A stretch of DNA of 64,000 nt from Modestobacter altitudinis (lineage in GTDB: Bacteria; Actinomycetota; Actinomycetes; Mycobacteriales; Geodermatophilaceae), in contig NZ_SJEW01000019.1 of NCBI RefSeq assembly GCF_005930475.1, positions 1-64,000 of the forward strand, written 5' to 3'. Of this stretch, positions 1 to 64,000 are shown in pieces. The notes beneath the pieces are model-generated. The model was given only the letters and a program-made list of their open reading frames with translations. It had not been told where the DNA came from and searched no databases. A program made the translations under genes and the position numbers. How positions within the stretch are numbered: the first letter of the stretch is position 1; every line of letters starts with the position of its first letter.

Positions 1-1200
1 GGTGGGGACGGGGGCGGAGGTGGCGATGCCGATGCTGACGGTCAGCGGCAGCCGCGTGCCGGCCACTTCGAACGGCTCGTCGAAGACCGACCGGAACCGC
101 CGGGCCAGCGCCTCGCCGCCCGAGGCGTCGCAGTCCCGGGCGACCACGACGAACTCGTCGCCGCCCAACCGACCGACCACGTCGGTGGGGCGGGTGCGGT
201 GCGAGAGCCGGGCGGCCAGCTCGCGCAGCAGCAGGTCGCCGGCGGCGTGCCCGAGGGAGTCGTTGACCTGCTTGAAGCCGTCCACGTCCATGTACAGCAC
301 GGTCACCCGGCCGCCCTCGTCGTCGGCCAGGGCGCCGGCGATCGCCTCGTCCAGGGCCGCGCGGTTCGGCAGCGCGGTGAGGTGGTCGTGCCGGGCCTGC
401 CAGGCCGCCCGCTGCTCGGCGGTCACCCGGTCGGTGATGTCGGTGTGGGTGACGACGACGCGCGGCCCGCCGTCGACCGGGAAGACCTGCAGGTGCCACC
501 ACGTCGTCTCGCGGGCCCGGTCGCCGGCCGGCGTCGCGGCGTAGTCGAGGGAGAACGACGGTGCCCGCCCGGCGAGCACCGACTCCAGGCCCTCGACGGT
601 CGCCCGGAACCACGGGTCGCCGTTGGCGGCGGCCGCCCGGCAGGCCTCGAGGTAGTTGGCGCCGGCCCGGCTGGCAACCGGCCGCCCGGCGACCGCCGTG
701 CCCGCCGCCCACGCCGCGTTGGTGGTGAGGATCGTGCCGTCGCCGTCGAGGATGGCGGTGCGCGCGGGCAGCGCGTTGAGCACCGCGCGGATGAGCGAGG
801 ACTCCGCGGCTCGTGCCTCGTCCAGCGCGCGGCGCTCGTGCACGTCCCGGAAGAAGACGACGAGGTCGCCGAGCACCGGGTACGTGCGGACCTCGAACCA
901 CCGGTCCAGGAAGTCGTAGAAGAACTCCAGGTGCTGGGTCTCCCGGGTGGACCGGGCCGTCGCCATGGACTGCTGCAGCGGACCCCCGGGCAGGTCGGGG
1001 AAGGCCGCCCAGATCCACCGGCCGACGAGCTCGGTGGCCGGCCGCTCGAGCAGCCGCTCGGCGGCGGCGTTGACCCAGGTGAACCGGTCCTCGCCGTCGA
1101 GGACGTAGACCGCCTCGCTGATCGACCCGAGCGCGTCGGCCACCCGCGCACGCCACGCCCCGTCCACCACCCGGGGTGGCCGGTCGTCGGGCTCGGTCAT
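1..1200 (-). CDS. PAS-PAS-GGDEF diguanylate cyclase (3' end outside window)
   Basis: The first 400 codons are in the window; the stop lies beyond the left edge. Two PAS-like sensor segments (about residues 15-130 and 135-260) are followed by a GGDEF domain. The active-site GGDEF is intact at residues 346-350, and an RxxD inhibitory site (R337-P-T-D340) sits five residues before it, so product inhibition by c-di-GMP is expected. No transmembrane segment is seen, so it is probably cytosolic and reads a bound ligand or redox signal. Family knowledge: GGDEF proteins make c-di-GMP from two GTP. Start chosen at the ATG at 1198-1200, just before the divergent MauE gene. An EAL domain could follow past the edge. 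Confidence 0.88.
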   Translation of the reverse strand, partial: MTEPDDRPPRVVDGAWRARVADALGSISEAVYVLDGEDRFTWVNAAAERLLERPATELVGRWIWAAFPDLPGGPLQQSMATARSTRETQHLEFFYDFLDRWFEVRTYPVLGDLVVFFRDVHERRALDEARAAESSLIRAVLNALPARTAILDGDGTILTTNAAWAAGTAVAGRPVASRAGANYLEACRAAAANGDPWFRATVEGLESVLAGRAPSFSLDYAATPAGDRARETTWWHLQVFPVDGGPRVVVTHTDITDRVTAEQRAAWQARHDHLTALPNRAALDEAIAGALADDEGGRVTVLYMDVDGFKQVNDSLGHAAGDLLLRELAARLSHRTRPTDVVGRLGGDEFVVVARDCDASGGEALARRFRSVFDEPFEVAGTRLPLTVSIGIATSAPVPT

Positions 1201-1346
1201 CGGCCTCCGCCCTCAGCCGTGCAGGAGTCCGCGAACGGTACCGCCCGGCAACCAGGTCTGCGGGGGACCGGCGCATCCTGGCGGTTCGCAGCCAGTTCCC
1301 AGGCAGCGCCCGGGAACGTGCCGGTTCGAGCGACGACTGTGCCACC

Positions 1347-1823
1347 GTGGGCACCCTCGGACCCTGGGCGGCGACGGCCGCACGGCTGCTGCTCGGAGGG
1401 GTCCTGGTCGTCGCCGGGGCGCTGAAGATGCCCGACCCAGCCGCCGCGGAACGCGCCGTCCGGGCCTACCGGCTGCTGCCCGAGGCGCTGGTCGGACCGG
1501 TGGCCTCCGGACTGCCGGTCGTGGAGATCGCCGTCGGCCTCGCCCTGCTGGCCGGGGTGTGCGTGCGGGGCGCCGCGCTCGCCTCGGCGGTGCTGATGGC
1601 CGTCTTCGTCGGGGCGGTCGGCTCGGCGTGGGCCCGCGGGCTGCAGATCGACTGCGGCTGCTTCGGTGGCGGCGGGCAGGTCGCCGCCGGGCAGACCGCG
1701 TACCCCGGCGAGGTGGCCCGCGACCTCGGGCTGCTCCTCGTCTCCCTCGCGCTGGCCCGGTGGCCGGCGTCCCGGTGGGCCCTCGGTGGCCGTGCAGGGA
1801 CGGAGCTCGCAGATGTCCGGTGA
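1347..1823 (+). CDS. MauE/DoxX-family redox membrane protein
   Basis: A 158-residue integral membrane protein with about four hydrophobic helices and a cysteine motif (DCGCFGG, about residue 101) between helices, as in the MauE family that helps form disulfides or pass electrons across the membrane. Start taken as the GTG at 1347, which puts the first helix right at the N-terminus; longer upstream reading frame is low-complexity and overlaps the divergent gene's start. Its end overlaps the next gene, a DsbA-like thioredoxin-fold protein, by 11 bp, so the two are almost certainly co-translated and act as a redox pair. The substrate is unknown. Confidence 0.85.
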   Translation: MGTLGPWAATAARLLLGGVLVVAGALKMPDPAAAERAVRAYRLLPEALVGPVASGLPVVEIAVGLALLAGVCVRGAALASAVLMAVFVGAVGSAWARGLQIDCGCFGGGGQVAAGQTAYPGEVARDLGLLLVSLALARWPASRWALGGRAGTELADVR

Positions 1824-2571
1824 GGCCAAGCGTGCGGCGGCCCGGCAGCGGATCGCCGCCGAGCGGGCCGCGGAGGCGGCCGCAGCGGCCGCCGCCGCGC
1901 GCCGTCGGCGCACCGTGCTCGGTGGGGTGGTGGCCGCGGTCGTGCTGGTCGTCGTCCTGGTGGCCGTGGTCGTCGTACAGACGATGCGGACGTCGACGTC
2001 GGCCGACGCGGCAGCGCCGGCCAACACCAGCGGCAACGGCTACGTCGTCACCGTCGGTCAGGCCGACGCCCCCGTGATCCTGGACGTCTACGAGGACTTC
2101 CAGTGCCCGAACTGCAAGGCGCTCGAGGACTCCACCGGCAGCACCATCGACGACCTGGTGACCGCGGGCACCGTCCAGGTGCGCTACCACGGCATGGCGT
2201 TCCTGGACACCGACGCGAACGACGACTACTCGACCCGGGCGCTCAACGCCGCCGCGGTCGTCGCCGACACGGCCGGCACCGAGGCCTACGAGCGCTTCCA
2301 CGACCTGCTCTTCGCCCACCAGCCGGCCGAGGGCGGGAGCGGGCTGACCGACGACCAGCTGGTCGGCTACGCCGAGCAGGCCGGCGCCACCGGCGCGGGC
2401 GTCGCGGCGGACGTCCGGGACCTGGTCTTCGCCGACTGGGTCGAGGGCGCCGAGGACCAGGCCAGCAAGGACGGCGTCACCGGCACCCCGACGGTCCTCG
2501 TGGACGGCGAGGAGCTCACCGACCTGTCCCCGGCCGGCCTGACCGCCGCCGTCGCCGCCGCGCAGCAGTGA
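1813..2571 (+). CDS. Membrane-anchored DsbA-like thioredoxin-fold protein
   Basis: 252 residues. A basic Ala-rich cytosolic N-terminus is followed by one transmembrane helix (about residues 34-57) and an extracytoplasmic thioredoxin-4 (DsbA-like) domain with the active site C98-P-N-C101. A cis-proline region (TGTPTVLVDG) lies near the C-terminus as expected. The protein probably oxidises or reduces exported proteins in the cell envelope, with the overlapping MauE-like protein as its membrane electron partner (family inference). The ATG at 1813 lies inside the end of the MauE gene. Confidence 0.9.
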   Translation: MSGEAKRAAARQRIAAERAAEAAAAAAAARRRRTVLGGVVAAVVLVVVLVAVVVVQTMRTSTSADAAAPANTSGNGYVVTVGQADAPVILDVYEDFQCPNCKALEDSTGSTIDDLVTAGTVQVRYHGMAFLDTDANDDYSTRALNAAAVVADTAGTEAYERFHDLLFAHQPAEGGSGLTDDQLVGYAEQAGATGAGVAADVRDLVFADWVEGAEDQASKDGVTGTPTVLVDGEELTDLSPAGLTAAVAAAQQ

Positions 2572-2603
2572 GGGCGGGCGGCGGGGTGGAGGAGGATGGC
2601 GGC

Positions 2604-2948
2604 ATGCCGACCTCCACCCTGGCCCGCGTGCAGACCCGCTTGTCGTCGGCCGTGGCCGCCGCCGTCGGGCTGGCCGCCGGCTTCGGCGTGGCCCAGGGCA
2701 CCGGCGTCCGCGCGCTGGGCGGGCTCGTCTTCGCCGCGGGCGGGCTGGCCGCCGGGTGGCTCTGGTACCGCCGTCGGGGCCTGGCCGTGGCCGTGGCACT
2801 CGGGGCTGCCTACGTCGCGGCGTTCGTCCTCGCGCACGTGCTGGCGCTGGGCGTGGGCTGGCCGGCCTGGCTCGCCGTCGGGGTGGTCACCGCCGCCGTC
2901 GCGGCGCTCGCCTGGGCGGTCGCGGACCGGCCCGCGCCGTCGGTCTGA
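2604..2948 (+). CDS. Small four-helix membrane protein, unknown function
   Basis: 114 residues that are almost all Ala, Gly, Val and Leu, with about four hydrophobic helices and a short basic hinge (WYRRR) near the middle. An AGGAGG-like site lies about 8 bases before the ATG. It starts 32 bases after the DsbA-like gene and may belong to the same transcript. I do not recognise a family with a known role. Confidence 0.7.
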
Positions 2949-3092
2949 GTGGGGGACCGGTCACAACCGGTCCGAGGAGGAGCCGACGTCCCGTACTCTG
3001 GGTGGGAAGGTCTCGGCCCGCACGGTCGTTGACCCAGTGTCGCGCGCCGCAGCGCGCAGACCCCCACGCGATCTCCTGAGGTGCCTCTCCGC

Positions 3093-4982
<1,890 letters not shown>

Positions 4983-5000
4983 CGCCCAGCGCAGGCTGAT

Positions 5001-5036
5001 CGAACGCCGTCGTCCCCCCAGGGACGGCGGCGTTCG
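5001..5036 (+). terminator. Hairpin terminator after typA
   Basis: A 16-bp stem (5001-5016 with 5021-5036, one G-U pair) around a four-base loop, starting 19 bases after the typA stop. No T-run follows, as is common for terminators in high-GC actinomycetes. Confidence 0.7.
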
Positions 5037-5264
5037 ACGTTCCCGGGGTGTCCTCGCGGCGGCGCGCGGGCCGCACCTGACGAGCCCGGTGGTGCGCGTG
5101 TGGCGACAGTCGCCGGATGACCACGTCCGGTGAGGACAGGCCGCGCCTGCCGGACACCCCCGTCGGCGTCCCTCGTGGCGCGCCGGGGCGCCGCGGTCCC
5201 GGTCGTACGTTCCGGTCGGGAGAGGTGTCCGCGGCTGGGGGGCCGCACGACACCTGGGGGATGA

Positions 5265-5774
5265 GTGCGAGAGGTGGTCGGGCAGCCGATGGCGGTCCAG
5301 CGGGCAGCGGGTTTCCGGAACGGCATCGACGTGCGGGTGCGGCTGCGCCGGGAGGGGACGGCGGGTGACGTCGCCGTCGACGGTGCCTGGTGGCCGCGCA
5401 GCCGGGACCTGGGGGCCGAGCTCCCCGAGCTGATCGCCGCGCTGTCCATGCTCGACGTCAAGGTCGAGCGGTTCACCTACCCGGTCGAGGCCTGGGAGCA
5501 CCCGGTGCAGCGCAAGGTGACCGTCTCCGGGCGGACCGTGCGCACCGGAGCCTTCCGCAGCATGGACCCGCAGCTGGTCTCGCTCACCGTGGACGGCGAC
5601 CGGCGGCTCGACCTGCTCGTGGTGCCGCCGGAGGCCGACGCGCTGACCGGCGTGCGCGCGCTGCGGCTGGCCGGCCTGCGCGAGGACTCCGGCAGCCCGC
5701 AGCGGGTGCTCGCCGCGGCCGGCTCCCGTCCACGCCCCGAGGTCGTCCCCCTCCGCGGCGTCCGCGCCGGCTGA
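5265..5774 (+). CDS. DUF5994 family protein
   Basis: A soluble protein of 162-169 residues. The DGAWWPRSRDL segment and the later GGR/FRS/DLLVVPP-type strands match the actinobacterial DUF5994 family as I remember it; the function is unknown. Two starts are possible: GTG at 5265 or ATG at 5289, and the sequence does not settle it. The 3' end carries a tandem duplication across the stop codon, described separately. It is downstream of typA but separated by a terminator and about 230 bases. Confidence 0.75.
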   Translation: MREVVGQPMAVQRAAGFRNGIDVRVRLRREGTAGDVAVDGAWWPRSRDLGAELPELIAALSMLDVKVERFTYPVEAWEHPVQRKVTVSGRTVRTGAFRSMDPQLVSLTVDGDRRLDLLVVPPEADALTGVRALRLAGLREDSGSPQRVLAAAGSRPRPEVVPLRGVRAG

Positions 5775-5807
5775 GTCGTCCCCCTGCGCGGCGTCCGCGC
5801 CGGCTGA
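5742..5807 (+). repeat. 33-bp tandem duplication spanning a stop codon
   Basis: Two adjacent 33-bp copies (5742-5774 and 5775-5807) differ at one base. Each encodes VVPLRGVRAG-stop in the DUF5994 frame, so the duplicated copy is untranslated unless the first TGA is read through. Confidence 0.9.
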
Positions 5808-5817
5808 GTCCTCCCGC

Positions 5818-6387
5818 CTAGGTCGCGAACCGGGCCAGCGGTCCGGTCAGCCAGGAGTGCGCCGCCCGCCGGCTGGGGAGGCGGACGACGGTCAGCTCGG
5901 GTCGCTGGGTGTGCAGCTCCAGCACACGTGGACCCGTCCGCGAGTGCGTACGCCAGGCCCACCGGACGATGTGCTCCGGGTCGGTGAGGACGGTGCGCAG
6001 CGGTGGCTCGACGTTGCCGTGCCAGAGCCGCTCGCGGAGGAGTCGCCGGCGGAGCGTCCGACGGACGACCTGGCTCATCACCCGCGCCCGCGGGAGGTCC
6101 AGCCAGACCACCAGGTCGGCTCGCTCGGCGAGCAGGGGTCGCACCGGCGGGTACTGCCACTCGGTGACCCAGCAGGGGCCGGCCGCGAACCGGCGGACGT
6201 CCTGCTCGAACGTCGGCCGAGGCGCCCAGTCGACGCCGTGGAAGAGCGCGTCGATCTCGACGTGCGGCAGCCCCAGCACGTCGGCGACGCGAGCGGCGAG
6301 GGTCGTCTTGCCGGCGCCGGAGGTACCGGCGACCAGCACACGCGACGGACGGTGGGTGAGCGGGTCGCCCGGTCCCAGCAGCGGCAC
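5818..6387 (-). CDS. Small P-loop kinase (adenylate-kinase-like)
   Basis: 189 residues beginning at GTG 6387. A Walker A motif (GTSGAGKTT) lies near the N-terminus after the strand VLVA, followed by the FlaR/topology-modulation type pattern in which an acidic D-A-L-F segment and a conserved tryptophan bind the substrate, and a basic lid (RRTLRRRLLRERLW). Such proteins are annotated as adenylate-kinase-like or 'topology modulation' NTPases; the true phosphate acceptor is not known. The longer reading frame upstream of GTG 6387 runs into the oppositely oriented SDR gene and is not credible. It faces away from the SDR gene across a 99-base gap. Confidence 0.8.
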   Translation of the reverse strand: MPLLGPGDPLTHRPSRVLVAGTSGAGKTTLAARVADVLGLPHVEIDALFHGVDWAPRPTFEQDVRRFAAGPCWVTEWQYPPVRPLLAERADLVVWLDLPRARVMSQVVRRTLRRRLLRERLWHGNVEPPLRTVLTDPEHIVRWAWRTHSRTGPRVLELHTQRPELTVVRLPSRRAAHSWLTGPLARFAT

Positions 6388-6486
6388 CCGGTCACGGTAG
6401 CCAGCAGACCTCCGCGATCGACACCGCCGGGTACGCCGGGAGCGAACCGGGTGGACGGGGACGGGCGGCTGCGCTGAGGTCGGCCC

Positions 6487-7464
6487 ATGCGACTCCTCGT
6501 CCTCGGCGGCACGCACTTCCTCGGCCGGCACGTGGTCACCGCCGGTCTCGAGCGCGGACACGAGGTCGCCACCTTCACCCGCGGGGTGTCCGGCGCCCCG
6601 CCGGACGGGGTCCGCGCCCTGCACGGGGACCGCGACGACCCGGCCGCGCTGCCCGCCGCTCTCGAGGGCTGGGCGCCTGAGATCGTCGTCGACACCTCCT
6701 GCCAGACCCGCACCGCAGCGGAGAACGCCGCGGCTGCGCTGTCCGGCGTCGCCGGCTACGCGTTCGTCAGCAGCCTCAACGCCTACCAGAACTGGCCGCC
6801 CGGGCCGATCGGCAGCGAGGACGAGGAGCCGACCTGGCAGACCGACGACCGCGGGTACGGGCAGGACAAGGCGCACGCCGAGCGGGTGCTGGGCGCGGCG
6901 CTGGGGGAGCGGTTCCTCACCGCGCGGGCCGGGCTGATCGTCGGCCCGTTCGACCCGCTGTACCGGCTCGGCTGGTGGCTGGACCGGATCGCCGCCGGTG
7001 GCCGGGTCGTCGTCCCGGCGAACACCGCCCAGCCGATCGCACTGGTCGACGCCCGGGACCTGGCCGGCTGGCTGGTCGAGGCGGCCGAGCGTGGGCTCGC
7101 CGGCCCGGTCAACACCACCGGGCCCACCGGGATGACGACGCTCGGCGGGTTGCTGGACACCTGCCGCGAGGTGACCGGCAGCGACGCGGAGTGGGTGCCC
7201 GTCCCCGACGCCGACCTGCTGGCCGTCGGCGTCGAGGAGTGGGTGCACCTGCCGCTGTGGCTGGCGCCGGAGACGGCTCGCACCGCCTGGGACGTCGACA
7301 CCAGCCGCGCCCGGGAGCTCGGTCTGCCCTCCCGGCCGGTGCGGGACTCGGTGGCCGACACCTGGGCCTGGATGCGGACCGCCGACCGACCGGAGCCCCC
7401 GGCCGGTCGCGAGCTGCCCGGCCTGCCCCCGGAGCTGGAGGCAGGGCTGCTCGCGGACCGCTGA
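6487..7464 (+). CDS. NAD-dependent epimerase/dehydratase-like SDR protein
   Basis: 325 residues. The N-terminus has an atypical Rossmann motif (GGTHFLGRH) and continues through an extended-SDR fold (VDTSCQT, YAFVSSLNAY, YGQDKAHAE with a Tyr-x-x-x-Lys active-site arrangement). This is the group of actinobacterial SDR proteins annotated as NAD-epimerases or isoflavone-reductase-like; substrate unknown. Its stop and the stop of the convergent methyltransferase gene abut in the hexamer TGATCA (7462-7467), so the two genes share no spacer. Confidence 0.88.
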   Translation: MRLLVLGGTHFLGRHVVTAGLERGHEVATFTRGVSGAPPDGVRALHGDRDDPAALPAALEGWAPEIVVDTSCQTRTAAENAAAALSGVAGYAFVSSLNAYQNWPPGPIGSEDEEPTWQTDDRGYGQDKAHAERVLGAALGERFLTARAGLIVGPFDPLYRLGWWLDRIAAGGRVVVPANTAQPIALVDARDLAGWLVEAAERGLAGPVNTTGPTGMTTLGGLLDTCREVTGSDAEWVPVPDADLLAVGVEEWVHLPLWLAPETARTAWDVDTSRARELGLPSRPVRDSVADTWAWMRTADRPEPPAGRELPGLPPELEAGLLADR

Positions 7465-8103
7465 TCAGCCGCGCCGGCGGGCCCGCACGATCTCGTCGGC
7501 ATGGTGGTGACCGGCGTCCTCGCCCGGCCGCGGCCGCTGGGCGGCCACCAGCACCTCCCACTCCCCGGGGTCGAGGTCGGCGGCCACCTCGGCGGCGGTG
7601 GCGAACCGCTCCGCGCCCCACAACGCGGCGCGCTCCTCGTCGTACGGGTGGCCGACCCACAGCAGCGTCCCGCCCGGCGCGACCGCGGCCGCGAGGCGGG
7701 GCACCAGGGCGTGCCGCTGGTCGGCGGTCGGGTGCAGGAAGTGGGCGGTGACCAGGTCGTACGCCGCGACCGGCGGCTGCCAGCTGTGGATGTCCCCGCG
7801 GACCCACGTCACCCGGTCGGTGACCCCGGCCGCGGCCGCGTGCTCCGCGGCGCGGGTCAGCGCGACCTCCGACCAGTCCAGGCCGGTGACCTGCCAGCCC
7901 TGGCCGGCCAGCCACAGCGCGTCGCCGCCCTCGCCGCAGCCGACGTCCAGCGCGCGGCCCGGGGCGAGCCCGGTGGCCTCGGCGGCCAGCGGGGGGTTGA
8001 CCCGTCCGCTCCACAGCGCCGGGGCGTCGCGGTAGCGATCCTCCCAGGAGGCGTGGTCGTGGCCGGTCGACGCCGGCTCGTGCTCGTGCTGGTGTTCGTG
8101 CAC
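7465..8103 (-). CDS. Class I SAM-dependent methyltransferase with His-rich ends
   Basis: 212 residues. Motif I (DVGCGEG, residues 53-59) and the later GGTLLWVGHP strand mark a class I methyltransferase. The N-terminus alternates His and acidic residues (MHEHQHEHEP, then GHDH) and the C-terminus has GHHHADE, which could bind metal. The GTG start at 8103 is fixed by a strong GAGGAGG site eight bases upstream, inside the end of the flavoprotein gene; the two stop/start codons are nine bases apart, so they form an operon. TehB-like metalloid methylation would fit, but the substrate is not shown. Confidence 0.85.
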   Translation of the reverse strand: MHEHQHEHEPASTGHDHASWEDRYRDAPALWSGRVNPPLAAEATGLAPGRALDVGCGEGGDALWLAGQGWQVTGLDWSEVALTRAAEHAAAAGVTDRVTWVRGDIHSWQPPVAAYDLVTAHFLHPTADQRHALVPRLAAAVAPGGTLLWVGHPYDEERAALWGAERFATAAEVAADLDPGEWEVLVAAQRPRPGEDAGHHHADEIVRARRRG

Positions 8104-8112
8104 CGTTCCTCC

Positions 8113-9129
8113 TCAGATCCCGTGGCGCCGGTCGCCCAGCACCGTCTCGCACAACTCGCGTTCGCTGGCGGGCGAGAACGGCGCCCGCCGCTCCTGCACC
8201 GCCTGCCGGACGTCCTCGGACATCAGGTCCGCGTTGATCGCGGCACCGGCCTGCAGCCCGGCCGCCGCCGCGGTGACCACCTGCGCCATCAGGTCGGTGA
8301 CGTTGCCGGCCACCCACACGCCGGGGACGGCGGTCGCGCCCATCGGCCCGGAGGGGACCGCACTGCCGACCGCGTGCCCCATCGCCTCCACCGGCTCCAC
8401 CGGCAGGCCGAGGGACGCCAGCACCGCGGAGCGGGCGGTGAACCTGGGGGAGACCACCAGCGCGTCGAGCGGGACCACCCGGCCGGAGGCCAGCCGGACG
8501 CCGGTGAGCCGGTCGCCGGCGGACTCCACGGCGGTCACCTCGCCGGTCACGACCGCGATCCCACGGGCGGCCAGCTGCTCCCACTCGTCGTCGGTGGGCT
8601 CCGGGCCGGTGTGCAGGAAGAGGGTCACGTCCGCGGTCCACTGCCGCCAGAGCAGCGCCTTCAGCACGCCGGCCGGCCCGGTGGACAGGACGCCGACGGC
8701 GCGGTCGCGGACCTCCCAGCCGTGGCAGTACGGGCAGTGCAGGACGTCGGCGCCCCACCGTTCGCGGAGCCCCGGCAGGTCGGGGAGCTCGTCGACCAGT
8801 CCGGTGGTCACCAGCAGCCGCCGGCTCCGCACGTCCCGCCCGTCGGCCAGCCGGACGACGAACCCGCCGTCCTCCGCCCGGGCGGTGACGGCCTCGCCGG
8901 GAATGACCTGCCCGCCGTACCCCGCGACCTCCGCCCGGCCGGCGGCCAGCAGCTCGCCGGGCGGGGTGCCGTCCCGGCCCAGGTAGTTGTGCATCGCGTC
9001 GGCCGGGGCGTTCCGCGGCCGACCGCCGTCCACCACCAGCACCGACCGGCGGGCGCGGCCCAGCGCCAGCGCCCCGCTCAGGCCCGCGGCACCGCCGCCG
9101 ACCACCACCACGTCGTACCGCTCGTCCAT
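8113..9129 (-). CDS. Thioredoxin-reductase-like FAD/NAD(P) oxidoreductase
   Basis: 338 residues. FAD-binding GGGAAG (residues 11-16), a CPYC redox disulfide (C132, C135) followed by HGWEV, and a C-terminal FAD motif (GVWVAGNVTD) define a low-molecular-weight thioredoxin-reductase-like enzyme. The middle NADPH-binding glycine motif is weak (VLSTGPAGVLKA), so the electron donor may differ from NADPH-thioredoxin reductase. It heads an operon with the methyltransferase and is divergent from an XRE-cupin regulator, which probably controls it. Start ATG at 9127-9129 with GGAGC upstream. Confidence 0.88.
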   Translation of the reverse strand: MDERYDVVVVGGGAAGLSGALALGRARRSVLVVDGGRPRNAPADAMHNYLGRDGTPPGELLAAGRAEVAGYGGQVIPGEAVTARAEDGGFVVRLADGRDVRSRRLLVTTGLVDELPDLPGLRERWGADVLHCPYCHGWEVRDRAVGVLSTGPAGVLKALLWRQWTADVTLFLHTGPEPTDDEWEQLAARGIAVVTGEVTAVESAGDRLTGVRLASGRVVPLDALVVSPRFTARSAVLASLGLPVEPVEAMGHAVGSAVPSGPMGATAVPGVWVAGNVTDLMAQVVTAAAAGLQAGAAINADLMSEDVRQAVQERRAPFSPASERELCETVLGDRRHGI

Positions 9130-9192
9130 CGTCTGCTCCCCTCGTCGGCCGGGTGACCCGGCAGGGACGACGGTGCACCTGCGGCCCGCCAC

Positions 9193-9199
9193 TTGACAA
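9193..9199. promoter_or_regulatory. Shared -35 element of divergent promoters (predicted)
   Basis: TTGACAA reads as TTGACA on the plus strand and TTGTCA on the minus strand, in the 99-bp gap between the flavoprotein operon and the XRE-cupin gene. The -10 boxes are weak on both sides. A TTGC-7-GCAA inverted pair just downstream could be an operator for the XRE protein. Confidence 0.35.
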
Positions 9200-9228
9200 A
9201 CCTCGTTGCCGGAGCAGCAAATGGGTGC

Positions 9229-9810
9229 ATGGACGACGACCTGGACGGCGTGCTCGACGGGGTGGGGCCGCGGCTGCGCGTGCTGCGCCAGCAGCAGGGC
9301 GCGACGCTGGCCGAGCTCTCGGCCTCCACCGGCATCTCGGTGAGCACGCTGTCCCGGCTGGAGTCCGGGCAGCGCCGGCCCACCCTGGAGCTGCTGCTCC
9401 CGCTCGCCCGGGTCCACCAGGTGCCGCTGGACGAGCTGGTCGGGGCGCCGTCCGCGGCCGATCCGCGGGTCCACCCGCAGCCGGTCCAGCGCAACGGCAT
9501 GACCATGTGGCCGCTGACCCGCCGGCCGGGCGGGGTGCAGGCCTACCGCGCGCTGATCCCGCCGCAGGCACGGCGGGAGCCGGAGCAGCAGTCGCACGAG
9601 GGCTACGAGTGGATGTACGTGCTGTCCGGGCGGCTGCGGCTGCTGCTGGGGGAGCACGACCTCGTCCTCGGCCCCGGCGAGGTCGCCGAGTTCGACACCC
9701 ACACCCCGCACTGGTTCGGCAACGTCACCGACCAGCCGGTCGAGGTCCTGATGCTGTTCGGGCCGCAGGGCGAGCGCATGCACGTCCGCGCCCGCCCGAA
9801 GGGCGGCTGA
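9229..9810 (+). CDS. XRE-cupin transcriptional regulator
   Basis: 193 residues. An N-terminal XRE helix-turn-helix (about residues 14-68, ATLAELSASTGISVSTLSRL) is joined to a C-terminal cupin barrel (about 95-185; HEGYEWMYVLSGRLRLLLGE-type strand and the second cupin strand with HTPHWFGN). Such proteins sense a small ligand in the cupin and repress a neighbouring gene (family knowledge). It is divergent from the flavoprotein-methyltransferase operon, so that operon is the likely target. The ATG at 9229 is chosen; a TTG in frame at 9193 coincides with the putative -35 box and is unlikely. Confidence 0.9.
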   Translation: MDDDLDGVLDGVGPRLRVLRQQQGATLAELSASTGISVSTLSRLESGQRRPTLELLLPLARVHQVPLDELVGAPSAADPRVHPQPVQRNGMTMWPLTRRPGGVQAYRALIPPQARREPEQQSHEGYEWMYVLSGRLRLLLGEHDLVLGPGEVAEFDTHTPHWFGNVTDQPVEVLMLFGPQGERMHVRARPKGG

Positions 9811-9816
9811 GCGGGT

Positions 9817-10818
9817 CTAGTCGCGCGGGGCGCTCGGCCGCCCGGACCGGACGGACTCGTCCTCGACCGGGGCGACCTCGTTCGGCGAGGCGACCCGCTC
9901 CGCCTCGGCCAGCCGGGCCGCCTCGGCGGACAGCGCGTCGGCCGACTCCTGGGCGCGGTCCTTGCGGTACTCGCGGTAGGACCACGCCACCGCGGCGGCC
10001 CAGACGAGGTAGACGGCCGCGTAGACCGCGTAGCGGACCGGAGCGCCCGCGTCGATCCAGTCGGAGCTCAGCAGGCTCTTGGTGTTGGTCAGCACGATGA
10101 TCCCGCCCACGCCGGCGCCGAGCAGCCGCGGCGGCACGTAGCGCACCAGCCAGGCGGCGATCGGCGCCGCGACCAGGCCGCCGACCAGCAGGGCGGCGAC
10201 CCAGCCGAGGTCGATGCCCTGGTCGCCGAGCGCGAAGAGGAAGCCCAGGCTCGCCGCGACCGAGACGAGGAACTCGGAGGTGTCGATCGAGCCGATCGTC
10301 TTGCGGGGCTCGAGCCGGCCGCTGGCCAGGATCGCCGGGGTGCTGACCGGGCCCCAGCCGCCGCCGCCGGTGGCGTCGACGAAGCCGGCCGCCAGCCCCA
10401 GCGGGGCGAGGAAGCGCTTGCGCATCGGCTTGCCCAGGTGCCGCTTGTCGATCCCGCGCAGCGTGAAGCGGACCAGCAGGTACAGGCCGAGGCCCAGCAG
10501 GATCAGCTGCATGACCGGTGCGGCGACCTCGGTGGAGAGGGAGGACAGCACGGTCGCCCCGACGAAGGCACCGACGGCCCCGGGGACGCCGATCCGGGCG
10601 ACGACCTTCCAGTCGACGTTGCCGAACCGCCAGTGCGACAGGCCGGAGGCGAGGTTGGTGCCGATCTCGGCGAGGTGGACGGTGGCGGAGGCGGCGGCCG
10701 GGTTGGTGCCGAGGGCGAGCAGCAGCGTCGTCGAGGTGACGCCGTAGCCCATGCCGAGGCTTCCGTCGACGAGCTGGGCGCCGAGCCCGGCCAGGGCGAG
10801 CACGATGAGGGTCTTCAC
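9817..10818 (-). CDS. TauE/SafE family sulfur-anion permease
   Basis: 333 residues, about eight membrane helices in two repeats, with the typical TauE/SafE opening (DGSLGMGYG) and the second-half GGGGWGP motif. The long charged C-terminal tail (about 60 residues, Glu/Arg-rich) is extra. The family moves sulfite, sulfonates or related organosulfur anions across the membrane. Upstream lies a cysteine-containing leader peptide, which supports a sulfur role and suggests control by cysteine supply. GTG at 10818 is taken as start; ATG at 10854 would add 12 unlikely residues. Confidence 0.9.
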   Translation of the reverse strand: MKTLIVLALAGLGAQLVDGSLGMGYGVTSTTLLLALGTNPAAASATVHLAEIGTNLASGLSHWRFGNVDWKVVARIGVPGAVGAFVGATVLSSLSTEVAAPVMQLILLGLGLYLLVRFTLRGIDKRHLGKPMRKRFLAPLGLAAGFVDATGGGGWGPVSTPAILASGRLEPRKTIGSIDTSEFLVSVAASLGFLFALGDQGIDLGWVAALLVGGLVAAPIAAWLVRYVPPRLLGAGVGGIIVLTNTKSLLSSDWIDAGAPVRYAVYAAVYLVWAAAVAWSYREYRKDRAQESADALSAEAARLAEAERVASPNEVAPVEDESVRSGRPSAPRD

Positions 10819-10902
10819 GGGGGTGGGCTCCGGGGTGAGGGCACGGTCGCGCACGCAGACGCGGGCCGCAGGGCTGATGGGGGCGCGCGAGGCGCGCAGG
10901 GA

Positions 10903-10962
10903 TCAGCGGCTGCAACAGGCGGTGGTGGTCACGCGGAGCAGGTCGACGTGCAGTCGGCTCAC
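10903..10962 (-). CDS. Cysteine-type leader peptide upstream of the sulfur permease
   Basis: A 19-residue ORF, GTG start at 10962, encoding VSRLHVDLLRVTTTACCSR. The HVDLLRV core followed by neighbouring cysteines matches the short 'putative leader peptide' found ahead of sulfur-assimilation genes in actinomycetes. Ribosome stalling at the two Cys codons near the end when cysteine is scarce would change folding or translation of the mRNA downstream (mechanism known for related polycysteine uORFs; here inferred). It lies 84 bases before the TauE/SafE start and overlaps another mini-ORF upstream. Confidence 0.75.
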   Translation of the reverse strand: MSRLHVDLLRVTTTACCSR

Positions 10963-11006
10963 CAGCAGGTCGCCGGGGAGGGCAGCAGACGTCGGCACGT
11001 GCACAT
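10959..11006 (-). CDS. Possible second mini-ORF ahead of the leader peptide
   Basis: A 15-codon frame, MCTCRRLLPSPATCW, starts at ATG 11006 and its TGA overlaps the GTG of the leader peptide. Three of its 15 residues are Cys. There is no Shine-Dalgarno site; a TAGGAAT -10-like box ends right at the ATG, so it would have to be leaderless. Coupled translation of two Cys-bearing uORFs is possible but unproven. Confidence 0.35.
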   Translation of the reverse strand: MCTCRRLLPSPATCW

Positions 11007-11007
11007 T

Positions 11008-11024
11008 CCTACCATCCCGGTAGG
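11008..11024. promoter_or_regulatory. Perfect inverted repeat in the permease promoter
   Basis: CCTACC-5-GGTAGG, arms 11008-11013 and 11019-11024. It overlaps the spacer and -10 region of a possible minus-strand promoter (TCGACA, 16 bp, TAGGAA), so it is well placed to be a repressor operator for the leader peptide and permease transcript. Confidence 0.5.
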
Positions 11025-11055
11025 TTTTGTCGAGTGCCGGGTCGGGAGGCATGGG

Positions 11056-12516
11056 TCACGCCTTGAGCGTGTCGGTCCGGACCGTCGCCCAGGCGACCGC
11101 GCCGCCCACCGCGAGCAGCGCCGCGCAGACGACCATCGCCGTGCGGAAGCCGGCGCTGAAGCTGGCCGGGTCGGCGTAGTCGTCCCCGGACAGACCCACC
11201 GCGACCGGCAGCGCGGCCACCGCCAGCAGCTGCGCCGCCCGGGCCACCGCGTTGTTCACGCCGCTGGCGACGCCGGCGAGGTGGTCGGGTGCGGCATCGA
11301 GCACGGTCGCGGTGAGCGGGGCGACCAGCAGCGCGAGCCCGACACCGCTGACCAGCGACGGCGGCAGCACGTCGTGCAGGAAGGAACTGCCCTGCTCCAC
11401 CCGGGACAACCACAGCAGGCCCGCGGCGGTGACCAGCGGGCCGACCGTCATCGGCAGCCGGGCGCCGGTGCGCTGCGCCAGCGCCCCGGCCCGGGAGGAC
11501 AGCAGGGTGAGCACCACGGTCGACGGGATCATCGCCGCGCCCGCCTCGGTGGCGCTGTAGCCGAGCACCGTCTGCAGCTCGACCACCAGGAAGAACCCCC
11601 AGCCGCCCAGCGCGCCGTAGACCACGAAGGTGCTGAGGTTCGCGCCGGTGAACTCCCGGTCGGCGAACACCGCGGGCGGCAGCATGGGCTCATGCGCCCG
11701 CCGCTCGCGGACGACGAACGCCACCCCGGCCAGCACGCCGACCGCCGCGGCGACCCACACCTGGGGCCGGCCAGGGCCGTCGCCGGCGGCGATCAGCGCG
11801 TAGGTCACCCCGGCCAGGGCCAGCGCCCCCCACACCGCCCCGACGGTGTCGAACCGCCCGGTGCGCTCGGGGTCCCGGCTCTCCGGCACGTGCCGGACGG
11901 CGACCAGCACCACCACGACCGCCAGCGGCGCGTTGACCAGGAACACCCACCGCCAGCTGACCGCGTCGACCAGGAACCCGCCCAAGAACGGCCCGACCAG
12001 CCCGGCGACCCCGCCGAGGGCGGACCACAGGCCGATGGCCCGCGGCCGGTCGCGGTGCGGGAAGGAGGACTGGATGATGGCCAGGCTGCCCGGGGTGAGC
12101 AGCGCGCCGCCGACGCCCTGCAGCACCCGCATCGCGACCAGCTGGCCGGTGGTCTGGGCGAGGCCGCAGCCCAGCGAGGTGACCGCGAACCAGACGACAC
12201 CGACCACGAAGACCCGGCGGCGTCCGTACCGGTCGCCGAGCGCGCCGCCCAGCAGGATCAGCGAGGCCAGCGCCAGCGTGTAGCCGCTCAGCGTCCACTG
12301 CAGCCCGGCCAGCCCGGCGCCCAGGTCCGCGCCGATCGCCGGCAGCGCCACGTTGACCGCACTGGCGTCCAGGAACGCCATGCCCGAGGCCAGCACGGTG
12401 GCCAGCAGCACCCACCGGCCGGGTGCGGTGCCCAGCCGGACGGGGGAGGAGGCGACCGGTCCGACCGGCTCGACCGGGCCAGGCGTCGTCCCCTCCGGGA
12501 CGGGGGACGACGTCAC
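11056..12516 (-). CDS. MFS drug exporter, DHA2 (EmrB/QacA-like) family
   Basis: 486 residues with about 14 hydrophobic helices. Motif A (GALGDRYGRRRVF) lies after helix 2 and the antiporter-type motif C glycine/proline pattern (PGSLAIIQSSF, GPFLGGFLVD) follows. Such transporters expel drugs or metabolites by proton antiport. A Pro-rich N-terminal tail precedes helix 1. No adjacent regulator of the TetR or MarR kind is present. It follows the phosphate transporter by nine bases on the same strand and may share its transcript. Confidence 0.9.
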   Translation of the reverse strand: MTSSPVPEGTTPGPVEPVGPVASSPVRLGTAPGRWVLLATVLASGMAFLDASAVNVALPAIGADLGAGLAGLQWTLSGYTLALASLILLGGALGDRYGRRRVFVVGVVWFAVTSLGCGLAQTTGQLVAMRVLQGVGGALLTPGSLAIIQSSFPHRDRPRAIGLWSALGGVAGLVGPFLGGFLVDAVSWRWVFLVNAPLAVVVVLVAVRHVPESRDPERTGRFDTVGAVWGALALAGVTYALIAAGDGPGRPQVWVAAAVGVLAGVAFVVRERRAHEPMLPPAVFADREFTGANLSTFVVYGALGGWGFFLVVELQTVLGYSATEAGAAMIPSTVVLTLLSSRAGALAQRTGARLPMTVGPLVTAAGLLWLSRVEQGSSFLHDVLPPSLVSGVGLALLVAPLTATVLDAAPDHLAGVASGVNNAVARAAQLLAVAALPVAVGLSGDDYADPASFSAGFRTAMVVCAALLAVGGAVAWATVRTDTLKA

Positions 12517-12525
12517 GTGTCCTTC

Positions 12526-13527
12526 CTAGCCCACGATCGCGTGGGTGATGAAGAAGGCGAGCGCGGCGACCGCGCCGGCGGCCGGGAGGGTGACCACCCA
12601 GGCGACGACGATGTTGCCCGCCACGCCCCAGCGGACCGCCGACAGTCGCCGGGTCGCGCCCACGCCCATGATCGAGGCGGTGGTGATGTGCGTCGTGGAG
12701 ACCGGCACGGCGAACACCGTCGCGGTGGCGATCAGCACGCTGGAGGCGACGGTCTGGGCGGCGAACCCACCGGCCGGGGTCAGCTGGATGATCCGCCGGC
12801 CCAGGGTGCGCATGATCCGGAAGCCACCGGCGTAGGTGCCGGCGCTGATCGCCAGCGCCGAGGCGAGGATCACCCACAGCGGGACGTCGAAGTCGTCCAG
12901 CTCGCCGGAGGTGACCAGCGCGAGGGTGATGATGCCCATCGTCTTCTGGGCGTCCTGGGTGCCGTGGCCGAAGGCCATGGTCGCCGAGCTCACGATCTGG
13001 GCGTAGCGGAAGCCGCGGTGCGCCTTGTGCGCGTTCGCCCGCCGGAACGACCACAGGATCGCCAGCATGAACAGGTAGCCCAGCCCGAAGCCGATCAGCG
13101 GCGACAGCACCATCGGGATGACGACCTTGTCGACGATGCCGAGCCACTTCACCGACTCCGCGGCCGCGAGCGCCGCGCCCACGAGCCCGCCGATCAGCGC
13201 GTGCGAGGAGGACGAGGGCAACCCGAAGTACCAGGTGATCAGGTTCCACACGATCGCCCCGATGAGCGCGGCGAAGACCACCTGCAGCCCGCCGCTGCCG
13301 GTGGGCGGGTCGATGATGCCGCTGCCCACCGTGGCCGCGACCTTGGTGGAGATCAGCGCGCCCACCAGGTTCATCACCGCTGCCAGCCCCAGGGCGGCTC
13401 GCGGGGTCAGCGCCTTGGTGGACACCGCCACGGCGATGGCGTTGGCCGCGTCGTGGAAGCCGTTGGTGTAGTCGAACGCCAAGGCGACGACGACGATGAC
13501 GACCAGCGCGAGGAGTGCCCCGTCCAT
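12526..13527 (-). CDS. pit: Pit-type inorganic phosphate transporter
   Basis: 333 residues, about ten helices, with the PiT signatures near the N-terminus (TNGFHDAANAIA) and in the second half (TMAFGHGTQDAQKTMG). Pit carries metal-phosphate with protons and works constitutively at low affinity (family knowledge). The start ATG at 13527 lies seven bases after the stop of the DUF47 gene, so the two are one operon, the usual arrangement in actinomycetes. Confidence 0.95.
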   Translation of the reverse strand: MDGALLALVVIVVVALAFDYTNGFHDAANAIAVAVSTKALTPRAALGLAAVMNLVGALISTKVAATVGSGIIDPPTGSGGLQVVFAALIGAIVWNLITWYFGLPSSSSHALIGGLVGAALAAAESVKWLGIVDKVVIPMVLSPLIGFGLGYLFMLAILWSFRRANAHKAHRGFRYAQIVSSATMAFGHGTQDAQKTMGIITLALVTSGELDDFDVPLWVILASALAISAGTYAGGFRIMRTLGRRIIQLTPAGGFAAQTVASSVLIATATVFAVPVSTTHITTASIMGVGATRRLSAVRWGVAGNIVVAWVVTLPAAGAVAALAFFITHAIVG

Positions 13528-13534
13528 CCGGTGC

Positions 13535-14152
13535 TCAGGACTCCTTGACCGCGATCGTCTCGACCACGTTGGCCACGTGCTCGAAGGCGTCGGCGGCCTC
13601 CTCGAGCTGGTCGGCGACCTCCTTGAGCTTGAGGATCTCCAACGCGTCGAACTCACCGGAGTACAGCCGGGAGAGCAGCCGGCGGTACAGCTTGTCCGCC
13701 TCGTTCTCCAACCGGTTGACCTCGATCCAGTAGTCGGCGAGGTCCTTCATCGACCGCAGCCGCGGCATCGACTCCGCCGTCACCTGGGCGCAGCGCTGCA
13801 GCAGGGCCACCTGCTGGCCCATCTCGGCCGGCAGCGTCCCCAGCTTGGTGAGCACCACCAGGTCCGCGGCGGCCTCGATGCAGTCCATGACGTCGTCGAG
13901 GTCGCTGGCCAGGTTGTAGATGTCCTCGCGGTCGAACGGCGTCACGAAGCTGGAGTTGACCTGCCGGAAGATCGCGTGCGTCGCCTGATCGCCCTTGTGC
14001 TCCAGGTCCCGCAGGACGCGGCCGAGCTCCTCGCGGCGGGTGTGCTCGTGCACGAACGTGCTGAGGACGTCGGTTGCCTCGACCAGGTTCTCCGCCGAGG
14101 CGGTGAACATGTCGTAGAAGCTCGAGTCCTTGGGGGTCAGGCGGAAGGCCAC
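13535..14152 (-). CDS. DUF47 PhoU-like partner of the phosphate transporter
   Basis: 205 residues, all-helical PhoU-like fold, the usual length for DUF47 proteins. Conserved segments include FDREDIYNLASDLDDVMD and WIEVNRLENEADKLYR, which hold the acidic metal-binding motifs. The protein is thought to modulate Pit transport. Two starts compete: GTG 14152, which matches the family N-terminus (FRLTPKDSSFYDMF) and has GGAG six bases upstream, and ATG 14221, with a good GGAGGGG site but a 23-residue extension. I favour GTG 14152. Confidence 0.9.
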   Translation of the reverse strand: MAFRLTPKDSSFYDMFTASAENLVEATDVLSTFVHEHTRREELGRVLRDLEHKGDQATHAIFRQVNSSFVTPFDREDIYNLASDLDDVMDCIEAAADLVVLTKLGTLPAEMGQQVALLQRCAQVTAESMPRLRSMKDLADYWIEVNRLENEADKLYRRLLSRLYSGEFDALEILKLKEVADQLEEAADAFEHVANVVETIAVKES

Positions 14153-14348
14153 GCAGTGCTCCGGGGGTGACGACGACGGGGTGGCCGTCTCCCCTCCGGG
14201 CATGGCGACCTCGGGGAGCATAGGTCCCCTCCCGTTCATCGTCCGTTCGCCGGGTTGTCCCCGCCTCCGGGAACTGGACGGGCCCCGCCGACGACTGTTC
14301 GGTCGTGCACCGTCCGACCATCGTCACCCGACCCGGGCAGCTGCCCGC

Positions 14349-16082
14349 ATGAGGCGGTTGCTCACCGCCGTCCTGCTGCTGTCCGCACTGCTCGGCGCCG
14401 GTCTGTTGCTCGACGTCGTCACCGCCCCGCCCGCCGCGGCGCACGCGATGGTGGTCACGACGGCCCCCGCCGACGGCGAGCGGTTGGACGCCGCCCCGGC
14501 GCAGGTGACCATCCAGTTCGACGAGCACGTCTCCCTGGGCGCCGGGTACGCGCGCGTGCTGGACGGCGACGGGGAGCGGGTCGACGCCGGCACGGCCGAG
14601 GTGCGCGACGACGTCGTCACCGTGCCGCTGCGCACCGACCTGCCCGAGGCCGGCTACGTGGTCACCTACCGGGTGGTGTCGGCGGACTCCCACCCGGTCT
14701 CGGGTGCCTTCTCCTTCGTCGTCGGGGACGGGGAGCTCGTACCGGCCGGGTCGGTGGGCACCGGGGACACGATCGACCCCGGGGTGGCGGCGGTGCTGCC
14801 GCTGGCGCGCTGGCTCGGGTACGCCGGGATGGCCCTGGGGCTCGGCATCCCGCTGGCGCTGGCCACCGTGTGGCCGGGCGGCTGGTCGTCGGGGCGGTTG
14901 CGCCGGGGGACGCTGGCCGGGCTGGCCGCGGTCGTCGTCGGCGGCGCGCTCTCCCTCCTCGTGCAGGGTCCCTACGCCGCGGCCGGCGGGCTCGGGTCGC
15001 TGTTCGACGGGCAGCTGGTCGGCACGACCGTCGACTCGGGCTACGGTCGCACGCTGCTCGCCCGGATCGCACTGGCGGTGCTGCTGGGCGGTGTCCTGGC
15101 CGGGAGCTGGCGGCGCGGTCGGCGACCGGGTGTCCCGGCGCTCGCCGTCGCCGGGCTGCTGGCCGCCGGGCTGGTGGTAGCGGTCGCCGGGGTCGGGCAC
15201 CCGGTCGCCGGCACGCTCACGGGGCTGGCCGTCGCCGTGTCGGCGGTGCACGTGGCCGCGATGAGCGGCTGGCTGGGCGGCCTGGTCGTGTTGTTCAGCG
15301 GCCTGCTGCGCGGCGGCACCCCGACCCGCGAGCTGGACGCCGCGCTGCCCCGATGGTCGCGGTTGGCCGGGGGCTACATCGGCGCGCTCGTCGTCACCGG
15401 GGTGCTGCAGTCGGTCCGCGAGGTCGGCTCCTTCTCCGCGCTGGTCTCCACCGGCTACGGCTGGGTGCTGCTGGCCAAGCTCGCGGTGGTGCTGCTCGTG
15501 CTGGTCGCCGCGCTGGTCAGCCGGGACTGGGTGCAGCAGCGCGCCGGGCGGGGCCGCCGTCCCGGCTCCGGCCACCGGGTCGTGGCCCAGGCGTTTGCCG
15601 CCACGGAGGAGGCGGAGCCGCCACCGGCCACCCTCGGGGTGCTGCGTCGCGCGGTGCTCCTGGAGGGCGTCGGCGCGGTCGTCGTCCTCGCGCTGTCGGC
15701 GGTGCTGGTCAGCCAGTACCCGGCGAAGGCGTCGATCGCGATGCCGGTGGAGGTCACCCTGCCGTTGCAGTCGGCCGGGGGCACGACCGGCAACGGCAGC
15801 GTGCAGGTGTCGGTGGACCCGGCGACCCCCGGACCGACGACCGTGCACGTCTACCTCTACGACGCCGACGGGCAGCTCGCCCAGCCGCAGCAGATCGCGG
15901 TCTCGCTGACCGAGGTGCGGCAGGAGATCGGGCCGCTGGACGTCGAGCTCGCCGCCGCCGGCCCCGGCCACTACGTCGGCGACCCCGACCTGCCCTCGGC
16001 CGGCAGCTGGACCCTCACCGTGACCGTCCGGCTGGACGAGTTCACCGCCGTCACCGCCAGCACCGTCTTCCCGGTCCGCTGA
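14349..16082 (+). CDS. CopC-CopD copper protein with C-terminal FixH-like domain
   Basis: 577 residues. A signal peptide ends at AAA-H32, giving a mature N-terminal histidine, then a CopC domain (about 32-130, with SADSHPVSG), a CopD membrane domain of about eight helices (about 150-450), and an extracytoplasmic beta-sandwich C-terminal domain like FixH/YtkA (about 465-577). Copper would bind the CopC domain outside and pass through CopD (family inference). It begins a tight plus-strand cluster with YcnI, SCO and an unknown membrane protein, together probably for copper handling or cytochrome oxidase loading. Confidence 0.9.
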   Translation: MRRLLTAVLLLSALLGAGLLLDVVTAPPAAAHAMVVTTAPADGERLDAAPAQVTIQFDEHVSLGAGYARVLDGDGERVDAGTAEVRDDVVTVPLRTDLPEAGYVVTYRVVSADSHPVSGAFSFVVGDGELVPAGSVGTGDTIDPGVAAVLPLARWLGYAGMALGLGIPLALATVWPGGWSSGRLRRGTLAGLAAVVVGGALSLLVQGPYAAAGGLGSLFDGQLVGTTVDSGYGRTLLARIALAVLLGGVLAGSWRRGRRPGVPALAVAGLLAAGLVVAVAGVGHPVAGTLTGLAVAVSAVHVAAMSGWLGGLVVLFSGLLRGGTPTRELDAALPRWSRLAGGYIGALVVTGVLQSVREVGSFSALVSTGYGWVLLAKLAVVLLVLVAALVSRDWVQQRAGRGRRPGSGHRVVAQAFAATEEAEPPPATLGVLRRAVLLEGVGAVVVLALSAVLVSQYPAKASIAMPVEVTLPLQSAGGTTGNGSVQVSVDPATPGPTTVHVYLYDADGQLAQPQQIAVSLTEVRQEIGPLDVELAAAGPGHYVGDPDLPSAGSWTLTVTVRLDEFTAVTASTVFPVR

Positions 16083-16107
16083 CGCACCCCTGAGAACGAG
16101 GAGAACA

Positions 16108-16833
16108 GTGTCCCTGCTCCGCCCCCTCCGTCGGCTGCCCGTGGTGCTCGTGGCCGCCGGCGCCCTGCTGGTCGCCGGCACGGGCATCGCCTCCGCTCAC
16201 GTGACGGTCTCCTCGACGAACGCCGCCGCCGGCGGCTACGGCAAGGTCACCTTCAGCGTGCCCGACGAGAGCGACGCCGCGAGCACCGTCGGGCTGCGCA
16301 TCCAGCTGCCCACCGAGACGCCGCTGACCTCGGTGCGGGCCCAGCCGGTGCCCGGCTGGACGGTCACCCTGACCACCGTCGCGCTCGACCCGCCGGTCAC
16401 CTCCGACGACGGCGACACCATCGACTCGGCGGTCTCGGTGGTGGACTTCCAGGCCGACCCCGGGACCGGCATCGCGCCGGGGCAGTTCCAGGAGTTCGCG
16501 CTGTCCGGTGGCCCGTTCCCGGACGTCGACGAGCTGACGTTCAACGTGGTGCAGACCTACAGCGACGGCAGCGAGGCCGCGTGGATCGAGCCGACCGTTG
16601 ACGGTCAGCCCGAGCCGGAGCACCCGGCGCCGGTGCTGTCGCTCACCGCCGCCGCGGCCGGCACCGACGCGCACGGCGCCGCCGCCACGACCAGCTCCGC
16701 GAGCGCGGCCACCGACGACGGCGGGGACACGACCGCCACCGTCGCCCTGGTGCTCGCCGTCCTCGGGCTGCTCGCCGGGCTGGCCGGTCTCGGCCTCGGC
16801 CTCGGCGCGCGCCGACGTACCGTGTCCTCGTGA
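16108..16833 (+). CDS. YcnI family copper-binding protein (DUF1775)
   Basis: 241 residues: signal peptide ending at ASA, mature N-terminal H31 (HVTVSS), a DUF1775 beta-sandwich (31-175), a Thr/Ala/His linker, and one C-terminal helix followed by RRR that anchors it in the membrane. In YcnI the N-terminal His helps bind Cu(II). GTG start with AGGAG upstream. The last four bases overlap the SCO gene. Confidence 0.92.
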   Translation: MSLLRPLRRLPVVLVAAGALLVAGTGIASAHVTVSSTNAAAGGYGKVTFSVPDESDAASTVGLRIQLPTETPLTSVRAQPVPGWTVTLTTVALDPPVTSDDGDTIDSAVSVVDFQADPGTGIAPGQFQEFALSGGPFPDVDELTFNVVQTYSDGSEAAWIEPTVDGQPEPEHPAPVLSLTAAAAGTDAHGAAATTSSASAATDDGGDTTATVALVLAVLGLLAGLAGLGLGLGARRRTVSS

Positions 16834-17498
16834 GCTCTGCGACCCGGCCCGCGCTGACCGCCCTCGGCCTCGCCGCGGGTCTGCTGCTGGCCGGCTGCGG
16901 CGCCGACGCGGACGCCGGCGGCACGGCCGAGGGGCACGACCACTCCGCCAGCTCGGCACCGGCGACGGTCGAGGGCGGCGACGACAGCGGCTACGACGGC
17001 CTGCACCTGGCCGACCCGTACCGGAAGCCCGAGTTCACCCTCACCGACAGCGCCGGCGCTCCGTTCGACTTCGCCGACCGCACCGGCACCGGGCCGACGC
17101 TGCTCTTCTTCGGCTACACGAACTGCCCCGACGTCTGCCCGACGACGATGGCCGACATCGCGCTGGCCGTGCGCAAGGTCGACCCGGCTGTCGCGACCGA
17201 GACCTCGGTGGTCTTCGTGACCACCGACCCGGCCCGGGACACCCCGGAGGTGCTCGGCGCCTACCTCGACCAGTTCGACGCCGACCTGCCCACCCAGTTC
17301 ATCGGGCTCACCGGTGACCAGGACCAGATCGACCAGGCGCAGCTGGCCGCCGGGGTGCCGCTGGCCGAGGACATGGGCCAGAGCCACTCGGCGCTGCTGC
17401 TGCTCTACGGCACCGACGGCGAGGCCGACGTCGCCTTCGACGCCGGGAACACCGGCGCCGACATCGCCCACGACCTGGCCGTCGTCGCCGCCGAGTGA
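16830..17498 (+). CDS. SCO1/SenC family lipoprotein
   Basis: 222 residues. A lipoprotein signal with lipobox LAGC (C23) and a His/Asp-rich linker (EGHDHS) lead into a thioredoxin-fold SCO domain with the metal-binding C99-P-D-V-C103 and the distant ligand H186 (GQSHSALL). All three copper ligands are intact. SCO proteins deliver copper to the CuA centre of cytochrome oxidase or act as thiol-disulfide reductants. Four-base overlaps with both neighbours (GTGA) show translational coupling in the copper cluster. Confidence 0.94.
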   Translation: MSSATRPALTALGLAAGLLLAGCGADADAGGTAEGHDHSASSAPATVEGGDDSGYDGLHLADPYRKPEFTLTDSAGAPFDFADRTGTGPTLLFFGYTNCPDVCPTTMADIALAVRKVDPAVATETSVVFVTTDPARDTPEVLGAYLDQFDADLPTQFIGLTGDQDQIDQAQLAAGVPLAEDMGQSHSALLLLYGTDGEADVAFDAGNTGADIAHDLAVVAAE

Positions 17499-18556
17499 GC
17501 CCGCATTCGGGGCGGGTGCTGGTGGTCCTGGTCGGGCTGCTCGCCACCCTGGCCGTGGCGGGTCCGGCGAGCGCGCACGTCGGCGGCGGGACGGCGGGCA
17601 GCGACTTCGACGGTCGGCTCCGCGGGGTCTCCCCGGCACTGCCCGGGGTGAGCGTCCGGCTGCTGGACTTCGGGGACCAGCTCGAGGTGGACAACCCGAC
17701 CGGCACCGAGCTGGCGGTGCCGGGCTACACCGGTGAGCCCTACCTGCGGATCGGCCCGGAGGGGGTCTGGCGCAACGCGCTGAGCCCGGCCACCTGGCTG
17801 AACCTCGACCGCTACGGCCGCACCCGGGTGCCCGCCGACGTCGACGACGCCGCTGCGCCGCGGTGGGAGCAGGTCTCCACCCAGCCCCGGTACGCCTGGC
17901 ACGACCACCGCACGCACTGGATGAGCGAGGGCCGGCTGCCGCCGGTGGTCGCCGCGGACCCGGGGTCCCCGCACACCATCAGCCGGTGGACGGTGCCGAT
18001 GACCTACGGCGGCGCCGACGTCGACGTCACCGGCGAGCTGACCTGGAGCCCGCCGCCACCGGGCTGGCTGGTCTGGCCCCTCCACGGGCTGCTGCTGGTC
18101 GGCACCGTGCTGGCCGGCTGGTGGGCCCGCGGACCTCGACCGCTCGCCGCCGTGCTGGTGCTGAGCGCCACTGCGGCGCTGGTCCACGCGGTCACCACCC
18201 CGGCGCCGGCGGTGAGCGTCGCCTCGCACACCGGCGCGGTCGTGTCCGCGCTGCTCCCGGCCCTGCTGGTGGTGCTGACTGCGGCCGTCGGCGTGCGGGC
18301 GGCGCTGCGCGGGCGGGGCGTGCTGACCGGGCTCGCTGCGGTGGTGGCCGGCTGGTTGCTGCTGGTCGAGGGGCTGCCCGACGTGGACGTGCTGTGGACC
18401 GCGCACGCGCTCACCACCGGGCCGCAGTTCCTGGCCCGGGCTGCCGTCGCCGTCCTCGTCGCCGGTGGTCTCGGGCTGGTCGTCGGCGGGCTCGGGGCGG
18501 TGCGCCGGTCCCGGGACGTCGACGTGCAGCAGCGGTGGGCGCCTGCGGCCGGCTGA
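17495..18556 (+). CDS. Unknown membrane protein of the copper cluster
   Basis: 353 residues. A signal peptide ends at ASA, so the mature protein starts with H28 (HVGGG). An extracytoplasmic domain of about 170 residues, rich in His, Trp and Tyr (WHDHRTHWM near residue 130), is followed by about five membrane helices. I do not recognise a named family. Translational overlap with the SCO gene and the shared mature N-terminal His with CopC and YcnI suggest a copper-related role, which is inference. Confidence 0.8.
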   Translation: MSPHSGRVLVVLVGLLATLAVAGPASAHVGGGTAGSDFDGRLRGVSPALPGVSVRLLDFGDQLEVDNPTGTELAVPGYTGEPYLRIGPEGVWRNALSPATWLNLDRYGRTRVPADVDDAAAPRWEQVSTQPRYAWHDHRTHWMSEGRLPPVVAADPGSPHTISRWTVPMTYGGADVDVTGELTWSPPPPGWLVWPLHGLLLVGTVLAGWWARGPRPLAAVLVLSATAALVHAVTTPAPAVSVASHTGAVVSALLPALLVVLTAAVGVRAALRGRGVLTGLAAVVAGWLLLVEGLPDVDVLWTAHALTTGPQFLARAAVAVLVAGGLGLVVGGLGAVRRSRDVDVQQRWAPAAG

Positions 18557-18626
18557 CCTCGACCGCTCGATGAGCCAGCGGGTCGACGATCCGGGGTGGG
18601 ATCGTCCAGCACCGCCGTGGTTGCGC

Positions 18627-18648
18627 GGCGTGTTCGGAAGAACACGCC
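18627..18648. promoter_or_regulatory. Perfect 9-bp inverted repeat before the M23 peptidase
   Basis: GGCGTGTTC-GGAA-GAACACGCC. It lies 71 bases after the copper cluster and about 100 before the peptidase start, just ahead of an unusually AT-rich promoter-like stretch. It could terminate the copper transcript or be an operator; no T-run follows. Confidence 0.45.
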
Positions 18649-18745
18649 GGGCGACGAATTACAACTCTGTCGTTCGATGTTTGGATGGTCTGCAGACCCG
18701 ATCCGGCCCACTGGGGCGTCGGACGGGGAGCGAGGGGCAGGCACC

Positions 18746-19555
18746 GTGGGTTCGAGGCACACCGGCACGACCGTCCGCAGCCGCGGAGCGCAGGTCGAGC
18801 CCCTGTCCTCGGAGACTGCCACCCCGGAGACCCCCGCCGTTCCCCGGGCCCGCCGCAGCGCCGTCGGTCGGCGCCGTCCGGCCGCCCTGCTCGCCGCCCT
18901 GGTGGTCGGGGGCATGGCCGCCGCCGTGGTCGGCACCCAGGCGCTGCCCTCCGCCGACGCGGAGGAGCCGCTGTCGGTCACCGAGCTCCTGGGCTCGGAC
19001 GCCGAGGGCATGCTCGAGCCCGAGATGAGCCCGCAGGAGGCGATCACCGAGGTCGAGGCGAAGGCCCGGCTGGACGAGGTCGCCGCGAGCCGTGCCCAGC
19101 GCGCCGCGGAGGCCGAGGCCGCCGAGGCCGAGGCCGAGGCCGCCGCCGAGGCCGCCCGCCCCAAGGCCGTGATGCCGATCGACGGCGCCCGGATGACCAC
19201 CTGCTTCTGCATGCGCTGGGGCACCATGCACTGGGGCATCGACCTGGCGGCCCCCAAGCTGACCCCGGAGTACGCCGCCGAGGACGGCGTCGTGCTGCGG
19301 GCCGGCGCCGCCACCGGGTTCGGCTACGCCGTCTACATCCTGGGCGTGAGCGGCGACGTCACCGTGTACGGGCACATGGAGAAGATCCTGGTCGACGCGG
19401 GCGACGTGGTGGAGGCCGGCGACACGATCGCGCTGGAGGGCAGCCGCGGCCAGTCCACCGGCCCGCACCTGCACTTCGAGGTGCACTCCGGCGGCATGGA
19501 CGGCAAGCGCATCGACCCCGTGGCCTGGCTCCGCGCTCGCGGCGTCGACGTCTAG
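18746..19555 (+). CDS. M23 (LytM-like) peptidoglycan endopeptidase
   Basis: 269 residues. A basic N-terminus and one membrane helix (about 46-64) are followed by a Glu/Ala-rich coiled coil (about 100-138) and a C-terminal M23 domain. All zinc and catalytic residues are present: H162 and D166 (HWGID), H210 (YGHM), and H241/H243 (HLHFEVH). The enzyme should cut peptide cross-bridges in the cell wall. GTG 18746 is chosen; longer frames start in the promoter region. C153 and C155 in TTCFC near the active site are unusual and could form a disulfide. Confidence 0.9.
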   Translation: MGSRHTGTTVRSRGAQVEPLSSETATPETPAVPRARRSAVGRRRPAALLAALVVGGMAAAVVGTQALPSADAEEPLSVTELLGSDAEGMLEPEMSPQEAITEVEAKARLDEVAASRAQRAAEAEAAEAEAEAAAEAARPKAVMPIDGARMTTCFCMRWGTMHWGIDLAAPKLTPEYAAEDGVVLRAGAATGFGYAVYILGVSGDVTVYGHMEKILVDAGDVVEAGDTIALEGSRGQSTGPHLHFEVHSGGMDGKRIDPVAWLRARGVDV

Positions 19556-19658
19556 GAGGACCGGCCCGGTTCGGCGCCGAGACCGGGATCCGGACGTGGA
19601 GCGGTGGCCCGTCCCCGGATCGAGCGTCCCGGTGTCGGGTCCTTGCGATGATGGCGCG

Positions 19659-20093
19659 GTGAGCCGGGCGAGCGAGGACTCCAACCGGCGGATGCTCCGG
19701 GCCCGGGACGCGATGGACCGGGCCTATGCCGAGCCGCTCGACGTCTCGGCGCTGGCCCGGATCGCGCACGTGTCCGAGTCGCACTTCATCCGCACCTTCA
19801 AGACGACGTTCGGCGAGACGCCCAACCGCTACCTGCAGCGGCGCCGGGTCGAGCGGGCGATGTTCCTGCTGCGCACCAGCGACCAGCGCGTCACCGACAT
19901 CTGCATGGCGGTCGGCTTCAGCAGCTTGGGCACCTTCAGCCGGGTGTTCGCCGAGGTCGTCGGGGAGCCCCCGAGCGCGTACCGGCGCCAGGGGCCGCTG
20001 CCGGCGGTGCCCAGCTGCTTCGGCATGCGGTGGCTGCGCCCCGGCTCGAACACCGCAGTTTCGGAGAAGTCCGGGGACCCGGCTGAGCCCTAG
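19659..20093 (+). CDS. Short AraC-type regulator (DNA-binding domain only)
   Basis: 144 residues holding just the double helix-turn-helix of the AraC family (LDVSALARIAHVSESHF... ICMAVGFSSLGTFSRVF) and a short tail; no ligand domain. It starts at GTG 19659. The VOC protein gene begins ten bases after its stop, the standard actinobacterial pairing in which the two are co-expressed and the VOC protein may supply or remove the signal. Confidence 0.88.
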   Translation: MSRASEDSNRRMLRARDAMDRAYAEPLDVSALARIAHVSESHFIRTFKTTFGETPNRYLQRRRVERAMFLLRTSDQRVTDICMAVGFSSLGTFSRVFAEVVGEPPSAYRRQGPLPAVPSCFGMRWLRPGSNTAVSEKSGDPAEP

Positions 20094-20103
20094 CGTTCCC
20101 GAC

Positions 20104-20526
20104 ATGTTGAACGCCATCACCATCTCGTCCCTGTACGTGCTCGATCAGGACGCCGCTCTCGACTTCTACGTGGGAAAGCTCGGCTTCGAGGTCAAGGTCG
20201 ACCAGCAGTTCGGGCCGATGCGCTTCCTCACCGTCGCGCTGCCCAGCGACCCGGCCCGCTCGGTGCTGCTCGAGCTGCCCGCCCCGCCCTCGGTGAGCGC
20301 GGAGATCGCCGACCAGGTGCGCGACGTGGTCAGCAAGGGCGCCGCCGGCGGCAACCTCTTCTTCGTCTGCGACGACGCGCACAAGACCCACGCCGAGCTC
20401 AAGGAGCGCGGCGTCGACGTGCCGGAGGAGCCGGTCGTGCAGCCCTACGGCATCGACTTCGGCTTCCGCGACCCGTTCGGCAACTCGATCCGGGTCGCCC
20501 AGATGATCCCGCCGCCGTCCGCCTGA
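20104..20526 (+). CDS. VOC (glyoxalase/bleomycin-resistance fold) protein
   Basis: 140 residues with two beta-alpha-beta-beta-beta modules (SSLYVLDQDAALDFYVGKLG... and IDFGFRDPFGNSIRVAQ). The DPFGN segment near the end is typical. Metal ligands cannot be assigned with certainty. Substrate unknown; it forms a two-gene unit with the AraC-type regulator. A perfect hairpin follows. Confidence 0.9.
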   Translation: MLNAITISSLYVLDQDAALDFYVGKLGFEVKVDQQFGPMRFLTVALPSDPARSVLLELPAPPSVSAEIADQVRDVVSKGAAGGNLFFVCDDAHKTHAELKERGVDVPEEPVVQPYGIDFGFRDPFGNSIRVAQMIPPPSA

Positions 20527-20529
20527 CCT

Positions 20530-20563
20530 CCGTTCCGCCAGAGGCGTGCCTCTGGCGGAACGG
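20530..20563. terminator. Bidirectional hairpin terminator
   Basis: A perfect 16-bp stem with a two-base loop (effectively 14 bp and a six-base loop) between the convergent VOC and VTT-domain genes. Confidence 0.8.
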
Positions 20564-20567
20564 ACCA

Positions 20568-21182
20568 TCAGGTGGCGGAGCGGTGCTGCAGCCAGGCCCG
20601 GACCCCCAGCGCGACGACCAGGACCGCGAGGACGACCGCGGTCGCCCAACCGACGCCGCCGACCACTTGAGCGCCCAGCGCGCGGGCGAGCAGCACGATC
20701 GTGGTCGCCCAGGCCGTGGCGCTGACGACGATGGCCGGCCCCGCCAGGCGCAGCGGCACCCCTGCCCCGCCGGCCACCCGCGGGGTGAGCGTGCGGGTGC
20801 CCGCGACCCAGTGCGCCGCCACGACGAGCAGGCCGGCGCCCAGCGGCCCCTGGGCGGCCAGCCACCGGCGGGCCAGCCGGACGACCGGGTCGACCCGGGC
20901 GCGCAGCCTCCCGTGCGTGGTGGGGGCGACGTCGCGCCGGCGGTGCCCCCGCGTCCAGCCGAGCAACGCGCCAGAGGCGCTGGCTGTCGCCGCCACGGCG
21001 ATCGGCGGCGCGGCTCCGGTTCCCGCGGCACTGGACCACAGGCCCAGCAGGACCACTGTGGTCGTGCCGGGCAGCAGGACGCCGAGCACGACGCCCGTCT
21101 CCAGGAACAGCACTGCCGCGCCGATCCCGAGCACCACCGCGGCGGGCCAGCTGCCGAGGGTGTCGAGCAGCGTCGTCAGCAC
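20568..21182 (-). CDS. DedA/VTT-like membrane protein
   Basis: 204 residues, about five helices. The N-terminal half shows the DedA pattern of an acidic residue in a helix followed by a Gly/Pro re-entrant loop (ETGVVLGVLLPGTTTVVLLG). The central loop is Arg/His-rich (TRGHRRRD), and a second re-entrant part (HWVAGTRTLTPRVAGGAG) carries the conserved arginine. Related proteins scramble lipids or keep proton balance. Start GTG 21182. Confidence 0.8.
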   Translation of the reverse strand: MLTTLLDTLGSWPAAVVLGIGAAVLFLETGVVLGVLLPGTTTVVLLGLWSSAAGTGAAPPIAVAATASASGALLGWTRGHRRRDVAPTTHGRLRARVDPVVRLARRWLAAQGPLGAGLLVVAAHWVAGTRTLTPRVAGGAGVPLRLAGPAIVVSATAWATTIVLLARALGAQVVGGVGWATAVVLAVLVVALGVRAWLQHRSAT

Positions 21183-21475
21183 GGTGTCCTCCCGGGGCCG
21201 GCCGCCGCGGCCGGACGGCGGTGCCAGGACGCCGTCAAGGTACGTGACCACACCGACCAGGAACCCGTCGACAGCGGTCGCCGCCACCCGAGGCACGGCC
21301 GGGACGGGAGCTCCCTCGGGGCGTTGGTGGCAGATGCAGGGGTTGCACCGGCCACAGGACGAGGCGTTCGGCGCGGCCGGCTGAGAGCACGACACTCAGC
21401 GGGACCCCCCGTCGAGTGCCGGATCAGACGCTGTACTGTTCTCAACGGCTCGGACACACCAGACCGGGTCGGCAA

Positions 21476-21548
21476 GGGGCTGTGGCGCAGCTGGTAGCGC
21501 ACCACACTGGCAGTGTGGGGGTCAGGGGTTCGAGTCCCCTCAGCTCCA
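21476..21548 (+). tRNA. tRNA-Ala (GGC)
   Basis: 73 bases fold as a cloverleaf: acceptor GGGGCTG with CAGCTCC, anticodon arm CCACA-CTGGCAG-TGTGG with anticodon GGC, T-arm AGGGG-TTCGAGT-CCCCT, discriminator A. CCA is not encoded. The 3' half from 21507 is the attachment core for the downstream integrase and recurs four more times in the window. Confidence 0.95.
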
Positions 21549-21561
21549 CCCCTTTGAGCAG

Positions 21562-21590
21562 GCCGTTCTCCGTTTCGGAGAGCGGCTTGA
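21562..21590 (+). terminator. tRNA terminator hairpin
   Basis: A 10-bp stem (21562-21571 with 21577-21586, one G-U pair), five-base loop, then TTGA. The hairpin also recurs, diverged, after the att copies at 43886, 49726 and 61998. Confidence 0.7.
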
Positions 21591-21640
21591 CTCGTTTCTG
21601 GTGCCAGCGTGGTGGCCACTGGAGCCAAACCGGTGCCAGG

Positions 21641-22807
21641 TCAGTCCCACAACGCCCGGCCCATCCGGTCTGCGGCGTCCTTGCCGAGCGCGGGCATGAC
21701 ATGGCTGTAGGTGTCCGTGGTCGTGCGCATCTGCGAGTGGCCGAGGACCTCCATGACCACCCGGGGGTGGACGCCCTCGGACAGCAGCAGCGTCGCGGCC
21801 GTGTGCCGGCCGTCGTGCAGCCGGACGTCGCGGACGCCTGCTTCGTTCAGGAGCCGCTTCCAGGCGAGCCAGTCGGCCTTCCGCTCGATCGGCTTCCCGT
21901 TCGGCTGCGCGAAGACCAGGTCGTGGTCCTGCCAGAGCGAGCCGGCCCCGGCCCGCTCCGCGAGCTGGGCGGCGCGGTGGGCGCGCAGCGCCTCAACGAG
22001 CTGGCCGGGCAGCGCGAGGGTCCGCCGGCTGCGGTCGGCCTTGGGCTCCTCGTAGACGAGGCCCTGCTGAGCGACGCGGTGCAGGCCGCGTCGCACGGTC
22101 AGTGTTCCGTTGCCGAGGTCGACGTCGGACCAGCGAAGGCCGAGTGCTTCGGACTGCCGCAGGCCGACCGCCAATGCCACTGTCCACCGGGCGGCGTTGC
22201 GGTGCCGCTGCGCTGCCGCCATCACTGACTTGGCTTCGTCGGCGGTCAGCGGCAGCGCGGTCTGGGAACGTTTCACGGTGGGCGGGTCGACCAGCGTGGC
22301 GACGTTGCGAGCGATCTTGCCGCGCTGGGTGGCGACCCGGAGCCCCCGGGAGAGCACTCGGTGGGCACGCAGGATCGACGCGGGGCTGAGGCCGTTGTCC
22401 GCGAGTGCGGCGTAGAGCAGCTCTAGGTGTTCCGGCTGCAGGCGGTCGAGCCGGTGGTGCCCGACTCCAGGACGCAGGTGCAGCCGCACGGTGCTGCGGT
22501 AGCTCTCCAACGTCCTAGCTCGGACCTTCCGGGCCGCGATGTTGTCGAGCCAGTGGTCAAGCCACTCGCCGACGGTCGGCGCTCGACCGGCCGCCTCCAC
22601 CAAGCCGGCGTCACGCTTCGACTCGAGCGCCCGCACCTTGGTGACGACGTCGGCGCGCTTGGCGCCGGAGACGTGGCGCCGGTCGCGGCGGCCGTTCTCC
22701 TTCTTGCCCATCGACACGAAGCCGTGCCACCGACCGTCGTCGTCCTGGTAGATCGAGGACTCACCGCTCGCCCGCGGTCGCCTGGTCGCTTCTCTCCGCC
22801 GTGTCAT
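21641..22807 (-). CDS. Tyrosine-recombinase integrase
   Basis: 388 residues. An N-terminal DNA-binding region and a SAM-like core-binding domain (about 78-170) precede the catalytic domain with R217, K256 (probable), H331-x-x-R334, H357 and Y367, so it should be active. Its C-terminus faces the tRNA-Ala gene 93 bases away, the standard layout for an element integrated into a tRNA 3' end. An excisionase-like gene lies upstream. Two truncated relatives sit beside later att copies in the same orientation. Confidence 0.96.
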   Translation of the reverse strand: MTRRREATRRPRASGESSIYQDDDGRWHGFVSMGKKENGRRDRRHVSGAKRADVVTKVRALESKRDAGLVEAAGRAPTVGEWLDHWLDNIAARKVRARTLESYRSTVRLHLRPGVGHHRLDRLQPEHLELLYAALADNGLSPASILRAHRVLSRGLRVATQRGKIARNVATLVDPPTVKRSQTALPLTADEAKSVMAAAQRHRNAARWTVALAVGLRQSEALGLRWSDVDLGNGTLTVRRGLHRVAQQGLVYEEPKADRSRRTLALPGQLVEALRAHRAAQLAERAGAGSLWQDHDLVFAQPNGKPIERKADWLAWKRLLNEAGVRDVRLHDGRHTAATLLLSEGVHPRVVMEVLGHSQMRTTTDTYSHVMPALGKDAADRMGRALWD

Positions 22808-22889
22808 CGGTCGCTTCTCTCGCTCATCGTGTTCGACGGCGGCCGAGTGTCGTGGTGGGCTCCGACACCGGGTCGCCGGAATCCACAAG

Positions 22890-23198
22890 TCAGGGTCGGG
22901 TGGCGGGCTTGGGGACGACGTCGAACAGTTCGCCCTGATTCGTGCTGGTCCTCCGGCCCGTGCGCGACGTCGGAGGCGCCGGCCGCTCAGCCATGTCGAG
23001 GCGGTCGACGTACCGCTTGAGTTCGGCGCGGGACAACCGGCAGCTGCGGCCGATGTGGACCGCGTGCAGGTCACCGGACTTCATCAGCGCGTACACGGTG
23101 GTGCGGCCGACGCGGAGCACGGTGGCGGCTTCCTCTGGGGTCAGCAGCAGCGGCTCGTCGGCGAGAATGTCCCGCAGTCGTTGTGGCTGGTTGCCCAT
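22890..23198 (-). CDS. Excisionase-like helix-turn-helix protein
   Basis: 102 residues. A MerR-like winged helix (LTPEEAATVLRVGRTTVYAL, then HIGRSCRLSRAELKRYVDRL) typical of 'excisionase family DNA-binding' proteins. It lies directly upstream of the integrase on the same strand, so it probably directs excision of the element. ATG 23198. Confidence 0.9.
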   Translation of the reverse strand: MGNQPQRLRDILADEPLLLTPEEAATVLRVGRTTVYALMKSGDLHAVHIGRSCRLSRAELKRYVDRLDMAERPAPPTSRTGRRTSTNQGELFDVVPKPATRP

Positions 23199-23363
23199 GC
23201 CGTCCCTCCGGTTCGCATCGGCGGCCGGGTGCCTGGGTTCCGACCGGTTCCGCTTGGAAGAGGCGTCACCAACGGCCGTCTGGTGACGGCGGACGCCGAC
23301 GAACCGAGCCGCGGCGGACGCAGACGAACCGGGCCGGCCGGTGCTCGGCGGGGGAGAGGAGGT

Positions 23364-23393
23364 GGGGTGACCCCGTCGGGGGGGTGTCACCCC
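23364..23393. promoter_or_regulatory. Inverted repeat upstream of the excisionase
   Basis: GGGGTGAC (23364-23371) and GTCACCCC (23386-23393), with another TCACCCC at 23409-23415, in the gap between the zinc-ribbon gene and the excisionase. It may be an operator for the integration genes. Confidence 0.4.
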
Positions 23394-23426
23394 GGCGATG
23401 TGGCTACGTCACCCCAAGCGCAGCCG

Positions 23427-23918
23427 TCAGCGCAAACCGGTCGTTCGGCTCCGCACATAGGGCCGGCGGCCCACCGCATCCAGCACGGCGGTCAGGGCGG
23501 ACTGAAGGCCGTCGAGGTCTCGGTCGTAGACCCGGCCGTCATCAACCTGTCGGGCCAGTTCATCGAGCAGTCGAGGCCAGTCGCGCCGAGTCGGGGGCAT
23601 GGGCACCGGGACCTCCACCCGGCGCTCGATGACCTGGACTGCTGCGCGGCCGGATGTGGCCGCGCGGGCCTGCTCCCAGGCGCGTTGCCGGCAGGAGGCC
23701 GAACACCACTTGGGGATGCGTCCCCGCGCCCTGGGCTCAATCGCCGTCCCGCACCACCCGCACGTGGTCGCCGCACGCCTGCGCTCGTTGCCTTCCACCG
23801 GCGCTGGCGCGGTGCCCGAGCCAGTCACGGCAGCGACGGGCTGAGACGACTCGGTCGCTCCGGCCCGGCCGCGAGCCTGTGAGCGCCCCGCCTTGTGACG
23901 CCCTGACCGCTCAGCCAT
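23427..23918 (-). CDS. Zinc-ribbon protein of integrative elements
   Basis: 163 residues. A CxxC...CxxxC motif (CGWCG, then KWCSASCRQRAWEQ) forms a small zinc ribbon; the rest is basic or helical. Proteins with this ribbon are common beside integrase and excisionase genes in actinobacterial elements, with no known function. Same strand as the integrase module. Confidence 0.75.
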   Translation of the reverse strand: MAERSGRHKAGRSQARGRAGATESSQPVAAVTGSGTAPAPVEGNERRRAATTCGWCGTAIEPRARGRIPKWCSASCRQRAWEQARAATSGRAAVQVIERRVEVPVPMPPTRRDWPRLLDELARQVDDGRVYDRDLDGLQSALTAVLDAVGRRPYVRSRTTGLR

Positions 23919-24508
23919 GCTGTCACCCTATTCATCACGACGGAACGGCGCGCCGGGGTGCATGAGGTGTGTCGGACGTCGAACGTGCTCCTGCGGGATA
24001 TGCGCGCACGGGTTCCATGCCGACGGGTGGGGCTCGCGGAGGGAACGGCTCCGCGGCGGTCGGCCCCGGTCGAGGAGTCGCGCTGTTCGGTGGCCGGCCT
24101 CTGCGCCGGGTCGCTCGCGGTGACCGCACCTGAGTTCCAGGCGGCGTGGGCGACAACCCGCAAGGGGTTTCAGGCCGGCTACGGCGACGCCGCGCCGCTC
24201 ACCTTCCGGTCGCTGGCCGTGGGGAAGCAGGCCGCCGTCCTTGGCGCCGCGGCGACCGTGCTCGCCCTCTCGGCCCGCGGGGTAGTCGCCGCTGAGCGGT
24301 GGGCCTTCGGGCACGGGCAGGCGACTGATGATCGGGTCGTGGCTGGTCGCGGCACCCTCACCCGACCCCGCGTGACCGCGCCCTGGCCCCAGGAGCACGG
24401 CGCCTGAACCTTGGTCGACCTGATCTGCACCGATGACGCGACGGATGCCGATGTCCGCACCTCAGATACAGAGCTGCATCCGCGCGTCGTCGCAGGCATG
24501 CTCGAGAG
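23919..24508. other. Gap with no firm gene
   Basis: A plus-strand frame at 23958-24407 (149 codons) has an Ala-rich, possibly membrane-spanning segment near 24240 (VLGAAATVLALSARGVVAAE), but its first half is Arg/Cys-rich and unlike a real protein, and overlapping minus frames are equally weak. The part from about 24090 may be a remnant of a small membrane protein from a conjugation region. The upstream end of the next gene is also unclear. Confidence 0.4.
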
Positions 24509-25735
24509 ATGGTGGTCCCCGATTCACGGCTACGCCTCCGCCGATGGGAACTGCAGCTGCGCCGTCGATGGCTGCTCGGCGTCCGGAGCGTGGAGGAGGT
24601 CATCTGGGATCGGCGGATCGCCCTACGCTGTAGACGAATTCGCTACTACCAGATAGACGATGACCTAGAACTTGCGGACATCGGGCCCTTGACCCGCGAC
24701 TACTTCCGCAGGCTTCATCAAGGTGTCGAGTCACAGGTCGCCGTCGAAGGTGAAGATGCGCGACATCGTATCGTTGCCGACTTGGTGGAGCGCGAGGGCG
24801 ACAGTCTGAAGCCGCGCGCTACGAAGGTCACCACTGGTCTGCTCGCGGGTGCGGCTCATCTCGACCGATCCCTGAGCAGAGACAAGCGGATTCTCGCGGT
24901 CACCTTGCAGCAGGTTTGGGGAGAAGCTTTCCAGGCCTACGGCGCGGCCGCTTATGCGTCCTACGAGGTCGGGGCGGGCTGGGCGATAGACCCGCCAGGC
25001 CAGAGACCCGTTGTGTGGGACAGCCTCCTCGACCTACATGCGCGCGCCTGCCGAGTGGTGAGCGAGATCCAGACGTTGCAGCAGGCCGGCTTTCCGAGTG
25101 GGGCGGAGGCCCGCGCCCGTTCGCTGCATGAGCTGGCCGTGGTGGCCTCCGTGTTGCAGAAGTCCGATGCCGAGCTGACTGACCGGTATAGGGCTTATGA
25201 GGAAATCGAGCATTATAACGATGCCGTGCAGTACAACGAGAACTGCGAGGCGCTGGAGCAGGCGCCCATCCCTGCCAACGAGATGGCGGAGCTGAAAATG
25301 ATGAGCGAGTCAGTGGCGAAGAAGTGGGAAGGCATTAGAGGATCCAACGGCTGGGCGCGCTCCATCCTGAAGAATCCCTCGTTCAACGATCTAGAGAAGT
25401 ACGCTGACCTTGGCCACCTGTATCCCTTTTACCGACTTGGCAACCACTCGGTGCACGCTGGGCCTCGTGCCTCGACGCTGCAGCGGATCGAGATCGACGG
25501 CGTGCTGCACAGGAGTCCTGGGGCGACCGTGCACGCCGACTTCGCAGAGACCGCGCACGGTGCGTTAATCAGCCTCCAGCAGATCAACGCAGCCTTGCTG
25601 GGGGAGCGCGTGGGTGCAGGAGCCGACGTCGACTCGCTCGTCGCCATTATGGCGATAGCCGGTCTCATCGAGGTCGCCGGCGGTCGTTTGACGGCCGCTG
25701 CGCAGGCCGCAGCGGAGAAGGGGTGGGCGTACTGA
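24509..25735 (+). CDS. DUF5677-like protein
   Basis: Up to 408 residues, largely helical. From about residue 45 the sequence looks genuine, and the C-terminal part has the YRLGNHSVHAGPRA segment that resembles the conserved Ser/His motif of DUF5677 proteins. Function is unknown; such genes often sit in mobile or defence regions. The first 40 or so residues are Arg-rich and may not be translated, so the true start could be downstream. GC content is lower than the flanking chromosome, in keeping with transfer. Confidence 0.65.
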   Translation: MVVPDSRLRLRRWELQLRRRWLLGVRSVEEVIWDRRIALRCRRIRYYQIDDDLELADIGPLTRDYFRRLHQGVESQVAVEGEDARHRIVADLVEREGDSLKPRATKVTTGLLAGAAHLDRSLSRDKRILAVTLQQVWGEAFQAYGAAAYASYEVGAGWAIDPPGQRPVVWDSLLDLHARACRVVSEIQTLQQAGFPSGAEARARSLHELAVVASVLQKSDAELTDRYRAYEEIEHYNDAVQYNENCEALEQAPIPANEMAELKMMSESVAKKWEGIRGSNGWARSILKNPSFNDLEKYADLGHLYPFYRLGNHSVHAGPRASTLQRIEIDGVLHRSPGATVHADFAETAHGALISLQQINAALLGERVGAGADVDSLVAIMAIAGLIEVAGGRLTAAAQAAAEKGWAY

Positions 25736-25745
25736 GGAGAACTCC

Positions 25746-26825
25746 TCACCGTCGTCCTGGACGCCGCCACCGCAGCCGTGCCGGCCACCGAAGCCGGCGA
25801 CGCCCCGGTTGTCGAGGTGCAGGGCGGCGTGACCGCTGACCCTCTGGACCCTCTGGACCCTCTGGCCGCTTGACCGGCCCCGCCACCCGGCGCGGAGCCG
25901 ACTGCACGCCATGCCGGCTGGCCCGGCGTCCCAGCTCGGTGCGGACGCGGGCCGGGGTTTCAGGGTGCTTGCCTCCAGGTGCGATTTGCCTGAGTCTTTT
26001 CACGACTTGAAACCAGATCGACGCGGTCGGGTAGATCGTGAGGACGAAGAAGAGGAGCGTCAGGAGGAAAAATCCCCGTAGCGATTCGACGGTTTCGAGT
26101 CGATCGCCTGGCTGTCGCGTGATCCAGAACTGCGTGCCGACGAAGAGCCCCGAGGAGATGCAGAACAGCCCAGGTATCAACGACTTGCCGTAGTAGCTCC
26201 ATAATCCGCGGCCTTGCCCGTCTGATGACCTCTCCTTTGACGTCTTGTCCGTCACCTCCTCCCGGGAGGCATGGGATTTCAGACCTTTCATCTCAGCGGC
26301 GAGTTCGAGCTCGAGGAGTACGGCCGGCGGCTCGACGCTCTCTCCGTCATAGAAGCGTTGCGCTATGCGGGCGCGCTCAGACAGCGTCCAGACGTAAGAA
26401 CGGTAAATTTGTGGGAAGATCGCGAAGATGGCGCCCACCATAAGTATGGGGGTGGCAAATCCGTCGCCGGTGGTTGCGAGGAAGAAGTCGAAGACGCTCC
26501 ACGGGGCGTCGCTAGCCAGGTAAGCCGCTCCGAGATACCCGAGCTGCCCGTAGAGCACTGCAATGATGAACCAGGCGAGCCACGGCCAGGCTGTTCGCCA
26601 ACTGCCCGTCATCTGGCGTGCGATCAGGTCCGCAAGAGTGACGCGGTGAAGTTCGGAGACAGAGCGCCGCCGAGGATCATTCTCATTTAGTGCGGTCAAT
26701 GATTCACGGAAGAGTTGCTCTCTTCTTCTCAACCTAGCGGCGCGCGTTACACCGAAGTAGAGGCCGAGTAGAGCTGTAACCGCCGCTAAAATGGCCGCGA
26801 AAGCACGAATTGTCTCAAGGAACAC
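25746..26825 (-). CDS. Membrane protein, unknown, with chimeric C-terminus
   Basis: 359 codons. About five to six helices: near 8-27, 80-105, 110-140, 222-240 and 250-275, with a charged cytosolic loop (about 165-215, rich in Ser, Lys and Glu). The first 275 residues look real and have lower GC; the last 80 or so are Arg/Pro-rich and run antisense through the older remnant at 25754-25873, so the gene probably lost its own stop when joined to foreign DNA. No family recognised; it is divergent from the secreted nuclease gene. Confidence 0.65.
   Translation of the reverse strand: MFLETIRAFAAILAAVTALLGLYFGVTRAARLRRREQLFRESLTALNENDPRRRSVSELHRVTLADLIARQMTGSWRTAWPWLAWFIIAVLYGQLGYLGAAYLASDAPWSVFDFFLATTGDGFATPILMVGAIFAIFPQIYRSYVWTLSERARIAQRFYDGESVEPPAVLLELELAAEMKGLKSHASREEVTDKTSKERSSDGQGRGLWSYYGKSLIPGLFCISSGLFVGTQFWITRQPGDRLETVESLRGFFLLTLLFFVLTIYPTASIWFQVVKRLRQIAPGGKHPETPARVRTELGRRASRHGVQSAPRRVAGPVKRPEGPEGPEGQRSRRPAPRQPGRRRLRWPARLRWRRPGRR
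25754..25873 (+). pseudogene. C-terminal remnant of an unidentified gene
   Basis: A 39-codon open stretch (AATAAVPATEAGDAPVVEVQ..., ending DPLDPLDPLAA) with normal high-GC codon use but no start. It ends in a short 9-bp tandem repeat (CTCTGGACC). It overlaps the 3' end of the opposing membrane-protein frame. Confidence 0.4.
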
Positions 26826-27215
26826 GGTCCCTCGCAGTTCTCTCTATGTCCGGGATGTGCGACCCGCCCTGTTGATCCAGGGCGCGGCCAGCCTAAGCTG
26901 CAATCCTGCAGCGCAGGCGAGCCGCTGCGAATCCTGGTCGTCCCTGGCCCGACAGGCTGCTGTTCTGCCCGGCTAGGTGGTCCAAACCTTCTGGATCGCC
27001 GGCTCGTAGGTGGAGCGGTAGCCACCGCGGCACACCTGGTCACCGAACTGAGCCGCAGTGGTCCCGCGAACCCCCGCTGTCACACCTGTAGGGCTTCGCG
27101 CGGTTCAGTACCGGAACTTTCTTCGGCGCCCGGCTAGTCTCCGCACACCTTCTATGACGCTGCGTAGCTACGCGGCTACTCGTAGTCCTGATCAGTGGCG
27201 AGCGGAGTACAACCA
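26826..27215. other. Gap between divergent genes
   Basis: 390 bases holding only short frames. A GTAGC/GCTAC pair at about 27164-27179 lies near the expected promoter of the nuclease gene. Nothing else recognised. Confidence 0.5.
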
Positions 27216-28103
27216 ATGCCGAGGAATGTGCGGACCGGCTGGCGGCGAGTTCAGACTGCCTGCGTCGCTACAGCCGTTGCGCTGTTCCTGTCGCTGTTCG
27301 CTTCGCTGGCGTCGCCCGCTCAGGCAGCCACCTCCACGGCGTGGGGACTCCTAAGCAAGGTCGCGGTTGCGGCCGAGGTCGGCTCCTCGACCTACGATCG
27401 AGCCAGGTTCACGCACTGGACCGACGACAACCGCGACTGCCAGGACACCCGAGCCGAGGTCCTGGCCGCCGAATCGCGGGTGACCGTGCGGTACACGAGC
27501 GGAAGCCGGTGCGCGGTGCTGTCCGGGCGCTGGATCAGCCCCTACGACGGCCGCACCTGGACGCTGGCCAGCGATGTCGACATCGACCACCGCGTCGCGC
27601 TCAAGGAGACCTGGGAGTCTGGCGCCCGCAGCTGGACCACGACCGACCGGAAGCGCTACGCCAACGATCTCGGCTTCAGCGGCACGCTCGAGGCGGTGAC
27701 CGACGACGTCAACAGCGCCAAGGGGGACCGCGACCCCGCCCAGTGGCTTCCGTCTCTGGCTTCCAACCGCTGCAACTACGCGATCCTGTGGCTGGAGGTG
27801 AAGTACCGCTGGCGGCTGACGATGGACACCGCGGAGCGCAACAAGCTCAGCAGCATCCTCACCGGCTCGTGCGGGGCCAAGACGGTCAATCTTCCGGCCC
27901 GGGCCCGAGCCGCAACGGCAACCGCGCCGGCGCCTGCACCCGCGCCGGCGCCTGCACCCGCGCCGGCGCCTGCACCCGCGCCGCCCGTCTACTACGCCAA
28001 CTGCACCGACGCTCGCGCCGCCGGTGCCGCGCCCCTGCACCGTGGCGACCCCGGCTACCGCTCGGCGATGGACCGGGACGGCGACGGGACTGCCTGCGAG
28101 TAG
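27216..28103 (+). CDS. Secreted HNH (DUF1524) nuclease with excalibur domain
   Basis: 295 residues. Signal peptide ending at AQA (residue 37); a DUF1524/HNH nuclease domain with D122-I-D-H125 (DVDIDHRVAL) and the downstream NSAKGDRDPAQW and NYAILW elements; a Pro-Ala linker (about 235-253); and an excalibur calcium-binding domain (YYANCTDARAAG... DRDGDGTACE). It should be exported and degrade extracellular DNA. Such nucleases are often chromosomal in actinomycetes; here it sits in the element. An in-frame extension follows the TAG stop. Confidence 0.9.
   Translation: MPRNVRTGWRRVQTACVATAVALFLSLFASLASPAQAATSTAWGLLSKVAVAAEVGSSTYDRARFTHWTDDNRDCQDTRAEVLAAESRVTVRYTSGSRCAVLSGRWISPYDGRTWTLASDVDIDHRVALKETWESGARSWTTTDRKRYANDLGFSGTLEAVTDDVNSAKGDRDPAQWLPSLASNRCNYAILWLEVKYRWRLTMDTAERNKLSSILTGSCGAKTVNLPARARAATATAPAPAPAPAPAPAPAPAPAPPVYYANCTDARAAGAAPLHRGDPGYRSAMDRDGDGTACE
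27924..27977 (+). repeat. Three 18-bp repeats coding a Pro-Ala linker
   Basis: Three exact 18-bp copies in the nuclease gene, each encoding six residues of the linker between nuclease and excalibur domains. Copy number is likely to vary between strains. Confidence 0.9.
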
Positions 28104-28262
28104 CGGCAGCAGCCTGACGCCTGGAGATCGACGCTGACCCCAAGCACGGAGCACAAGCTCACGAGCAGCTACCCGTCCGGCAACGCCTGGACAGCGACGG
28201 GTGTGAAGATCACTGGCAGCTACAGCAGCAACTCCGGCTGGCGCTTCACCACCTGGTCTTAA
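28104..28262 (+). pseudogene. In-frame extension after the nuclease stop
   Basis: The frame continues for 52 codons after TAG 28101-28103 and ends with a peptide that looks genuine (YPSGNAWTATGVKITGSYSS, then GWRFTTWS), followed by a terminator. The nuclease itself ends normally at its excalibur domain, so this is most likely the 3' end of another secreted-protein gene left behind. Confidence 0.45.
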
Positions 28263-28313
28263 AGTCTCAGGGGCTACGCCGTCTGCGCCCGCTGATCTCC
28301 AGCGGACAGGTCC

Positions 28314-28360
28314 GGCCTCGTCTCGGCGTGCTCACCGAGGCGGGGCCGTTCTCTTCGTCT
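28314..28360 (+). terminator. Hairpin terminator with T-rich tail
   Basis: A 13-bp stem (28314-28326 with 28335-28347, two G-U pairs), eight-base loop, then GTTCTCTTCGTCT. Confidence 0.7.
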
Positions 28361-28466
28361 GGTGGACGAGGGACCTACGGGCTCGCCGCCGGTGAAGTGC
28401 AAGAACTTGTGCAGTTACCTTGCTTTCGGGCTGCGGGTGCCGTTGCCGGACGTGGTCGCCATGCAG

Positions 28467-29882
28467 GGTGACGTCCCGCTGTGTGGTGGATGTAGTCCTC
28501 ACCGTGTTGGTCAGCGGTGTGGTGACTATGACGCGATCAGGGCCGGCTGCGCCACCTCCTTGGTTGAGGTCTCGGTCCGGTGGAGCGGGGTCATGGAGCC
28601 TTCGGAGAGGTAGCGGCGGTCGGAGACCTGCCATTCGTCGTGGGCCTCGACCAGCACCGCGCCGGCCAGCCGGAGCAGCGCGGCGGGGTTGGGGAAGACG
28701 CCGACGACGCCGGTGCGGCGCTTGATCTCCTTGTTCAGCCGTTCCAGCGGGTTGGTCGACCAGATCTTCTTCCAGTGGCTGACCGGGAACGCGGTGAAGG
28801 CCAGCGGTTCCTCGACTGCCTCGCGCAGCATGGCCTCGACGGTCGGGAACTGGCGGCCGAGCATGCCGGCGATGACGTCGAGCTGGGAGTGCACGTGTTC
28901 GGCGTCGGGCTGGGCGAAGATCGTGCGGATCGCGGCGGCGACCATCTCGGCGTTGCCCTTCGGCACCCGGGCGAGCACGTTGCGCATGAAGTGCACCCGG
29001 CAGCGCTGCCAACTGGCTCCGATCATCACCGCGCCGATGGCGGCTTTCAGCCCGGTGTGGGCATCGGAGATGACCAGCTGGGTGCCGGCCAGGCCGCGGG
29101 CCTTCAACGACCGCAGGAACGCGGTCCAGAACGCGCCGTCCTCGGAGTCGCCGACGGCGAACCCGAGCACCTCCCGGTGCCCGTCAGCGGCAACCCCGGT
29201 GGCGATGACGACCGCCTGGGAGACCACCCGCCGGTCGACCCGCGCCTTGCAGTAGGTGGCGTCCAGGAACACGTAGGGGAACGCCTGCTCGGCCAGCGAG
29301 CGGTCGGCGAACGCGCCGACTTCGGCGTCCAGATCGGCGCAGATCCGGGAGACCTCGGACTTGGAGATGCCGGTATCGGCGCCCAGCGCCCGCACCAGGT
29401 CATCGACCTTGCGGGTGCTCACCCCGTGCAGGTAGGCCTCCATCACCACCGCGAACAGGGCCTGGTCGATCCGCCGGCGCCGTTCCAGCAGCGAGGGGAA
29501 GAACGACCCGGCCCGCAGCTTGGGGATCCGCAGCTCCAGATCACCGGCCGTCGTGGTGAGCGTTCTGGGTCGGGAGCCGTTGCGCTGGGCGGTACGGGCA
29601 TCGGTGCGTTCGTGCGGGCCGGCGCCGATCACGGCGGTGAGCTCGGCCTCGATCAACGCTTGGTAGATCGTGGTGGCCGCCGACCGGATCCGGTCATCGA
29701 CGTCGGCGGCCTTCAGTGCCTCCAGCACCTCGAGCAGGGCAGACTGGTCCAGGGCCATCGTGTGTTGTGTCCTTCCGCGAGAACCATTGGCGTGGTCTCG
29801 CTGACCTTCACACGATGGCCCCTCTACGTGATCACTCACGCGAGTGGGGACCTGGACTTACACCACCAGCAGGGACGTCACC
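28467..29882. mobile_element. Complete IS256-family insertion sequence
   Basis: 1416 bp with terminal inverted repeats beginning GGTGACGTCCC at both ends, flanked by a 9-bp target duplication GCCATGCAG (28458-28466 and 29883-29891). The transposase gene is intact and the duplication exact, so the insertion is recent. Confidence 0.93.
28526..29758 (-). CDS. IS256-family transposase
   Basis: 410 residues, full length. Conserved pieces of the IS256/MULE DDE domain are present: FLDATYCKAR with the first Asp, VISDAHTGLKAAI with the second Asp, the RCRVHFMRN segment, and NPLERLNKEIKRR with the catalytic Glu. ATG 29758. It should mobilise the surrounding element. Confidence 0.96.
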   Translation of the reverse strand: MALDQSALLEVLEALKAADVDDRIRSAATTIYQALIEAELTAVIGAGPHERTDARTAQRNGSRPRTLTTTAGDLELRIPKLRAGSFFPSLLERRRRIDQALFAVVMEAYLHGVSTRKVDDLVRALGADTGISKSEVSRICADLDAEVGAFADRSLAEQAFPYVFLDATYCKARVDRRVVSQAVVIATGVAADGHREVLGFAVGDSEDGAFWTAFLRSLKARGLAGTQLVISDAHTGLKAAIGAVMIGASWQRCRVHFMRNVLARVPKGNAEMVAAAIRTIFAQPDAEHVHSQLDVIAGMLGRQFPTVEAMLREAVEEPLAFTAFPVSHWKKIWSTNPLERLNKEIKRRTGVVGVFPNPAALLRLAGAVLVEAHDEWQVSDRRYLSEGSMTPLHRTETSTKEVAQPALIAS

Positions 29883-30179
29883 GCCATGCAGACCCGGCAG
29901 CCCAACCTGAAGGGTGCCGGGGAGATCCGCTGCGCCGGCTGGTGAAGGAGGCGCTGCGGATGCGGCCCTCGCGGCTGGTGGTGGACGAGGTCCGGCAGGA
30001 GGGGTGCCTGGACCTGACGCAATCGGGCTGACCAACAACCAGCTCCGCCCGACGATCACCCTTTTAGGGGAACTAGAACGCGATCGACCGCACCGTCGGT
30101 CAGTATCGGGCTAAATGCCCTATGGAGCGGTGCGAGCCCAAGCAAGCAGCCCGAGCTACGCCAAGAATGGGACAAGTTC

Positions 30180-30761
30180 ATGCGTCGGATGATCGTCATC
30201 ACCGCAGCGGCGCTGATGCTGGCCAGCTGCGGTGGCGAGGGTGCCGTGGTAGCTTCCCCGACCCTGCCGCCGACCACCGACGCCTCGGCGCCGACCACCT
30301 CAGCGAGCGATGACCCGCCCACCAGCGAGCGCGGCAACCTCGTCAAGACGTTGGGTCAGGAGGGAGGCGTCTTCAACCCCGACGAGTCCGAGCTGGTGTT
30401 CACCTTTGCGCTCGACGCTGCGCGAGCCGACCCCACATGTGACAGCGGGTTCGCCTCACCTCCGGCGAACGGGCACTACCTCGCGCTCGACCTCCGGTAT
30501 GCCACGTCGCCGAACCTGCCAGAGGACTACTTCATCTACTGGGCCGCGCGCGATTTCCGCTTCATCGGCGCGGACGGCGTGACGGTGACCAACGTGGAGG
30601 GGCAGGGCTTCTCATGCTCCATCAGCCAGATTGGTCAGGAACTTCTGCAGCCGGGTAGTCAGTACCGCGGAACGCTCATTCTCGATGTGCCGGAGACCCA
30701 CGGAATCCTGATCTACGCCCCGGCGTGGGGCAACAAGGTCGGGTGGGAGTGGGCACTTTAG
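30180..30761 (+). CDS. Predicted lipoprotein, unknown
   Basis: 193 residues. Signal peptide with lipobox LASC (C17), a Ser/Thr/Pro linker, then a beta-rich domain (VFTFALDAARADP, GHYLALDLRYATS, IYWAARDFRFIGADG) resembling DUF4352-like surface domains, with two further Cys residues. Probably anchored outside the cell membrane. It starts 150 bases after the CpaF remnant; no partner gene. Confidence 0.8.
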   Translation: MRRMIVITAAALMLASCGGEGAVVASPTLPPTTDASAPTTSASDDPPTSERGNLVKTLGQEGGVFNPDESELVFTFALDAARADPTCDSGFASPPANGHYLALDLRYATSPNLPEDYFIYWAARDFRFIGADGVTVTNVEGQGFSCSISQIGQELLQPGSQYRGTLILDVPETHGILIYAPAWGNKVGWEWAL

Positions 30762-30870
30762 AGGTTCGGCGCTGCTAAGTCAGAAGCGCACAGTTCGGGG
30801 GAGGCTTGTGTTCCGCGACGCTCGCCTAGACCACGTCATCGTCCGGGACCGGCGCACGGGATTGCTGCGG

Positions 30871-32110
30871 GTTCAGTTGATACGGGGTGAGTGGTGATCA
30901 TGCCGCGATAGCGGCGTGTTGGTCGGTGAAGGCGAGTTCGTTCTCGACGGGGGTGAGCTTGCCGAGGGCGCGCTGGCGCCGGCGGCGATTGTAGGTGTGC
31001 TCGGTCCAGAACACCATCGCGGCGTGGAGCTCGTCGCGGGTGCGCCAGCGGCGGCGGTCGAGGACGTTCTTCTGCAGCAGCGCCTGACAGGACTCCATGG
31101 CGGCGTTGTCGCCGGCGGAGGCGACGCGGCCCATCGATCCCTGCAGGCCTGCGGCGGTCAGAACGGCGCGGAAGGATCTCGCTCGGAACTGGGATCCGCG
31201 ATCGCTGTGGACTACCACCACGCCCGTCGGTTGGCGCAGGGCCACGGCCGTGCGTAGCGCGGTGACGGCCAATTGGGCGGTCATCCGTTCATCGATCGCG
31301 TAGCCGACGATGCGGTTGCTGAACAGGTCCTTGATCGCGCAGCACTAGAGCTTGCCTTCCGCGGTGGGGTGCTCGGTGATGTCGGTCAACCGACCCGGTC
31401 GGGGGCGGGCGCGGTGAAGTTCCGTTGCACGTGGTCGTCGTGCACCGCCGGGCCAGGGCTTTGCCCGCACCTCGACGCCCCTTGCGGACCGTGGTCGACC
31501 ACAGCTTCTGCTCCGAGTACAATCGCCAGATGCGCCGCTCACCGGCGACCAGCCCGGCACCGGCGACTTCGTCGGCGAGGAACCGGTAGCCGAACTCGGG
31601 GTCATCGCCGTGAGCGTCGATGAGTGCGTTGGTGCGGTAGGCGTCCTCGAGGTCGCGCTGGCTGACCAGAGCCGATAGCCAGGCGTAGTAGGCCTGATGC
31701 GAGTGGCCCAGCACCCCGCAGGTCAGCCGCACCGGGGATGCCCTGGGCGGCCAATTCACGGACCAGCGGGTAGCTCATTTTGGGAGGCTGCCGGCGGCGA
31801 AGTAGGCCGCGGCGCGGCGCAGATCTCGTTCTCCATCTCCAGCCGCCGCTTCTGGCGGCGCAGCTGCACGAGCTCGTTCTGCTCGGCACTGGTCTGGCCC
31901 TCAACGACACCGTCGTCGATGTCGGCCTGGCGCACCCAGCGGCGCACCGACTCCACCGAGATGTCGAAGTCGTGGCGACCTCGGCGTGGGTCAGCTCGCC
32001 CCGGCGGGCGACCCGGACCACGTCACGCTTGAACTCGGGCGGGAACTTCTTCGGCACAGCGACATCCGCCCCGCGGGACCTCGTCCCGCAGAAGCGGTGT
32101 CAACCCAACC
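30871..32110. mobile_element. Decayed IS3-family element
   Basis: Imperfect terminal repeats (GTTCAGTTGATACGG at 30871-30885; GTTGGGTTGACACCG read from 32109 back) flank a minus-strand orfA-orfB region full of frameshifts. Ends are approximate; no clear target duplication was found. Confidence 0.7.
30898..32057 (-). pseudogene. IS3-family transposase OrfA/OrfB, frameshifted
   Basis: OrfA begins at 32057 (MPKKFPPEFKRDVVRVARRG) and breaks within about 100 bases; an out-of-frame piece keeps QNELVQLRRQKRRLEMENEI, the usual leucine-zipper region. OrfB pieces include HQAYYAWLS, PEFGYRFLADEVAG and, in another frame, VVVHSDRGSQFRARSFR with an Asp and the later NAAMESCQALLQKNVL with the catalytic Glu. 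At least three frameshifts make it inactive. Confidence 0.85.
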
Positions 32111-32623
32111 GAGCAGTCCCGAACGGTACAGACCCACCTGTTGGGAGCACGCGCTGTTTCGCGCAGTCCCGCAGGCTGACCGTGACCAATGTCGAGTTGG
32201 CACCGTTGGACTGGGCGTTCGAAGTGGACGCCCTGCCCAGCTGAGTCCTGGACAGGGCGCCACTAGGTATCGGCAGTGCCGGTTGGTTGGGTTCCCGGGC
32301 ATCGGTGCCCTACAGGACGACGGCGGCCCAGGGCTCACCGTCAGAACGTCAGCGGAGAGCGCGTGTCAAACCCGTCACAGGTGGGACCAATCGGCACCGT
32401 TGTGGTGGTCGGGACCAAACACGCGACGGCGGAGCGACTTTCCCGTCCACTTGTCGAGAGCGCGAGGTAGCTTTCGGGGGCGCTCGGCCAGCGCTGCGCC
32501 CGCCTCGCCGTCGTGATGACGGTGGCCCAGTCCCCTCATCCGGTCTAGGCAGTGGCAATAACCGACGGTATCCCAAGTCGACCCGAACGCTCTTGCCTAA
32601 CGAAAAAAATCGAAGGAATTGAC
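32111..32623. other. Gap with no gene
   Basis: Only short frames. One ends at 32244 with TVTNVELAPLDWAFEVDALPS, which might be the tail of a lost protein. An AT-rich stretch before 32624 may be the promoter of the next small gene. Confidence 0.5.
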
Positions 32624-32875
32624 TTGCACACTAAAATCAATCGCACCCTGGCAACCATCGCCCTACTCCTAGGCATCGTGCTCATGGCCGCCGTCCTCTA
32701 CATCGCGCTCGCCACATACCAGAAGGCCAATGCGCTAGGAGATGCGCTCGGCGACCTTGGCGGAGACAGCACCTCAGAGGTAGTACCCACGCAGCCAGAC
32801 GTCGTGCAGCCGAGCGACCCTAGCTACGAGCCCTACTGCTACGAGACGGAGCTGGGCGAGCAGATCTGCGAGTAG
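32624..32875 (+). CDS. Small single-helix membrane protein
   Basis: 83 residues from a TTG start at 32624, chosen because AAGGA (32613-32617) lies six bases upstream and the peptide then begins LHTKINRTLATIALLLG. One membrane helix (about 8-30) is followed by an acidic, Pro/Asp-rich outside tail with two Cys near the end (YCYETELGEQICE). A terminator follows. Low GC for the window. No family recognised. Confidence 0.65.
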   Translation: MHTKINRTLATIALLLGIVLMAAVLYIALATYQKANALGDALGDLGGDSTSEVVPTQPDVVQPSDPSYEPYCYETELGEQICE

Positions 32876-32904
32876 CGGCAGGCGGCCACGCTGCAGCGAG
32901 TAAG

Positions 32905-32951
32905 GACGAAGCCCCGCCATGCTGCTTAGCGCAGTAGGCGGGGCTCGTTCT
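32905..32951 (+). terminator. Terminator after the small membrane protein
   Basis: GCCCCGCC (32911-32918) pairs with GGCGGGGC (32937-32944), extended by flanking ACGA/TCGT bases with one bulge, then TTCTTG. Confidence 0.7.
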
Positions 32952-32953
32952 TG

Positions 32954-33947
32954 TATGCAGGCCGGGAGCACTTGACGCTTGCGGTGCCGATTGTCCTCCC
33001 GGTGCTGTCAGGGCCGAAAGCCTCGGACGGTCAGGCTGGGTGCGTCCGGGCACGCCGAGCACGTGTTGCTGCGGGGAGTCGCTGTCATGTTCTGGCGGCC
33101 GAGGTGACGAACCAGCACGGCGGCGCGGAAGGTCAACCCAACCCGGCGCCGTCCTCGCAGGGAAGCCGCTTGGGGTGGCCGCGGCATGGGCCGCAAACAC
33201 TCTTTAAGTACCCAATATGGCCGTCAATCGCAATCAATGGTTGCTATACTCATTAGTAACATGGGCCTTGAGCTGCGCTCATACTGCGGAATCAACGCGA
33301 GCAAACGCATCAAGATCAATTCGCAGGGTCATTGAGACGCACTACGGCACCGCTAGTTTCGGCGCGGCGGGGACCTCGACGACGAGAACCCCGACGACGA
33401 GAACCCGGAACCGGCCAGCCGGAGCTGGTAGGTCTGAGCACTCGCGCCTAGCAGCCCGGTCGGGTCGTCACTGCGCCCGGCGAGTCTTGCGATTGACAGC
33501 AGCTCGGGCGACTTCGCGCGCCACGGGCAGCGCCAAGCGGCTCGTGGCGAGCCCGGCACGGCACAGCCGGTCGGTCACGAGGTCTAGGAGGTGCTCGTTC
33601 AGCAGCTGCGTCGAGATGGCGCTGCGTGAACCGACGGACCTGCCCCGTTGCCCGTACCCATGCGCGAATCGTGGCGGCGTCCGGGCCTCCACCGGATCCA
33701 CGCCGCCCACCTCACCGACGAGGCCGTCCCGCACCGCGACCCGGCCGTCTTCGGCACCCCGCCCCCGGACGCCCACCTCGTCCGCCATTAGCAGCCGGGG
33801 AACCGCCTCATTCGGCGTTCCGGTCGACGATGGGTGAACGAGACGCCCTGCGCCGCCGCGGTCATCCGGGTGCAGGTCTCGCGTGACTGCCTCGGCGTCG
33901 GCAGAGCGCCAATGCATTCGTGTCGGAGCGGTCGGTCAAGATGAGGT
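32954..33947. other. Mosaic of gene remnants, no intact gene
   Basis: Three pieces look like old coding sequence. A 32-codon frame at 33237-33335 (ISNMGLELRSYCGINASKRI) has a relative near 45180-45260. Minus-strand 33468-33620 gives LLDLVTDRLCRAGLATSRLA. Plus-strand 33653-33791 gives HAAHLTDEAVPHRDPAVFGT. None has a start and full domain. Confidence 0.5.
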
Positions 33948-35009
33948 GTGACCGGCCCCCGACGACGTCATCCCTCGGCGCTCATCTCCTGGGCGCATGT
34001 CGACCCAGGTTGGTCACCCGACCAGATCGGTGCTCGCAGGGACGCGGTCTTCGAGTTGGCAACCGCACTTCGACGCAATGGAGTTGACGTCGACGTGGAC
34101 CTGTACCACCTCAGCGCCTCTGTCGACTGGACGCGCTGGGGCCCAGGCCGCATCGCTGAGTGTGACTTCGTGCTTGTCGTGGTGTCCGAGAGCTGGCGTC
34201 TGGCGTGGGAGGGGCGTGGCGATCCGACTAAGGGCGCCGGTGCGGCGGCTGAAGCTGATGCGCTCCGCAGCCTCTACGCCGTGAACCGCGACGTCTTCCG
34301 GGACAAGGTGCGGCTCGTGCTCTTGCCTGGGGCCAACAGCAAGGACATCCCTTCCGGGCTGCACGGAGTTGCGCGCTTCGAGGTGGGAACCATTGATGAT
34401 GCTGGCTTGTCGGACCTGCTGAGGAACCTCACCGAGCAGCCGGAATTCATCAGAGGAGAGCTGGGCGATCTGCCGGAGCTCCCGCCGCGCTCATCGGCGT
34501 CTGCCCAGGCGCGGTCCGCGCCCGTCACGGCTGGCCCAGCCGCCACCGTCGAGACCGATGCAGCTCCGGGACCGGAAGTCACCCTTGGACAGCGCAACGC
34601 GTTGGCGAAGGGGCTCGACTACCTACGGCACATCGCCTTCTCCAGGAAGGGCCTGGCCAACCAGCTCGTCTCCGAGGGCTTCTCTGTGGACGATTCGGAG
34701 TTCGCCGTCGCCGCCGTAGGCGTGGCGTGGGGCGAGCAGGCTGCGAAGAAGGCCAGCGACTACCTGTCGCACTTGGCGCTCTCCAGACGAGGCCTCGTTG
34801 ACCAGCTCGTCTCCGAAGGCTTCACTCAGGGTGAGTCGGAGCTTGCCGTCGCCAACGTGGACGCGGACTGGGATGAGCAGGCGGCGAAGAAGGCCAGCGA
34901 GTACCTGTCGTTCAACTCCTTCTCCCAGTCCGGGCTGACTCGCCAGCTCGCTTTCGACGGCTTCACCCAGAGCGAAGCCGAAGCCGCAGCCGCCAAGGCC
35001 TTCGGATGA
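33948..35009 (+). CDS. SEFIR-domain protein fused to three Ltp-type repeats
   Basis: 353 residues. Residues 8-150 form a SEFIR (TIR-like) domain: the opening strand ALISWAH, a helix ending LRRNGVDVDVDLY, the SEFIR hallmark VDWTRWGPGRIAECDFVLVV and SESW. After a Pro/Ala linker (175-212) come three helical repeats (217-263, 264-310, 311-353), each with a Y-L...F/L-S-x-x-G-L-x-x-QL-x-x-(E/D)GF pattern, as in the Ltp lipoprotein repeats (PF07553) known from the superinfection-exclusion protein of phage TP-J34. No signal peptide or membrane helix, so it is cytosolic. SEFIR is likely the effector or signalling part and the repeats the sensor (inference). GTG start with GAGG close by. Confidence 0.85.
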   Translation: MTGPRRRHPSALISWAHVDPGWSPDQIGARRDAVFELATALRRNGVDVDVDLYHLSASVDWTRWGPGRIAECDFVLVVVSESWRLAWEGRGDPTKGAGAAAEADALRSLYAVNRDVFRDKVRLVLLPGANSKDIPSGLHGVARFEVGTIDDAGLSDLLRNLTEQPEFIRGELGDLPELPPRSSASAQARSAPVTAGPAATVETDAAPGPEVTLGQRNALAKGLDYLRHIAFSRKGLANQLVSEGFSVDDSEFAVAAVGVAWGEQAAKKASDYLSHLALSRRGLVDQLVSEGFTQGESELAVANVDADWDEQAAKKASEYLSFNSFSQSGLTRQLAFDGFTQSEAEAAAAKAFG

Positions 35010-35569
35010 CAAGCGACGACGCGTCCGCCGGCGGCCCGCTCGCGGTCTAGTACGGCATTCGCCGCCGATCCTGCCGTGAATCGGTGCGGAGAGTGATCGT
35101 TACCGGGGCAGTTATTTCAGGAGATCCTCCGCGTTCGCAGCGATCCAGTGCTCGGCGCGAGGCGTCCGGTCCTTGGCTCTTTCCTTCCACCAGCAGCGGA
35201 AAGCCGGCCCCCCAGGCGGTCCAGCCGCGCGCATGGTCAGCGAGGCGTCCGCAGTTTGGCGCAACGCGACGCTCACCCCCTGCCCGCGCAGGTCTGCGTC
35301 CATCCACTTAAGGATCCGCGAAGAGGGCACCCGGGGAGCGCGGCGTTTCGGGAGACGGGCGCGCGATCGAGCGATTAATTGTCCCGATCAGGCATCGTTT
35401 ACTCATCGAAAATGGGCTGACACAAGCCCATGTCACCAACGTGGGTCAACGTCGAATCTGCTGGTCAACGCACTGTTCCATCAACGGCCAACGGTGATCA
35501 ACTGGGTCAAGATCAAATCGCAGGATTTGTGAGTTCGCGTTAGCGCACACGTAGCGGTGACGATTGATT
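35010..35569. other. Gap with a possible short remnant
   Basis: On the minus strand 35112-35330 reads SSRILKWMDADLRGQGVSVA to ERAKDRTPRAEHWIAANAED, plausible as a protein piece but with no recognised family. The rest (35340-35569) is AT-richer, with no gene. Confidence 0.4.
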
Positions 35570-38500
35570 TTAGCGGATGGCGCGGGCGATCTCGGTTGCC
35601 ACGGCCCTCGCTTGCTCGGGATGTGCGCGTCCAAGACCCACCGCTAGTTCAGCCAGAATGCAAAGAACGTTCTCTGGGTCACCGCCTGGCAGCGCGTCGA
35701 GGAGGTCGGGCAAGACCGAGTCAAGTGACATGCCGTTAGCTGCAGCGATGCCAGCGATGTTTGCGAGCAGCGGCGCGCGCCGGTCATCAGTAATCGGCTT
35801 AGTCAACCCAATGGCACGTCCCGGGTCATGGTCGGCTACTTGGTATATGAACCGTTCCAGCGCTCCCCAACTCACTGTCCCGTAGGACATTTTGCGCAAG
35901 ACGATCTGTGCACCCTCCTCATCGAACTTTCGGATGGTTTCGAAGAGTAGGTCCAAGGCCAGGTCTACAGCATGATTCGCACCGCCTCGAGTCGCCCGCG
36001 CCACTACAATTGCCTCGTCGAGCACTTGTCGAGCTCGCTGATCGTCTAGCTCTAACCATCCTAGGCGCGATAAACCGAGTGCCTGACTTCTCAACACCGT
36101 GTCCGCCAGGCCGAGGGCCGTCGTGTAGGCCGATTCGGCCAGCCTACGCGCGTACTTTGGGTCTTCTTGCGCTATGCCGCGAGCGAGCCGGGCGAACGCG
36201 GCAGTCCTTTCCCCGTGGTTCGGCATGGTTTGCACCATGCGCTCGAGATGGCTTGCCACACCGGCGGCGCCGGAGGCTGCAGGGGCGCCCGGCCATGGCG
36301 GGAATATTGAATCCACAGGGGCAGTGTGCGCGGCACTACGTACAGCCTCGTCCAGGCCCGCCCAGGCGTCCGCCGCTTGGATGACCATCCGTTCTTGAAG
36401 TCTGGGGTCCAAATCACCTGCGTAAGCTGCCACGCGCAAGCTGGTCAACACTCGCGCCAAAGGTTCATGTTGGGCAGTTGCTGACTTGGCAGACTCTTGA
36501 AGGATCATGAGTGCGCGCGCAGGGTCGATACTTTGCAACCGCCCGACGTTTCTGAGGCTCTCATGGAACCTCGAGATATCCCCGACAGGATAGGAGGGTT
36601 CGGCCAGTGCATTCCGTGTCCCAGTAAGGACTTGCAATTGAGTTTCGATAGCGCCGAGCGCGGTCTCTCGGGTGTACTCGGTCGCCAACTCCGTCGCCTG
36701 TCGGCGAGCCTCCACCGCGTCTACGATGGCGACAGCCTGAAGGATTCGATCCGCATTGATTGAACTGAGTCGCACGGGCCCTCCGATCGGTGCCTGAACC
36801 GCCTCCACGGCAAGTCGGCGCGCCTCGAGCGGCTGCGTCCAGGAGAGAAGAATAGCGAGGTCGGCGAGCCGAGCGCTCCGCCTTTTAACATCTGGCATCT
36901 GTCGCGCAAGAAGGATTTGCTCCGTGAGGATCTCGTACGGCAAGGACTGGACAGCGGATTCATCGCCCGGCTCCCTGCCATCGTCGAGCTGTGTTATTGC
37001 CGCCGTGACTCGCTCCTCGGCTCTATGCCGCCAGGCGACCGATTCAATCCGCTGCATAACACGGCGCGCCCGCTCCTCCGAGTGTGGCGCGAGCAGCACC
37101 GCAACCTCAACTAGCGATTGGTCCTCGAACCAGGCTCCCAACGCTGCCTTTGGCCTCGCCTCCATAATTTGAACGGCTCTGTCGAGCAACGTATCGGCAC
37201 GAGCGTCATTCGCGGCCGCAAAGAAGCCTCCCGCAACCGCCAACGCTTCCGCCTGGTCGTCTGGCTCGGCAATATCGTCAATCAGCCTCAGGAATTCTTC
37301 TCGGTCGCACCGAGCGGCGAGCGTGGACAGGTGCTTTAAAGCGTTTGAGCGTTCTATCGGACTGGTTATCGACTCGGTGACCTCCAGCCCGTCCTTCAGC
37401 GAGCGATGCATGAGTGGTTGTTGTCCGGCGGAGTTGGCCGCGTGACCCAATCGAGCCAATAAAATTGCCCGCAACTCTGGATCTGCGACGTTGGAGATGC
37501 CCTGGAACGCGTGATCTAATAACGATGGCGTAAGCTGGCCAGCGGAGTGCAAGAATCTCAAGACTGCGTCAAGCCCGTCCAGTGTATCTGCATGTCGCTG
37601 CAGGGCGAGGTCGAGAGCGCGGACCGGCCGATCGAGGACCGCCATTGCTCCTAGCGCCTCAGGCGCGACTTGTCTCAACGCATCTTCGATGCTCGCCGCA
37701 ACCACAGCCGCCCGGGAAGCCAAACTCAGAGCTCGAATGGATTCGCTGCTGGTGGCCCAGCTGGCGTGCAGCAGTTTTCGGCTCGCGGGATGAAGCCAGG
37801 CAAGATAGGTGGAGTCGCTTCCGACTTGGGCGAAGGCTGCCCTCCATTTCGGTGTAAGGAGCCTCTCGACCTGATCAAGGTCATAACTCAGTGCCACGTG
37901 ATAGAGCGCAAGGCCGCTTGTGTCCTCAGTCAAGCCGTCTGGTTCACCAATCCCCGCAAGAAAGCGCTTGTGTAAAGGCCGAAGGAGTACGTCGTCGGGT
38001 TCGCCATGTCGCTGGTGGAGCCATGCGAGGACAACGTCATGAACGGCGATGCCGTCCGTACGGTCAGCCGTGGCCGGAGAGAGCGTTACGAGACCAACGC
38101 GGTCAAGTGCGCGCGCCACCTGTCTCGCCTTGATTGGGGACAACTGCCAGAGGATGGCTAAGGCTGTGGTCGGGATGTAGGTGACGCTTTGGTATACGGC
38201 TAGTGCAGTGAAGCACTCGGGTTCGAGCCGCGAACCGGTTCGGGCCAAGTGGCTTAGACTGTGCATCAACAGGGCGTTGAGCGAGCCGTCGCCGCTGGGG
38301 TCATCGAGCACAGTTGGGTCGGCCGCGAACTCCTCGCGAAGTTCGGTCAACCGTTGAGTCGCGGTTCGGGGGTCCGTTGCAGTGTCGGCCAGTAGGCGGC
38401 CGGCTAGGTCGAGCAGGACTGGCCAATGTCCTAGCGCTGACGTGACGCTATCAATGTCAATAGTGAGATGGAGTGGCCCATGCCGTTCCTTATAGGCCGC

Positions 38501-39652
38501 CAGCAGCAGGTCTTGAGCGGCAGGCGGATCTACGGCGCCGATTCGCAGAGTATCGCCCGTCGAGAGACCCCTGGTTGTGATAAGCACGCTGGTTCGGTCG
38601 GACAGCGTGTTGACGACCGCAGCTAGTACAGCGGTATCCCATACGTCATCGAGGACTATCAGCGTGCTGGTGACCGGTGCGCCACCGAGAGCGTCGACAA
38701 GATCGTCCGCGACGCGCTCCGGCACCGCGTCTGGTCCGACGGACCGCCAAAAGATGCCTCCTGGGAATTGGCCGATAACACGCGGGTCGTGCGCCACCAT
38801 TTGAGCGATCGTCGTCTTGCCCATTCCGGGCAATCCGGTCAGCGTGAGGATGCGCTTGTGGGTATCAAACCTTGCTACAACTGCGTCGACTTCGCGCTGG
38901 CGGGCGGTGATGCGTTGCCACGGTGGCGGTGGGGGTGCTAGGCGACTTCTCGACCGGTTCTGCGGATTGACCTCTAGTAAGTCAGAAAGCGCAGTTATGC
39001 CAATCTGGTGCAGAAATACATCGCGCAGTTCAGCCGGCGCGTTCCCAACTGCGGTCAGGGGTTGCACAATCAGAGAGCCCAGTCCTTCCGCGGGCCGATG
39101 TTCGATCACTACACCGATTAGTCGGCTTGAGGCGATAAGGCCTGCGCCTGACAGCCCCTTCCATGGCCCATCGGTACCCGGCGCGCGGTCTGGCTCTCCG
39201 GCAAGTAGCTTCACTACCAGGGTCCCTTCGGGCCTGTTTTCAGCCGTCGGAATAAATCCGACCGGTTGGGCCGGTGTCCCCTGTGGAAGCGACCTGTCCT
39301 TGTCTTGCTTGAAATCCGGATATCCCACTGCCATGGCATCTGTAACTACCTCGATGCGATTCCTATCAAGCCGGCCGAGGGGTGCCGGTGAAAGGTCGGG
39401 CGCTAGGTTCTCCGCGATGAGAAGCGCTAAGTCTAGGCGCTCGTCCCACACGGCGATCTTCGAAACGTCATACTCGAAACCCTCGATATCTCGTACGACG
39501 GTACGACTTCCGGGATTATCGGGTGCGTCTATTGTGTGAGCGGCCGTCAGGACGACACCTGGGCGAATAATGAAGCCTGAGCCGCATTCGTAGCGCGGTT
39601 GGGCGTTTTCCCCGCGGTCGTGGATGACCTCGACGGCGCGTGCAACTTCCAT
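35570..39652 (-). CDS. Trypsin-like protease / NB-ARC (STAND) / repeat protein
   Basis: 1360 residues. Residues 1-215 are a trypsin-like protease with the triad H39 (VLTAAH), D74 (ERLDLALL) and S168 (KGLSGAG). A STAND NTPase follows: Walker A GLPGMGKTT (273-281), Walker B LIVLDD (331-336), the ITTR sensor and a winged-helix part to about 560. From about 600 to the end lie helical repeats of the TPR or HEAT kind, rich in Leu and Ala, probably the sensor. The architecture matches STAND-based conflict systems in which a target binds the repeats, the NTPase oligomerises and the protease is switched on (family inference). The adjacent upstream gene encodes a trypco2 protein. Codon use is less GC-biased than the chromosome. 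Confidence 0.93.
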   Translation of the reverse strand: MEVARAVEVIHDRGENAQPRYECGSGFIIRPGVVLTAAHTIDAPDNPGSRTVVRDIEGFEYDVSKIAVWDERLDLALLIAENLAPDLSPAPLGRLDRNRIEVVTDAMAVGYPDFKQDKDRSLPQGTPAQPVGFIPTAENRPEGTLVVKLLAGEPDRAPGTDGPWKGLSGAGLIASSRLIGVVIEHRPAEGLGSLIVQPLTAVGNAPAELRDVFLHQIGITALSDLLEVNPQNRSRSRLAPPPPPWQRITARQREVDAVVARFDTHKRILTLTGLPGMGKTTIAQMVAHDPRVIGQFPGGIFWRSVGPDAVPERVADDLVDALGGAPVTSTLIVLDDVWDTAVLAAVVNTLSDRTSVLITTRGLSTGDTLRIGAVDPPAAQDLLLAAYKERHGPLHLTIDIDSVTSALGHWPVLLDLAGRLLADTATDPRTATQRLTELREEFAADPTVLDDPSGDGSLNALLMHSLSHLARTGSRLEPECFTALAVYQSVTYIPTTALAILWQLSPIKARQVARALDRVGLVTLSPATADRTDGIAVHDVVLAWLHQRHGEPDDVLLRPLHKRFLAGIGEPDGLTEDTSGLALYHVALSYDLDQVERLLTPKWRAAFAQVGSDSTYLAWLHPASRKLLHASWATSSESIRALSLASRAAVVAASIEDALRQVAPEALGAMAVLDRPVRALDLALQRHADTLDGLDAVLRFLHSAGQLTPSLLDHAFQGISNVADPELRAILLARLGHAANSAGQQPLMHRSLKDGLEVTESITSPIERSNALKHLSTLAARCDREEFLRLIDDIAEPDDQAEALAVAGGFFAAANDARADTLLDRAVQIMEARPKAALGAWFEDQSLVEVAVLLAPHSEERARRVMQRIESVAWRHRAEERVTAAITQLDDGREPGDESAVQSLPYEILTEQILLARQMPDVKRRSARLADLAILLSWTQPLEARRLAVEAVQAPIGGPVRLSSINADRILQAVAIVDAVEARRQATELATEYTRETALGAIETQLQVLTGTRNALAEPSYPVGDISRFHESLRNVGRLQSIDPARALMILQESAKSATAQHEPLARVLTSLRVAAYAGDLDPRLQERMVIQAADAWAGLDEAVRSAAHTAPVDSIFPPWPGAPAASGAAGVASHLERMVQTMPNHGERTAAFARLARGIAQEDPKYARRLAESAYTTALGLADTVLRSQALGLSRLGWLELDDQRARQVLDEAIVVARATRGGANHAVDLALDLLFETIRKFDEEGAQIVLRKMSYGTVSWGALERFIYQVADHDPGRAIGLTKPITDDRRAPLLANIAGIAAANGMSLDSVLPDLLDALPGGDPENVLCILAELAVGLGRAHPEQARAVATEIARAIR

Positions 39653-39664
39653 GGTGTATCGGGG

Positions 39665-39985
39665 TCAGTCGCGCTTTTTGCCCGTCAGGGGATTGACGTT
39701 TGTCCCTCTCGAGATTTTGACGGGTCGGCCGTCGCGAAGCGCTGGGCGCAAACTTAGGGAGACCGACTGTACGGACTCGGTCGCGTAGCTGGTACTCCCA
39801 CCAAGTTCTATGACCCAGAACTTCAGCCCTGCCTTTCCTTCGCCACTTCGGGTAACGCCGACTTGAAACTGCATCTCGACTGATATGGCGTCAAACAGGA
39901 TTTCCTCATCCTGCGCTACTGTCATGGCCTCCTCAAGCTCCTGTCGGAGGGCTGCGATAGCCTGAGTCAAGCCAATTTCTGCCAT
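39665..39985 (-). CDS. Trypsin-co-occurring domain 2 (trypco2) protein
   Basis: 106 residues. MAEIGLTQAIAALRQELEEA, the VEMQFQVGVT strand and the GGSTSYATESVQSVSLSLRP strand match the trypco2 family, small proteins encoded next to trypsin-STAND genes. ATG 39985 has AGGAGG seven bases upstream, which rejects the six-residue longer form. Its stop is 12 bases before the protease-STAND gene, so they are an operon. The role, perhaps an adaptor or inhibitor of the protease, is unproven. Confidence 0.9.
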   Translation of the reverse strand: MAEIGLTQAIAALRQELEEAMTVAQDEEILFDAISVEMQFQVGVTRSGEGKAGLKFWVIELGGSTSYATESVQSVSLSLRPALRDGRPVKISRGTNVNPLTGKKRD

Positions 39986-40202
39986 GTGACGCCTCCTCGG
40001 CAACGCCTGGCGGCCAGTGCTTTGGGGGCGTTGAAGCGCGCAGTGGATGCCATGATGGCATCTGCTGCTGCTCTATCACCCCTTCGGCCCCACACTTGCA
40101 GGGCTCGACGGGCACGCCGCGCTTAGTGTGCCATGCAGCTTAGAGTCGTACGCTGTCGTCGCCAAGGTCTAAATTGACCTGGATGTCCGGAGCCGCGAGC
40201 CC

Positions 40203-40504
40203 TTGGGCGGGTCCGGGGTAGACGCGCGTGTTGCCGGCTTGTTTGACACCCCCAGACGACCTGAGAAGGGACAGATGGCTAGGAGGTGCATTGGACGTGT
40301 CGCGAGTCCCATCGCCGCCGGCGGACTGATCGAAGCGATCACGCGGCTCAAGCAGGAGTCTTCCGACGGATACCTGCTAGCCCAAGGGGGACGCGGTTCG
40401 CCCGATCGCTGATCGAGACTGGCCTGATAGACGAGTACCGCCTCGTGATCCACCCAGTGGTCTTGGGTGGGCGAACGGATCTTCTTCGCATCGCTCACCA
40501 TTGA
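40203..40504 (+). pseudogene. RibD/dihydrofolate-reductase-like C-terminal remnant
   Basis: Frame one gives GGLIEAITRLKQESSDGYLL and AQGG; after a one-base slip the other frame continues RFARSLIETGLIDEYRLVIH, PVVLGG. This is the C-terminal half of the actinobacterial 'dihydrofolate reductase family' (RibD_C) proteins. The N-terminal half and the end are missing. Confidence 0.8.
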
Positions 40505-40762
40505 GACGATGAGCACCACCGTCTTCGGCGGCGGAGCGGTAGCTCACGTCTTCGCGGCGCACCCGTGATCGAGATCGATCCATGCCATGCTCCGCGCGGG
40601 CGTGCGGCTGGCGGTCGGGACGAGTGGTTGCAGTCGTGGTTGCAATTGGCTGAGATTGACGGTCGTTCGGGCTCGTTCGCCGTCATGCGTAGGAGCGTAA
40701 AGCCGCAAGTGAGTGGCGCGCTGCGGACGATGGCGCATCCCCACGAACGTGATCATGACGGC

Positions 40763-40806
40763 CTGGCAGTGTGGGGGGTCAGGGGTTCGAGTCCCCTCAG
40801 CCCCCA
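40763..40806 (+). repeat. att copy 2 (tRNA-Ala 3' half)
   Basis: Matches tRNA-Ala 21507-21548 with one extra G, one extra C and a changed acceptor end. No integrase piece follows; an AlbA_2 pseudogene does. It marks a junction between stacked elements. Confidence 0.9.
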
Positions 40807-40861
40807 CCAAACTGAGCAGGGCTTTACTCCCTCGGAGGGGCGCCCTTCCTCGTTCTCGGCA

Positions 40862-41930
40862 TCACCCGACCCCGGGGAGATGTCGTCCCTCGGTTCCAAG
40901 GAGCAGGGCCGTCGCGAGGGCCTTGGCTAACAACAAGTAGCTCCTGGCGCTCGCTGGGCTCAGCTCCCGCTGACGCACATCGTCGACGATGGCCCAGTAG
41001 TAGAGGGGGTAGGCGACGTCGACCCAGCCTCGCTCGACATACCCCTCGTTGGACAGCACCGTGACCATGTCGATGACTTTGGACGGCGGCTCGTCTGAGA
41101 GAAGGCGTTGGTAGGTCGCGACGGCAATCTGACGCAGCGGCGGCCACGCCGCGTCGACTGCTCGGCCCGGATCGGAGTCGGCGACGGGGACCAGCGAGTC
41201 AAATGCGGCGTCGACTCGTCGGCGGGTGTCCTCTGGGATCAGCGGGGGCAGGTCTGGCCGTTCGCGGGTCATCTGACCAAGGTTGGTATAGAGGTCCGCC
41301 TCGTAGCTGACGAGAATGTCGCCGCGCTCCTTGCGAACGTGAATCGTTCGACCGTCGCGCCATGCCTCCACTGGTTGCATCGGCCAGCGCGGTCCAGCAG
41401 CTACTCGAGCAGCGACGCGTTCGCTGAGCATGTCGTCCACCTCGGCCGATGTGGCCTCCTCGGTCAGACCCGTTCGCCGGACATAGATGCGGCCGTCCTG
41501 CAGGATCAACCTCGCGCCCGAAAAGGTTCCGCGTGCAACGTAAGGACGATGACCGGTCGCAGTAGGGCAGCACAGTTATGACGGCGACCGGTTTCCCCTG
41601 CAGGGTGACGTAGTCGAGGTTGTAGCTCGGGCCGACGGATCCAAGAAGGCGCGCGAGTCCCATACTGACCACCGCCGGGTCCACGACCGAAGTCCCAACG
41701 ACGCGGCCGGCCTCGAGCCCAACGAAGAAGAACGCGTGCCCATCGTGGACCGGCTGCGCCAAGGTCGCTGGCCGGTTCGCCGCTCCCAGCACGAACTTGG
41801 CAGTGCGCGCCTGCCATTCGCGGTCACCAAGGTCAGCCACAGACTTCCACTCGAGCCAGTGCGTCTCCTGAAGGGTCGGCTGCTGAAACACCTGCTGCAC
41901 AAGGTCCGCAGGAGTGATCACGCCTTCCAC
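40862..41930 (-). pseudogene. AlbA_2 (Schlafen-like) domain protein, double frameshift
   Basis: The frame from ATG 41930 holds an AlbA_2 domain (QETHWLEWKSVADLGDREWQ, FVLGAANR, FVGLEAG). Near 41540 the sequence PYCDR should continue PVIVLTLHAEPF in a second frame and then GARLILQDGRIYVRRTG in a third, which runs to 40862 with a long helical C-terminus (DMLSERVAAR, VIDMVTVLSNEGYVERGW). Two frameshifts within about 40 bases break the gene; the rest is well preserved, so the loss is recent or an assembly error. AlbA_2 proteins are found in defence and regulatory settings. Confidence 0.75.
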
Positions 41931-42622
41931 GCTAGGGCGTGAGCGCCCGCTTGGCCGGGCGGCACCACAGAGTCGCGCGGGCTACGGTGCGCTGGCGCCC
42001 TAACCGTCCAAACCGCAGCGGTCGCCCGTCAACGGGCAGAACACCTATCGCAGCTCCGGTTCGCGCCGCGCTTCCTCAGCGGCTTATGTAGCTGCGATGG
42101 GAAGCGGGTGCCGACAGCCGGAATAATGACCCTTTGAGACATCGTCACGCTCAGCGACAGGCGTCAGGCCGGGGAGAGGGTCGGGCCGTGCTGGTCGGGA
42201 CGGCGATTCTTGACCACCATTCCGACCACCAATGCAGCGTGTTCGGGGTCGCTCGCCACAGTTCCCTATGATTCCGTATTTCGGTTAACCTGCGTAAACG
42301 GACTTCAGTGAACCGTCGTGAACCCGCGTTGGACGACTGGGGCCAAGGGGTAGCAGCGGTGTCCACCCAGGTGGTGTACGACGGGCGCCCCGCTCGGGGG
42401 GCCGCCGTCGAGGAAGCCGGTACCGGCCTGACGCAGCGTGTCGTCGGCGACGTCTTGGCCGAAGGGTGTCCGGTCATCACCGCCGTCCTCGCAAGGCGCT
42501 TGGATCCGACGTGGGACGAGTCAAGCCGCACCACCTGGCCGCTGGACTCATACAGGCGTTCGCGTGGCGTCGGTCTACGGTGTCTCGAGCCGAGCGATCG
42601 GGCCGTACGTACGCTTACGGAC
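41931..42622. other. Gap with no gene
   Basis: Frames here are short or Arg/Thr-rich. The plus frame running into the TIR gene from 42308 does not look like protein. The lower-GC stretch before 42623 may hold the TIR promoter. Confidence 0.5.
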
Positions 42623-43381
42623 GTGAAGGTCTTCTTGAGCTGGTCGGGGGATGTGAGCAAGCAAGTCGCTGGACTCCTGCGCGAGTGGCTTCCGCTTGTG
42701 ATCAACGAGATCGAACCTTTCATGTCCTCTGAGGACATCGACAAGGGCAGCCGTGGACTGAGCAGAATCGCCTCGGAGCTACAAAACAGTGATCACGGCA
42801 TCGTCGTAGTAACAGAGGAGAACTGCGAGAAGCCCTGGATTAACTTTGAGGCGGGAGCGCTCTCAAAGGTTGTCGAGGAGAGCCGAGTTACCCCTCTCCT
42901 CTTCGGAGTCGAGTACACGCAGATTACCGGCCCGCTGACACAGTTCCAGCATGTTTTACCTCAGAAAGAGGACATACGGAGGCTCTTGGACAGCATCAAC
43001 CGAGACTGCGACAGGCCACTCTCGGAGAGCATGCTCGGCAAGGCGTTTGATCAGTGGTGGCCTCAGTTTGCAAGAGACCTACTCACTGTGCGGCCGCCGG
43101 TTAGCCACAGGAACATGAGAAGTCCAGACCAACTCACGAGCGAAACGCTTCAGATAGTACGAAGCATCCAACGCGAGTTGAAAGAATCTCGGCGGTCTAC
43201 TGGATCGTCGTATGGGGGCCCTCTGCCAACGTTCCGCGTAGAATACGCCTTTACGAACACCGACGAGGCACTGCAGCAAGGTTTCATCGACTCCATGAAC
43301 CGCGTAGCCAGCAAATATGGGCTTGTGCCAGTTCGACCTCGAGATGCGGACTACCCAACATTCGTCTTCTTCAATATCTAG
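42623..43381 (+). CDS. TIR-domain protein interrupted by an in-frame amber codon
   Basis: 252 codons from GTG 42623. A TIR_2-type domain (1-150) opens MKVFLSWSGD, has SSEDIDKGSRGLSRIASELQ and the W72-x-x-x-E76 motif (PWINFEAGALSK), whose Glu is the expected NAD-cleaving residue. The second domain begins near 205 (FRVEYAFTNTDEALQQGFID). TAG at 43379-43381 follows DYPTFVFFNI, but the same frame continues for 29 good codons (KELRKVMDQGISEHYWD... EKEVVKIEP) to TGA 43469-43471. So a single nonsense change, probably from TCG, removed the end. Defence (Thoeris-like signalling or NAD depletion) is a reasonable guess for its former role. Lower GC than neighbours. Confidence 0.85.
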   Translation: MKVFLSWSGDVSKQVAGLLREWLPLVINEIEPFMSSEDIDKGSRGLSRIASELQNSDHGIVVVTEENCEKPWINFEAGALSKVVEESRVTPLLFGVEYTQITGPLTQFQHVLPQKEDIRRLLDSINRDCDRPLSESMLGKAFDQWWPQFARDLLTVRPPVSHRNMRSPDQLTSETLQIVRSIQRELKESRRSTGSSYGGPLPTFRVEYAFTNTDEALQQGFIDSMNRVASKYGLVPVRPRDADYPTFVFFNI

Positions 43382-43471
43382 AAAGAACTACGCAAGGTCA
43401 TGGACCAGGGAATCAGTGAGCACTATTGGGATATAGGCCTCGAGAAGGAGGTTGTAAAGATTGAGCCCTGA

Positions 43472-43885
43472 CTGGGACACCTGATGCGGAATGGGCGGGG
43501 ATGTGCTCGGATGAACGCGTCATGATGCGGCCATGTCACTGCGGTCGGGCCCGTGATCTCTGGGATGCGGCTGACGGACAGCCCGGCGAGGTCGGCGATG
43601 CGCTTTACTTCGATTCCGGCGGCGCAGGGCGGAAATGTGTGTGGGCTGACTCGCTTATCGGCTGATCTCGCACGGGCCGGCAGCACCTGGGGACGGGACC
43701 GGCCGAGACGCCGACCACCTGCTCGCGGTCGCGAGAAGCCCGATCAGGCGGCCGCCAGGTGGTGCCACGGTGGTGGCCATAGCGTGTCGTGCAGGGTGGT
43801 TCGCCGACGTCCTTAGATGGCTGGTCGCCCTTTTGACCTGCGGAGATGCACTGCAGCGAACTTCCCTGTACCCCCACCAGCCGCC
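43472..43885. other. Gap before att copy 3
   Basis: A minus-strand piece near 43550-43625 reads AAGIEVKRIADLAGLSVSRI, a helix-turn-helix remnant. From about 43750 the DNA resembles 49590-49725 (shared blocks such as CAGGGTGGTTCGC), so it is an old element end. Confidence 0.45.
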
Positions 43886-43927
43886 CTGGCAGTGTGGGGG
43901 TCAGGGGTTCGAGTCCCCTCAGCTCCA
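43886..43927 (+). repeat. att copy 3 (tRNA-Ala 3' half)
   Basis: 42 bases identical in layout to tRNA-Ala 21507-21548, followed by a diverged copy of the tRNA terminator hairpin and a broken integrase end. Confidence 0.93.
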
Positions 43928-43969
43928 CCCGTTCGATCAGGCCGTTCTCCATCCGGAGGGCGGCCTGAC

Positions 43970-44283
43970 TCGTCTCTGGTTGCAGTTGTGTTTGCAGTTG
44001 GAGGGACCACATCAGGCAGCAGCAGCGCGCTCATCCGATCGGCGGCCTCCCTGGCGAGGGCCGGCATCACGTGGCTGCAGATGTCCATCGTCGTGCGCAT
44101 CTGGCTGTGGCCCAGCAGCTCCATGACGACCCGTGGGTGCACGTTCTCGCTGGGCAGCAGCGTGGCGGCAGTGTGCCGGCCATCGTGCAGCGCACGTGCC
44201 GAACGCCGGCGGACTCGAGTAGCCGGGTCCAGTCGCCGCAGTCGCTCTTCTTGTCGATCGGCCGCCCGTCAGCAGCCCTCTGA
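43970..44283 (-). pseudogene. Integrase C-terminal fragment (second element)
   Basis: ADGRPIDKKSDCGDWTRLLE, then a one-base deletion, then VHPRVVMELLGHSQMRTTMD and SHVMPALAREAADRM. It keeps the catalytic His and would have the Tyr region as DICSHV, where Tyr is replaced by Cys. The N-terminal two thirds are gone. Orientation and distance to the att copy match the intact integrase. Confidence 0.85.
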
Positions 44284-44561
44284 CAGCTGCACGCCGGTTG
44301 GGTCATCGAAGCGGGTCCGCTGATCGGACGTGGTCTGCAGCCGTCGCGAGAGCGGACAGCTGGACAAAATCGGTCTACCCGGGGCTGCGTTCAGGCACGA
44401 GGACGGCGCTGGCCAACGCGTCGACCATCTGTTCGGGGCCAAGCCGAGACCGGGCAGGCGGCTGCCGCGTGATGCCACATCGGTGGCCAAAGGAGCGCCG
44501 CGGGTCGGCTGGGTAGGCGACTTCGGTCTGCGGCGCTGGTCCGCGCGGCGGGCCGCATTCG

Positions 44562-45002
44562 TCAGACGCCTGCGGGCTCTGCCCGTGCGTCGGGTGAGTC
44601 GTCGAGCAGGTCGGTGCGGCCGTGACGGTCTCCGGGACCGAGGAACACGTCGGGTTCCGGGTCGGGTAGCGCCGCGGCAGCCGTGAGTGGTGCGGGCCGC
44701 GGGCGGCGTGGCACCCAGGCACCGGAACCGCCGCCACGGCCCCGGTAGACGACCAGCCCGCGGAGCCGATCAGGTACGGCGTCCAAGGCGGCCTGCACCG
44801 CTGGCAGGACCCGGTAGGCGTCGAGCTGCTCGTCGCTGTCGAACAGCAGTTCCAGGACGACACCCCAGCGGGTCTCGTGCCACAGCCACTCTGATGCGCC
44901 GTGGGTGAGGGCCGCCTCGAGCAGGGCGTCCTCGTGCGCTCGCCGCCACCGCGTCGCGGGGAACTCTCCGTCGAACACCTCGACGGTCAGCCATTCGGCC
45001 AT
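44562..45002 (-). CDS. Small soluble protein, unknown (actinobacterial)
   Basis: 146 residues from ATG 45002. The well-formed part reads MAEWLTVEVFDGEFPATRWR, ALTHGASEWLWHETRWGVVL, LPAVQAALDAVPDRLRGLVV and YRGRGGGSGAWVPRRP, a pattern I associate with uncharacterised Geodermatophilaceae proteins. No signal or membrane segment. The longer frame starting at 45206 adds Arg-rich residues and is rejected. No partner gene. Confidence 0.65.
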   Translation of the reverse strand: MAEWLTVEVFDGEFPATRWRRAHEDALLEAALTHGASEWLWHETRWGVVLELLFDSDEQLDAYRVLPAVQAALDAVPDRLRGLVVYRGRGGGSGAWVPRRPRPAPLTAAAALPDPEPDVFLGPGDRHGRTDLLDDSPDARAEPAGV

Positions 45003-45701
45003 GGAGGAACGGTAGGCCGGTGCCCCGTATGCGTCCATGACCATGCGCCGCCCGCGGTGACCGGCCGGTCGGGTCGATGCCCAGCGTCGGCGAGCTGGCA
45101 AGCCGTCTCGGAGCCACCAACCTCGACCGCCTACAGAGGCCGGCTGGCGTCGAGGGGGGTGGGAAGGTCCGCTTTCCTCATCAGCAACATGGCCCCCGAG
45201 CCGCATTCATACGCTGCAGCAAACGCGGGCAAACGGATCAAGATCAATTTGCGGGAACACTCTTGCTGTACAGACGGTCGTCGGGAGGCGGGTGGTCGGC
45301 GCCCGTGGTCGGACCTCGGGAGGTCATCGACCTCCCGGGCTCTCGTGTGTCCGAGCCGTCCCACGACCGCTCCGGGCGGCGTCCGTGCCGTCTGACCGGC
45401 GGCCGGCCCTCGAAGCGTTGCATGGTCTGCTCAGTGACGGCGCGCCTGCGCGACGAGCGAGCCGGGATCCAGGTCGACACGAGCCGGCGTCGGGCCTCCG
45501 CCGACGTCTACGACACGCCGGAGCCCTCTTGACGGTCGGATGAGACCCTCGTCACTGTCGGGGCGGAGGGCGTCTTTCGATCGACCGGCCCAGACCTAAT
45601 GTGTTCGTCGACTCAGGACCGAGGTCGCGCACCGCTGGGCCGGGATCCGCTGTCGACGTCCAGCTGTTCTCTCTCCCTGCGTCGATCAGGAGGGTCCGGC
45701 A
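45003..45701. other. Gap with a repeated remnant
   Basis: Near 45170-45260 the plus strand reads FLISNMAPEPHSYAAANAGK and RIKI, a relative of the frame at 33237-33335. No intact gene. The promoter of the transporter gene should lie in 45590-45690. Confidence 0.45.
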
Positions 45702-46400
45702 GTGGCAGTCAAGCCAGCGCAGCCAGGAACGCAGACCACCGACGTCGGCACCGATCTCATGGCCGACCGGAGCGACCCGACCGCCGGTCGGATGGCCATG
45801 GCGAGGGAACTCGCCTCCGAGAACGTCCGGATGATCGCCGACCCGGCGCCGCTCGGCCTGGCCGCTTTCGCCCTCACCACGTTCCTGCTCAGCCTGTTCA
45901 ACGCGGGTCTGTTGCCAGTGGCGGGTGAGCCGATCGTCTTCGGTGTCGCACTGGCCTACGGAGGCGTGGCCCAAGTGCTCGCCGGCATGTGGGAGTTCCG
46001 GAGAGGCAACGTCTTCGGCGCGACTGCCTTCACCTCCTACGGCGCCTTCTGGATCTCGTTCTGGGCCTTCGTCACCTTCTACGCAGCGGACATCCCGGAC
46101 GCCACTGACCGGGAGACCGCGGTCGGCTGGTACCTCATCGGCTGGGGCCTCTTCACGCTCGTCTTGTGGGTCGCGTCCTTGCAGACCACGGCGGCGCTGG
46201 CCCTGCTGTTCACGCTGCTCGCCGTGACGTTCTTCCTCCTCGGCTTCGGGGATGTGGCGCACAACGACGGCCTGACGACGATCGGCGGCTATCTGGGCCT
46301 CCTCACCGCCGCCGTCGCCTGGTACGCATGCCTCGCCGGGGTGAGTGCGTCGACCTTCGGCCGCGCGGTGCTGCCGAACCCGCCGCTGTACAAGCTGTGA
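45702..46400 (+). CDS. GPR1/FUN34/SatP-type acetate uptake transporter
   Basis: 232 residues: a 40-residue cytosolic N-terminus and six helices. The family signature appears as DPAPLGLAAFALTTFLLSLF-NAG at the first helix, with GGVAQVLAGMWEF next. The transporters take up acetate or succinate with protons. GTG start with GGAGG about nine bases upstream. Stand-alone gene; intact despite lying between decayed genes. Confidence 0.9.
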   Translation: MAVKPAQPGTQTTDVGTDLMADRSDPTAGRMAMARELASENVRMIADPAPLGLAAFALTTFLLSLFNAGLLPVAGEPIVFGVALAYGGVAQVLAGMWEFRRGNVFGATAFTSYGAFWISFWAFVTFYAADIPDATDRETAVGWYLIGWGLFTLVLWVASLQTTAALALLFTLLAVTFFLLGFGDVAHNDGLTTIGGYLGLLTAAVAWYACLAGVSASTFGRAVLPNPPLYKL

Positions 46401-46743
46401 CTCGAGCGGCGGTCGCCTGACCGACGGCTCCACGGTCGGACGGTGGGAGGTCGAGGCGGTGGTGGCCGTGCCGCCGGGAAAGGCGGCCCGGTCGGCGCCC
46501 TCCAGCGCGGCGAGCCGCACGCGCGGCACCCCGTACAACGGGTCGAACCGACGTCGATGACCCGGACCGTGGTCACGGCGGTTGGCGCGGGATTGCCTAC
46601 GACGACCGCCAACCCGGCATGAGGCAGATGGCGTCGCGCCGGCGGAGCACCAGGCGGGGAGGAAGCGCCGCGGCGGTCGCCTCGGCCACCACACCGTGCA
46701 CCCGGGCGTGGTCAGCCGCCGGATCCAGGTCGTCGCCGACCCG
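46401..46743. other. Gap with no gene
   Basis: No convincing frame; the 3' part leads into the broken kinase gene. Confidence 0.5.
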
Positions 46744-47164
46744 GCCCGGGTGCGAGTGCTCGCCGCCGTGGCGGAGCTGATCGCTGCTCCGGGGCACCGG
46801 CGTCAGGTGGACGCATGGGCGGCGGACTTGACCGCGGCCATCCATGGCGCCAGCGGAACTCGACTTCACCGCGGAGGATCCGGCCGGTGTGGGCGCGGCC
46901 AGGACTGGTGCACCTGGTTACAGTTCTGCTCGGCACCCCACCGGCCGGCCTGCGGCTGTGGACCGCACCGGGCCGACTGGTGGCCACCATCCACGACTCT
47001 GGCTCCGGGCTGGACGACCCCTTCCCGGATACGGCCCGGCGCACGGCGAAGACCTGTCTCACGGCGGCAGGGGGCTGTGGCTGGCCCGCCAGCTGTGCGA
47101 CCACGTCGCCATCCGGCGCGACGCCCGCGGCGTCAGCGTGCGACTGACCACCGCCTGGCCCTGA
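46744..47164 (+). pseudogene. RsbW-like anti-sigma kinase (HATPase), broken
   Basis: Pieces in three frames: AELDFTAEDPAGVGAARTGA, then GLRLWTAPGRLVATIHDSGS and GLDDPF, then GGRGLWLARQLCDHVAIRRD to the stop. These are the start, G1-type (D-x-G-x-G) and G2-type (GRGLWL) boxes of an RsbW-like ATP-binding domain; the middle is deleted. It lies beside a SpoIIE-type phosphatase, the usual partner in a partner-switch system. Confidence 0.75.
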
Positions 47165-47195
47165 CCACCGCCTGGCCCTGATCACCGCCTGGCTC
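47145..47195 (+). repeat. 17-bp repeat, three copies, over a stop codon
   Basis: TGACCACCGCCTGGCCC occurs at 47145 and 47162 and with small changes at 47179. The stop of the RsbW-like remnant is in the second copy. Confidence 0.85.
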
Positions 47196-47231
47196 GGATC
47201 CCCGCCCGCCTACCTGGCAAAGCGGTGAGCG

Positions 47232-49364
47232 TCAGTCCGCCGGCACGTTCGGCGGCACCCGGTTCGGTCCGGCCTGTGGCGGCCGGGGCCGGTCCTGTGG
47301 GTGCAACTGCACAGCGATGAGAGCGACGTCGTCGCCGGGGTTGGACGGCAGCATCCGCACCAGCACCTCGTCACACAGCTCATCGAGATCGCGGCCGGCC
47401 AGCTCGGTCAGGAGGGCCTGCAGCCGGTGCAGGCCGTGGTCGATGTCCTCATGCCGGCTCTCCACCAGCCCGTCGGTGTAGAGCAGCACCACGCTGCCCC
47501 ACGGCAGCACCACCTCCGCCTCCCGGCGAGGCGCGTCCGGGAGCACCCCGAGGAGCAGGTCCGGCCGGCCGCCGGCGAGGACCTGCACTCGCCCGTCGGG
47601 GCTGATCACCATCGGCGGTGGATGCCCGGCGTTGGACCAGCGCAGCGTGGCCCGCCCGGCCGCCCGCTGCTCCTCTGTCTGGTCCAGGCGGGCCACGACC
47701 GCGGTGCTGAGGATCTCCGACTGCAGCGTCTGCATCACCTGCTCGACCTCGCGCAGGACCGCCGCAGGTCCCTCGTGATCACGGGCGGCCAGCGTCCGCA
47801 CGATCGTGCGCGCCTGCCCCATCCGGGCCGCGGCCGTCGCGTCGTGGCCGACGACGTCACCGATGACCAGCACCGTGGAGCCCGAGGGCTGCAAGAACGC
47901 GTCGTACCAGTCCCCGCCGACCTCGGCTGCCTCCCCGGCCGGCACATAGCGGACGACGATCTGCACGTGGTCAGGCTCAGGCGGCGGGGTCAGCAGCGAC
48001 CGCTGAAACCCCTCGGCCAGACCACGTTGCTGCCGGTACAGCCGCGCGTTGTCCAGCACCACGCCGGCGCGGGCGGCGACGTGGCGGGCGGTGACCAGGT
48101 CGGCCGGGGTGAGCGCGCCGCGGTCGGCGCCGGTGACGAGGGTCAGCAACCCGACGACCCCGTCGCGCCCGGGCAGCGGGAGGACGGCGATCGACTGCGG
48201 CGCCAGCTGCTGCACCAGGTCGCGCACCGGACCGGGCTGCATCATCGCCATGCCGCGAGCGGTGGCGTCCTCGGTCAGCAGCTGCGGCTGTCCGGTGCGC
48301 ATCGCCTGCACGAAGAGCGCGTCGTCGCGCAGCGCCCCCAGCCGGGTCTGCGCGTAAGCGGCCACAACATCCCGGAGCCGGGGGTCGTGATGCCAGGAGG
48401 TGACCTTGCGCAGCGCCCGGCGGTCCCCGCTGGCCTCCTCGTCGTGGACCAAGGTGACGATGCACCAGTCGGCGATACCGGGAACGACCAGCCGGGTCAG
48501 CCGGCGCGCGGCCTCGTCGGCGTCCAGCGTCGCCGACAGCTCTTCGGTGATCCGCGACAGCAGCCGCTCGCGTTCGGCGGCGCGCTCGGCCAGCTCCCGC
48601 TCACGGCGGCGGGCGGTGATGTCGAGGAAGTACAGCGCCACCCCGCCATCGGTGGGCACCGCGCGCACCTCGACCCAGATGTTGAGCGGTTCGGGGTAGT
48701 AGGCCTCGAGCACCACCGGTCGACCGGTAGCGGCGGCACGTCGGTAGTCGGCCTCGAACTCGGTGCCCACCGTCGCCGGGAACGCCTCCCACAGGGTGCG
48801 TCTGAGAAGCTGCGCACGCGGCATCCCGGTGATCCGCTCGGCCTCGGCGTTCAAGTGGGTCATCTCCCAGTCGGAGTCCATCGCGATGAACCCGACCGCC
48901 ATCGACTCGACCAGCTGCGCCAGGCGGTCCTGCGCCTCCCGACGAGCGGAGATGTCCCACGCCGCGCCCAGCAGCCGGGTCGCCCGACCGGTGTCGTCGC
49001 CCAGCGCCCGGCCGCGTGCGGCAACCCACCGCTGAGGCCCACCGGGCAGCAGCACGCGGTACTCCGCCGAGTACTCACCCACTGTCTGGATGGCGTGGTT
49101 GAGCCGCTCCTCGACCTGCGTGACGTCGTCGGGGTGCAGGCGTGCTGTGAACGCCTCGATCGTCTGGTCGAACGCGCCGTCTCCGTAGCCGAACAGCGTG
49201 TCCAGACGGGCGTCCCAGGTCAGCGTCCCAGTGATCAGGTCCCAGTCGAACGTGCCGATACCGGCCGCGTCGATGGCCAGGGTCAGCAGCTCCCACGCGG
49301 TGGCCCTGGAGTCGCTCAGGCGATCTGGCAGGTCACCCGGCGGCCCGATCGCGTCGTCGCTCAT
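47232..49364 (-). CDS. PAS-PAS-GAF-SpoIIE (PP2C) phosphatase
   Basis: 710 residues. PAS 1 (about 25-145, with GTFDWDLITGTLTWD), PAS 2 (about 146-260, VGFIAMDSDWEMTHLNAEAE), GAF (about 280-445, ending ARAGVVLDNARLYRQQRGLA) and a SpoIIE/PP2C domain (about 475-690) with metal-binding EVGGDWYDAF, VIGDVVGHD, and NAGHPPP and LYTDGLVE boxes. All catalytic Asp residues appear present. It should dephosphorylate an anti-sigma antagonist in response to light, redox or another stress signal. The broken RsbW-like gene next to it means its partner must be elsewhere. Confidence 0.94.
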   Translation of the reverse strand: MSDDAIGPPGDLPDRLSDSRATAWELLTLAIDAAGIGTFDWDLITGTLTWDARLDTLFGYGDGAFDQTIEAFTARLHPDDVTQVEERLNHAIQTVGEYSAEYRVLLPGGPQRWVAARGRALGDDTGRATRLLGAAWDISARREAQDRLAQLVESMAVGFIAMDSDWEMTHLNAEAERITGMPRAQLLRRTLWEAFPATVGTEFEADYRRAAATGRPVVLEAYYPEPLNIWVEVRAVPTDGGVALYFLDITARRRERELAERAAERERLLSRITEELSATLDADEAARRLTRLVVPGIADWCIVTLVHDEEASGDRRALRKVTSWHHDPRLRDVVAAYAQTRLGALRDDALFVQAMRTGQPQLLTEDATARGMAMMQPGPVRDLVQQLAPQSIAVLPLPGRDGVVGLLTLVTGADRGALTPADLVTARHVAARAGVVLDNARLYRQQRGLAEGFQRSLLTPPPEPDHVQIVVRYVPAGEAAEVGGDWYDAFLQPSGSTVLVIGDVVGHDATAAARMGQARTIVRTLAARDHEGPAAVLREVEQVMQTLQSEILSTAVVARLDQTEEQRAAGRATLRWSNAGHPPPMVISPDGRVQVLAGGRPDLLLGVLPDAPRREAEVVLPWGSVVLLYTDGLVESRHEDIDHGLHRLQALLTELAGRDLDELCDEVLVRMLPSNPGDDVALIAVQLHPQDRPRPPQAGPNRVPPNVPAD

Positions 49365-49725
49365 GTCTCCTGTTTCCCCGGCGGAGCGTTCCGGCGGAGC
49401 CGGCCGTGTCCATTGTGGACGACCCGGCGCGCGACCCCGCTGCCGCCGGTGACCTCACCGTGTCCGGCGGCTCGTGTCCGCGGCAGGTGTTGCGGTTGGC
49501 CGGCAAGTCCTTGGCTGAACCTCGGCACCCCGATCAACGCATGGCGCTCCCGCAGCGCATGAGCCCGGCGTCGGGTGCCCGGCCGCCCGCCGCCACGTGG
49601 TGCCATCGTGGTGGCCTGAGTGATTCGTTCAGGGTGGTTCGCGGGTGTCCTCTCGTACGACCGAGCGGCGCGCTGACCTCGAACAACGCACTGCAGTGAA
49701 CTGCTCCGAACCCCTCCGAGCCGCC

Positions 49726-49766
49726 CTGGCAGTGTGGGGTCAGGGGTTCGAGTCCCCTCAGCTCCA
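49726..49766 (+). repeat. att copy 4 (tRNA-Ala 3' half)
   Basis: Same as tRNA-Ala 21507-21548 less one G, followed by a close copy of the tRNA terminator hairpin and a short integrase fragment. Confidence 0.93.
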
Positions 49767-49799
49767 CCCCGTTGATCAGGCCGTTCTCCATTCGGAGAG

Positions 49800-49943
49800 C
49801 GGCCTGACTCGTTCGTGGTCGCAGTTGAACCGGTTGCACCGGGCATCGGCAAGACGCTCATCTGGTCGGCGGCCTCCCTGGCGAGGGCCGGCATGACGTG
49901 GCTGTAGATGTCCATCGACGTGCGCATCTGGCTGTGGCCGAGC
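49800..49943 (-). pseudogene. Integrase C-terminal fragment (third element)
   Basis: Only GHSQMRTSMDIYSHVMPALA and REAADQMSVL remain; the His and Tyr of the active site survive, everything upstream is lost. Confidence 0.85.
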
Positions 49944-50273
49944 CCGAAGGCCGGCGGAGATGTTGGTGCGGTCGGCAGCGAAGGAAAGGCTCGCTCGTCC
50001 GCGCCTTGGCCTCCGAGGCGGATGACGGTGGGAGCGGTGGCAGGCATCGTCCGTTCACCACGACGGACCAGGCTGAGGTCGTCGCCGCGCCAACCGTCTC
50101 CGCGGATCGGGCGTCGCGATGAGCGCAGCGCGACGCGCTGCTGAGTCGTGCTCGGCACCCAGACACGGCTGTCCGGTCCGGTCTGCACAGCACGTCGGTG
50201 AACCGCCCTGACCAACCCCGCGATCTCCGGCGGACACGCTCCAAGCGGGCCTCGGGCGGGTAGGGGCGGTCGC
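49944..50273. other. Gap upstream of the GH2 gene
   Basis: No gene. It should hold the GH2 promoter; no clear boxes or operator seen. Confidence 0.5.
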
Positions 50274-52130
<1,857 letters not shown>

Positions 52131-52768
52131 CCGCGCCGCCGGCGTGCAGGGCGCCGGCCGTCAGGACGCCGGCGTGCTCGTCCGTGAGGCAGCCGCGGGA
52201 CTGAGCGAGGACGACGATGACGGGTTCCCGGAGGTCCCCGCCATCGGCGACAGGCTGGTGCGGCTGTGCCGCCGCGGCTCGGTGAAGATGCTCTCCTGTC
52301 TGCTGCCCTCCCTGGGCGAGGCCCGGGAGCAGGGCCGCCCGCGAGCCATGCTGGTGCTGGTGCTGGTGCTGGTGCTGGTGCTGGTGCTGGTGCTGGTGCT
52401 GGTGCTGGTGCTGGTGCTGGCGGTGGCAGCGTGGTTGCTCCACCTGTGGGGTGCCGACCTCACCGGGCGGCCGGTCCAGGCGGTGGACCCGCGCGCGGGC
52501 GAGCTCCGCGAGCTCGCCACCCTCGGCGGGAACGACCCGCGCCCCTGCTGGGACCATGCAGTGCCTTCGGATCGCTGGGGGACGACGCGCAGCTCGCCGC
52601 GGAGATCGGCGGCGCACTCGGGGGCCTGTCCAGGTACGGGGAGCGAGGCCGCCCTCCGGGCCCGTGGCTTCAGCGCTGGCCCTCCGCCGGCTCTCCGCAA
52701 CGCTGATGTGGGTGGCTCGACTCCGGATCGCCCCATGGGAGCGGCGTCCTTGCTCCGTCTGGAGAGGT
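52131..52768. other. Gap containing a hexamer microsatellite
   Basis: Both strands have long open frames because of the repeat. A plus-strand piece before it (LSEDDDDGFPEVPAIGDRLV, RLCRRGSVKMLSCLLPS) might be protein but has no recognised family. No gene is called. Confidence 0.45.
52351..52420 (+). repeat. (CTGGTG)n microsatellite, about 11.7 units
   Basis: A perfect 70-bp run. It would read as Leu-Val repeats on plus and His-Gln on minus. Such runs are prone to slippage and may vary in length. Confidence 0.97.
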
Positions 52769-53935
52769 TCAGGGGTGCCAGAGCGCGCGGCCGGTGACGG
52801 CGTCGAAGACGTGGGCGCTCGACGCCTTGACCGCGACCGTCACCGCGGCACCGGGACGGATCACCGATCGCGGCGGGAAGAACGAGCGCAGCGTCGCGCC
52901 ACGTGACTTGTCGCGGGACACCTCGCTGCCCCGGGCTGTGACCGGCGGGGTGCCGACTGCGACCGTGACCACGTTTCGTCGACCGGTGTACTCGACCTCC
53001 CGCACCACCGCAGCCAGGGCCACCGAGTCCGGGTCGTCGCCGGCCGTGGGGTCGTGCACGTCCTCAGCTCTGAGCCCGAGTACCACCTCACGGCCCACGT
53101 GGTCACGAAGCGGCGGTGGGACCGCCCCCCACAGCGGCAGTGTCCTGTTGCCCACGGTGAACGCGGCCTGCCCGCCGGCGGACACCAGCCGGGCGGGGAG
53201 CAGTCCGATCGGCGGGGTGCCGACGAACCCGGCCGCGAACAGGTCCGCCGGCCGCTCGTACAGGTCGCGAGGTGTGCCCACCTGCACCACGGCGCCCTCG
53301 TGCAGCAGGGCGACCCGGTCGGCGACCGCGAGTCCTTCGGCTTGATCGTGGGTGACGAAGAACGTCGTGGCGCCCACGGAACGGACGATGTGGACGATCT
53401 CCTGACGCACTCTGGTGCGCTCTGCGGCATCCAGGCCCGCGAGCGGCTCGTCGAGCAGGAAGACGTCCGGGCGCTGCACGAGAGCGTGCCCGATGCCGAC
53501 CAGGCCGCGCTCGCCGGTGGACAAGTCGTCCGGACGGCGGGGCAGCAACCGGCTCAACCGCAGTCGCCGGGCGAGGTCCATGACCCGCGGCTTCACCTCG
53601 GTCTCCGGTAGCCGCTGCGCGCGGAGTCCCCACCCGATGTTGCCGGACACGTCGAGGAAGGAGAGGAGCGCCGAGGTCTCGAAGACCATCGCCACGCGTC
53701 GCTCCCCGGGCGGCAGCCTGGTGACGTCACGGCCGTTGATGACCACGGTGCCGGACGCGACCTTGTCGAGCCCGGCGAGCGCCCGCAGGAGGGTGGACTT
53801 GCCGCTTCCTGAGGAGCCGAGCACGACGAGCAGTTCCCCGTCGGCCGCCCGGAGCGTCACGTCCCGCAGCACCTGTGTGCCGGCACGGGTGACGGTCACG
53901 TTCACGAGCCCTGTGCCGCTCATCGGGTCGCCCAT
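52769..53935 (-). CDS. MalK-like ABC ATPase with atypical Q-loop and signature
   Basis: 388 residues. Walker A GSSGSGKST (40-48) and Walker B VFLLDEP (158-164) are normal and the C-terminal OB-type regulatory domain of sugar ATPases is present. But the Q-loop Gln is Glu (MVFETS, E86) and the signature reads LSTGERG instead of LSGGQ-R. Start ATG 53935 with GGAGG six bases upstream. It lies opposite the sugar-binding protein gene, and a normal MalK-like ATPase is encoded further down, so this one may be a second or altered ATPase for the same locus. Confidence 0.88.
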   Translation of the reverse strand: MGDPMSGTGLVNVTVTRAGTQVLRDVTLRAADGELLVVLGSSGSGKSTLLRALAGLDKVASGTVVINGRDVTRLPPGERRVAMVFETSALLSFLDVSGNIGWGLRAQRLPETEVKPRVMDLARRLRLSRLLPRRPDDLSTGERGLVGIGHALVQRPDVFLLDEPLAGLDAAERTRVRQEIVHIVRSVGATTFFVTHDQAEGLAVADRVALLHEGAVVQVGTPRDLYERPADLFAAGFVGTPPIGLLPARLVSAGGQAAFTVGNRTLPLWGAVPPPLRDHVGREVVLGLRAEDVHDPTAGDDPDSVALAAVVREVEYTGRRNVVTVAVGTPPVTARGSEVSRDKSRGATLRSFFPPRSVIRPGAAVTVAVKASSAHVFDAVTGRALWHP

Positions 53936-54129
53936 CGCCGCCTCCACCGCCCAGCCCCCTGCCCGACCGATGATCCACGACGCTGGGCGCTGCGGTGGGC
54001 GGAATCTGCTGAGGTCGGGCGAGCCCGAGGCCGTCCGGCTGCCCCCGAACGCCACTCGTCCCGCCTCGACAACCTCGTGCATGCTCAGCCGCGGGCCGTC
54101 GTCACGAGAACCTGTTCCTCCGACCCTGA

Positions 54130-54411
54130 TCCTGGCTGGTCGCCGGCGCGTCGATGGCATCGGCGGTGGAGGGCGTTCGGTCGCCGACGTGCTCGGCGAC
54201 CAGCTGTCCGTCGAACCAGACCTGGGCGCTGTGGTCGACGGCACCGAAGTGCACGAGGACCCTGCGTGCGTTGTTGCCATCGCCAGCGAGGACGTCGTGC
54301 GGGATGACCCGGCGGTACCAGACGCCAGGGTGGAACCCACGAGCCCCCACCCCTGAGGTGGGCGACTCCGGGGGGTACGGAACCTGGATGCTCTGCTCGC
54401 CTTCACGAGCG
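54130..54411 (-). pseudogene. GH2 N-terminal domain fragment
   Basis: Frame from 54411: SIQVPYPPESPTSGVGARGF, HPGVWYRRV, RRVLVHFGAVDHSAQVWFDG, QLVAEH. This is the start of a GH2 sugar-binding domain, similar in layout to the intact GH2 at 50274 but from a different gene. The catalytic part is missing. Confidence 0.8.
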
Positions 54412-54598
54412 GGCTCCGTTGCGTGAACGAGCAGTCGCCGTCACCTGGCCAGCATCAGCGCACACGGAGAGAGACCACAGAGGCCCGGTGTCTGGGTCAC
54501 GCGTCTCACCCGACGACCGGTGCCAGGTTGCCGTCGATGAACAGCCGTGTAACAGTCGCCAGGATCGGCTCATCGGGCTACGACTGGGCGTACCTCTC

Positions 54599-55927
54599 AT
54601 GACTCAGATCTCGCGCCGCCAGTTCCTCGCCGCCGGTGGCAGTGTCTCTCTCGCCGTCGCGCTGTCGGGGTGCGGGTCACCGATCGCCACCAGCTTCACC
54701 GGGGCGCAACCGAAGACGGCCGACGTCATCTTCTGGCACCTCTTCGGTGGTGGTGACGGCGAGAACATGGGGACGATGGTCCGGGACTACCAGAAGTCAT
54801 CCGGCCAGTCGGTCGAGTCCACGCTGCTCTCTTGGGGCAATCCGTTCTACACGAAGCTGGCGCTGTCGACGTCGAGCGGTCGCCCCCCCGACGTGACCGT
54901 CGCGCACTTGTCCCGGGTGCCCCTCCTGGCGCAGGCAGACCTGCTCACGCCCGTCGCGGACCAGTTCCGCGCGGTGGGGGTCACCCAGGACAAGTTCACC
55001 CCGGCCGCCTGGGACAAGGCCACGGTGGACGGCACCACGTACGCGGTGCCGATCGACACCCATCCGTTCGTGCTCTTCTACAACACCGCGTTGGCGGCGA
55101 AGGCCGGGCTGCTCGACGCGACGGGCGAGAACCTCAAGCCCATGAAGAACAGCGACGACTTCGTGGCCGCCCTCCAGGCGATGAAGGACGCGAACGGATC
55201 GGACTTCGCGGCGGTCGCGACGATCACGGCGGACCCATCGACCTGCTGGCGCTTCTTCCTGATGATCTACTCCGGCCTGGCCGGACCGATCGTCTCCGAA
55301 CTCGGCACCAAGGTCACCATCGACCGCAGTGCCATGGAGGAGACGTTCGCCTTCATGCAGAACCTCACCCAGGGGCAGAAGTTGATGCCGGCCAACGCCA
55401 CGGCCACGACGACTACCACTCTCTTCAGCCAGGGCAGGGTCGGCTTCCTGTTCGACGGCGTGTGGCAGATCCCGACGTACCGCGAGATCAAGGGCCTCGA
55501 GCTCAACGTCGTGCCCTTCCCGGCGCTCCTCGGCCCCGAGCCGGTCGCCTACGCCGATTCGCACGCTCTGGTCATCCCGACGAGCCCGGGGCGCTCGGCG
55601 ACGCGAAGCGCCGATTCTGTGGATTTCGTCAAGGGTCTGCTGGACCAGAGTCTGATCTGGGCGGACGGCGGCCACATCCCCGCCTGGCTACCGGTGCAGG
55701 AGAGCCAGGAGTTCCTCGAGCTCAAGCCGCAGAGCAACTACACCGAAGCGGCTTTCAACGCGGTCTACGACCCGCCGGGTTGGTACACCGGGGCGGGCTC
55801 GGACTTCCAGACCGCCATGGGCTCGGTCATCGCCAGCGTCCTCACCGGGGGCACCGACCCCAAGGCGGGCGTCGACGCGATGACCACCAGCTTGAAGACC
55901 TTCTCGACCGCCCGGCCCCCCGTGTAG
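54599..55927 (+). CDS. ABC sugar-binding lipoprotein (Tat signal)
   Basis: 442 residues. N-terminus SRRQFLAAGG is a twin-arginine signal and lipobox LSGC gives lipid-modified C25. The rest is a family 1 (MalE-like) solute-binding fold (DVIFWHLFGGGDGENMGTMV, YAVPIDTHPFVLFYNTALA). It should catch an oligosaccharide outside the membrane for the two permeases that follow 13 and 14 bases downstream. ATG at 54599; a longer frame from 54419 has no signal and is rejected. Confidence 0.94.
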   Translation: MTQISRRQFLAAGGSVSLAVALSGCGSPIATSFTGAQPKTADVIFWHLFGGGDGENMGTMVRDYQKSSGQSVESTLLSWGNPFYTKLALSTSSGRPPDVTVAHLSRVPLLAQADLLTPVADQFRAVGVTQDKFTPAAWDKATVDGTTYAVPIDTHPFVLFYNTALAAKAGLLDATGENLKPMKNSDDFVAALQAMKDANGSDFAAVATITADPSTCWRFFLMIYSGLAGPIVSELGTKVTIDRSAMEETFAFMQNLTQGQKLMPANATATTTTTLFSQGRVGFLFDGVWQIPTYREIKGLELNVVPFPALLGPEPVAYADSHALVIPTSPGRSATRSADSVDFVKGLLDQSLIWADGGHIPAWLPVQESQEFLELKPQSNYTEAAFNAVYDPPGWYTGAGSDFQTAMGSVIASVLTGGTDPKAGVDAMTTSLKTFSTARPPV

Positions 55928-55940
55928 TACGGAGACCGAC

Positions 55941-56891
55941 ATGACCGCCACTACCCTTCCCGCGCCCGTGACCGGGACGGACATCAAGGAACGGTCGATC
56001 ACCGCGAGCGGGCCCCCGCGCGGTGAGAACAGGGCAGGGTGGCTGTTCGCCACGCCCTTCCTGGCCTTCTACATCGCCTTCCTCATCGGTCCCGTGCTCG
56101 TCGGGCTGGTGATCAGCTTGTTCAACACGACCACGGTGCGAGCCGGCGTGGGCGACTGGGTGGGGTTCTCCAACTACGCCGACGTCTTGTCCAACGGGGA
56201 CTTCTGGGCCTCGATGTGGCACTCGGTGCTCTTCACGCTGCTGACCACCCCGTTCCTGGTGCTGCTGCCGATGCTGTTCGCCGTTCTCGCCTCCCGCATC
56301 GCCCGCAACCAGTGGTTCTTCCGGCTCGCCTTCTTCGCTCCGTACGTCGTGCCCTCCGCCGCGGTGTGCCTCATCTTCGCCTTCATGTACACGCCCGAGA
56401 CCGGATTGATCACCAACGCCTTCAGCTGGGTCGGGCTGACCGCCCCGGACTTCTTCGGCTCCACCTCCGGAGCCTGGTTCGCCGTGGTGCTGCTCACGGT
56501 GTGGTGGACGTTCGGCTTCAACTTCATCCTCTACACCGCGGCCATCCAGGAGATCTCGGAGGAGGTCTACGAGGCAGCGACGATCGACGGCGCAGGGCCG
56601 TGGCAGCAGATCCGGCACATCACCATCCCGCTGTTGCGCCCGACCCTGGGCCTCGTGCTGGTCCTGCAGGTCCTCTCGTCCCTGAAGGTGTTCGACCAGA
56701 TCTACATCCTGTTGGCCGGCGGCCCGGCGTACTCGACGCGTCCGGTCATCCAGTACATCTTCGACACCGGGTTCGGTGCCTACCGAGGCGGCTACGCGGC
56801 CGCCGCGACGATGGTCTACTTCGTGATCTTGGTCCTCATCTCCGCCGCGTGGTTCCTGATCCGGCGGCGCAGCAACTCCGCGAACGCCTGA
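55941..56891 (+). CDS. ABC sugar permease, MalF-like
   Basis: 316 residues, six helices, with the EAA loop EAATIDGAGPWQQIRHITIP that docks the ATPase. It follows the binding protein in one operon and pairs with the MalG-like permease. Confidence 0.95.
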   Translation: MTATTLPAPVTGTDIKERSITASGPPRGENRAGWLFATPFLAFYIAFLIGPVLVGLVISLFNTTTVRAGVGDWVGFSNYADVLSNGDFWASMWHSVLFTLLTTPFLVLLPMLFAVLASRIARNQWFFRLAFFAPYVVPSAAVCLIFAFMYTPETGLITNAFSWVGLTAPDFFGSTSGAWFAVVLLTVWWTFGFNFILYTAAIQEISEEVYEAATIDGAGPWQQIRHITIPLLRPTLGLVLVLQVLSSLKVFDQIYILLAGGPAYSTRPVIQYIFDTGFGAYRGGYAAAATMVYFVILVLISAAWFLIRRRSNSANA

Positions 56892-56905
56892 GGGGAGCCC
56901 GAGCA

Positions 56906-57790
56906 ATGGCGACCAGCGTGGCCGCGCCTGCGGCTGACACCAAGCCCGCACGCCGCCGAGGCGGCACCGAAGAGACAGGGAAGGCGTTCAACCGGCTTGC
57001 CGCCACGTGCGTGACGCTCTTCGCGCTCATCTGGTTGATCCCCTTCGTGTGGGCGGTGATCACGTCACTGCGGCCCAACGAGGAGATCGCGGCGAACCCC
57101 ACGACGCCTTGGTCCAGCAACTGGAACTTCGACGCGTACGCCTCTGCGTGGAACTCCAGCCCGCTCGGCTGGTGGTACGTCAACAGCTTCGTCATCTCCA
57201 CCTTGACGGTCATCTTCACCGTGGTGGTCTGCTCGATGGCCGCGTTCGCCCTCGTCCACCTCGACTTCCGCGGGAGGTACGCCGTGTTCGGGCTGATCCT
57301 GGCCGGTCTCATGGTGCCCGTCGAAGCGCTCGTCCTGCCGCAGTTCCTGGAGTTCCGGGCACTCAACCTGCTGGGCACGTACTGGGCGGTCATCCTGCCG
57401 TCGATCGCTCTCCCCGTCGCTGTCTTCGTCTTCCACTCGTTCATCAAGGCCATCCCGGTCTCCCTGGTCGAGGCCGCCCGGCTCGACGGTGCCAGCTGGT
57501 GGCGGGTCTACTCCCAGGTCGCCATGCCGCTGTCCCGGCCGGCGATCTCCGCGGTCGCGATCCTCACGTTCATCACCAGCTGGAATGCCTTCCTGTGGCC
57601 GCTGCTGGTCCTCACTCAGACCAAGTCACAGACCATTCCTGTGGGGCTCAGCAGCCTGGTCGGCGGTTCCGCGATCCAATATGCCGAGACCATGGCCTCC
57701 GCCGTCCTCGGCATCCTGCCCCTGCTCGCCGTCTTCCTGGTCCTGCAGCGCCAGATCGCCCAAGGGGTCGCCAACACCGGCATCAAGTAG
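56906..57790 (+). CDS. ABC sugar permease, MalG-like
   Basis: 294 residues, six helices, EAA loop EAARLDGASWWRVYSQVAMP. Basic N-terminus (PARRRGG). ATG 56906 with GGGGAG upstream. Last gene of the plus-strand transport operon; the ATPases lie on the other strand, as is common for actinobacterial sugar systems that share an ATPase. Confidence 0.95.
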   Translation: MATSVAAPAADTKPARRRGGTEETGKAFNRLAATCVTLFALIWLIPFVWAVITSLRPNEEIAANPTTPWSSNWNFDAYASAWNSSPLGWWYVNSFVISTLTVIFTVVVCSMAAFALVHLDFRGRYAVFGLILAGLMVPVEALVLPQFLEFRALNLLGTYWAVILPSIALPVAVFVFHSFIKAIPVSLVEAARLDGASWWRVYSQVAMPLSRPAISAVAILTFITSWNAFLWPLLVLTQTKSQTIPVGLSSLVGGSAIQYAETMASAVLGILPLLAVFLVLQRQIAQGVANTGIK

Positions 57791-58184
57791 CAGCCTGGGA
57801 CGTCCTTCTCGGGACGGCCCCGCGGGAGGCCATCGCGGAGCCGGGGCTCTTCTCATACCGCTTCGTGCTGCGCCGCCGGGTGATCGTGGAGGAGCCGTCA
57901 CCGAGATCGACAGGGCCCGCGGCACCGGCTGTCGGAGCCCCCACGCGGATCGGGGCCCGACGAGGTCACCGTCGTGGAGCTACGGTCACCTCGCGGCTGA
58001 GTTCTGCCCCTGCCACTCCGTCCAAGCTGGGAAGCATGATCGCCGCACGGCTTGAGGCGTCGAGGCAGGGTGTTGGTCCAGCCCGACAGATGGGGTCGTG
58101 CCGCTCCGCCGGCGTCCAGGGATCGCGCCGAACCCGCGCGGGCCATCACAAGAGCCCTCACTGTGAGGCTGCACAGGCACGGCG
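57791..58184. other. Gap with no gene
   Basis: Convergent spacer between the permease operon and the ATPase gene; no convincing frame. A short GGGACG...CCCCG inverted pair at 57799-57823 may help termination. Confidence 0.5.
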
Positions 58185-59309
<1,125 letters not shown>

Positions 59310-59414
59310 GACGTGTCCTCCCTCAGCGGCCGAACGAGGCCGGGTTGGTCCTAGCTGGTGTGGCCGGGGTCTCCCAGGTGGAACGCAGATCGCTTCGGAG
59401 CGACCGGAGGGTGC

Positions 59415-60030
59415 TCATGTCGGAGCGTTGTCGGGAACGACCACGTCGAGGAAGCGCAGCACGACCGAGGCGAGGGCGTCCGCCCCCCGGGGAGGCCCAT
59501 ACGTTGGCGATGAACATCTCGACCTCGGTGTTGCCCCGGTGTCCGGCCTCGTCGACAGCCGTGACGAATGGCGGGAAGTCGATGCTGCCGTCGCCCAGGT
59601 AGCCGCGGGCCGCGAGGACGTCGGCTCGGAACGGCAGAATCCGGTCGCCGGACCTGGAAGGACGCGATGCGCGACCCGGCCCGCTCGATCGGGGGCCAGA
59701 CGTCCGGATCTCACCAGAGCTGGGAGGTGTCGACGACCACCCTGACTTGCTCATGGCGGGAACCCCTCCGCCAGGTCCCATGCCTGGCCCAGGTTCGAGA
59801 GCACAGCCCGGTCGGCGCAGTCCACGGGATGTAGCGCCTCCAGGGCGAGCCGGGGTTCTCCGACCAGCAGCGTACGGGGCGAGCTCGGCGAGCGCATCCG
59901 GGACCCGATCCAACGCCCCGCGCAGGTCGCGAGAACCCGCGCCGCAGCGTCCAGATCCTGCAGTACTTCCTGGTGTCGAACAATCGGCTTCGATCGATGC
60001 AGGACGGTGCTCGCCCCTACGGCACCCATG
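59415..60030 (-). pseudogene. TIM-barrel sugar isomerase/epimerase, broken
   Basis: Pieces in different frames, in order: GEPRLALEALHPVDCADRAV and LSNLGQAWDLAEGF; then EQVRVVVDTSQLW; then RADVLAARGYLGDGSIDFPP, FVTAVDEAGHRGNTEVEMFI and ANVW. This is the AP_endonuc_2-type sugar phosphate isomerase fold (the D-T-S-x-LW metal site and G-Y-L-G-D-G-x-ID-F). At least two frameshifts. It would have belonged to the sugar locus. Confidence 0.8.
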
Positions 60031-60076
60031 ACGGTGACCTCACGGCGTCGGGGAAGAGGCTCCGTGAACGCTCCTG

Positions 60077-61150
60077 CTACTGGAGCATGTGTGCGAGCTG
60101 ATCCCGATTCGGGCAGAATGGACGATCTTCGTCGTCCCAGAGCAGAGGCACGAAGAAGGCCTGCCGCTCACCATCAGGACTGAACCGTCCGTGCGAGACC
60201 AGTAGGTTGGGCGTCACCAGTGATGGATGCCCGGCACTCGAGACGCCCGGCAGCATGCCACTTCTCAGCACGGCATGACCTTGCACTGCTAGATCCGTCA
60301 AACTGCCATCCGCCTCTTCGCGGATCGCACCAACAGCATATGATTCATCCTTGTAGCTGCCGTAACTGTTCAGGTAATAGGGCCTGCCGGCCGGAGACAC
60401 CAGTCCACCGATGGGCGCCTCGATGCAGTGCCAGTCGACCGTTTCTCCGCCGGCCCAGTCCCGCTTGCCGATCTGCCAGGGCATCGAGCGGTAGCGCTCA
60501 TACATCTGCACGTCCAAACTGGGTTTGACCAGGACGCGCGGAGCTGACACGGGCCGAGCGAGGTCAGAGCTCAGCTCCACCTCGACGATCCCCACGCCGA
60601 CGCGTGTTTCGCTCCAGAATTCCACGACGTATGCGAGGAAGTGTGCTGGGCGACCGGATTGCTGATCGTGTCTTCGGTAGACGTCCGCATCGATGGCGAA
60701 GTCCGTCTCCAGCTCCAGGGGCATCTCGCCCTGGTCGATGAATGGCCCTTCAGGTCTGTCGGCAACCGCCCGGCGCAGCCGCTGCCCGATGTCTGCATTC
60801 GACTGGTGGGGTGTGCTCCGTGAGTAGAACATGTTGTATCGCCTGGCCGATGCGTCGTACACCACGCAAGGAGCCCAATGCTCGCTCATCGGTGCATCCG
60901 CATGCAGTGCCTTTCCGAGGTACTGGAACTGCCGCAGGTCGTGGCTGCCATAGACGGCGATCCGGTCACCCTCGTGGGAAACGTCCGTATGGTAGAGGTA
61001 GTAGGAGTAACTGCTGGCAGACGACCGAGGGACGGTCAGCAGATACGGGTCACCCTGGTCGGTGACGTCGGGCGCCGGATGAGGGATGATCGGCCTGTAG
61101 AAGTCGTCGATCAGGAGACCCGCGAAGTCATGATCTGCGCCTGCCCGCAT
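60077..61150 (-). CDS. GH43-like five-bladed beta-propeller protein
   Basis: 357 residues with the blade pattern of GH43/GH130-type enzymes: DVTDQGDPYLLTVPR near the start with the likely catalytic Asp, EHWAPCVVYDASARRYNMFY, DFAIDADVYRR, WHCIEAPIGGL (candidate Glu) and NLLVSHGRFSPDG. No signal peptide, so a cytosolic sugar-cleaving role is likely. ATG 61150 is preceded at six bases by a TAGAAT -10 box, so the mRNA may be leaderless. Exact family (GH43, GH32-like or GH130) is uncertain. Confidence 0.8.
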   Translation of the reverse strand: MRAGADHDFAGLLIDDFYRPIIPHPAPDVTDQGDPYLLTVPRSSASSYSYYLYHTDVSHEGDRIAVYGSHDLRQFQYLGKALHADAPMSEHWAPCVVYDASARRYNMFYSRSTPHQSNADIGQRLRRAVADRPEGPFIDQGEMPLELETDFAIDADVYRRHDQQSGRPAHFLAYVVEFWSETRVGVGIVEVELSSDLARPVSAPRVLVKPSLDVQMYERYRSMPWQIGKRDWAGGETVDWHCIEAPIGGLVSPAGRPYYLNSYGSYKDESYAVGAIREEADGSLTDLAVQGHAVLRSGMLPGVSSAGHPSLVTPNLLVSHGRFSPDGERQAFFVPLLWDDEDRPFCPNRDQLAHMLQ

Positions 61151-61156
61151 GGGCCG

Positions 61157-61162
61157 ATTCTA
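61157..61162 (-). promoter_or_regulatory. -10 box placing the start at the ATG
   Basis: TAGAAT on the minus strand, six bases before ATG 61150. A leaderless transcript is likely because no Shine-Dalgarno site exists. No clear -35 box. Confidence 0.5.
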
Positions 61163-61202
61163 GCAGATGACAGCTCATCAGTCTGATCGCTCTGCTGCTT
61201 TC

Positions 61203-61215
61203 ACAACTATGTTGT
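61203..61215. promoter_or_regulatory. Candidate operator upstream of the GH43-like gene
   Basis: ACAAC-TAT-GTTGT, a perfect 5-3-5 inverted repeat about 45 bases upstream of the -10 box. It could bind a LacI- or GntR-type repressor, none of which is encoded in the window. Confidence 0.45.
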
Positions 61216-61997
61216 CAGGCGTATTCGCGCAATGGTCGGCTGGCGGCACGCATGTGCCCTTGCCTTCGCTGGCAAAGCGGGATCCAGCGAAGTCGGGGGC
61301 AGAGCCATCGCATTGGCCACAATTCGGGCTGACGTGGACCTCAATGGACTCTCCCCGCGAAACGAGAACTCCGCGGCTGGCCCTAGAGGATCTACCGTCG
61401 TAGGCAACAGGCATCAGCACGGAGGTCGCGTTCGGGTGTGACAGATGGCCCCGTGTCGTCGGGCTGGTCGCCGGGCTCCACGGGCCCGGGTGCTGCGAGG
61501 GTCGTCGGGTCGGTGTTGCCGTGTGCAGCCGGGAACGGCCAGGGCATCGAGCCGTCGGAGGCCGTCGAGGGCGAGACCGGTGGACGGGGCGGGTTGGGCG
61601 AGGTGCAGCAGAGGTGCGTCGGCCAGTGGCAGCGAAGCGGGCGATGGAGGGCAGTCGTAGGCGCAGCCGCTTGGGTTCCCCACCGCCGGGTTGACCCCGA
61701 CGGTGGGGCTGATCAGGAGAGCGGCTCCGCAAGTCGCCCGGCGGAGTCCGCAGCAGTGAGCATGAGGACGACCTTGGCGGTCACCACGGCCCCGTCGCCT
61801 CGTGCACGCGTCGCACGTGCTGCGTGCCCCTCGCGACCTCGCCCACGACCTCGCCGAAGCTGGCGAGGAGGGCGACCCGAGATGATCCACTGCCGCGCCG
61901 AGATCACCTGACTGCGGGCTCATCCGTCCTGATCGCCCGGCCGTGTCGTCCATCGACGACCGCACGCGGGCGCGGACCCCTCCACCCACCTCTGCAT
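61216..61997. other. Decayed region, no firm gene
   Basis: Minus-strand 61713-61907 includes AVVTAKVVLMLTAADSAGRL, which looks like a real protein piece but is unassigned. The remainder has overlapping Arg/Pro-rich frames on both strands and no domain. Confidence 0.45.
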
Positions 61998-62022
61998 CAG
62001 GGTTCGAGTCCCCTCAGCTCCA
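61998..62022 (+). repeat. att copy 5 (end of tRNA-Ala)
   Basis: The T-arm and acceptor end only (GGGTTCGAGTCCCCTCAGC-TCCA), followed by a diverged terminator hairpin and a TGGCCACTGG block also found after the tRNA at 21613. Probably the outer right end of the stack. Confidence 0.85.
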
Positions 62023-62166
62023 CCCTTGCGACCAGGCCCTTCTCCCTCCGGGGGAGCGGCCTTCGTCGTTCCTGGTGGCCACTGGCGTGGACGAGGCGCC
62101 AGGCCGGCCCCACCGTGGCCTGGTCGCGGGAGAGGGCGTCGATGTGGGTGTGGTCCGGGTGGCCGG

Positions 62167-64000
62167 TCAGCCGCGTCTCACGTGCAGGTTGCGGAACTGG
62201 ATCCTGCTGGGCCGCCCGTGGACCTGGAGCGCGAGGAACCCGTGCTGCCGCCTGGCACTGGTGTAGTCGTTGATCGGCTTCCCGTTGAGGGTGACCTCGA
62301 TCCGGGGTCCCGAGGTCTCGATGAGGTACGTGTTCCACTGCCCCGGCGGGTTGGTCGGGGATCCGGTCGCGGCCTGCAGTCCGTACACGGCCCCGGTGGC
62401 GTGGACGGCCTGGCCAGGTGGGGTGCCCGCTGCGAGATCGTCGATCTGGATCTCGTGCCCCTGCTGGTCTGCCTGCTCCAGCGGGTCCGGCCCTGCCGGT
62501 CCGGGTGTGCGGACGTAGACCCCGGAGTTGTGGCCGGAGGCCAGCGCGCGCCACTCGATCCAGAAGGAGGCGTCGGCGAACTCCTCCTTGACGTAGTAGT
62601 AGAGGCCGTACCCGTCCTCGGTCTCCAGCAGCGCACCGTGGCGCCACATCGTGGGGGAGCTGCCAGGACGCCCCACCAGCTCCCAGTCGGCGGGGTCCCG
62701 GGACAGCGGGACGAAGCCGGGCGGCGGCGTCGTGGTGCGGTCCTCCACGAGGAGCTCAGCCGTGCGCCGGGCGAGTGCCAGGGCGGTCAGGGCAGGGTTG
62801 GCCGAGCCGAGCGCGGGGAAGACCGCGGGGCCGACGACGTGGGCGTTCGAGAGACCGTGGAAGCGGCCTCGGGCGTCGGTGACGGACGCGCCCGGCGCGC
62901 CCATGGAGAGCGTGCCGGCCTCGTGGTGGGTGGTCCCGAGGCCGTCCTGCCACCAACTGCGCCCGGTGACCGAGGGCTGTGGCCGCGAGGCGGCGAACGG
63001 GCCGCTGCGGCTCTGCAGGTACTCCAGGTCCGCCGGCTGGCCGACCGGCGGCGGAGGCCCGGCCAGGGTGGCGGCGAGGTCGAAGGCGGCCTGGTCCATC
63101 TCCTGCCACAGCGTCTCGTCCGCCGCTGTCGTCGTGAGGTGGACGTAGGCCCGGCGCTGCCCGTGCTCGTCGACCTCGGGGCTCAGGTCGATCCAGCTCC
63201 TCGTCGGGTCGGGAGGGACGCTCTGGTCGCCCTCCATCTCGCCCATGCCCCGGAGCACGATGGTGATCCAGTCCGGGTCCTGGTTCGCCCGGATCTGCGC
63301 GAGCGTGTCGATGTCCGGGACCTGCTGCCACATGTTGCGCTCCGGGTCGATGCCCCCCACGGCTGCGGCAGAGAGCTGCAGGTGGAACTGGCGACCACCG
63401 GACCCCTGGCCGCGGACGAGGAACGCGGTCGTCTCGACGTCCGGGGGTGGCCCGGGCGGCAGTCCGAGGGCTGCCCGACGGATCCGGACGGTGATGTTGC
63501 TCCGCAGGTGCACCGTCAGGTTGCCCAGTCGCGGCGAGCCGGGGTTCGCCGTCCGGTCGCCGACTCCCAAGGAGTCCAGTGCCAGCCGGGTCGCCTCGAT
63601 GGTGCTGTTGGCGAGGACGACCGCGGATCCGGCCGGTACCGGCAGCAGGACCGGTTCCGGGCGTCCCTCCAGGGCCACGTCCAGACCCGTCACGGTCCCG
63701 TCGCTGCGATGGAGGCGGAGCACGCGTGCGCGTGGCACCGCGAACAGCCGCCGGGAGACGTCGCCCTGCCCGGTGTTCTCCGCGACGTCGTTGCGGACCG
63801 CGTCGATGAGGAAGGGGACCGACGAGAACTTGTCGTAGGCGAAGAGCCCGGAAGCCGGCGGGGAGCCGACGACGGCCAGCGGTGCCTCCTCCACCGTCCG
63901 GAGCTCCGGTACGTCCCGGACGGCCTGCTGGAGAGCGGCTCGGAGGTCGTCGTGGAAGCTCGTGGCCAGCATGTAGTCACAGGTGGGCACGGTGCCGATC
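62167..64000 (-). CDS. GMC oxidoreductase fused to DUF1080 domain (5' end outside window)
   Basis: 611 codons are visible and the frame stays open to the right edge, so the FAD-binding N-terminus lies outside. Visible GMC parts: the substrate-binding middle and the C-terminal active-site block TTHHEAGTLSMGAPG, GRFHGLSNAHVVGPAVFPAL and ANPALTALALARRTAELL. From about 62760 back to the stop comes a concanavalin-like DUF1080 (3-keto-disaccharide hydrolase) domain: ADWELVGRPGS, FADASFWIEWRAL, GHNSGVYVRTP, GQWNTYLIETSG, EVTLNGKPINDY. GMC enzymes oxidise sugar or alcohol hydroxyls to keto groups and DUF1080 enzymes act on 3-keto sugars, so oxidation and cleavage may be joined in one protein. Confidence 0.9.
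   Translation of the reverse strand, partial: IGTVPTCDYMLATSFHDDLRAALQQAVRDVPELRTVEEAPLAVVGSPPASGLFAYDKFSSVPFLIDAVRNDVAENTGQGDVSRRLFAVPRARVLRLHRSDGTVTGLDVALEGRPEPVLLPVPAGSAVVLANSTIEATRLALDSLGVGDRTANPGSPRLGNLTVHLRSNITVRIRRAALGLPPGPPPDVETTAFLVRGQGSGGRQFHLQLSAAAVGGIDPERNMWQQVPDIDTLAQIRANQDPDWITIVLRGMGEMEGDQSVPPDPTRSWIDLSPEVDEHGQRRAYVHLTTTAADETLWQEMDQAAFDLAATLAGPPPPVGQPADLEYLQSRSGPFAASRPQPSVTGRSWWQDGLGTTHHEAGTLSMGAPGASVTDARGRFHGLSNAHVVGPAVFPALGSANPALTALALARRTAELLVEDRTTTPPPGFVPLSRDPADWELVGRPGSSPTMWRHGALLETEDGYGLYYYVKEEFADASFWIEWRALASGHNSGVYVRTPGPAGPDPLEQADQQGHEIQIDDLAAGTPPGQAVHATGAVYGLQAATGSPTNPPGQWNTYLIETSGPRIEVTLNGKPINDYTSARRQHGFLALQVHGRPSRIQFRNLHVRRG

Follow-up and report, generated by a model that had tools for sequence, protein, structure and literature searches.

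A SEFIR domain joined to three Ltp-type superinfection-exclusion repeats in an integrative element of Modestobacter altitudinis, a candidate single-gene defence protein

The stretch of Modestobacter altitudinis DNA analysed here (the window, 64,000 nucleotides) encodes a 353-aa protein, SEFIR-Ltp (33948-35009, + strand, GTG start), in which a SEFIR domain is followed by three repeats of the type found in the superinfection-exclusion lipoprotein Ltp of phage TP-J34. We favor the reading, at a probability of about 0.5, that this is a single-gene cytosolic sensor-effector defence protein in which the Ltp part would sense a phage protein and the SEFIR part would act as an NADase that stops the cell. 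Each half is known, and it is the joint architecture that appears to be new. The titles and abstract openings of the papers surveyed, mainly outside subscription journals, describe no SEFIR-Ltp fusion, which agrees with the initial annotation where this layout was regarded as undescribed. Likewise, none of the matches listed for SEFIR together with superinfection exclusion and lipoprotein contains SEFIR, and no literature joining TIR domains with tail sensing was found.

Architecture of the SEFIR-Ltp protein

The joining of a SEFIR/TIR-like domain to three Ltp-type repeats, as the initial annotation had proposed it, is borne out by profile and structure comparisons (PF08357, bSEFIR, PF07553, 4eqq and 5y8e). 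Specifically, three stretches of the protein match PF07553 with an E-value of 2.4e-31 (108 bits, Pfam cut-off 23.2), a significant match on which that reading of the repeats had been staked beforehand. Repeat 1 comprises residues 213-257 (34584-34718, +; PF07553 at 34590-34715) with helices at 213-228, 233-242 and 247-256, repeat 2, also matched by PF07553, comprises residues 261-304 (34728-34859, +) with helices at 261-275, 280-289 and 294-303, and repeat 3 comprises residues 308-352 (34869-35003, +; PF07553 at 34866-34982) with helices at 308-322, 327-336 and 341-352. The PHROGs superinfection exclusion family phrog_4980 matches the protein with E 2e-47, and a search of the PDB returned TP-J34 Ltp (4eqq) with E 2.1e-10 and two of the three repeats matched. 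For the SEFIR/TIR-fold domain, residues 10-162 (33975-34433, +), the Pfam match to SEFIR PF08357 at residues 30-145 is modest (26.5 bits versus a cut-off of 23) and that to TIR_2 falls below its cut-off (24.2 versus 28). The PADLOC profile bSEFIR (PDLC03957) matches with E 1e-12, protein residues 31-181 pairing with profile positions 53-199 of 412.

An AlphaFold2 model based on 22 aligned sequences has a mean pLDDT of 89.8 and exhibits a SEFIR/TIR fold at residues 10-162, a disordered linker at 184-205 (34497-34562, +; pLDDT below 50 at 184-192 and 194-205) and nine helices, arranged three by three, at 213-352; structure prediction, which had been put forward as a check, thus returned both the fold and the three helix triplets. 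With a pTM of 0.51 the model does not fix the mutual placement of the SEFIR and Ltp domains. When the model was compared with the PDB by Foldseek, TP-J34 Ltp (4eqq) ranked first with an rmsd of 1.0 over 96 columns, followed by the prokaryotic SEFIR domain 5y8e and the IL-17RA/RB/ACT1 complex, with RecX structures in sixth and seventh place. Ahead of the repeats there is no hydrophobic segment, the best 19-residue Kyte-Doolittle mean in this part being 1.02, as the proposed lack of a signal peptide would have it. With neither a signal peptide nor a membrane segment, the protein is, by its sequence, predicted to be cytosolic. The GTG start is supported because the Subtercola boreus homologue described below starts there as well, with the DNA match between the two beginning 13 bases upstream at window position 33935. 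A promoter scan returned none, and the terminator scan returned one where 1.0 was expected.

The tRNA-Ala element, the intact homologue and the remnants

The roughly 19 kb in which SEFIR-Ltp lies have the features of an integrative element, namely a tRNA, an adjacent integrase and direct repeats of the 3' part of the tRNA, and the mobile element of the initial annotation is in this way supported. A tRNA-Ala(GGC) at 21476-21550 (+; ARAGORN, Rfam), to which the repeats assign the probable role of left attachment site, is followed by the tyrosine integrase at 21641-23074 (-; PF00589, E 3e-27) and by an HTH_17 protein at 22890-23390 (-; PF12728, E 3.1e-14) that is putatively excisionase-like. The first 3' direct repeat copy after the tRNA, at 40771-40804 (+; repeat family D5, confirmed in the sequences), is the probable right end. 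On this arrangement of sequences SEFIR-Ltp is cargo of the tRNA-Ala element. Further copies found by repeat search and inspection of the sequences lie at 43893-43926 and 49732-49765 (both +) and would belong to stacked elements; two of the three extra copies share a flanking stretch with the tRNA itself, which suggests that elements are stacked at one tRNA-Ala over 21476-49765. The G+C content in 2-kb steps is about 60-69% at 24-45 kb versus 69-78% at 1-24 kb, a dip that alone proves little because there is a second one at 54-62 kb. The island also contains transposases at 28526-32057 (-), with a Mutator-family gene at 28526-29839 and an rve-type frame, probably IS3-like, at 30898-31284, and these may have rearranged it. 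At 24509-26825 the same element carries a DUF5677 gene and a gene for a membrane-type protein that no Pfam model matches; PADLOC matches neither.

The STAND protease which the initial annotation placed beside the gene is indeed there, as a convergently oriented 1360-aa protein with trypsin-like protease and NB-ARC STAND domains at 35570-39652 (-; PF13365, PF00931). Directly upstream of it is a Trypco2 protein at 39665-40003 (-; PF19631, E 5.2e-24), and the two (35570-40003, -) form a separate candidate defence pair. A TIR-TM type gene at 42308-43381 (+), located beyond the next tRNA 3' repeat and between two copies, matches PADLOC with E 6.7e-69 over residues 106-293; as the match is restricted to these residues the true start is probably further in. 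The STAND protease, Trypco2, TIR-TM, DUF5677 and the 359-aa membrane protein all had no tblastn match (E 1e-3) in loci L002, L003, L063, L064 and L067, where the contig of the Subtercola locus L002 ends about 4 kb downstream of SEFIR-Ltp. These absences rest on tblastn and not on a simple gene caller, which missed SEFIR-Ltp in L002. The STAND protease is therefore an adjoining gene and not a conserved partner, and the TIR-TM gene was rejected as a conserved partner on the same grounds. Since none of the five neighbours recurs, SEFIR-Ltp most likely acts alone.

An exact short-peptide-pattern scan of one genome per species in 84,980 species, which detects close relatives only, returned four loci, with the whole fusion in one of them. 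This intact homologue from Subtercola boreus (L002:9986-11047) is 353 aa long and aligns without gaps, 232 of the 353 residues (66%) being identical. Because the whole fusion is conserved there, a chance joining is excluded. The Subtercola gene sits between two DUF1622 copies and next to a nucleotidyltransferase gene, and a direct duplication (L002 7653-8105 and 11214-11641; an 87% identical 453-base stretch that includes DUF1622) brackets SEFIR-Ltp and the nucleotidyltransferase. A HEPN identity considered by eye for L002:8194-8652 was dropped, as neither Pfam nor PADLOC matches it.

Two remnants were also recovered. A genome of the same genus (G022) retains the last two repeats, with 82% DNA identity to window 34743-35031 and an in-frame stop, in an element at the same tRNA-Ala (L063) that carries two PycC (Pycsar cyclase) genes and one PycTM gene. 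The Pycsar stretch of this congener element, with a WYL frame, is at L063 10507-13479, and the integrase is read in two frames. A fused WYL-Ltp gene in G022 was considered and rejected, since a stop separates the Ltp remnant from the abutting WYL-domain frame; the remnant is therefore read as debris. In Blastococcus saxobsidens (L005; the same 43-aa frame is in L064) what remains is DNA from upstream of the gene together with about 32 codons of its beginning, window 33881-34043 being matched at 85% and window 33452-33541 at 84%. An integrase gene lies about 4 kb away from this N-terminal remnant. For the 509-aa gene that follows it, an ApeA/HEPN identity was a by-eye idea unsupported by Pfam or PADLOC.

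With full-length queries, matches of any kind at the thresholds used were obtained in 30 of 112 family genomes, 10 of 396 phylum genomes and 41 of 397 order genomes (own genome counted), and no second match spans both domains in these samples, which overlap and which yielded loci for part of the matches, the family sampled being that of the window and not that of Subtercola, the source of the second intact copy. The SEFIR part alone is matched in 4 of 23 genus genomes and 11 of 394 class genomes. In family f56 three of the 35 genomes have a match, in each case to the Ltp part only, with no Subtercola-like match. None of 31 matching plasmid records and none of 129 matching phage records reaches 80% query coverage, the 40 phage matches listed all being to the Ltp part. 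Among viral contigs one stretch fits the pattern of the SEFIR part and none encodes a relative. Across these surveys the fusion is rare.

This distribution bears on whether SEFIR-Ltp is a defence gene at all. A stress or housekeeping signalling protein might ride on islands by chance, and Ltp repeats do occur in other settings, for example in CbpL of pneumococcus according to the available portion of PMC5137146. Its patchy distribution, decay in relatives, association with integrase genes and defence-gene neighbours argue against this alternative, which we hold to be improbable. Homologues with a non-defence role, which the initial annotation had set as a counter-indication, were not encountered; the intact Subtercola copy and both remnants sit in variable regions, in two of the three cases close to integrase genes.

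The Ltp repeats and the SEFIR module

Among the ORFs of the fetched loci two contain both domains (the window and L002), 31 the SEFIR domain only and 53 the Ltp domain only, where the loci were picked by similarity and not at random, duplicates were removed by their last 50 residues, and some genes retrieved twice with different ends thus enter the counts double. A hydrophobic segment (a crude threshold of a mean above 1.6, with the start taken as the first start codon after a stop) is present ahead of the repeats in 48 of the 53 Ltp-only ORFs, and in 48 of the 49 that extend beyond the repeats. Of the remaining five, four begin inside the repeats and one (L119) has by eye a signal-like stretch with a mean of 1.44. 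Ltp repeats without an export signal are therefore unusual. A PF07553 survey at E 1e-12 gives no frequency, as the repeats of the window (best 3.7e-10) themselves fall outside it. In the literature, as far as the parts available go, Ltp acts outside the cell, and CbpL is the described exception in a family otherwise of lipoproteins (PMC5137146).

The charge of the repeats also departs from that of TP-J34 Ltp, which according to the accessible text of PMC3952083 works through the tape-measure protein to keep DNA from entering, a role for which that text attaches importance to negatively charged residues. Of the 16 acidic positions of TP-J34 Ltp, only 7 have an acidic residue in the window protein and 3 have a basic one, and the net charge of the aligned stretch is -2 in the window protein and -5 in TP-J34 Ltp. 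The three window repeats have a net charge of -7 (pI 4.76) and those of the Subtercola copy -6, where six stretches of three repeats from proteins of membrane or lipoprotein type have -15 to -21. The less acidic charge of the window repeats weakens the case for the printed charge-based binding mode. Given that both intact copies are alike in charge, this cytosolic form of Ltp may have a different ligand.

RecX is a cytosolic protein built of three three-helix repeats, and a second reading is that the repeats of SEFIR-Ltp are a RecX-like clamp which binds RecA filaments or single-stranded DNA from phage replication and in this way switches on the SEFIR domain. Consistent with this, Foldseek places the RecX structures 3e3v (E 0.0046 over 149 columns) and 3dfg (E 0.0087 over 140 columns) after Ltp and SEFIR, and RecX_HTH1 (PF21982) matches with E 2.8e-4, albeit at 21.2 bits below its Pfam cut-off of 26; the NCBIfam RecX models score at most 15 bits versus cut-offs of 189-240. 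Charge is no objection and does not discriminate between the Ltp and RecX readings, because the RecX of the same genome is acidic too (pI 5.26, net -8). Ltp is, however, closer both in sequence (E 2.4e-31 versus 2.8e-4) and in fold (rmsd of 1.0 over 96 columns versus 4.3-4.5 over 140-149 columns), and we consider a RecX-like clamp quite unlikely.

In regards to the SEFIR domain, residues D51, W61, G98, E102, P127 and P135 are invariant over 18 aligned SEFIR modules. Glu102 (codon 34251-34253, +), the candidate catalytic glutamate, is Glu in all 31 distinct SEFIR modules of the fetched loci, which were selected by similarity, and its counterpart in profile alignment is a Glu in the bacterial SEFIR structure 5y8e, whereas human ACT1 has a His there. 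It is a putative equivalent of the glutamate with which TIR NADases catalyse their reaction. SEFIR domains are named for signalling adaptors, and the domain could alternatively lack enzyme activity and serve, like those of animal IL-17 signalling, as an adaptor that recruits a SEFIR or TIR protein such as TIR-TM. The best PDB match of the SEFIR profile is in fact human ACT1 (E 1.7e-13), an animal adaptor and not an enzyme, which speaks for an adaptor role, and a TIR-TM gene is nearby. This is countered by the Glu102 that all 31 bacterial modules have where ACT1 has His, by the location of the TIR-TM gene beyond the next tRNA 3' repeat, and by tblastn searches (E 1e-3) of the Subtercola, G022 and Blastococcus loci, in which the TIR-TM protein had no match. 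An adaptor role is thus, in our estimation, unlikely.

SEFIR modules like that of the window are joined to a UvrD helicase (L051) or to TIR and NACHT domains (L041), carry a C-terminus that no Pfam model matches (L003, L007, L050) or make up nearly the whole protein (L052, L039). Pfam returns nothing at all for L003 and L007, and for L050, L039 and L040 it returns SEFIR or TIR_2 only below cut-off, so that in these five SEFIR was assigned from resemblance to the window protein. The pattern behind the module suggests one effector with exchanged sensors. The UvrD-type protein (L051 5959-8547, +) is encoded on a conjugative plasmid of Rhodococcus rhodochrous, and the protein with SEFIR, TIR and NACHT (L041 1420-3465, +) has a NACHT-associated inactive restriction-endonuclease domain between them.

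When the window and Subtercola genes are compared by the Nei-Gojobori method, the SEFIR domain has dS 0.99 and dN 0.18 (dN/dS about 0.19) and the Ltp part dS 1.75 and dN 0.24 (dN/dS about 0.14), whereas the linker at residues 176-208 (33 codons, 13 of 33 identical) has dS 0.42 and dN 0.51 (dN/dS about 1.2); this is one pair, from the only two intact copies known, with dS near or above 1 and thus near saturation. For this pair the values suggest that both domains are constrained and the linker is not, a difference that points to joint selection on the two halves. This matters for the reading in which a cytosolic Ltp directly stalls DNA entry or tail assembly via the tape-measure protein, with the SEFIR domain providing oligomerisation or avidity only. 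Such a block would draw on the finding, in the portion of PMC3952083 available, that the Ltp repeat domain is the part responsible for exclusion, a secreted derivative without the lipid anchor being active; the derivative with broadened range is secreted and not cytosolic (PMC3952083). That the SEFIR domain is constrained (dN well below dS) and Glu102 conserved is left unexplained by a direct block, to which we assign a low probability.

Proposed mechanism and relation to known systems

In the favored sensor-effector reading, a phage protein that arrives on the cytosolic side in the course of infection would be bound by the three Ltp repeats. The leading single candidate would be the tape-measure protein, which could come in together with the DNA or be synthesised at a late stage of infection, and within this reading we judge it somewhat less probable than not as the ligand, some other phage protein being the likelier one. 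Binding would cluster SEFIR-Ltp, with the flexible linker as a joint, so that the SEFIR domains assemble; the assembled domains would hydrolyse NAD+ using Glu102, and the infected cell would be halted before phage release. Both the NADase output and abortive infection are assigned to SEFIR-Ltp from its families, as SEFIR defence is listed as NAD+ depletion in the excerpted text of PMC12322248, PMC12774641 and PMC12926258. The narrower version, in which Ltp has been turned inward to detect the tape-measure protein at entry or synthesis and fire the SEFIR NADase, is tentative and on balance doubtful. By the available text of PMC13190303, the defence protein SNIPE does engage tape-measure proteins at the inner membrane while injection is under way.

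SEFIR-Ltp resembles bSEFIR (PDLC03957) in its profile match, SEFIR fold, conserved candidate Glu and island setting. It differs in that only the 53-199 portion of the 412-position profile is covered and its C-terminus consists of Ltp repeats; it is therefore a SEFIR-effector variant and not bSEFIR itself. Its repeats share the sequence family (PF07553) and fold (4eqq) of TP-J34 Ltp. However, SEFIR-Ltp has no lipobox, signal or membrane segment, is less acidic, and has three repeats fused to a cytosolic effector-type domain; with no hydrophobic stretch ahead of the repeats it is therefore not an Ltp lipoprotein. With RecX it shares a fold-level match of the repeats, but the sequence match is below the Pfam cut-off and RecX has no SEFIR domain. 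SNIPE, composed of DUF4041 and a nuclease, is alike in being a defence protein that binds tape-measure proteins, at the inner membrane (PMC13190303, in the part available). It has other sensor and effector domains, is membrane-bound and cuts DNA directly. DSR2, SpbK and Thoeris are alike as NAD-linked defence, triggered, as far as the accessible sources state, by tail tube, YonE and capsid, respectively, but these use SIR2 or TIR domains and other sensor folds. YonE is a portal protein.

We know of no established trigger of a SEFIR defence protein. A 353-aa protein whose second half has a printed phage target thus offers a direct ligand hypothesis for SEFIR. If true, this would link superinfection exclusion by prophages to NAD-linked abortive infection by hosts, and SEFIR-Ltp would be an NADase alarm that reads the siphophage entry machinery with a domain taken from the superinfection-exclusion repertoire of prophages.
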